Shown: positions 1-26,228 of the stretch, piece after piece
Position numbering within the stretch: position 1 is the stretch's first letter
How the letters are laid out: each line of letters starts with the position of its first letter
Virus record (IMG/VR): IMGVR_UViG_3300025764_000017
Coordinates: 1 to 26,228 of that record
Length of the DNA stretch: 26,228 nucleotides
DNA from: a virus
Reading direction: 5' to 3' (one strand)
Notes under the pieces: generated by a model
Databases searched by the model: none
Told to the model about the DNA's origin: nothing
The model's input: the letters and a program-made list of their open reading frames with translations, nothing else
Made by a program: the position numbers and the translations under genes

Positions 1-385
1 TAAACACTGCGTCAACCACATCAGCAGCAGCCATTTCGCGTTTGGCGATCATAGCTTGCATAATACCACTGTCTTTGATCTTGTTGATAACGCGCTCAAC
101 GTCATCTTCGGTGGCTTCGTATGTTTCATAATAACCGCGATCATAGGTTTTATTTACAACCGTGGTCTGATACATCTGAGTAACCTGTTCATAATGCAGG
201 GGGGAACCTTCGGCTTTTTCCTCAGCGGGAGACAGGTTGCCGATGGAATCATATTTTTCCTCGTTCTTGGTGGACGTTTTCGGCGTAGTAAACGCCTTGT
301 ATTCCTCTAACATAGGAACTTTTAAGACTTCAAGGAAAATTTCTGATACCTTGTCATCTAAATATCTTTGAAAATTTGCTCTCAT
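1..385 (-). CDS. Probable major capsid protein, N-terminal part (runs off the window)
   Basis: An open frame runs from the ATG at 385 to the window edge (about 128 codons), beginning MRANFQRYLDDKVSEIF. An SD-like GGGGAG lies 7 nt upstream. The visible part is acidic and helical with a TTVVNKTYDRGYYET stretch. I do not recognise a diagnostic capsid motif. The assignment rests mainly on gene order: it directly follows a scaffold-like and a decoration-like gene, the usual position of the major head subunit. The C-terminal remainder lies outside the window. Alternative: another head protein. Confidence 0.6.
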   Translation of the reverse strand, partial: MRANFQRYLDDKVSEIFLEVLKVPMLEEYKAFTTPKTSTKNEEKYDSIGNLSPAEEKAEGSPLHYEQVTQMYQTTVVNKTYDRGYYETYEATEDDVERVINKIKDSGIMQAMIAKREMAAADVVDAVF

Positions 386-401
386 TTGTTATCTCCCCTT
401 C

Positions 402-785
402 CTATACTAATCTGTGAACAAGAGTAATAAAGCCGTCAATGGTTTTTCTCACAGCATCAAATCCTGTGCAGAAGAGAACCCCGTCAGTTGTATCATCGCT
501 GTTCACGGTGTGACCATTGGATAAGTCATATACGGCTCCCAATGAGGGAGTTGCCGAACCGGTATATTCGGAACGGACAATGCGGTTAGAAAACAGTTCG
601 AATTGGCCGACAACGCCAGCGGCATAATCCGCCATAGCAAGACCAACGAGAGATGCGTCTCCTGCGGCAGCGGTTGCGTCAATAAGTGTAGCACTGGATA
701 ACATACCGATTTCGCCTTTTGCGATTCCGCCGGTCCCTACGGTTTGGTTAAAAACTGTTGATGGTTTCGAGTCGATAAAAATCAT
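402..785 (-). CDS. Probable head decoration/stabilisation protein
   Basis: 127 residues, starting at the ATG at 785 with SD AAAGGATG. The protein is small, rich in Gly/Ala/Thr/Ser and predicted mostly beta, with segments such as GTGGIAKGEIGMLSSATLI, and has no Cys-rich or catalytic motif. This composition and its place between scaffold and capsid genes match head-decoration proteins of tailed phages, which bind the outer surface of the shell after expansion. The family is inferred from context and character, not from a clear motif. Confidence 0.55.
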   Translation of the reverse strand: MIFIDSKPSTVFNQTVGTGGIAKGEIGMLSSATLIDATAAAGDASLVGLAMADYAAGVVGQFELFSNRIVRSEYTGSATPSLGAVYDLSNGHTVNSDDTTDGVLFCTGFDAVRKTIDGFITLVHRLV

Positions 786-804
786 TTGTTATCATCCTTT
801 CGTA

Positions 805-1584
805 TTAAATCTTCGTATTAAATTCTAAAATTTTGGCATAGTCGCTTCTGGTTTTACCAGGGTTCTTTTCGGCGTAATATTTAAACGCAGTTTCATCTTC
901 TGGAGAGAATCTTACCGACGGAGCTGTTTTAGGTTCCCCTGTAACAACCTGTTTGCTTTTGGCTTTCTGCCGGTTGATTAAAGATTCTTGTTCTGTTTTG
1001 GTTCTGATTTCTTGTTCTGTGGTTTCGTCTAATCTTGCCTTGCACAGTTCCGTAAGAGAAACCGCACCGTTGGTAGCTTCGACAATTTTAATGAAGTCAT
1101 TCAGATGCTCGTGGATTGTTGGGTACTTCAAAGCAAGTTTGTCTACCTGTTGACCATACTTAATGCTTTTGAGTTCGCGTTTGATTTCTTGATTTTCTCT
1201 GCGAGTTTGTACCTTATCCTCTACATCTTCTTCGGAGTAAGCACCGCTGTTGACAAGTTTCTGCCGATACTGATTATCAAGTTTGTCTTGTTCTCTCCCT
1301 ACATTTTCTCTTTCAAGTGCAGCGAGTTTGTCGCGTAAAACTTTATTCGCTTGCTTTTCGCGGATCACAGCAGCGGTTACCTTGTCTTTTTTGGGTGGAG
1401 CAGCCGGAGGTGCTTCGGGTTCATCGGGTTCCTCGTCGGGTTCGTCAACCTCATCGAGTTCCTCTAACTCATCCTCTACATCCTCTTCCAACTCTTCTTC
1501 TTCAACTTCAACCACAGGGGGGGATTTGGGATCTGCAAACAATTGCAGGTCAAAATTAAATTCTCTATCCATTTCGTATTCCAT
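805..1584 (-). CDS. Scaffolding-like capsid assembly protein
   Basis: About 259 residues. I choose the ATG at 1584 (MEYEMDREFNF) because GGAGG lies 8 nt before it; the in-frame ATG at 1599 overlaps that SD. The N-terminus has the FDLQLFAD motif common at the start of head or scaffold proteins of Bacillota phages. A long Glu/Asp/Pro-rich low-complexity segment follows, then Ala/Pro, then a highly charged helical, coiled-coil region to the end. Acidic, coiled-coil composition directly upstream of decoration and capsid genes fits an internal scaffold that leaves or is degraded on maturation. No protease motif is seen. Confidence 0.75.
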   Translation of the reverse strand: MEYEMDREFNFDLQLFADPKSPPVVEVEEEELEEDVEDELEELDEVDEPDEEPDEPEAPPAAPPKKDKVTAAVIREKQANKVLRDKLAALERENVGREQDKLDNQYRQKLVNSGAYSEEDVEDKVQTRRENQEIKRELKSIKYGQQVDKLALKYPTIHEHLNDFIKIVEATNGAVSLTELCKARLDETTEQEIRTKTEQESLINRQKAKSKQVVTGEPKTAPSVRFSPEDETAFKYYAEKNPGKTRSDYAKILEFNTKI

Positions 1585-1735
1585 TAGTATATCCTCCATT
1601 TAAAGACTTTCGTCCTATCGTACGGTTTTGAGAGGCGCCGCTCTATAATGCGTTTAACGTCCGCACAGACAGGGTAAAAATTATGAATGATTTTAAGGCA
1701 GGGCGGAAAAGGCAGATTGCAGAATTAAATTAAAT

Positions 1736-2140
1736 TTAGACTATTCTTTCGATTGTTTGACCTTTGTCGTTCATAAGATATAATCTTTGGTTTGTGACAA
1801 TAAGCATAGCATCAAATTCTTTGCAATCTTCTAAGTAAAGTAGTACCGCAAGAATCGGAACGTTATCCGGTATCAAATGCGTGTCAATCATGTTTTCGAC
1901 GTGTCTATTTATACCTTCGTTTGGCATATCATAGCAAGCCACCGAAAAAATCTTGTTGGTTGTTATAATATCTTCTGGCAAACGCTTGTTATCCATAAAC
2001 ACAGCGGCATCGAATTCTCCTTCGCTGAATTCGGAATCATATCGTTTAATGCTACCCACCGGATCAATAAGTTTCGAAGCCGCTTGCCTCACGTTATCAA
2101 TATATCCCCATACACCATCGTTTAAATATTTTACTATCAT
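1736..2140 (-). CDS. Hypothetical head-region protein
   Basis: 134 residues, ATG start with SD AAGGGAG 8 nt upstream. I do not recognise the family. The sequence is soluble, mixed alpha/beta, acidic in the middle, and ends in a beta-rich stretch (MLIVTNQRLYLMNDKGQTI) that resembles a PH-like strand-turn pattern, though this is only an impression. It lies between the portal-side genes and the scaffold. A 150 nt gap separates it from the scaffold gene, so the two may be transcribed or translated separately. Confidence 0.6.
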   Translation of the reverse strand: MIVKYLNDGVWGYIDNVRQAASKLIDPVGSIKRYDSEFSEGEFDAAVFMDNKRLPEDIITTNKIFSVACYDMPNEGINRHVENMIDTHLIPDNVPILAVLLYLEDCKEFDAMLIVTNQRLYLMNDKGQTIERIV

Positions 2141-2217
2141 TTCTATTCTCCCTTTCTTTTTTACTATCTGCCTATCTACCTCTTCTACTCTGCCTTAAAA
2201 CAATAAATTATTTAATC

Positions 2218-2658
2218 TCAGAATGGATTGACTTCTGACTCTTTTACTTCCGACTCTTCGATTTTTTCAGGGACGTTTACCTTTACCACCTTTTTATGGC
2301 TATTTACTTTGGGGTTCTTATTCTTCATTGTACCTACAGAATCCTTCTTTTTTTCTACAGGATTTTTCTTGGGTGCTGGAACCTTCGCCGGAACCTTTAC
2401 CGTAACCGCTTCTACCAGTAACTTCCTGCCTTCGTCCGTCAGGCTTTCCTCTGTGTAAGCAAGGTTGATTACGCGTTCTGCACGGTCTACGCACATGAGA
2501 ATACCATACTTGGTTTTCCTAAATTCCCTAACAGCTCCACCGTAAAAGTCATCTTCCAAGCCCAACTGTTTCGCATAAATGGTTCCTTCTGAATCTTGCA
2601 TACTGAATAACTTACCATTGATCTCTAATTTTCCTACGAGTATCATAACGTTTTTCAT
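2218..2658 (-). CDS. Hypothetical protein with Lys-rich C-terminal tail
   Basis: 146 residues, ATG start with SD GAGGAAA. The first ~85 residues look globular (MKNVMILVGKLEINGKLFS...). The remainder is a low-complexity Lys/Val/Pro/Glu tail with repeated KVPAKVPAPKK-like units, ending EVNPF. A basic disordered tail suggests DNA, RNA or capsid-interior contact, but no family is recognised. It follows the Cys-containing gene at 2674-3105 within 16 nt, in the same leftward operon. Confidence 0.65.
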   Translation of the reverse strand: MKNVMILVGKLEINGKLFSMQDSEGTIYAKQLGLEDDFYGGAVREFRKTKYGILMCVDRAERVINLAYTEESLTDEGRKLLVEAVTVKVPAKVPAPKKNPVEKKKDSVGTMKNKNPKVNSHKKVVKVNVPEKIEESEVKESEVNPF

Positions 2659-2673
2659 ACTGTTTTCCTCCTT

Positions 2674-3105
2674 CTATTTAATCCCTTTCATTTTTTCCAC
2701 ACTACCATATAGAATAACTTCCATCTGAAAAACTATTTTCGGGTTCATACCCAAGTCCTCAATCAGATACTGCCGGAGTTCCTTTGTGTCATAGGTTGCG
2801 CCGTGTAAGTCACAATAGCAGTTAACTCTCTTTTTAACTTCACCTGTAACCGCATCTACCGTAAAACTAGGACCTTTAAATGACGGGTCCGATACGCCAA
2901 CACCGGGGCGCTGGCACACCTTGCAAACTGGCATATTTAAAGGGTTTATTCCTCCTTTATCCGACATGTAGAATGCCCTCACCACCTCGTTACCAGAAAA
3001 CATGTGCTTTGCGTATGACGGATAGTATAATTTTAAGATTTCCAACACAGCCAGGTTCTTGCTGTTCATGGTATCGTCTAATGACCATTTCTTATTTTCG
3101 CTCAT
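2674..3105 (-). CDS. Hypothetical protein with a zinc-binding Cys/His cluster
   Basis: 143 residues. The start overlaps the portal stop by 4 nt (ATGA), so translation is probably coupled. The middle carries CKVCQRPG, and about 35 residues later NCYCDLHG, a plausible four-ligand Cys/His zinc site. Helical segments lie on both sides. Its position right after the portal is common for small head-associated proteins, but the zinc site is not diagnostic and the role is unknown. Confidence 0.7.
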   Translation of the reverse strand: MSENKKWSLDDTMNSKNLAVLEILKLYYPSYAKHMFSGNEVVRAFYMSDKGGINPLNMPVCKVCQRPGVGVSDPSFKGPSFTVDAVTGEVKKRVNCYCDLHGATYDTKELRQYLIEDLGMNPKIVFQMEVILYGSVEKMKGIK

Positions 3106-4988
3106 TTCGGAGCCACCGGCTGGCTACTCATCCCGCCTCCTGCCACCGCTCCATCAATGTAAGGATTTGCAACAGGAGGTGCTTTGGTAGAAATATTCTG
3201 GTTACCCGTCCCACCGTTCGGTCCCATCATATTCGCGGCAGCAACCGCTTGTGCTTCTGGAAGCATCTGTGAAATCGGGATACCTATGATATCGGTCATG
3301 AGTTTCTGCACCTGTTGGAAGCTAAGCAACGCTCTAGGTTGTCCTGTTTGTTCATCCGGCAACATCATCTTAGACAACGATATAACAATATTCAATAGAG
3401 CCGCTTTCGATGTTTCGACTCCTTCTCCAATACTCACCTGTATGTCAAATTCTGCTTTTCGAGTCTGAGGTTTCCCGCCCTTCGACTCCAACTGCATAAA
3501 CTGTGGAACTGGTTTCATGGGGTTTAATGCTTTCCACTGATTCGTGTAATTCGTATCGCTTGGCACCATAGCGGGAACGCTCTTCAAGTGACGTGCATCT
3601 ACCCATTCGATTTCGTCTGACTCTTCTGTGATTCTGATCGCTTTACCGGCTGGCCAGAATTCCATCATTAAGCCAAGCATATACATCGTCGCATCCGCTA
3701 TGGCTTCTGAGATATCCGCTTTCTTATCAGCAACACCCATACCGCCCTGCTGTAACTGAGCGCCTGTTTGCGTGGCTGTGATCTCTCTGCTTGGTGCAGA
3801 ACCCATCATTAAATCTGAGAAGCGTGTAATTCTCTGCACTTCGACCAGAATTAAACTAATCAGTGTGAACACAACCTGGTTGATTCCCTGCCCCTGCACT
3901 GTGCGAAGATTCTGATTCGGGTCCATCATAAGTATCGGGTGAGAAGGGTCTCCGTCCAACTGTTCAGGGTCTAATCCCGCATTCGGGTCAACGTATCTTT
4001 CGGCCTGTGCTGAATACTTCGCCGCAATAACACATTCATCCCAAAGATTATTCAGTAGTATCTGCAATTTTACAAGCAGTTTACCATCACCGAAACGATG
4101 GAATTTCCCTTCTCTTGGATATAAGCCAAAAAAGAAGAAGGGATATTTATTATCAACGTGTTCGTAGAATGGTTTCGAAGGATCGGATTCTTTCAGCAGA
4201 ATACCGCATTCGGAAATATCAAGGCGCTGCAAATTACCCTCTTCGTTATTCTTCGTCCACACATGCAGTTTAGTGAAGCTATCTTTATCGTCTATGGTAT
4301 TATTATCCGCAAAGTCACCGGAGATATTACCCAAAGAAACAGCATCCGCAATCTCATCTCCATATTCTTTACGTGCAGACAGTATTGAGAACGAACCAAT
4401 CTCTTCTATGATATACTCTGCTTTTTCTACATCCAGAAGATTTTTAACCTTGCCGTCAACGAACACCCTATTGATCTGAGGTGTTCTCCAATCGGGCAAT
4501 CCGAATCCATCCAGAGCATCGGCATCCCAACCAATAAAGAAACAGCCATTACCAAAAAGCAAATAGCGACGAACTCCCTGCTTTATTTTACTTTTAATCT
4601 TGATTTTGCGATAAACGAAGTCAACTAGTATCTGCCCTGTGTGAGCAAATTTCTGGTCAGAGAATCCTTCACCCTTTACCGAAGCAGAAATATTCTTATC
4701 ACTCATCGCCGCGGTCTGCCCTTCAATCACAGGAAGAATAATTGGGTCAAAGCTATTCGGGTCTTTCTCGTTTTTAATAACACGTTCAGAAGCGTATAAC
4801 TTTTCAATCTCTTCCCATTCCTCTAAATCGGATTGCATTTCCATCTTTTTCTGGTTGTACCTATTGATATAGAATTCCGCACGCTCTATTTCCGATTTGG
4901 TGTTTATCGAATCTCTGTTGACACTGAACGCCGATTTCTGAGCATATTTATCTTCATAAATTTTCGGACCATTTTTATATTCAGCCAA
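3102..4988 (-). CDS. Portal protein
   Basis: 628 residues. The start is TTG at 4988 with SD GGGGGTG 6 nt upstream. The portal forms the dodecameric ring at the capsid vertex through which DNA is packaged and ejected. Support: length and all-alpha plus beta-wing character typical of large portals; an N-terminal helical clip/stem region; PSREITATQTGAQLQQG in the stem/crown region, reminiscent of P22-like portals (SxxEITAT-type motif); and position just after the terminase. The C-terminus is rich in Gly/Pro/Ala and disordered. The assignment is by overall pattern and gene order. Confidence 0.85.
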   Translation of the reverse strand: MAEYKNGPKIYEDKYAQKSAFSVNRDSINTKSEIERAEFYINRYNQKKMEMQSDLEEWEEIEKLYASERVIKNEKDPNSFDPIILPVIEGQTAAMSDKNISASVKGEGFSDQKFAHTGQILVDFVYRKIKIKSKIKQGVRRYLLFGNGCFFIGWDADALDGFGLPDWRTPQINRVFVDGKVKNLLDVEKAEYIIEEIGSFSILSARKEYGDEIADAVSLGNISGDFADNNTIDDKDSFTKLHVWTKNNEEGNLQRLDISECGILLKESDPSKPFYEHVDNKYPFFFFGLYPREGKFHRFGDGKLLVKLQILLNNLWDECVIAAKYSAQAERYVDPNAGLDPEQLDGDPSHPILMMDPNQNLRTVQGQGINQVVFTLISLILVEVQRITRFSDLMMGSAPSREITATQTGAQLQQGGMGVADKKADISEAIADATMYMLGLMMEFWPAGKAIRITEESDEIEWVDARHLKSVPAMVPSDTNYTNQWKALNPMKPVPQFMQLESKGGKPQTRKAEFDIQVSIGEGVETSKAALLNIVISLSKMMLPDEQTGQPRALLSFQQVQKLMTDIIGIPISQMLPEAQAVAAANMMGPNGGTGNQNISTKAPPVANPYIDGAVAGGGMSSQPVAPK

Positions 4989-5017
4989 TCATAACACCCC
5001 CATTCACTATTTAACAT

Positions 5018-5046
5018 ATTATACCATAGTTAAACCATATCGCACC
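5018..5046 (-). promoter_or_regulatory. Possible extended -10 promoter before the portal gene
   Basis: On the minus strand, TATAAT (5023 to 5018) is preceded by TGG, giving an extended -10. The sequence 17 nt upstream (GGTGCG) is a weak -35. It lies in the 76 nt gap before the portal gene, so portal and head genes could be boosted separately from the terminase transcript. Confidence 0.45.
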
Positions 5047-5064
5047 AATTATTTTTTCTTCGCG

Positions 5065-5244
5065 TTACTTAGACTTCTTCGGCTTTCTGGTTTCATAATT
5101 ATACATTCTCGTATCCGGATCATAGAACGGTGAATCGTCCGTGTCGTATCGCTTAACTATCGGTTCACTGCTCAACTCGATCAACTTATCCACACTCTGC
5201 TGCAATTTATCTACCTTTTTTACCAGTTCTTCAATTCCAAACAT
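5065..5244 (-). CDS. Small coiled-coil protein between TerL and portal
   Basis: 59 residues from the ATG at 5244 (MFGIEELVKKVDKLQQ). GGGAGGTG lies 7-8 nt upstream, and the ATG shares one base with the TerL stop (TAATG). An in-frame ATG 12 codons earlier has no SD. The first ~30 residues show a heptad pattern (VKKVDKLQQSVDKLIEL), then an acidic/aromatic segment and a basic KPKKSK end. No family is recognised; translational coupling to TerL suggests a packaging or portal accessory. Confidence 0.65.
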   Translation of the reverse strand: MFGIEELVKKVDKLQQSVDKLIELSSEPIVKRYDTDDSPFYDPDTRMYNYETRKPKKSK

Positions 5245-7967
5245 TATTTTACACCTCCCGCCGTCTCCGTTTTCTCCCACGACTTCTGCATCGTTTTCAT
5301 AAACTCCTTGATCTCATACGGTTTATAGCCACGGTCCCGAAGTTCTTCTTCTGAGTACCAACCAACCGGTGCTTTCTTCTTACCAGGTCTTACCGTCAAT
5401 AGCTTCATATATGCGGCTAAGCCAGTCGTTCCGTCGGGAGCATCATCGTGCTTATTATGCCCCATTCTGACATACGACGTTAACCATCTCATATAATTAT
5501 CGTAATCACTTCCGGGTGCATAGTCGCTTCTGAAATAAAAATTACTTTTAATATACCCGGCTCCCATCAGTATGCGTGTTTCTTTATTCGAACCCTCCGG
5601 TTCAAATGCCACTCCGCACGTCGACTTCCCTTTTATCAACTTACCAACATTCAACGCGAACCCCTTGCCGCCTGAGTTCGATTCAATTTTCATCAGTTCG
5701 CACCCTGTGTCTATAATCTGCTGCGCCACGAGCGGCTCCGTTACCTCTATCGGGTCCTGCGTGAACACGACATCCGTTACATACGTAAATTCTCCGATCT
5801 TCTTTCCAACCGGTGAACACAGGAAGTCCGTTCCTTCATCCGCCGTGTCGGTGAAACCTACCACGGCATCTATCCTTTTTCCATCGATCTCCTTCAGCGT
5901 AAACCGCTTCAGCTCTTCCACCGGGAACAGCAGTCCCTTACTCTCTATCGGGTTCTGCATATATTCCGCTTCCCAGATAAACTCTTCCGTAATATCCTTG
6001 ATAGCCAGATATTCTTCCGTTGTGTGTATCTCTTCGCAGAACGACTTCCCGTTTATCATCGCCGGTATAATTATTACCACCGTGTCATCGGCACCCTCGA
6101 CCCGGTATACGAACGGTTCTATCTCTATCAGCCTTCTCCCTTCGGTCAATCTGCCTATTGGATCCTTCCTGCTCCACCGCGTCGCTACGTGCAACTCAGC
6201 ACACCCCGACTCCAACCGCGACATATGCGTCGATGTGTACCAGTTCCACGTCGAATTTGATGTGACTTCTGACAGCGCAGCTTCTATGTTTTTAACTGGA
6301 TCATCCAAGGTAGCACAGTTGTGTACTAGTAAATCACTAGCAAAGAAGTTAGTATCTCTATCTACTTGAATATCGTATACTGGAATTGATCCATATATTC
6401 TTTTAATTCCTGTGATAACGTCTTGTGTGATTTGTGGTGTATCGAATGACATGTTTTGCAAAGAGTTATTAAATTGCTCGCAACATTGCTTTTGGGGTTC
6501 TCGTCTAAATGGTGAATCAATAACATTTTTTGTGAACCACATAAAGCACATTTCCAATCGTCTCTGTCCTTTATTGCAGATACCAGTTTCTTGTTTAACT
6601 TTGACCTTGCATCCGAATCTTGAAAGTTTGGGTTCACATTCCCCTCGATCTCTTTTGAGTGACCTAATTCCGCGCAAAATCTTGAGCAGTATGTTGTTGT
6701 CGATTGCCTTGGTCTGAATATTTTCCCACATATTGGACACGTTATGTCCGGCAATTTCCTTGTGGTTTGCGGAACAGGCTTTTTGGGATTCTCTATATAG
6801 TATTTCTTTATTGCCACTTGTCTGCACTCTGCTGAACAATATTTTAAATGTCTGTCCGAAACTTCTGCCCCACAGATTTGACAATAATGCTTTGCTTTTG
6901 TCTTTCTGGAATAATCCTTTTGAGCGCACTCCATTGAACAGTATGTCAGGGTAACACCCATTTTCAATGTTTTTCTGTGAACCGACTCTGGACGTTTGAA
7001 TTCCTTGTGGCAATACGCACATGTTAGGTCTATATAGTTTTTCCCCCTGCCGTAATAGACCTGCTTCGATATATGCTTTTCCGTTCCACACTCTGTGATT
7101 TTCTGTGCATCTAAGCACTCTTCCTGACTCTGTTGTGATTTCAATGATTTCATTAGATATAATCCTCCTTGCGTCGAGTATTTTGTTATATCTAATTATA
7201 TCATGTTTATGATCGTATGACAAGACTTGAATGCAATCTTCTTGCCAACTTTGAAATATTTTTTCTATTGGCATAATACCGTAGTTGGTGCATACCATTT
7301 CCCCCGCCGGTAAACACCTTTTGCATCCCTTACCCAGTATCGAACCCCCAACACCTGCACAGAAATACGTCGAATCCCTTGCCTTCGTTATCGCCCAGTC
7401 GTTTATCGACGTTCTGTCCTGCTTCATCCTGACTTCCGGGAACACCTTCAAATACCTTGGCTTCTGTATCATATCCCTTATATCATAGCTGAACTTCTCC
7501 GCCAATTCCGCCGCGTATGAATTTCTCATACTCGACTCTTCAGGGTATTTACCGATCAGCCACGCGTGCAGCAACGATACCGTATAACTTTTACCTGCCC
7601 GCGGTGCTTCCGACATCAGCAGTTTCATTATCTTTTTCTCTGCCAGCATCTGCATATACTTCGCTTGCAGTTTCAAATGCCATTTGCCTTCTGTGAAGAA
7701 ACCCGGACTGTCTGCCGTGGGGCCATCCATATATACACAGAACGCATAGAAATCTTCCCGCGCCTTCAGCGGCAGGTATATCTCCATCTTCTCCGCTTCT
7801 TCTATCTTTATCTTCTCTAACGCCGCAAGTATCTCGATCTTGCGTTTTATTATCGCTGCTCTTCTTAATTCAGGCGCTCTCCGCTCTTCTTCTGCGATGC
7901 GTTCAGCCTCCAAGACAGCACGTGCCTCTGCACGAGCTAATACTATCTTTTCGTTCACAGGCACCAC
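5244..7967 (-). CDS. terL: Terminase large subunit containing an intein
   Basis: The 907-codon precursor is the packaging motor ATPase and nuclease. Residues 1-217 and 551-907 form the 574-residue extein, a normal TerL size. Walker A-like APRAGKS is at 121-127, and GVGGSILGKG at 205-214 precedes the Walker B region (TLDDPVKN) just after the splice junction. The C-terminal RNase H-like nuclease has acidic candidates in GFTDTADEGTD, IESNSGG and HDDAPDG. The intein occupies residues 218-550. Starts are GTG: codons at 7967, 7964 and 7958 all follow AGGAGG (7974-7969), and spacing makes 7964 or 7958 at least as likely as 7967. The gene lies 5 nt after the methyltransferase stop. Confidence 0.92.
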   Translation of the reverse strand: MVPVNEKIVLARAEARAVLEAERIAEEERRAPELRRAAIIKRKIEILAALEKIKIEEAEKMEIYLPLKAREDFYAFCVYMDGPTADSPGFFTEGKWHLKLQAKYMQMLAEKKIMKLLMSEAPRAGKSYTVSLLHAWLIGKYPEESSMRNSYAAELAEKFSYDIRDMIQKPRYLKVFPEVRMKQDRTSINDWAITKARDSTYFCAGVGGSILGKGCKRCLPAGEMVCTNYGIMPIEKIFQSWQEDCIQVLSYDHKHDIIRYNKILDARRIISNEIIEITTESGRVLRCTENHRVWNGKAYIEAGLLRQGEKLYRPNMCVLPQGIQTSRVGSQKNIENGCYPDILFNGVRSKGLFQKDKSKALLSNLWGRSFGQTFKILFSRVQTSGNKEILYRESQKACSANHKEIAGHNVSNMWENIQTKAIDNNILLKILRGIRSLKRDRGECEPKLSRFGCKVKVKQETGICNKGQRRLEMCFMWFTKNVIDSPFRREPQKQCCEQFNNSLQNMSFDTPQITQDVITGIKRIYGSIPVYDIQVDRDTNFFASDLLVHNCATLDDPVKNIEAALSEVTSNSTWNWYTSTHMSRLESGCAELHVATRWSRKDPIGRLTEGRRLIEIEPFVYRVEGADDTVVIIIPAMINGKSFCEEIHTTEEYLAIKDITEEFIWEAEYMQNPIESKGLLFPVEELKRFTLKEIDGKRIDAVVGFTDTADEGTDFLCSPVGKKIGEFTYVTDVVFTQDPIEVTEPLVAQQIIDTGCELMKIESNSGGKGFALNVGKLIKGKSTCGVAFEPEGSNKETRILMGAGYIKSNFYFRSDYAPGSDYDNYMRWLTSYVRMGHNKHDDAPDGTTGLAAYMKLLTVRPGKKKAPVGWYSEEELRDRGYKPYEIKEFMKTMQKSWEKTETAGGVK
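6318..7316 (-). other. Intein in TerL (333 residues)
   Basis: A protein-splicing element with all key residues visible. It starts at Cys1 (codon 7316-7314, block A CLPAGEMVCT). Block B is GRVLRCTENHRVW with Thr71 and His74. Block F is VYDIQVDRDTNFFA, and block G is LLVHN with His332-Asn333, followed by Cys+1 of the extein. Removing it joins GKGCKR to CATLDDP, restoring a normal terminase ATPase core at the Walker B site. Between the splicing blocks the in-frame sequence (about residues 100-300) shows no LAGLIDADG or HNH motif and looks like an off-frame translation; a different frame of the same strand encodes an HNH protein there. Confidence 0.93.
6362..7153 (-). CDS. HNH homing endonuclease nested out of frame inside the intein
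   Basis: 263 residues on the same strand as TerL but in the +1 frame relative to it. It has its own SD, AAGGAGG at 7170-7164, 10 nt before the ATG. Three similar zinc modules of the form CxxC...YCSxxC occur at C45/C48/C72/C76, C91/C94/C106/C110 and C139/C142/C156/C160. A complete HNH nuclease follows: CALC at 202-205, HHLDENP at 214-220, NL at 227, and CKTCHSIHH at 232-240. It presumably cuts intein-less terL alleles to spread the element. The start lies ahead of intein block B and the stop falls inside block F, so 264 intein codons are dual-coded. Intact domains argue that this frame is a real protein. Confidence 0.88.
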   Translation of the reverse strand: MKSLKSQQSQEECLDAQKITECGTEKHISKQVYYGRGKNYIDLTCAYCHKEFKRPESVHRKTLKMGVTLTYCSMECAQKDYSRKTKAKHYCQICGAEVSDRHLKYCSAECRQVAIKKYYIENPKKPVPQTTRKLPDITCPICGKIFRPRQSTTTYCSRFCAELGHSKEIEGNVNPNFQDSDARSKLNKKLVSAIKDRDDWKCALCGSQKMLLIHHLDENPKSNVASNLITLCKTCHSIHHKSHKTLSQELKEYMDQFQYTIFK

Positions 7968-7972
7968 CCCTC

Positions 7973-8716
7973 CTACCCAAGTATAATTATTCCATTCACT
8001 TCTGCAATCCGCTTCTCTGCTATCTCGAAATAATTTTTATCCAACTCAAAACCAATGAAGTTTCGCCCCGTGTTGATGCAAGCGATTGCCGTGGTTCCAC
8101 TTCCCATACAGTTATCTAAGACCGAATCGCCCTCGTTGGTGTATGTTCGTATCAAGTATTCGAATAGTGCTGCTGGCTTTTGGGTAGGGTGAAGTGTCCT
8201 TTCTACCTTATCAAATTTCAAATAAGTTTTTGGGTATCTATATCCATTGTTTATGTTATTAGTGGTTTTGTTCATTTTCCCATATGTTCCCTTATTTGTT
8301 GAATCTCTTGAGCAGTTTAGTCTTTGATAAGGTTCACCTTTTTCTTTCTGCGGATTATAAATAGTTTTCTTTTTGCAAAAAACCAAAACACTTTCGTGAC
8401 AAGCAAGTGGCATAATTTTTGCATTTAGATGACCCGTCCCTCTATTCTTAATCCATATCCACTCATACTTAAACATCTTGATGTTACTCATAACCAACGC
8501 ACTTGTAAATGGCTGACTTGCTGTCAACACTATTGCCCCGTTATCTTTTATAATTCTCTTATACTGTTCCCAAAGCGGTTCAAAAGGAATTATCGCATCC
8601 CATTTGCAATTCGTAGTTCCATAGGGTAAGTCACACAGAATCATATCAACGCTTTTATTAGGGATTCGCTTCATACCATCCAGACAGTCCTCATTATATA
8701 TCCTGTTTATTTCCAC
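7973..8716 (-). CDS. Orphan DNA methyltransferase (beta-class, probably N6-adenine)
   Basis: 247 residues, GTG start with GGAGG 10 nt upstream. The catalytic motif IV is DLPYGTT (D29-Y32), and the AdoMet-binding motif I is DNCMGSGTT (from D201). Motif IV before motif I defines the beta group of amino-methyltransferases; DLPYGTT is typical of phage adenine methyltransferases. No restriction enzyme is adjacent, so it probably protects phage DNA from host cleavage or marks it. It sits between the small and large terminase genes and ends 5 nt before TerL. Its C-terminus resembles the second methyltransferase at 20100. Confidence 0.9.
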   Translation of the reverse strand: MEINRIYNEDCLDGMKRIPNKSVDMILCDLPYGTTNCKWDAIIPFEPLWEQYKRIIKDNGAIVLTASQPFTSALVMSNIKMFKYEWIWIKNRGTGHLNAKIMPLACHESVLVFCKKKTIYNPQKEKGEPYQRLNCSRDSTNKGTYGKMNKTTNNINNGYRYPKTYLKFDKVERTLHPTQKPAALFEYLIRTYTNEGDSVLDNCMGSGTTAIACINTGRNFIGFELDKNYFEIAEKRIAEVNGIIILG

Positions 8717-8963
8717 AGGTGTCGTGCCTCCCTCAGCGTAAATTATTACTCCAGAATTTTATAAATTTTTTTCAGATTTTATGGGCGTTGTTCACATACT
8801 CTATATAGCAGCATGCCACCCGGCAACCCGGCCCACCCCCACCCCCTAGGGCGTGCAACCTTGGCGCTTGCAGCGCATCAGACTGTGCCAATGCTTAGCA
8901 AACAAACAATAAATAAACATGACAAGCAAGGTAAGCATAGCATAGGCAGGCAGCCTCGATCAT

Positions 8964-8988
8964 GCAGAGCAGAGCAGAGCAGAGCAGG
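8964..8988. repeat. Tandem pentamer GCAGA x4 plus GCAGG
   Basis: Four exact copies of GCAGA are followed by GCAGG, head to tail, in the non-coding stretch beside the terminase genes. It could bind the small terminase or simply be a slippage microsatellite. Confidence 0.8.
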
Positions 8989-9042
8989 GTAGCACTGTGA
9001 CCATAGGTAGGGCAGCCAAGGCTGTGGCCATAGCATCCAACC

Positions 9043-9071
9043 GTTAGTAACCTAACTGTTAGCGTTCTAAC
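9043..9071. promoter_or_regulatory. Two tandem GTTAG-N4-CTAAC dyads
   Basis: GTTAG-TAAC-CTAAC (9043-9056) and GTTAG-CGTT-CTAAC (9058-9071) have identical arms and different centres, spaced 15 bp start to start. Conserved arms with variable centres are typical of dimeric repressor or activator sites. They lie upstream of the methyltransferase/TerL transcript. Confidence 0.6.
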
Positions 9072-9130
9072 ATCCTAAGCCCTCCTTATATACCTCTATT
9101 ATCTGCCATACTAATATACCAACGAATATG

Positions 9131-9160
9131 CAAAAGCCCGCCGTAGGGCATCCTAGGCGG
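9131..9160 (-). terminator. Intrinsic terminator at the end of the small terminase gene
   Basis: On the minus strand, CCGCC-TAGG pairs with CCTA-C-GGCGG around a 4 nt loop, with one bulged base, followed by GGGCTTTT. The TerS stop codon is part of the stem. It would separate the TerS transcript from the methyltransferase/TerL transcript at least partly. Confidence 0.75.
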
Positions 9161-9791
9161 TGCAATTGTGGGAGAATGGGTCAGGATCCTCTGAATTATC
9201 TGAATCAGTGGGTAATTCGGCAGATTCCGGTCCCGGTCGGGCATACGCGCCGCCAGCATCAGGCAGCAGGTCGATGGTTGCCAGCTCAGCCTCTAAAGCC
9301 AGACGCGCCGATCCGATACGGTCTAACTCAGCCTGGACGGAGGGCAGCTGCACTGTAATAGTCACAGAACCACCAGAGTCTTGCTTAGGTTGTATATAGC
9401 CAGGCATACGGTTGCGGAGGTATAAATCAGCTGCATTGACGTCAGGCGGCGTGTATATCTCACTATTTAGCACGATAACTACCCCATCTTTAGTCATTTT
9501 TTCTTGTTTTACGTTCACAATATCGCCAGTTGCCTTCGAAAACATCGAATTCATTACCAAATTGTTTCTTTCTGACGTTGCGCGCGCGTATAACTCCGAC
9601 AATTCGGGGTAATGCTTTTTATACTCAGCCCACGTATCCTGACATATTCCCAACTTATCAGAAATAGAATATTCTGTGAACCCTTGTTTAAGCCAAGTAA
9701 GAACTTCGGTGAGCCGGGGTTTAACATGCGTATGAAATTTAGTGAAATACTCTCGTTCAACGCCCACAGGCGTCACCATAGGAACGCCCAT
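9153..9791 (-). CDS. terS: Terminase small subunit
   Basis: 212 residues from the ATG at 9791 (MGVPMVTPVG). AAGGAGGTG ends about 8 nt before it; an in-frame GTG six codons upstream overlaps the SD and is unlikely. Residues ~35-75 form a helix-turn-helix-like DNA-binding segment (GFTEYSISDKLGICQDTWAE followed by YKKHYPELSELYARA), characteristic of small terminases that recognise the packaging site. A helical oligomerisation region and an acidic, Pro/Ser-rich disordered tail follow. It is the first gene of the leftward block, directly behind a strong promoter. Confidence 0.85.
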   Translation of the reverse strand: MGVPMVTPVGVEREYFTKFHTHVKPRLTEVLTWLKQGFTEYSISDKLGICQDTWAEYKKHYPELSELYARATSERNNLVMNSMFSKATGDIVNVKQEKMTKDGVVIVLNSEIYTPPDVNAADLYLRNRMPGYIQPKQDSGGSVTITVQLPSVQAELDRIGSARLALEAELATIDLLPDAGGAYARPGPESAELPTDSDNSEDPDPFSHNCTA

Positions 9792-9851
9792 ATATTCCAC
9801 CTCCTTCACAGTTTATTTTTCACAGTTAATCAGTAAACTTTTATTGATTAG

Positions 9852-9880
9852 ATTATAATACCGTGGGGGAAGGAAGTCAA
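9852..9880 (-). promoter_or_regulatory. Leftward sigma-A-type promoter for the packaging/head genes
   Basis: On the minus strand TTGACT (9880-9875), a 17 nt spacer and TATAAT (9857-9852). This is close to consensus, about 60 nt upstream of the TerS start codon. It is the best leftward promoter in the window. Confidence 0.8.
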
Positions 9881-9994
9881 GTGATATTTACACAGGCACG
9901 GGCGGGGCAGATAATAGCTAGGCAGCGGCGCAGAAAGTGCTTAGAGGGCTTATCTCGACGGTTTTCCGGTGATTTCCCCTAGGACATTGATATA

Positions 9995-10044
9995 TAGTAA
10001 CAACAATACATGCTAACCTACTATACATTGTTATTACTATACAT
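9995..10044. promoter_or_regulatory. Operator-like inverted and direct repeats in the divergent region
   Basis: TAGTAACAACAAT (9995-10007) and ATTGTTATTACTA (10027-10039) form an inverted repeat with 12 of 13 matches and a 19 nt spacer. TACTATACAT occurs twice exactly (10019-10028, 10035-10044), 16 bp apart. A further direct pair, TAAGCACTG, is at 10081-10089 and 10100-10108. They lie between the two divergent promoters and fit regulator sites; an origin role is also possible. Confidence 0.6.
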
Positions 10045-10133
10045 ACTTATTTTCTAATACCGTTTTATAAAGAAGTAAAATAAGCACTGAAAAGCTAGTT
10101 AAGCACTGTTTTTGGACTGTTTAAAGAAAAAGC

Positions 10134-10162
10134 TTGCAAACTGATGAATACTATGTTACTAT
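10134..10162 (+). promoter_or_regulatory. Rightward early promoter
   Basis: TTGCAA (10134-10139), a 17 nt spacer and TACTAT (10157-10162), preceded by TGT as an extended -10. It would give a leader of about 120 nt before the regulator at 10290. Confidence 0.65.
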
Positions 10163-10289
10163 GCAGGGAGTGATATACTATTGCTTTCTCTACTGGCAGA
10201 AATAACAATACTACAAAAATACTACACGGGCAGAGAGGGGGTATTATATTAGCATATAGGAGGCAGGGCAGCGAAAGGAGGTGAGAAAG

Positions 10290-10475
10290 ATGGCAAAAAT
10301 GATCGACTTGAAAGAATTCCGGAAAAAATGGGGCTTGACTCAAATAGTCTGCGCTAAAGAAACGGGCGTCAGCTTGCAAGCTTGGCAACTGTGGGAGCGG
10401 GGAGCAAACAAACCCGGATTGGAAAATTGGGAGAAGCTACAGAAGTTTTTGGCACAGTATAAGGAGGATGAATAG
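10290..10475 (+). CDS. Small XRE/Cro-type DNA-binding regulator
   Basis: 61 residues from the ATG at 10290, with a full AAAGGAGGTGA SD 8 nt upstream; the in-frame GTG at 10281 is part of the SD. A helix-turn-helix spans most of the protein (LTQIVCAKETGVSLQAWQLW, then ERGANKPGLENWEKL), as in XRE-family repressors. With no dimerisation domain it is Cro-sized. As first gene of the rightward block it probably acts on the repeats at 9995-10108. Confidence 0.85.
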   Translation: MAKMIDLKEFRKKWGLTQIVCAKETGVSLQAWQLWERGANKPGLENWEKLQKFLAQYKEDE

Positions 10476-10509
10476 ACTGCACAGGAAGCATTAGAAGGGA
10501 GTTGATGAA

Positions 10510-10863
10510 ATGAGGAATGATCTAGCAAGAGATAATGAAGTATCACTTAGACACGAGAGAAGTAGCAAAACGATTTATATTTACACCGAAGCGGGAAAAA
10601 GGGTAAAGCAGCTCGGTCGGCTTTACGATATGGATAACGAATCCGGGGGACCGCGCCAAGCTGCGCATTATCTTCCTGGCGGTGATATGATTCTAACCGG
10701 ACATGAAGAAATTAAAGAAGCATTATTGCATAACCTAATTGAAAAATACGACTTAACCTATGCTGATGGGGAGATAGCCGCTGAGGAAGGCGTAGAAACA
10801 TCGGCACGAGATAAAAAAGTTATTAAAGCAATGAAGCAAGAACTCATAGAGATGTTAAAATAA
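10510..10863 (+). CDS. Hypothetical early protein
   Basis: 117 residues, ATG with SD GGGAG. Contains a basic N-terminus, a beta-rich middle (KTIYIYTEAGKRVKQLGRLYD) and a charged helical C-terminus (RDKKVIKAMKQELIEMLK). No family is recognised. It ends directly in front of a strong terminator, so it and the XRE regulator form a two-gene transcript. Confidence 0.7.
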   Translation: MRNDLARDNEVSLRHERSSKTIYIYTEAGKRVKQLGRLYDMDNESGGPRQAAHYLPGGDMILTGHEEIKEALLHNLIEKYDLTYADGEIAAEEGVETSARDKKVIKAMKQELIEMLK

Positions 10864-10868
10864 TTTCA

Positions 10869-10896
10869 CCCCCGGCCAGCCACCGGGGGTTTATTT
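10869..10896 (+). terminator. Intrinsic terminator
   Basis: CCCCCGG (10869-10875), a 7 nt loop and CCGGGGG (10883-10889), followed by TTTATTTAT. It starts 6 nt after the preceding stop codon and separates the regulator transcript from the next promoter. Confidence 0.85.
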
Positions 10897-11007
10897 ATGC
10901 CAGCCGCCCACCGCACCCCGCGCAGCTACCTGTGTTAATATAGCAGCAGCCCACCGTCTGTGACAGAATACTTTAAATAGTTATATAAATCTGACAGCAA
11001 TATAGTA

Positions 11008-11036
11008 TTGACAGGATATATAGGCGGGTGTATACT
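11008..11036 (+). promoter_or_regulatory. Strong rightward promoter for the early gene array
   Basis: TTGACA (11008-11013), a 17 nt spacer and TATACT (11031-11036): near-perfect consensus. TGACAG occurs three times (10961, 10992, 11009), the last overlapping the -35, so these could be binding sites. The ~55 nt leader contains a small hairpin (CACC..GGC / GCC.GGTG, 11053-11078) before the SD. Confidence 0.85.
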
Positions 11037-11097
11037 ACAGGTAATAGATAGCCACCGGAGGGCAAAAAGTGCCAGGTGACATAAGGAGATTAAAAAA

Positions 11098-11358
11098 ATG
11101 AAAAACATTAATTTAGAGTATGGCCAAGAAGTCAACTATTTAGAACTCAAATCAGATGAACTGGTATGCTTAGCTAAATTCTTGAAACCCTACGGTATCG
11201 AATTAAGATCAACCATGTATAGCGGTAAAACAGATACCTACCGCATCCAAGCCAGAAATCCATTGCTAGACAACGCCCGCTGGTATCCTAACCAAGAAGC
11301 AGGGGAACTGCTCGAAGCCTCCAATTCCGAAATTGCCGGTGGCAGGTGGAAAAGATAA
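11098..11358 (+). CDS. Hypothetical early protein
   Basis: 86 residues, ATG with SD AAGGAG 8-9 nt upstream. Soluble and basic at the end (GGRWKR). A C-terminal Arg/Tyr-containing segment (TYRIQARNPLLDNARWYPN) could contact nucleic acid, but no family is recognised. First gene after the strong promoter at 11008, hence probably highly expressed early. Confidence 0.65.
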   Translation: MKNINLEYGQEVNYLELKSDELVCLAKFLKPYGIELRSTMYSGKTDTYRIQARNPLLDNARWYPNQEAGELLEASNSEIAGGRWKR

Positions 11359-11377
11359 TAGTTTTTTTGCTGAGCAG

Positions 11378-11421
11378 ACGCCTTCGGGCGTTTAAAGCGC
11401 AGACACGTTGCAAGCCGTGTC
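11378..11421 (+). other. Tandem hairpins between early genes
   Basis: ACGCC-TTCG-GGCGT (11378-11391, UUCG tetraloop, followed by TTTAAA) and GACACG-N8-CGTGTC (11402-11421), just ahead of the next SD. The first may be a weak terminator; both may affect mRNA stability or translation. Confidence 0.6.
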
Positions 11422-11445
11422 AGAAAGAAGGAGGAAGTAAGAAAG

Positions 11446-11661
11446 ATGAATGAAATGCAGAGTATGTTCGCCGCCACCGTTGGCGCAGGTGTAGGGTATG
11501 CGGGTTATATGGTTTTAGTTAGAGATGCACAAGGTAAGCGGCGAGACAGTCAAGGCCCTTACAGTTTATACATCGCTCAAATGGTCAAAGAAGAATTCAA
11601 ACAAGACTTACCGCTTTATACTGTGGAAATAGAGGATATGGAAACAGGCGAACTAATCTAA
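11446..11661 (+). CDS. Hypothetical early protein
   Basis: 71 residues, ATG with AAGGAGG about 11 nt upstream. The N-terminus is Gly/Ala-rich and mildly hydrophobic (TVGAGVGYAGYMVLV), possibly a short membrane-touching helix. The C-terminus is acidic (YTVEIEDMETGELI). The family is not recognised. Confidence 0.65.
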   Translation: MNEMQSMFAATVGAGVGYAGYMVLVRDAQGKRRDSQGPYSLYIAQMVKEEFKQDLPLYTVEIEDMETGELI

Positions 11662-11667
11662 TAATTA

Positions 11668-11693
11668 AACCGGGCCGGACGGTTAAATCCGGC
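11668..11693 (+). other. Two mutually exclusive hairpins before the next gene
   Basis: GCCGGA (11674-11679) pairs with TCCGGC (11688-11693). Alternatively AACCG (11668-11672) pairs with CGGTT (11680-11684), which lies in the loop of the first. The two structures cannot form together, and the SD follows within 10 nt. Confidence 0.5.
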
Positions 11694-11707
11694 GAAAGGG
11701 GTATAAC

Positions 11708-12127
11708 ATGAACAGACAACAGAAAGCATACACATTAGCAAAGTCCATCGTTAAACTACTGAGAGAACGCCAAGAGGCAGCAGAACATCGTTATATCATT
11801 GAAAAGGAAATTATGAACGCGGACGGCACAACACCAACAGCAATTTACTGCATTGACGATTCAGAAGCACTCGACCGTTGCAATCTTGATTTTTCCGAAC
11901 TTACTGAATCAAAATCTAACTGGATTGAACTCATGCAAGCAGAGGACAGCCTCAAAGCAGCAGAAGAAAGATTGATTAAATACGGTTTGAACATAATCCC
12001 CGTGGAAATGGATGCCATTAAACAAATTCTCACAAAAAGCTATAAAACAAATTACACGATCCGCCTAAAATTGATTGAATTGATACTTCTCCTCGATACC
12101 GGAACAGTGAAAGGGGCAATAAAATGA
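11708..12127 (+). CDS. Hypothetical early protein, mostly helical
   Basis: 139 residues, ATG with SD GAAAGGGG. Strongly helical and charged; the first half looks coiled-coil-like (LLRERQEAAEHRYIIEKEI) and an EDSLKAAEERLIKYG helix follows. The family is not recognised. Its stop overlaps the next start (ATGA). Confidence 0.7.
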   Translation: MNRQQKAYTLAKSIVKLLRERQEAAEHRYIIEKEIMNADGTTPTAIYCIDDSEALDRCNLDFSELTESKSNWIELMQAEDSLKAAEERLIKYGLNIIPVEMDAIKQILTKSYKTNYTIRLKLIELILLLDTGTVKGAIK

Positions 12128-12336
12128 AAGTCTATGCAACAGATCCGCGTTATGCGGTAGACATTATGGTTATTGACCACGACGAAACCTTTGTAGCAAA
12201 TGCAGTATCCTGTGATGGCGATAGTTACGGAATGGATTCTTTCTGGTTTAACATTGGTTATTTCAAAAGTCTAAAAGCCGCACAGAAGTCGGCAATCCGT
12301 CAAATGGCAGCACATAACTTGGAGGTAAAATTTTAA
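12124..12336 (+). CDS. Hypothetical early protein
   Basis: 70 residues, coupled to the previous gene by ATGA. Beta-rich N-terminus and a helical end (SLKAAQKSAIRQMAAH). No known motif. Its stop shares a base with the next start (TAATG). Confidence 0.65.
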   Translation: MKVYATDPRYAVDIMVIDHDETFVANAVSCDGDSYGMDSFWFNIGYFKSLKAAQKSAIRQMAAHNLEVKF

Positions 12337-12548
12337 TGAAAATCAGAACACTATTAGCAATAACCCGCCAGCCTATAGGCACAGAATGTCAAAGCGATAT
12401 CGTCAGGCTGTGGCTGAAAGAACGCGGCCGCGATTGGGGTTATGACCACTTCGGCAGAATAGTTTTTGATGTAGACGAAAGAAAATATACTCCCGATTGC
12501 GAATTTATTGGGAATGACCTGATGCGAATCTATGTAATACCAGTTTAG
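12336..12548 (+). CDS. Hypothetical early protein
   Basis: 70 residues, start overlapping the previous stop, with GGAGG 13-17 nt upstream inside that gene. A mixed alpha/beta small protein with several Arg/Asp pairs and the segment VRLWLKERGRDWGYDHF. The family is unknown. Confidence 0.65.
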   Translation: MKIRTLLAITRQPIGTECQSDIVRLWLKERGRDWGYDHFGRIVFDVDERKYTPDCEFIGNDLMRIYVIPV

Positions 12549-12561
12549 CCGCACTGAAGAA

Positions 12562-12594
12562 GGCTCTGGAGAGCCGAAACACCCTTCGGGGTGT
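12562..12594 (+). other. Tandem hairpins between early genes
   Basis: GGCTCT-GG-AGAGCC (12562-12575) and ACACCC-TTCG-GGGTGT (12579-12594, UUCG tetraloop) lie back to back in a 97 nt gap. No U-run follows, so this is not a classical terminator; an RNA processing or stability role is possible. Confidence 0.65.
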
Positions 12595-12645
12595 CTGCGG
12601 ATGTCGCGGGCGTAAAAAGGCGCCGGGCATTAGGGAGGGAATAAG

Positions 12646-12822
12646 ATGGAAATATTGGAATATTGGAGCAGTGGGCAAATTAAATACTGGATTGACATTG
12701 ATAATCCGTTATTTGGTCGAAGTTTATGGAAACGAAACAAAAATGGCGAGAGCCATTTGATCAAGGATATTCCGGCAAAATTCAAAAAGTATTTTCAAAC
12801 GCAGAAGGAGGAAGCCAAATGA
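12646..12822 (+). CDS. Small hypothetical protein
   Basis: 58 residues (MEILEYWSSGQIKYWIDIDN...), ATG with SD GGGAGGG 8 nt upstream. Aromatic N-terminus and a basic helical C-terminus. The stop overlaps the next start (ATGA). No family is recognised. Confidence 0.65.
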   Translation: MEILEYWSSGQIKYWIDIDNPLFGRSLWKRNKNGESHLIKDIPAKFKKYFQTQKEEAK

Positions 12823-13163
12823 AATACAAGCTAGCTAAAACATCAAAGCCCGGTTACATCGTCACAGATGACCGGGAGTTCGATCCCGAACGCTGCACCG
12901 ATGGCGGTGCTTATCGTTACACTATAACCTTTGTTCCCCAAATTCACGACTGGAAAGTCGTTTTCGGAACATCTTCTGATTTTCCCTATTGTCGCACGGG
13001 TGGCGAGTTTCGCGATTGTGATCGCTGCCAATTTGCTTGCAACTTCTTCCGGGCCGACGATCCGGCACAGTTTACTGCCGATTGGTTGGGGTATGATGTT
13101 GATGAGGTGGTACCTTTTGGTATCAGCGTGAAAGCAAAAGATGTTATCGAATGGGAGAAATAA
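12819..13163 (+). CDS. Hypothetical protein with a possible zinc site
   Basis: 114 residues from the ATG at 12819, with AAGGAGG upstream and ATGA coupling; an earlier in-frame ATG at 12726 lies inside the previous gene and has no SD. Contains CRTGGEFRDCDRCQFAC, a four-Cys cluster that could hold zinc. The family is not recognised. Confidence 0.7.
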   Translation: MKYKLAKTSKPGYIVTDDREFDPERCTDGGAYRYTITFVPQIHDWKVVFGTSSDFPYCRTGGEFRDCDRCQFACNFFRADDPAQFTADWLGYDVDEVVPFGISVKAKDVIEWEK

Positions 13164-13164
13164 A

Positions 13165-13314
13165 ATGAAATGCTACACCGTCACCCTATACGATGCAGAA
13201 CGAAAAATCTATTTCGCGTTGATGCAATGCGCGGCAACCGAGAAAGCCGCGAAGCTGAAGGCAGCGGAGAAAAGCAATTATCAGGCGATCGGTGCAAGAA
13301 GAATAAAGGGGTGA
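13165..13314 (+). CDS. Small hypothetical protein
   Basis: 49 residues, ATG one base after the previous stop, with GGGAG upstream. A beta segment (MKCYTVTLYDAERKIYFAL) is followed by a basic helix rich in Ala/Lys. It resembles in shape, and slightly in sequence, the 70-residue protein at 12124. Confidence 0.6.
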   Translation: MKCYTVTLYDAERKIYFALMQCAATEKAAKLKAAEKSNYQAIGARRIKG

Positions 13315-13320
13315 GGTAAA

Positions 13321-13554
13321 ATGTTTGTTTGTAAAAAGGGGTTTGAAGTAAAAGCACTGTGTTCAAATTCTCACTATATCGGCACTTGGTCCCATGATTT
13401 GGGGCCGTATTGCCGCCTTTCTGTGTATTACAAGAACATGAAAGAAGCAGAGGAAGCATTAAGGAGCAAGAATTTTACTCACAGGTCCTGTGTAGAAAAT
13501 GATTATTGTTCCGGGGAATCCGGCTGCCAAATTAAGGAGGTTAAAAATGTTTAG
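13321..13554 (+). CDS. Small Cys-rich hypothetical protein
   Basis: 77 residues, ATG with SD GGTGAGG. Six Cys residues spread along the chain (MFVCKK, ALCSN, PYCRL, RSCV, DYCSG, SGCQ), possibly metal-binding. The helix KEAEEALRSK resembles helices in neighbouring proteins. Overlaps the next gene by 8 nt. Confidence 0.65.
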   Translation: MFVCKKGFEVKALCSNSHYIGTWSHDLGPYCRLSVYYKNMKEAEEALRSKNFTHRSCVENDYCSGESGCQIKEVKNV

Positions 13555-13750
13555 ATATTACCTAACACAAAGGCCACCCGGTCCGGGGTGTTTCCCTTCC
13601 GGCGCGGTAGCTATCTCAGATTACAACGATAAAATATTTGTTCCGGAGATAGGCCAATACGCATGGGGATGGGTAGAATACGAGCTACCCTTGAACAGAA
13701 AACAGATTTATGACTACGAATTAAAGAAAGGTAATGGTAAAATCAAATGA
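13547..13750 (+). CDS. Hypothetical early protein
   Basis: 67 residues from the ATG at 13547, with AAGGAGG 7 nt upstream; an earlier in-frame ATG at 13499 has no SD. Contains a Pro/Gly-rich N-terminus (RPPGPGCFPSG), then a charged end. Coupled to the next gene (ATGA). Confidence 0.65.
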   Translation: MFRYYLTQRPPGPGCFPSGAVAISDYNDKIFVPEIGQYAWGWVEYELPLNRKQIYDYELKKGNGKIK

Positions 13751-13917
13751 GCGAATTTATCCAGCACATCAGCGAGTTATACCCGCTCTGGCAATCGGCC
13801 AGTCTATATCCCAAGGTCGTCTCGGCGCTGCTACTTTTCTCACCGGTGATTTTCACGGTCATCGGCATAACGGTTATCACGATTCAAATCAAGAAAGGTG
13901 GAAAATGGACGGATTAA
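13747..13917 (+). CDS. Small membrane protein
   Basis: 56 residues, coupled to the preceding gene by ATGA. An N-terminal amphipathic segment, one clear transmembrane helix (about residues 25-48, rich in Val/Leu/Ile) and a basic tail (KKGGKWTD). Could be a holin-like, superinfection or membrane-anchoring protein; none is proved. Confidence 0.65.
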   Translation: MSEFIQHISELYPLWQSASLYPKVVSALLLFSPVIFTVIGITVITIQIKKGGKWTD

Positions 13918-13997
13918 ATATTTTGATGCTCATCTGTTTGATTATCGTTGGAGCCATACTAGCGATCGTAAATTATAGGGAGGTAACTAAAAAATGA
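13905..13997 (+). CDS. Very small membrane peptide
   Basis: 30 residues (MDGLNILMLICLIIVGAILA...), ATG with AAAGGTGG 3-10 nt upstream, overlapping the previous small membrane gene by 13 nt in another frame. Almost the whole peptide is one membrane helix with a basic end (REVTKK). The next gene overlaps by ATGA. Confidence 0.55.
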   Translation: MDGLNILMLICLIIVGAILAIVNYREVTKK

Positions 13998-14587
13998 GTT
14001 ATAGCGGATTGTGGTTAATAGACAAAGATTACTTTGGCGAAGAAACAAAAAAATACGGTAATTCGTGGTTATTTTCACCAATTGCATGGGATACATTATT
14101 GAAAAAATATATACCTAGTGAAGAATCATCTTTTATGGCTACATTATCGCGATATGACGGTAACAAGACAGATAACATGCTTAACGCTTTGATAAATAAT
14201 TCTACAGAGCAAGCGGACCGGGTTGTGTGGGAAATATCAAATCAGCAAGTATTTTTTTCCGAAGATAAGAAATTCATATCCGATAGCATCAAAAGGTTTT
14301 TTGCAATCAATCAAGAATACTGTAAAAATTTGATTGTAAACTCGGAACGCTGGAATCAAATTGCAGAGGATATAGCAAATATTGATGAAATAGAATATCC
14401 TTATTTTGTTTTTAAAAATACTAGTTGTGACGATAATATAGAGTATTGGTTTACAGTGTGCGGTGAAGATGATTGTCAACCGCAATCTTTGCGCGATGTA
14501 GAAACAGTTGTCACGGAATTTGTGGTTATAAACAATGAAACAATAGTTGATTTTATAACCAACACAGGATATTTGAGAGGAGAATAA
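13994..14587 (+). CDS. Hypothetical protein
   Basis: 197 residues, ATGA overlap with the preceding peptide, SD GGGAGG. Acidic and soluble, rich in aromatic and Asn residues, and visibly more AT-rich than its neighbours, suggesting a separate origin. No motif recognised. It ends 2 nt before the next regulator. Confidence 0.75.
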   Translation: MSYSGLWLIDKDYFGEETKKYGNSWLFSPIAWDTLLKKYIPSEESSFMATLSRYDGNKTDNMLNALINNSTEQADRVVWEISNQQVFFSEDKKFISDSIKRFFAINQEYCKNLIVNSERWNQIAEDIANIDEIEYPYFVFKNTSCDDNIEYWFTVCGEDDCQPQSLRDVETVVTEFVVINNETIVDFITNTGYLRGE

Positions 14588-14589
14588 AA

Positions 14590-14808
14590 ATGAACATGCG
14601 AACCATGCGCCAGCTGCGCGGAATGACGCAGTTAGACCTAGCTTTTAAGACCGGATTGACACAGGGTGCAATAAGCGAGTTAGAATCAGGTAAAATAAAC
14701 CGCTGCGAGATACCGACAGCTTTAAAAATTGCAAGAGCGTTAAATTGCGCCATAGAGGACCTGCTGGACGATTCCGCACGGGGTGAGGGTATGAGTATCA
14801 AAGAGTAA
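14590..14808 (+). CDS. XRE-family DNA-binding regulator
   Basis: 72 residues, SD GAGGAGA. A classical helix-turn-helix: MRQLRGMTQLDLAFKTGLTQ, then GAISELESGKINRCEIPTAL and KIARALNCAIEDLL. This is the XRE/Cro pattern, with Gln at the start of helix 2 and the SELESG recognition helix. A single-domain repressor or Cro-like protein, the second of three in the window. Confidence 0.9.
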   Translation: MNMRTMRQLRGMTQLDLAFKTGLTQGAISELESGKINRCEIPTALKIARALNCAIEDLLDDSARGEGMSIKE

Positions 14809-14846
14809 TAAAAGCCCGTCTGAGGGTAAATTAGGAGGGGTGTAAC

Positions 14847-15149
14847 ATGAATGATGACAATTTAAAAGATGGTATCTGCCCGTCAACCGGGAGATCGTGT
14901 TATCCGGCTATAGTAGAAGCCTCACGGATCATTGCGGCGTATAAAGCGAAGCGGCGCCAGAAGGAAGCCGAACAAAGCGAATCGCTAGAAACTGTGATAA
15001 TTTTTAATTCGCTGATTTCGGCTATGTTGGTTTTTATCCTGCTGCTGCTGACTGTCGAGATAGGCGGCTTGGTTTTCGTGATTGCTGCGATTATTGCGTT
15101 GTTACCTTGGGGACTATATAAAATTGAACGGAGGTTGACCGATGGTTGA
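14847..15149 (+). CDS. Membrane protein with two transmembrane helices
   Basis: 100 residues, SD AGGAGGGG. An N-terminal segment with two Cys (CPSTGRSC), a basic helix, then two adjacent membrane helices (about 49-70 and 73-92). The ends are charged, giving a hairpin in the membrane. The family is not recognised. Overlaps the next gene by 8 nt. Confidence 0.7.
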   Translation: MNDDNLKDGICPSTGRSCYPAIVEASRIIAAYKAKRRQKEAEQSESLETVIIFNSLISAMLVFILLLLTVEIGGLVFVIAAIIALLPWGLYKIERRLTDG

Positions 15150-15330
15150 TAGAGCGGATTTCTACGAAGAATTCGAAACCGACCTGACAGCATATGATAA
15201 GGTTAGTATCATGCGGAGAGAGATTGATAGGCTGGAAGAGCAGGTAAAGCAACTTAAAGAAGAAAAGCTGCGGCTGGTCCAGTTGGTGAATAGACTACTA
15301 ACGGAATGGAACGGGAAGTTTTCTAGATAA
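15142..15330 (+). CDS. Small coiled-coil protein
   Basis: 62 residues, SD GGAGG. Residues ~24-53 form a strong heptad coiled coil (MRREIDRLEEQVKQLKEEK, then LRLVQLVNRLL). Probably dimeric; role unknown. Last gene before a terminator. Confidence 0.7.
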   Translation: MVDRADFYEEFETDLTAYDKVSIMRREIDRLEEQVKQLKEEKLRLVQLVNRLLTEWNGKFSR

Positions 15331-15351
15331 AATTAAATAGACTTCACGAGG

Positions 15352-15380
15352 GGGAGGGTGGGAACACTCTCCCTTCCTTA
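15352..15380 (+). terminator. Probable intrinsic terminator
   Basis: GGGAGGGTG (15352-15360), loop GGAA, CACTCTCCC (15365-15373), with one G-T wobble, then TTCCTTAT. The stem is strong, the U-run imperfect. Confidence 0.65.
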
Positions 15381-15389
15381 TATGTATAA

Positions 15390-15465
15390 AGCGATAATGC
15401 CATAAAAATATATTTTTATGGAATCTTAAAAGGGCCTTGCTATTATCGCTATTCTGTTATATAAT
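15390..15465 (+). promoter_or_regulatory. Promoter overlapped by an operator-like inverted repeat
   Basis: TTGCTA (15437-15442), a 17 nt spacer and TATAAT (15460-15465). AGCGATAAT (15390-15398) is repeated inverted as ATTATCGCT (15442-15450), the second arm covering the end of the -35 and the spacer. Between them lies a perfect 22 bp AT-rich palindrome (15400-15421). This layout fits repression by a protein bridging two sites. Confidence 0.75.
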
Positions 15466-15496
15466 GATTTTAGTAAGAAAAGGAGGTGAATAAAAA

Positions 15497-15718
15497 TTGG
15501 ATGTAGAGAAAAAGATAAAAGCCTATCTGGTAGGGCAGGGAATTTCTCAAAAAGATTTCGCCGTTATGATTAGAATGCACCCGGCCAAACTCAATCACAG
15601 TCTAAACGGAAAGCGCCGGTTCACGTTCGTTGAGTATGAGAATATCTGTTTTATTTTAGGTGTAGAAGTTTCTGAATTCTTGGAACCAAGAAAGCCAAAA
15701 AATAAAAGGGTGGTGTAG
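15497..15718 (+). CDS. Small XRE-type regulator
   Basis: 73 residues with a TTG start and a perfect AGGAGGTGA SD about 9 nt upstream. Helix-turn-helix in GISQKDFAVMIRMHPAKLNH, then SLNGKRRFTF; the remainder (EYENICFILGVEVSEFL) is typical of XRE/Cro proteins. First gene behind the operator at 15390-15465, so it may regulate itself and the recombination genes downstream. Confidence 0.8.
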   Translation: MDVEKKIKAYLVGQGISQKDFAVMIRMHPAKLNHSLNGKRRFTFVEYENICFILGVEVSEFLEPRKPKNKRVV

Positions 15719-15721
15719 GTG

Positions 15722-16351
15722 ATGGGAGCGTTCAAAGATTTAACCGGTCAACGATTTGGAAGGCTGGTTGTTATCGAATGTGTTGGGCATCGAGGAGAAA
15801 AGACATTATGGGAATGTAAGTGTGATTGTGGGGAAGATACCAAAGTTATTTCACATAGTTTGATTGGGGGCGATACGAAAAGTTGTGGGTGTTATAGTAA
15901 AGAAAGATCAACCACACATGGGATGCGCGGAACCAAAATATATAGCGTTTGGAAAGACATGAAAGGACGTTGTAATAATCCAAATGACAAGGGATATCAA
16001 GATTATGGTGGGCGCGGAATTACCGTCTGTGATGGATGGCTTGAATTTATACATTTCTATAATTGGGCGATGGCAAACGGATATAGCAACGGTCTAACTA
16101 TAGACCGGGTAGACAATAATTCCGGATATTCACCGGAAAACTGTAGATGGTCTACGTGGAAAGAGCAAGAGAATAACAAAAGAAGTAATGTTTGGATTAA
16201 ATATCAAGGAGAAAGGAAGACAATGGCACAATGGGCCGACACTTGTGGAATATCACGTGGTTGCCTTCACCAGAGAATTAAAGCCGGTTGGACTATTGAA
16301 AAAGCATTCAACACGCCAACCAGAATTTATGAAAACGAGAAAGGGGCATAG
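15722..16351 (+). CDS. Free-standing HNH/AP2-type endonuclease
   Basis: 209 residues. I choose the ATG at 15722 (8 nt from GGTGG) over the GTG just before it. The N-terminal part has a zinc-ribbon-like CKCDCG...SCGC. The centre has the pattern YGGRGITVCDGW, then TIDRVDNNSGYSPENCRWST, well known from phage HNH endonucleases with AP2-like DNA-binding parts. The C-terminus (TMAQWADTCGISRGCLHQRI) resembles a DNA-binding NUMOD-type helix-turn-helix. Probably a mobile homing-type nuclease inserted between regulator and ATPase. Confidence 0.85.
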   Translation: MGAFKDLTGQRFGRLVVIECVGHRGEKTLWECKCDCGEDTKVISHSLIGGDTKSCGCYSKERSTTHGMRGTKIYSVWKDMKGRCNNPNDKGYQDYGGRGITVCDGWLEFIHFYNWAMANGYSNGLTIDRVDNNSGYSPENCRWSTWKEQENNKRSNVWIKYQGERKTMAQWADTCGISRGCLHQRIKAGWTIEKAFNTPTRIYENEKGA

Positions 16352-16353
16352 AA

Positions 16354-18228
16354 ATGAAGCTAATTAAATTTTATATATCGAACTTCAGAGGTCTTCCCTC
16401 ATTAGAGATTGAATTGAACGGTAAGGACGCCAACATCTACGGTCGGAACGGTGCTGGGAAAAGTACCGTATTTGACGGGTTTTTATGGCTGCTGTTTGGG
16501 AAAGACAGTTCAAACCGTCGCGACTACGACTTGACACCACATAAATTAAACTTATTAGGCGCCGTGGAGCCGGATGTAGGAGTGGGCAAGGAGCCAACCA
16601 TAGAAGCAGAGTTGGAACACAACGGTGTGACCATCAAACTAAAAAAGGCAAGTATCGAAGAATGGCCAAAAAAAGGCGAGCTTAAAGGGGCCTACGCTGG
16701 GTCAAAAATTCACTACTATGTTGATAACTTGGAAATCAAGGCCGGAGAATATCAGCAAGTCGTGTCAGAACTTATCGAAGAGGGGTTATTTAAACTCATA
16801 ACAGATCCACAATATTTCAGCGTTATTCTAAGTTGGCAGGACCGTAGAGCTGTATTGATTAAAATCGCCGGAGAATTAAGCGTCAAACCGTCTCCTGAAT
16901 TATCCGCACTCATGGCAGACAGACCATTTGACAAGTTTTATGAATTATCCAAACAGCAGGTCAAGAAATATCAGAAAGACCTGGACGGCATTCCCGTAGC
17001 TATCCGAGAAGCTGCTAGAATGATTCCTGCCGAGTTACCTGTGGTAATTGATACCACAATATTAGAAGGTAACATAATCACTCTGAACGAGCGAATTTTA
17101 GCACTTAAAAACAACGACGCAACCAATACCCTTCGGAGCCAGATAGCCAGCATAGAGCTGCAAATGGCCGAAGCCAGGAATCAACAGCAGGCCGCGACGG
17201 ACGCGAAGAACGCGAAGATCAGACTACAGATTGCCACCCTGGAAACCGAACGCCAGGAGAAGCGTAAACTCTCCAACGAAGCCGACTCGAAAATATTGCA
17301 AGCAGAATATGAGATCGAAACCTTCGGGAACATCAAGACCGCGAAGCTGCAAGAATGGCACACTGTGAACAAATTGGTATGGACCGGCTCTGATACTTGC
17401 CCTACGTGTGGCCAAGATTTGCCCACAGACCAAGTAGAAACGGCACGCATCGCGTTTAATCTGAAGCGCAGCACAGACCTTGAAACCCTGAAAGCTGACG
17501 GACTAGCGTTGAAAAAAAGTATTGAAGAAATGCAGGTGTCCGTGGCTGAATTGCAGAAAGCGTTTGATACACTTGTCGAAGAGATTGCTGTATTGGACCA
17601 GAGAATTATAAAAGGACAATCACTGATAAAATCCGCTGTGTTCGACAGCACGGAATACGATCAGCAAATAGCCGAGTTACGGGCGGCCCCGGTCGACGCG
17701 TCCAAGGGTGATGCTGATGCGATGCAGGAAAGTATTCGCGAAATGCGGCTCGAAGTCGAGAACTCTCACCGGGCAAAACTGGTCATTGAACAAGCTGCTG
17801 TGCAGCAGAAGCGCGTTGATGAATTAAAACAGTCAGAGGTAGCACTAAACACAGAATTAAACTCTTGGGAAGGTGCAGTATCACTCTGCCAACAGCACGT
17901 TAAAAATTCAGCGAAGGCACTCGAAACCGCGGTGAACGGTAAGTTTAAAATTGCACGGTTCCAATTATTTGCTACACAGAAGAACGGTGAGGAAGTAGAA
18001 ACCTGCGATATCATTTATCCGAACGGCAGCACGAACCTCTCGACAGGGGAAAGGCTCCAAACAGGGATAGACATCATTAACACATTGACAGCGTTTTATG
18101 GAGTCGATGCACCAATATTTATTGACAATGCGGAGAGTATTTCCCTGCCGTATGAGACGAAGTCGCAGGTTATCCGGTTGATCGTATCGCCAGAGGATAA
18201 GATTTTGCGGGTGGAGGTGGAGAAATGA
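16354..18228 (+). CDS. Rad50/SbcC-like ATPase
   Basis: 624 residues, ATG with SD AAAGGGG. Walker A GRNGAGKST (30-38); two long coiled-coil arms; a zinc-hook CPTC at 349-352 in between; ABC signature LSTGE near 561; Walker B-like PIFIDNAES (587-595). This is the SMC/Rad50 design in short form, common in phages next to recT and thought to act in DNA end processing. No SbcD/Mre11 partner is seen in the window. The stop overlaps the next gene (ATGA). Confidence 0.9.
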   Translation: MKLIKFYISNFRGLPSLEIELNGKDANIYGRNGAGKSTVFDGFLWLLFGKDSSNRRDYDLTPHKLNLLGAVEPDVGVGKEPTIEAELEHNGVTIKLKKASIEEWPKKGELKGAYAGSKIHYYVDNLEIKAGEYQQVVSELIEEGLFKLITDPQYFSVILSWQDRRAVLIKIAGELSVKPSPELSALMADRPFDKFYELSKQQVKKYQKDLDGIPVAIREAARMIPAELPVVIDTTILEGNIITLNERILALKNNDATNTLRSQIASIELQMAEARNQQQAATDAKNAKIRLQIATLETERQEKRKLSNEADSKILQAEYEIETFGNIKTAKLQEWHTVNKLVWTGSDTCPTCGQDLPTDQVETARIAFNLKRSTDLETLKADGLALKKSIEEMQVSVAELQKAFDTLVEEIAVLDQRIIKGQSLIKSAVFDSTEYDQQIAELRAAPVDASKGDADAMQESIREMRLEVENSHRAKLVIEQAAVQQKRVDELKQSEVALNTELNSWEGAVSLCQQHVKNSAKALETAVNGKFKIARFQLFATQKNGEEVETCDIIYPNGSTNLSTGERLQTGIDIINTLTAFYGVDAPIFIDNAESISLPYETKSQVIRLIVSPEDKILRVEVEK

Positions 18229-18401
18229 CCGAGAAATCATTTTATGAGGATTGTGCAAAGGCGAAAATGTGCTTTGTCTGTGAATATAATATGAGTAATT
18301 CTCAGGAGGATCCTTGTAAAACGTGTTTAATAGCATGGCACAATAATCAAAAAGATGTGCCTGGATTTAAAGAATCAACTAATAAGGGGGAACTCAAATG
18401 A
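18225..18401 (+). CDS. Small Cys-rich protein
   Basis: 58 residues, ATGA-coupled to the ATPase gene, SD GGAGGTGG. Contains CFVC and CKTC, a plausible two-CxxC zinc ribbon. No family is recognised. The stop overlaps the next start (ATGA). Confidence 0.7.
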   Translation: MTEKSFYEDCAKAKMCFVCEYNMSNSQEDPCKTCLIAWHNNQKDVPGFKESTNKGELK

Positions 18402-18556
18402 TATCCGAAGAAATTAAGACGCTGCTTAAAATAGTTAATGCGAACTGTGAAAGTCATAAGGACTGTGTGGGATGCAATTTTAAACATGGTGATTGCATTA
18501 TAAATCTTTCTGGTGAGATTGCCGAAATTTTAAATAATAAGGAGGAACCCAAATGA
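18398..18556 (+). CDS. Small Cys-rich protein
   Basis: 52 residues, ATGA-coupled on both sides. Cys cluster NCESHKDCVGCNFKHGDC, possibly a zinc site; a short CKDCVGC-type motif recurs in the protein at 24371. Confidence 0.7.
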   Translation: MISEEIKTLLKIVNANCESHKDCVGCNFKHGDCIINLSGEIAEILNNKEEPK

Positions 18557-18765
18557 TCATCAAATTACGTTTCACATCCGGCGGCTCTCCCGTCGGCAGA
18601 GAATACTCTTATCATGCTCCTGACGGCGTGGCGGTCGGCTCACGGATTGACATTGACGGCAAGCGGCATGGAGTAGTTACCGCGGTAAATGTTCCAGAAG
18701 CGGACATCGAAGCGTTTGCCGATAAGGTTAAGACTATAAACGGGATAGCGAAGGAGGAAAAATGA
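18553..18765 (+). CDS. Hypothetical small beta-rich protein
   Basis: 70 residues, SD AAGGAGG. Beta strands, Gly-rich (GVAVGSRIDIDGKRHGVV), like a small beta-barrel. Coupled to both neighbours by ATGA. No family recognised. Confidence 0.65.
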   Translation: MIIKLRFTSGGSPVGREYSYHAPDGVAVGSRIDIDGKRHGVVTAVNVPEADIEAFADKVKTINGIAKEEK

Positions 18766-19025
18766 GCGAAGAATTCGCGGTATGCCAAAATTGCGTATAT
18801 TATAGTTATGGAACCAATATGATGACGGGGCGTGATGAAGAAACCTGTGAACGCGAGAAACGTAATGGTACTACACATCCAGATGGAACATGCAGGTATT
18901 ACAAAGAAAACACTGAATTAAATAAGTTATCGGTCGAGGTAGGCCGTTTAAGGGAGCAAGTGCAACAGCACGAAAGATGGTTAGAAAAGATCAGCAGCAG
19001 ACTTATTTTAAAGGAGGACATCTAA
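18762..19025 (+). CDS. Zinc-site plus coiled-coil protein
   Basis: 87 residues, SD AAGGAGG. The N-terminus has CQNCVYY and later TCEREKRNG and TCRYY, a four-Cys site. The C-terminus is a coiled coil (LNKLSVEVGRLREQVQQHER). Immediately precedes recT. Confidence 0.7.
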   Translation: MSEEFAVCQNCVYYSYGTNMMTGRDEETCEREKRNGTTHPDGTCRYYKENTELNKLSVEVGRLREQVQQHERWLEKISSRLILKEDI

Positions 19026-19877
19026 ATGGCAACAGGCTTAGCAATTAGGGAAATCACCACAGAGGTTTCCACACAGGTCCGCGATTTTGTTACGCAAGGA
19101 TCTTTGCAGTTACCGCCTAACTATTCAGCGGAGAACGCTCTCAAATCCGCGATGCTCATGCTTCCCGAAGTGAAAAACAAAGAGAACATTCCAGTCTTGA
19201 ACTCCTGCTCACCCGAATCCATCAAAGGTGCTTTACTCAGCATGTGTATCCAAGGCTTGAACCCCGATAAAAAGCAATGTTATTTTATCGCCTACGGTAA
19301 CAAACTCACGATCAGCCGATCCTACTTTGGAGATATTGCAGTAGCCCGTCAGGTGGACCCGAACATCGAGGATATTTTCCCGATGATCGTTTTCGAAGGT
19401 GACAAATTTGAATATGAGATCAAGCGAGGGAAAATCGTTGCTATCAATCATACACAGAAACTAGAGAACAAGAACAAGCCTATCGTTGCTGCCTACGCTA
19501 CGGTTGTCTACCGTAACGGAAGTGAAGTATCTACCGTTATGACTTGGGAACAGATCAAACAATCTTGGAAACAGTCACAGACGAAGCCGGTAAACCCAGA
19601 CGGAACAATTAAAGCCGACAGCACACACGGAAAATACCCCGAAGAGATGGCAAAGAAAACTGTTGTGCATAAAGCTTGCAAACCGCTTATCGACAGCAGC
19701 AACGACAGCAATCTGCTGGTACGCTATGCTAAAGCCGCCTCCGACGAATCCGACGCGATTGAAGTCGGCGAAGATATCGACGCAGAGGCGAACCAAGAGT
19801 ATATTGATGTGGAAGTGGAGGTGGAACCCTCCCCCACGGTGGTCAGCAAAAAAAATGTAGAGGATGATCCATTTTGA
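19026..19877 (+). CDS. recT: RecT-family single-strand annealing protein
   Basis: 283 residues, ATG with SD AAAGGAGG. Anneals complementary single strands for phage recombination and end repair. Typical RecT segments are visible: NALKSAMLMLPEVKNK; CSPESIKGALLSMCIQGLNP; KKQCYFIAYGNKLTISRSYF; DIFPMIVFEGDKFEY; and HGKYPEEMAKKTVVHKACK. The acidic tail ends VEDDPF, similar to SSB-interacting tails. The partner exonuclease is not a classical RecE; the MBL-fold gene downstream is a candidate. Confidence 0.93.
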   Translation: MATGLAIREITTEVSTQVRDFVTQGSLQLPPNYSAENALKSAMLMLPEVKNKENIPVLNSCSPESIKGALLSMCIQGLNPDKKQCYFIAYGNKLTISRSYFGDIAVARQVDPNIEDIFPMIVFEGDKFEYEIKRGKIVAINHTQKLENKNKPIVAAYATVVYRNGSEVSTVMTWEQIKQSWKQSQTKPVNPDGTIKADSTHGKYPEEMAKKTVVHKACKPLIDSSNDSNLLVRYAKAASDESDAIEVGEDIDAEANQEYIDVEVEVEPSPTVVSKKNVEDDPF

Positions 19878-20089
19878 TTATTACGACCGAGAAGGTTGCA
19901 CGAGAAAGAATAAAGTTTCACGAGCGGCGTAAAGGTGTACCGAGTTACTATAGCGGAGATTTCGGTTGTGTGCCTTTGGTGATAAATCGCGGCCAATTAT
20001 GGGAGGATTCTTACTTAAACGCCAGAAGCGAAGCTATGCGTCGGGAAATTGAATGGCTATGGGTAAACAACGAGAAGGATCCGTTCTAA
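19874..20089 (+). CDS. Hypothetical protein, paralogue of the one at 25306
   Basis: 71 residues with a TTG start overlapping the recT stop (TTGA), so coupled. Core pattern VARERIKFHERRKG...SGDFGCVPL...RREIEWLW. The protein at 25306 has VARDRVEFETESE...IGDFGSVAI...RLEIAWLN, so the two are related. Function unknown. Confidence 0.7.
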   Translation: MIITTEKVARERIKFHERRKGVPSYYSGDFGCVPLVINRGQLWEDSYLNARSEAMRREIEWLWVNNEKDPF

Positions 20090-20099
20090 GGAGGGTGAA

Positions 20100-20897
20100 A
20101 TGCAATTAAACGAAATATATAATATGGATTGCATTGAAGGAATGAAACTGCTCGATGCAAACAGCATTGACCTCACCGTAACGTCTCCACCTTATGACAA
20201 TCTTAGAAGTTACAACAACTCTTCGACTTGGAACTTTGACATATTTAAACAAGTTGCAGAAGGTTTATGGAGAGTAACGAAACAAGGCGGCGTAGTTGTT
20301 TGGGTTGTAGGTGATGCTACGATTGACGGCAGCGAAACAGGAACTTCGTTTCGGCAAGCATTGTATTTCAAGGAAATTGGGTTCAATTTGCATGACACGA
20401 TGATATGGAATAAGGGTTCTTCTCCTTTTCAACATAAAAATAGGTATATTCAATGTTTCGAATATATGTTTATTTTTACTAAAAGTGAAAAGAAAATCGC
20501 CAATTTAATTTGTGACCGAAAGAATATATGGGGTGGAACACCAATTCACGGTACAGAAAGGCAAAACAATGGGATAACCAAAAATCTATCCACCATTCAA
20601 AAGTCTAAACAAGTGAAAGAATATGGTGTGAGATTAAATGTATGGGAGATACCACCTAATAAAAATAATGAAACGGGGCCTCCTGCTGTATTCCCTGAAC
20701 AGCTCGTCGCTGATCATATCCAATCATGGTCTAACGAGGATGATATAATTCTAGACCCCTTTATGGGTAGCGGAACAACGGCTTTAGCTTGCATAAACAC
20801 CGGAAGAGGTTATATAGGGTTTGAGATTGACAAGGAATATTATAAGATTGCAACAGAACGAATAGCAGAAGTCAAGAACCAGTTGAAACTATTTTAA
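20100..20897 (+). CDS. Orphan DNA methyltransferase (beta-class, N4-cytosine or N6-adenine)
   Basis: 265 residues, ATG with AAGGAGGGTG. Motif IV is TSPPYDN (S29-Y32) and motif I is DPFMGSGT (from D219); the order is beta-class. SPPY is typical of N4-cytosine enzymes but occurs in adenine enzymes too, so the target base is open. The end GFEIDKEYYKIATERIAEV resembles that of the methyltransferase at 7973. No nuclease partner; likely protects phage DNA. Confidence 0.9.
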   Translation: MQLNEIYNMDCIEGMKLLDANSIDLTVTSPPYDNLRSYNNSSTWNFDIFKQVAEGLWRVTKQGGVVVWVVGDATIDGSETGTSFRQALYFKEIGFNLHDTMIWNKGSSPFQHKNRYIQCFEYMFIFTKSEKKIANLICDRKNIWGGTPIHGTERQNNGITKNLSTIQKSKQVKEYGVRLNVWEIPPNKNNETGPPAVFPEQLVADHIQSWSNEDDIILDPFMGSGTTALACINTGRGYIGFEIDKEYYKIATERIAEVKNQLKLF

Positions 20898-20911
20898 AGT
20901 GAGGTTATACA

Positions 20912-21145
20912 ATGAGAAAAACTCTACGTTTAGAAGTTGTTGTTAGCGGTGGTTGCGGTGACTTTTTAAGAGTTGTTAGAATTCAAGACGATTGTTTAAT
21001 AGGGTATCTTCTAAGAGATTTTGGAGAAGAAAACTGGAAGTTTGATCCGCATACGGATAACGAAGAAACTCAGCTTGACAAAGAAACGCTACTCGCCATC
21101 GTTGACCTAATAGATTATAAGCAATCGCAGGAGGTTGAAAATTGA
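20912..21145 (+). CDS. Hypothetical protein
   Basis: 77 residues, SD GTGAGG. Beta-rich first half, acidic second half. No family recognised. The stop overlaps the TTG start of the MBL-fold gene (TTGA). Confidence 0.65.
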   Translation: MRKTLRLEVVVSGGCGDFLRVVRIQDDCLIGYLLRDFGEENWKFDPHTDNEETQLDKETLLAIVDLIDYKQSQEVEN

Positions 21146-21817
21146 TTATCACAGTATTAGCATCTTCAAGCAAAGGCAACAGCTATATTATCAACGATGG
21201 CAAAAGCAGGTTAATTCTGGAATGCGGAATTCCAATTCAAAAGCTAAAAGAAGGCTGCAACTTTAAATTCTCAGATGTCTGTGGGTGCCTTGTCACCCAC
21301 CAACATCTTTGACCATTCCCGCTCTGCCGAGTTTTTAATGCTCGCGGGTGTTGAGCTATACTGCTCACCAGAAACCGCGTCTGAGTGCCATTTAGCAAGT
21401 CACAGGCTGCATCTGATTAAGCCGCTCGTTGGTGTGAAAATAGGAAGCTATGAAGTATTCCCGTTTAGCGTCCATCATGACGTAACTTGCTATGGATACC
21501 TGATTTACAGCTACGTAACTCAGGAGAAATTATTATTTATCACGGACTCAGCATACACCGATTATAAATTCCCTGGCTTAAATATTATAATGCTAGAAGT
21601 AAATTTCGCCGAAGATTTAATAGTAGGTGAACCAGACGCTCACAGACTGCGCCGGTCTCATATGTCAATAGAAAACTGCATTAAGATGCTAAAGGCAAAC
21701 GATTTAACCGCTGTGAAAGAAATCTGGCTGCTGCATTTATCCACACGTCATGGTGACAGCGAGGAGTTTAAGCGGATGGTTCAGGAGGAAACAGGATGTG
21801 TGGTTTACATAGCCTAA
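21142..21817 (+). CDS. MBL-fold metallohydrolase, made by a +1 frameshift
   Basis: Two overlapping frames together give a 224-residue MBL-fold protein. Frame 1 runs from a TTG (SD AGGAGG 8 nt upstream) at 21142 to the TGA at 21310. Skipping T21310 joins it to the frame ending at 21817. The N-terminus is MIITVLASSSKGNSYIINDG, a normal MBL start. The joined metal motif is H53-x-H55-x-D57-H58 (THQHLDHS), followed by HHD (111-113), ITDS with D135 and a late His (LHLSTRH). Neither half alone has a complete site. As in several RecT clusters I recall, the MBL-fold protein may supply the nuclease. A disrupted gene or sequencing error is the alternative. Confidence 0.85.
21281..21313 (+). promoter_or_regulatory. 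Candidate programmed +1 frameshift site
   Basis: CTT-TGA-C at 21307-21313 is identical to the slippery heptamer of prfB. Leu-tRNA on CTT would move to TTT, and GAC is read next as Asp. A 7 bp hairpin (GTGGGTG at 21281-21287 with CACCCAC at 21294-21300) ends 6 nt before it. No SD-like sequence lies at the usual prfB distance. Confidence 0.7.
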
Positions 21818-23118
21818 GGCCCTACCAAACCGACCTATTCAACGCCGCCCGTCAATCATACCGCGACGGGTTTAAATACCCCTGTATCGTGCTTGGCTGT
21901 GGCGGGGGCAAGAGTTGCATCGCCAGTGAAATGGCAAAGCAAGCCACTTTGAAAGGCAATCGTGTATTGTTTATCGTGCATCGAGTGGAACTGGTGAAAC
22001 AAATAACCGATACTTTTAAGTGGTGGGGGGTAGATATGAACCTATGCACTGTGGGAATGGTGCAGACCATCACAAGAAGAACGGCCAAGATGGATGAACC
22101 GGAATTGATTATAACTGATGAGGGCCATCATGGGGTCAGTAATAGCTATCGTAAAATATACGATGCTTTCCCAAATGCTAAGCGGATTACTTTCACAGCT
22201 ACACCGATTAGGCTGTCGGGAGGCGGTCTCGGTGATGTAAATGATATCTTAGTTTCAGGCGTCTCCACCAAGTGGCTCATAGCGAACGAATACCTTGCAC
22301 CGTTCGACTACTACGCACCGTCGGTTGCAGACTTATCAGGCTTGCATGTCAAGCATGGAGAATTCGTTACAGAAGAGGTAGTGGCCAAGCTAAACAAACC
22401 CGCAATCTACGGTGACGTGATTAAATATTACCGACAACTGTCAGACGGTAAACAGGCAATCTGCTACTGTGCATCCGTCGAACACAGCAAAATGATGGCG
22501 GTTGAGTTTAACTTCGCCGGTATCATCGCAGCACACCTTGACGGCACCACCGAAGATGAAGAACGCAAAAAAATCGTCGAGGACTTCCGGTCCGGTGATG
22601 TAAAAATTATTTGTAACTGCGAAATATTAGGTGAAGGGTTTGACGTTCCGGACTGTAACACTAGTATTTTATTGAGACCGACGAAATCAATGGTGCTGTA
22701 CATACAACAGAGCATGAGGTGTTTGCGTTATTTGCCAGGGAAGAGAGCGGTAATAATAGATCATGTAGGGAACTATGCACGTTTTGGCTTACCAGACGCT
22801 GACAGAGAATGGAGTTTAGAACCGAAAGCGAAAAAAGAAAGCACTGCGCCGGAGATTTCCGTCAGGCAATGCCCGATGTGCTATGCTTGCCACGAACCTT
22901 CACCAATATGTCCAAGGTGTGGTTATGTATATCCTATCAAGGAGAGAACCATAGAAGAAAAGAAAGAAGCCAGGTTGGAAAAAATAGCAGGGTTTGTGAT
23001 GAATTACGAAACACCGAATGATTGTAAAACATTTGAAGAATTGCGGGCATATGGTAAGAAGAAGAATTTCAAACCGGGTTGGTCATATCTAGAAGCGCGC
23101 AGACGTGGTTTAATATAG
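21796..23118 (+). CDS. SF2 DNA/RNA helicase
   Basis: 440 residues, SD AGGAGG, overlapping the MBL gene by 22 nt. Walker A GCGGGKS (34-40), motif II DEGH (108-111), motif III TATP, and C-terminal helicase motifs ending QQSMRCLRYLPGKRAVIIDH. A four-Cys zinc ribbon follows (C359, C362, C372, C375). This is the phage DEAD/DEAH-like helicase often found beside recT, probably acting in replication initiation or fork remodelling. Confidence 0.92.
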   Translation: MCGLHSLRPYQTDLFNAARQSYRDGFKYPCIVLGCGGGKSCIASEMAKQATLKGNRVLFIVHRVELVKQITDTFKWWGVDMNLCTVGMVQTITRRTAKMDEPELIITDEGHHGVSNSYRKIYDAFPNAKRITFTATPIRLSGGGLGDVNDILVSGVSTKWLIANEYLAPFDYYAPSVADLSGLHVKHGEFVTEEVVAKLNKPAIYGDVIKYYRQLSDGKQAICYCASVEHSKMMAVEFNFAGIIAAHLDGTTEDEERKKIVEDFRSGDVKIICNCEILGEGFDVPDCNTSILLRPTKSMVLYIQQSMRCLRYLPGKRAVIIDHVGNYARFGLPDADREWSLEPKAKKESTAPEISVRQCPMCYACHEPSPICPRCGYVYPIKERTIEEKKEARLEKIAGFVMNYETPNDCKTFEELRAYGKKKNFKPGWSYLEARRRGLI

Positions 23119-23130
23119 GAGGGTGATACT

Positions 23131-23499
23131 ATCAAAGAGCAGGATATACAAAACCTTATAAGAATTGCACTCTCTCCCTATGGGATAGTATTCAGAACAA
23201 ATTCCGGTGACTTTTGGCAAGGTCAAGAAATTTATAGTATGGAATGGAAACGTCCAGCACTTATAAACTTATACCGTGTCAAAGGATTACCTGAGGGGTT
23301 TTCTGATTTACTATTCTTTGGCTTCGATGGCAGACCGGCTTTTATAGAGGTAAAGAAACCAAAGCAGAAGCAAAAACCAGAACAGATCCACTTTATGGAA
23401 CTAATGCGTTCACGCGGGTATCGCGCCGGTGTTGCTCACAGCGTGGAGGAAGCACTAGAAATAATAGGTTCCGCGGGGCTTAACCAATCAGTAAAATAA
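23131..23499 (+). CDS. VRR-NUC domain nuclease with an apparent ATC start
   Basis: 122 residues if initiated at ATC 23131, 8 nt after AGGAGG. No ATG, GTG or TTG exists in frame near the SD, and starting at the first ATG (23239) would remove the conserved KEQDIQNLIRIALSPYGIVF and RTNSGDFWQGQ parts. The nuclease core is GFSD (D59), then FIEVKKPK (E73, K75) and Q85. VRR-NUC proteins cut branched DNA or act as nickases in phages. It follows the helicase gene by 12 nt. Confidence 0.85.
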   Translation: MKEQDIQNLIRIALSPYGIVFRTNSGDFWQGQEIYSMEWKRPALINLYRVKGLPEGFSDLLFFGFDGRPAFIEVKKPKQKQKPEQIHFMELMRSRGYRAGVAHSVEEALEIIGSAGLNQSVK

Positions 23500-23528
23500 T
23501 ATCGAATGAATAATAGGAGGAAAAATAA

Positions 23529-24149
23529 ATGTCAGATACCAAAGATACTACAGGTTTCAGCACAGATTACTCAGGTTTAAACGATGGCGCTACTCTTCTC
23601 CCAATCGGTGAATATGAGATTATTTTTAAATATCTTGGTGAGGATGTAACCAAGAATGGTTCAATGTATGTCAATGTAACAGCGGTGGTCAGGAACGATG
23701 TTGACCAGCAGTATAAAAACAAATACGTCTGGGATAAACTCTGGCATGTTAAAGAACCATCTGCTGCCGACAAGAGCGTCGGAGGTTACAGCTTCAAAAG
23801 AATTCAAATGATCAGTAAAGCAGCAGGATTGCCGAATGGCAAGAAATACGAAAATCTCGAAGCGTGGTGTGACGAACTGGCTAATAAATTCGTTAGAATC
23901 ACCATCGAACACGAAGATTATAATGGTAAAACAGATGCTAAGGTTAAATGGTATAACGAGTCTAAATCACCTGTGTGCAAACACGTTTGGAAGGATAAAG
24001 AAGAAGAAGAGTATGTGGTGGATAGAGATACCGTTGAGATGACAGAAGCATCGTTTAGGACGGTTACACCAGCACAAAAGGCAATAGAGGCGAAAATAAA
24101 GGCAGCTCAGGTGGTAGATAATGATGACGATGTGCCATTCGCGGACTAA
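23529..24149 (+). CDS. DUF669-family protein (probable ssDNA-associated)
   Basis: 206 residues, SD AGGAGG. The N-terminus (FSTDYSGLNDGATLLPIGEY followed by EIIFKYLGED) is the DUF669 pattern. A beta-barrel-like core with KYVWDKLWHV follows. The acidic end DNDDDVPFAD resembles SSB tails. DUF669 genes sit in phage replication clusters. Confidence 0.8.
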   Translation: MSDTKDTTGFSTDYSGLNDGATLLPIGEYEIIFKYLGEDVTKNGSMYVNVTAVVRNDVDQQYKNKYVWDKLWHVKEPSAADKSVGGYSFKRIQMISKAAGLPNGKKYENLEAWCDELANKFVRITIEHEDYNGKTDAKVKWYNESKSPVCKHVWKDKEEEEYVVDRDTVEMTEASFRTVTPAQKAIEAKIKAAQVVDNDDDVPFAD

Positions 24150-24164
24150 GGAGGAAGCAAAGGG

Positions 24165-24374
24165 ATGGCTGATCGAAACATGTATAGGAAGCCTGAAGAA
24201 CGTCGTATCTCATTTGGCAAATACAAAGGCAAATTATACTCAGAAGTTCCAAAAGAATATCTTGAATGGTTTGTAAACAATGCCTATTGGCAAATGGTAA
24301 ACAGGCGCACGTGGGCAGAGCAAGAATTAACACGCCGATTAGTTTTCGGAAATACGAAAGGAGAGAAACAATGA
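24165..24374 (+). CDS. DUF3820-like small protein
   Basis: 69 residues, SD AGGAGG about 10 nt upstream. The motif SFGKYKGKLYSEVPKEYLEW matches a small module found alone in phages and also attached to exonucleases. Function unknown. Coupled by ATGA to the next gene. Confidence 0.7.
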   Translation: MADRNMYRKPEERRISFGKYKGKLYSEVPKEYLEWFVNNAYWQMVNRRTWAEQELTRRLVFGNTKGEKQ

Positions 24375-25264
24375 ATTTTAAAGTTGGGGATAATGTAAAG
24401 TGCGTGGATGTAGTTTATAAAACCGAAGAACTAGAACTTAACGCAATCTATAAGATTAAAGAGATTTATCCTAATTCACTATCACTTAAAGTAGAAGGAG
24501 TATCTGGATGGTTAGACGCTTCCCGTTTCGTACTTGCAGAACCGGAAGCTAAGGAAACCAAAAACTCGGTGTGGTGTAAAGACTGTGTGGGATGCGAAAT
24601 GGAAACTGTATTCTCTATAGAGTGTAAATGTTTTATACCGAGGGTCAAAAAGGAACCATCACCAGCTACCACCCCCGAACAGAACTTCGACGAAGCGATG
24701 AAAGCGGCTTGGAAAGAACCGCGTCAATCCTACCCTACACCGCTTAACTGTGCCGTCACCAAAATCATCCACAACGGCACCACCACCATCACACTATTCG
24801 CAGACGGAAGCAAAATAATCACACGCCCGTCTGAGGGAGATGCTGCGAAGTATGACCCGTACGTAGGCTGGTGCGTCGGCGTAACGGCAAAGTTATTCGG
24901 CGGTAAAGAGAAGGCGAAGAAGTTTTATAAGAGCCATGCGGTGGTGCAGAAGACCCCCGCGGCAAAACCGACGGAGCAAAAAGAACGCGTGTGCAATCAA
25001 AATTGTATGTTTAGTATTAACGGTGTATGCAGCAAACCGCAAATCGGGAATGTGTTCTACGATAGCAGAATATTGCCCGAAGGCGTATGTGGAAGTTGGG
25101 GAGAACCAGAGCCATCAAAAGCAAGAAAGAAATATGATGATATGGTAAAAGCGAGACGATGCAGGGGGTGCGCGGATGTGGGAAAAACATATGATGCATC
25201 ATGTGGGGGATGTTATAGCACAACCGAAAGACCTAACTTCGCCGCAAAACCATTTGAAGAATAG
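24371..25264 (+). CDS. Modular Cys-rich hypothetical protein
   Basis: 297 residues from the ATG at 24371 (ATGA overlap, SD AAAGGAG); an earlier in-frame ATG at 24266 has no SD and lies inside the previous gene. Regions: an SH3-like beta part (residues 1-55, ending LDASRFVLAEPE); a Cys cluster WCKDCVGCEM; a phage-type domain with HNGTTTITLFADGSK and YDPYVGWCVGVTAKLFGGKE; then two Cys-rich parts (CNQNCMFSINGVCSKP and CRGCADVGKTYDASCGGC). Looks like a fusion of small modules found separately in other phages. Role unknown. Confidence 0.8.
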   Translation: MNFKVGDNVKCVDVVYKTEELELNAIYKIKEIYPNSLSLKVEGVSGWLDASRFVLAEPEAKETKNSVWCKDCVGCEMETVFSIECKCFIPRVKKEPSPATTPEQNFDEAMKAAWKEPRQSYPTPLNCAVTKIIHNGTTTITLFADGSKIITRPSEGDAAKYDPYVGWCVGVTAKLFGGKEKAKKFYKSHAVVQKTPAAKPTEQKERVCNQNCMFSINGVCSKPQIGNVFYDSRILPEGVCGSWGEPEPSKARKKYDDMVKARRCRGCADVGKTYDASCGGCYSTTERPNFAAKPFEE

Positions 25265-25271
25265 CATATTT

Positions 25272-25291
25272 GGGGCGGTTAACTCCGCCCC
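25272..25291 (+). other. Hairpin before the gene at 25306
   Basis: GGGGCGG (25272-25278), loop TTAACT, CCGCCCC (25285-25291): a perfect 7 bp stem between two genes. No U-run follows, so it is not a typical terminator. Confidence 0.65.
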
Positions 25292-25305
25292 TAGAAGGAG
25301 GAGAA

Positions 25306-25554
25306 ATGACACACTTAGAACAGCTTCGCGCGATGACCGTGGAGGAAGTGGCGAGGGATAGGGTAGAATTTGAAACCGAGAGTGAATATTTTTTTGACCG
25401 TTATATAGGTGATTTCGGAAGTGTCGCTATCAGGTGTAAAAGAAAAGAAGATGGTTCATGGCAGTTATACAAAGAAGCAAAGGCAGAAGCCTACGCCGAA
25501 GCCCTACGCCTTGAAATAGCGTGGCTGAATAGTGAAACGGAGGGGGAGAAATGA
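25306..25554 (+). CDS. Hypothetical protein, paralogue of the one at 19874
   Basis: 82 residues from the ATG at 25306, SD AAGGAGGAG. Contains VEEVARDRVEFETESE, IGDFGSVAI and ALRLEIAWLN, matching the order and spacing of the protein after recT. Probably a duplicated phage module. Coupled by ATGA to the next gene. Confidence 0.75.
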   Translation: MTHLEQLRAMTVEEVARDRVEFETESEYFFDRYIGDFGSVAIRCKRKEDGSWQLYKEAKAEAYAEALRLEIAWLNSETEGEK

Positions 25555-25913
25555 AATATCCATGTGAAGCAACTTGCGTAACGGATAAATCGCGAACGTA
25601 TTGGGTGGTTGTGTCAACGGTCTTGTTGGGTGTATTGGCAGAAGGTGAAACCCCATTTGACGCAATTGTGGCATTTAATACAGCCGAAGAAAACTATCTC
25701 ATGAAATGCAGTAAATTGGGCTGGCCGATACCCGCATTGGTACCATTCGATGGAAGAGTAGTAATAAAAGGAATTTGCGTTCCTGAAAAACGATGCTATA
25801 ACTGTGCTTACGCAATTGATGACGTTGTGGTAAAAACGAAGGAACCTTGTTGCACCTGTGACGATTATCTTTGTAACTGGCGGCCAAAATATAAGCAGGA
25901 GGAACCAAAATGA
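25551..25913 (+). CDS. Hypothetical Cys-containing protein
   Basis: 120 residues, SD GGAGGGGG. A beta-rich N-terminal half, then a CYNCAY...CCTCDDYLC cluster, likely metal-binding. Coupled to the next gene by ATGA. No family recognised. Confidence 0.7.
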   Translation: MKYPCEATCVTDKSRTYWVVVSTVLLGVLAEGETPFDAIVAFNTAEENYLMKCSKLGWPIPALVPFDGRVVIKGICVPEKRCYNCAYAIDDVVVKTKEPCCTCDDYLCNWRPKYKQEEPK

Positions 25914-26161
25914 TCAACCAACGTGAACCAGAAGAAAAAATTCTTCCCTGCCCGTTTTGCGGTGGTAAAGCATTCATTGCTACCGTTGAACATACCGAAG
26001 AGCAAAGGCCAAACGGTTATAGATTTCATGGTGAGATTATGTGCAGGAACTGTCAAGCATCGGCAGGGACAACGGGATTTGATTTAACCTATGAAGAAGC
26101 CACGAGATGGGCAATAGCAAGGTGGAACCATAGATTTGGCAAAGGGGGAGTGACGGTATGA
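25910..26161 (+). CDS. Lar-type restriction alleviation protein
   Basis: 83 residues, SD AGGAGG. Zinc-ribbon LPCPFCGGKA, then MCRNCQASA, and the ending EATRWAIARWNHRFG. This is the Lar pattern (two CxxC plus a WNxR end). Lar proteins of lambdoid phages reduce type I restriction by favouring methylation. With two orphan methyltransferases it suggests several anti-restriction tools. Confidence 0.85.
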   Translation: MINQREPEEKILPCPFCGGKAFIATVEHTEEQRPNGYRFHGEIMCRNCQASAGTTGFDLTYEEATRWAIARWNHRFGKGGVTV

Positions 26162-26228
26162 GCGACGAAGTAAAATCTAACGGTTACATTATCCGCAGCA
26201 TGAGTGATGCAGAACTTGCAAAATTTTT
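26158..26228 (+). CDS. Partial gene at the right edge
   Basis: ATG start overlapping the Lar stop (ATGA), SD GGGGGAG. Visible: MSDEVKSNGYIIRSMSDAEL and on to the edge. The IRSMSDAELAKF part resembles the beginning of small phage proteins with a MTDEELAxF pattern. The rest is outside the window. Confidence 0.6.
   Translation, partial: MSDEVKSNGYIIRSMSDAELAKF

What the first reader, a model, noticed from the sequence alone, without database searches (positions are those of the whole stretch)
6362..7153. Homing endonuclease gene nested out of frame inside an intein
Sequence: a 263-codon zinc-finger/HNH gene lies entirely within the intein, same strand, +1 frame, with AAGGAGG 10 nt before its ATG. 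The intein frame has no stop over the same 264 codons and keeps all splicing blocks. The start lies before block B and the stop inside block F, so conserved splicing segments are dual-coded too. Known: inteins normally carry their endonuclease in frame between blocks B and F, giving one bifunctional protein. Inference: here splicing and homing are separated into two proteins from one DNA segment, with the endonuclease translated internally from the terL mRNA. I know of no described case, but cannot search.
Basis: partly seen in the sequence, partly recalled or inferred. Interest (0 to 1): 0.95.

Follow-up and report, generated by a model that had tools for sequence, protein, structure and literature searches.

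The report
Homing nuclease gene hidden within intein
In several very different phages, one stretch of DNA inside the DNA-packaging gene is read in two frames: one gives a self-splicing protein insert, the other a separate DNA-cutting enzyme that probably spreads the insert, so its two usual jobs are split between two proteins made from the same bases.

Summary
The terL ORF (5244-7967, -) carries a 333-residue intein (6318-7316) with Cys1, TxxH, HN|C and a predicted Hint fold. A 263-codon zinc-finger/HNH gene (6362-7153) lies wholly inside it in the +1 frame, with AAGGAGG 10 nt before its ATG. I found the same arrangement, same TerL site and same +1 frame, in 14 further distinct loci: Gordonia phage Clown, cyanophage S-EIVl, IMG/VR contigs and Streptomyces plasmids. 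Given the HNH protein, about 12 stops are expected in the window's intein frame; none occur (P<0.0002). In ten Streptomyces-type alleles the substitution pattern switches from terL frame to HNH frame within codons of an invariant internal ATG. The linker evolves as HNH only; the block F/G segment is constrained at all three positions. AlphaFold shows a confident Hint fold split by a 195-residue disordered linker, which is the HNH gene read out of frame. The best model is a splicing intein plus a separately initiated HNH homing endonuclease from one mRNA. Splicing, cleavage and homing are inferred. The closest published case, the out-of-frame 'ShiLan' HNH, lacks a splicing domain. I found no description of this in the held literature.

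The parts
5244..7967 (-). terL CDS (extein-intein-extein precursor), GTG start, 907 aa
   Evidence: TIGR01630, PHROG 38 TerL, Pfam Terminase RNaseH-like
6318..7316 (-). intein, 333 aa, Cys1 ... His332-Asn333 | Cys+1, inserted just before the TerL Walker B motif (..CKR|C ATLDDPVK)
   Evidence: Pfam Intein_splicing 4e-10, TIGR01445/TIGR01443; AlphaFold Hint fold and Foldseek to solved inteins
7020..7316 (-). N-terminal half of the Hint splicing domain (intein residues 1-99), block A and block B (T71-E-N-H74 at 7095-7106)
   Evidence: pLDDT 76-95
6435..7019 (-). intein linker (residues 100-294): in the intein frame a predicted disordered stretch; the same DNA is most of the HNH gene
   Evidence: pLDDT about 20-30; 0 stops in the intein frame
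6318..6434 (-). C-terminal half of the Hint domain (residues 295-333), blocks F and G, ending VHN|C
   Evidence: pLDDT mostly 86-95
6362..7153 (-). HNH homing-endonuclease gene, 263 aa, +1 frame, several Cys-rich zinc knuckles and a C-terminal HNH (H214/H215, N227, C232xxCH236)
   Evidence: PHROG 1271 5e-24; conserved columns in 9 relatives; AlphaFold beta-beta-alpha at 211-241
7164..7170 (-). Shine-Dalgarno AAGGAGG, 10 nt upstream of the HNH ATG, itself inside the intein coding sequence
7019..7153 (-). 5' dual-coded segment: Hint residues 55-99 overlapping the HNH N-terminus (first 35 HNH residues predicted disordered)
   Evidence: position-specific rates in relatives
6362..6434 (-). 3' dual-coded segment: Hint residues 295-318 (block F) overlapping the HNH C-terminus
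   Evidence: block F/G constraint at all codon positions in relatives

Best explanation
The element is a cis-splicing TerL intein whose homing endonuclease is a separate, overlapping gene. Frame 0 of the terL mRNA gives a TerL precursor; its two Hint halves, joined by a disordered linker of about 195 residues, fold together and should excise the intein and ligate TerL. A second ribosome starts at an internal SD/ATG within the intein and reads the +1 frame into a zinc-finger HNH protein, which should cut intein-free terL alleles near the Walker B codons so that repair copies the whole element in. Selection on the intein frame of the middle is essentially only 'no stop, no frame-changing indel'; the Hint blocks at both ends are dual-coded and fall on predicted flexible or low-confidence ends of HNH. 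Shown: both frames, their conservation, frame-specific selection, start position by change point, predicted folds. Inferred: splicing, HNH translation, cleavage, homing.
For: Both frames match separate known families. The same +1 nesting at the same TerL site occurs in 15 distinct loci of at least 5 divergent groups. Stops are avoided in the intein frame beyond HNH coding: P<0.0002 in the window, L008, L010 and L020; 0.0002-0.03 in the GC-rich loci. Frame switch of substitutions: extein pos1/2/3 variability .067/.056/.428, linker .380/.176/.133, block F/G .100/.059/.079; HNH-frame pN/pS 0.27 in the linker. Block F/G pos3 0.079 is below every extein window of equal size (minimum 0.246). Independent replicate S-EIVl against L010: linker changes 53/16/6, C-extein 37/7/146 at intein positions 1/2/3. 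Change point at codons 200-205 (bootstrap), with an ATG invariant in all 10 alleles at codon 202. Hint fold with a disordered linker similar to Mtu RecA and NrdJ-1 inteins. In L041 HNH has an internal stop while the intein frame stays open. Occupied and empty terL alleles interleave, at least 3 changes.
Against: No expression, splicing or cleavage data. A strong SD is seen in the window and S-EIVl only; the Streptomyces group has AGGA 12 nt upstream, and the starts in Clown, L010 and L020 are uncertain. S-EIVl and L010 have Leu rather than His before the terminal Asn. No empty allele differing only by the intein was found; the nearest intein-free TerLs lack the +1 Cys. The HNH fold match to solved structures is weak (E about 0.01). 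Inter-lineage identity of intein or HNH is only slightly above that of the exteins, so recent transfer between the deep lineages is not shown.
Confidence: 0.88

Rival explanations
1. HNH is made not by internal initiation but by programmed +1 ribosomal frameshifting from the intein frame, giving an intein-N/HNH fusion.
For: All cases share the same +1 relation, as a frameshift origin would; some relatives have no obvious SD or standard start at the homologous place.
Against: The window has AAGGAGG-10-ATG and the HNH frame is open for only 14 codons upstream. In ten alleles the HNH-type substitution pattern begins at an invariant ATG. No candidate slippery site was tested.
Confidence: 0.05
2. 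Sequencing or assembly indels split a conventional in-frame HNH intein into two apparent frames.
For: The window is an uncultured metagenomic contig.
Against: The same arrangement is in isolate phages and complete plasmids; all indels among ten alleles are multiples of three; the intein frame is stop-free against strong expectation; both ends of HNH extend well into Hint blocks.
Confidence: 0.005
3. A group I intron or other RNA element carries the HNH ORF, and the intein-like frame is incidental or decayed.
For: HNH ORFs are common in phage group I introns (general knowledge).
Against: No Rfam match over 5000-8800 even at E up to 1; splicing motifs and Hint fold conserved; active stop avoidance in the intein frame.
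Confidence: 0.01
4. The intein is real and the HNH gene is real, but HNH is not (any longer) a homing endonuclease for this site, for example a packaging-associated or dead nuclease carried as a passenger.
For: HNH proteins can act with terminases (general knowledge; discussed in PMC11855218); no clean empty site was found; one allele (L041) has a broken HNH.
Against: Purifying selection on HNH in the linker, intact HNH and zinc-binding residues, patchy presence of intein and HNH together at one site, and the intein setting itself.
Confidence: 0.1

Closest known systems
[quoted passage not shown]
   Same: An HNH gene with zinc knuckles hidden in another frame of a host gene that stays open; a distantly related HNH (Clown HNH against Mantra and ShiLan, E 8e-7 to 2e-4).
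   Different: ShiLan has no splicing domain (PMC11855218) and its HNH lies in the +2 frame of a methylase; no RBS was found there. Here a full Hint intein surrounds the HNH, in +1, in TerL, with an SD in the window.
Conventional bifunctional inteins, including mycobacteriophage TerL inteins with active in-frame endonuclease (Kelley et al. 2016, PMC5050341) and the pCQ4 TerL intein seen here (L055)
   Same: Intein in TerL at a nucleotide-binding motif; HEN placed between blocks B and F; patchy distribution.
   Different: There the HEN is in frame and part of the intein (LAGLIDADG-type in pCQ4). Here it is a separate protein in another frame, and the in-frame linker is predicted disordered.
'Fractured genes': split inteins with a free-standing homing endonuclease gene between the halves (Dassa et al. 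2009, PMC2677866, from memory; paper not held)
   Same: Splicing and endonuclease in different proteins from one locus, with the HEN between the Hint halves.
   Different: There the extein and intein are broken into two ORFs that trans-splice. Here the intein stays one continuous ORF and the HEN overlaps it. L012 looks like the fractured kind.

Membership tests
Protein-splicing intein (Hint domain) | Conserved splicing residues: nucleophile at 1, block B TxxH, block F, terminal (H)N, C/S/T at +1 | tested here: met
   C1, T71-x-x-H74, D315, H332-N333, C+1 in the window; C1, T71, H74, D315, N333 invariant in 9 aligned inteins
Protein-splicing intein (Hint domain) | Hint fold from N- and C-terminal halves | tested here: met
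   AlphaFold residues 1-99 and 295-333 confident; Foldseek to Mtu RecA intein E 3e-6
Protein-splicing intein (Hint domain) | Excision with ligation of the flanks | not testable with these tools
   needs expression of the precursor
Bifunctional (full-length) intein | Endonuclease encoded in frame between blocks B and F | tested here: not met
   The in-frame linker has no endonuclease match and is disordered; the HNH is in +1
HNH endonuclease | HNH catalytic motif in a beta-beta-alpha-metal fold with zinc-binding cysteines | tested here: met
   PHROG 1271 5e-24; H214, H215, N227, C232, C235, H236 invariant; model 211-241
Homing endonuclease gene | Cleaves the cognate empty site and promotes its own copying | not testable with these tools
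   Patchy distribution and at least 3 gain/loss changes on the TerL tree are consistent
[quoted passage not shown]
   Out-of-frame HNH present, but a complete Hint domain surrounds it
Fractured gene (split intein with free-standing HEN) | Intein broken into two ORFs | tested here: not met
   One continuous 907-aa ORF
Group I intron ORF | Conserved intron RNA structure | tested here: not met
   No Rfam match with E up to 1
Overlapping (dual-coding) gene pair | Selection detectable in both frames over the shared DNA | tested here: met
   Stop avoidance; frame-specific rates and block F/G constraint

The most novel reading that the evidence does not exclude
A previously undescribed, old and widespread class of inteins in which splicing and homing are separated into two proteins encoded by overlapping frames of one DNA segment, with Hint motifs dual-coded. 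Large inteins listed as lacking an endonuclease may hide one in another frame, and closing the intein frame would turn such an element into a split intein with a free-standing nuclease.
Probability: 0.72. Interest if true: 0.87.

Novelty: new variant of a known kind. Interest (0 to 1): 0.83.

Why it matters
Inteins are described as single proteins in which splicing and endonuclease domains share one chain. This shows a stable alternative: the nuclease is uncoupled from splicing, can be expressed and can decay on its own (L041), and costs the intein only an open reading frame plus a floppy linker. It gives a natural, comparatively tractable example of gene overlap where frame-specific selection can be read codon by codon. 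It links in-frame inteins, ShiLan-type hidden HNHs and fractured split-intein loci in one testable scheme. It also shows that annotation misses such loci: in the four Streptomyces plasmids the listed genes are a short HNH and a truncated 'hypothetical' C-terminal half of TerL.

Tried and rejected
Indel/assembly artefact: rejected by isolate and complete-plasmid relatives. Group I intron: no Rfam hit. Split intein: the ORF is continuous. Codon-usage likelihood in the window: uninformative, intein and +1 frames score alike. Genus-wide genome search could not be centred on a plasmid locus (error). The one genome-contig scan gave a weak unrelated HNH only, as did most other viral contigs HNH hits, which show no co-open frame with intein signals. 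Ruminococcus phage hit PV036441 is an unrelated Hint-containing protein. Evidence of recent transfer between deep lineages: identities of extein, Hint and HNH are too similar to show it. HNH against solved structures: only weak matches.

Full report
CHECK OF THE OBSERVATION. The minus-strand ORF 5244-7967 encodes a 907-aa TerL interrupted by an intein from Cys218 to Asn550 (nt 6318-7316), followed by Cys551. Pfam Intein_splicing (4e-10), TIGR01445 (1.4e-8) and TIGR01443 (3.5e-4) match the intein frame; TIGR01630 and PHROG 38 match the exteins. ORF 6362-7153 lies wholly inside the intein, on the same strand, in +1, and matches PHROG 1271 HNH endonuclease at 5e-24. AAGGAGG (7164-7170) stands 10 nt before its ATG. 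The start is at intein codon 55, before block B (T71-H74); the stop is in block F (codons 318/319).

IS IT MORE THAN CHANCE? Over the overlap the HNH and intein frames have no stops and the third frame has 23. Shuffling synonymous codons so that the HNH protein and its codon usage are kept gives on average 12.3 intein-frame stops, and 0 of 5000 shuffles give none. S-EIVl, L010 and L020 behave the same; GC-rich relatives give P 0.0002-0.03. So the intein frame is kept open by selection over and above HNH coding.

RELATIVES. tblastn with the HNH protein hit the annotated terminase genes of Gordonia phage Clown and Synechococcus phage S-EIVl, and in both the HNH is in +1 inside an open TerL-intein frame. 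IMG/VR gave L010 and L020, then seven contigs related to Streptomyces plasmids. PLSDB gave four Streptomyces plasmids: NZ_CP108353, NZ_CP134214, NZ_CP032230 and pCQ3 NC_013449. In all 16 loci (15 distinct; L039 repeats L029) intein-N, intein-C and HNH are found with intein-N and intein-C in one open ORF and HNH in +1. The insertion point is the same, directly before TerL Walker B (..C|..DDPxK), although the TerLs share only about 26-43% identity between lineages. The arrangement is therefore conserved rather than accidental, and indel artefacts are excluded.

SELECTION BY FRAME. Ten Streptomyces-type alleles (76-86% DNA identity; all indels multiples of three) were compared site by site. Variability at terL codon positions 1/2/3 is .067/.056/.428 in the N-extein.158/.095/.415 in the intein before the HNH start.283/.198/.179 in the block-B overlap.380/.176/.133 in the linker.100/.059/.079 in blocks F/G and .103/.068/.362 in the C-extein. 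In the linker pN/pS is 0.27 for the HNH frame and 2.0 for the intein frame. Block F/G pos3 variability (0.079) is below every extein window of equal size (minimum 0.246), as expected for dual coding; a contribution from other sequence constraints near the junction cannot be excluded. The change point from terL-type to HNH-type variation lies at codons 200-205 (bootstrap 5-95%); an ATG invariant in all ten alleles lies at codon 202 and is homologous to the window's ATG (MDSSKS against MKSLKS). S-EIVl against L010 repeats the result independently: 53/16/6 changes at intein positions 1/2/3 in the linker against 37/7/146 in the C-extein. In L041 the HNH carries an internal stop and a codon deletion, while the intein frame stays open.

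FOLDS. AlphaFold on the window's intein with eight relatives gives pLDDT mostly 76-95 for residues 1-99 and 295-333 and about 20-30 for 100-294. Foldseek finds Mtu RecA, NrdJ-1 and PhoCDC21 inteins (E 3e-6 to 8e-6). The HNH model is confident over the zinc-knuckle core (40-165, blocks mostly 71-90) and moderate over the HNH (211-241), with residues 1-35 disordered. Thus where the intein is folded the HNH is largely disordered or low-confidence, and the reverse. Structural matches for the HNH are weak (DotN, Cap5, HNH-Cascade).

MOBILITY. 39 PLSDB plasmids, nearly all Streptomyces, hold this TerL DNA; only 4 hold the nested intein. Eight inspected intein-free alleles interleave with occupied ones on a TerL tree (at least three changes on starred branches). 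These alleles lack Cys at +1 (GAH|L or similar), so I have no pair differing only by the intein. The related pCQ4 plasmid instead carries a conventional in-frame intein with LAGLIDADG-like motifs at the P-loop of the same TerL, a useful contrast. Intein-free MT835752 is the nearest phage TerL found for the window (43%).

MECHANISM. Shown: two conserved overlapping genes, two selection regimes, a conserved internal start, a Hint fold with a floppy linker. Inferred: internal initiation at the SD/ATG, cis-splicing that removes the intein with its linker, and HNH cleavage of empty terL followed by copying of the whole element. The uniform +1 relation at one site suggests a single origin, probably an HNH gene placed out of frame at the usual HEN position with its ORF later extended into both Hint halves (inference).

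KNOWN CASES. The held literature has one related description: out-of-frame HNHs in mycobacteriophage methylases (ShiLan, PMC11855218), stated to lack splicing domains and any RBS. Clown's HNH is a distant homologue of those, but ShiLan's HNH is in +2 of a methylase and no intein signal surrounds it. TerL inteins tested by Kelley et al. (PMC5050341) splice and can have endonuclease activity; I found no mention of nested frames there. Split-intein 'fractured genes' (Dassa 2009) are cited from memory. Targeted searches found no description of a HEG in another frame of an intein; only openly licensed papers could be searched.

Noticed in passing
L012 (IMGVR_UViG_3300033153_007039) 3432-5427: Apparent split intein in an AAA-type ATPase: N-half ORF (CMPKGTLIKT...), an HNH ORF overlapping it by 4 nt (3926-4378), then a C-half ORF (4348-5427) ending ISHN|S. 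This resembles the 'fractured gene' arrangement and could be what a nested intein becomes when its frame closes.
   Followed up: partly
L055 (Streptomyces plasmid pCQ4, NC_019307) 454-2964: TerL of the same family carries a different, conventional intein at the P-loop (GK|ALALDTPI...IPTHN|S) with in-frame LAGLIDADG-like motifs, and no intein at the Walker B site.
   Followed up: partly
L027-L030 (four Streptomyces plasmids): The distributed annotation lists a truncated HNH and a C-terminal TerL piece as 'hypothetical protein'; the full TerL-intein ORF is not listed, while intein-free relatives are called 'terminase family protein'.
   Followed up: yes
L041 HNH frame: HNH has an internal stop and a codon deletion while the intein frame stays open, as expected of a decaying endonuclease.
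   Followed up: partly
L007 HNH against mycobacteriophage methylase insertions: The HNH nested in TerL inteins is distantly related to the ShiLan-type hidden HNHs, so this nuclease family may have been nested out of frame more than once.
   Followed up: partly
window 7973-8716 (-) and 20100-20897 (+): Two separate N6/N4 DNA methyltransferase genes, one immediately upstream of terL.
   Followed up: no
window 15719-16351 (+): 210-aa ORF beginning LTGQRFGRLVV with a Cys-rich stretch, no Pfam match; by memory it resembles phage HNH/AP2 homing-type proteins.
   Followed up: no
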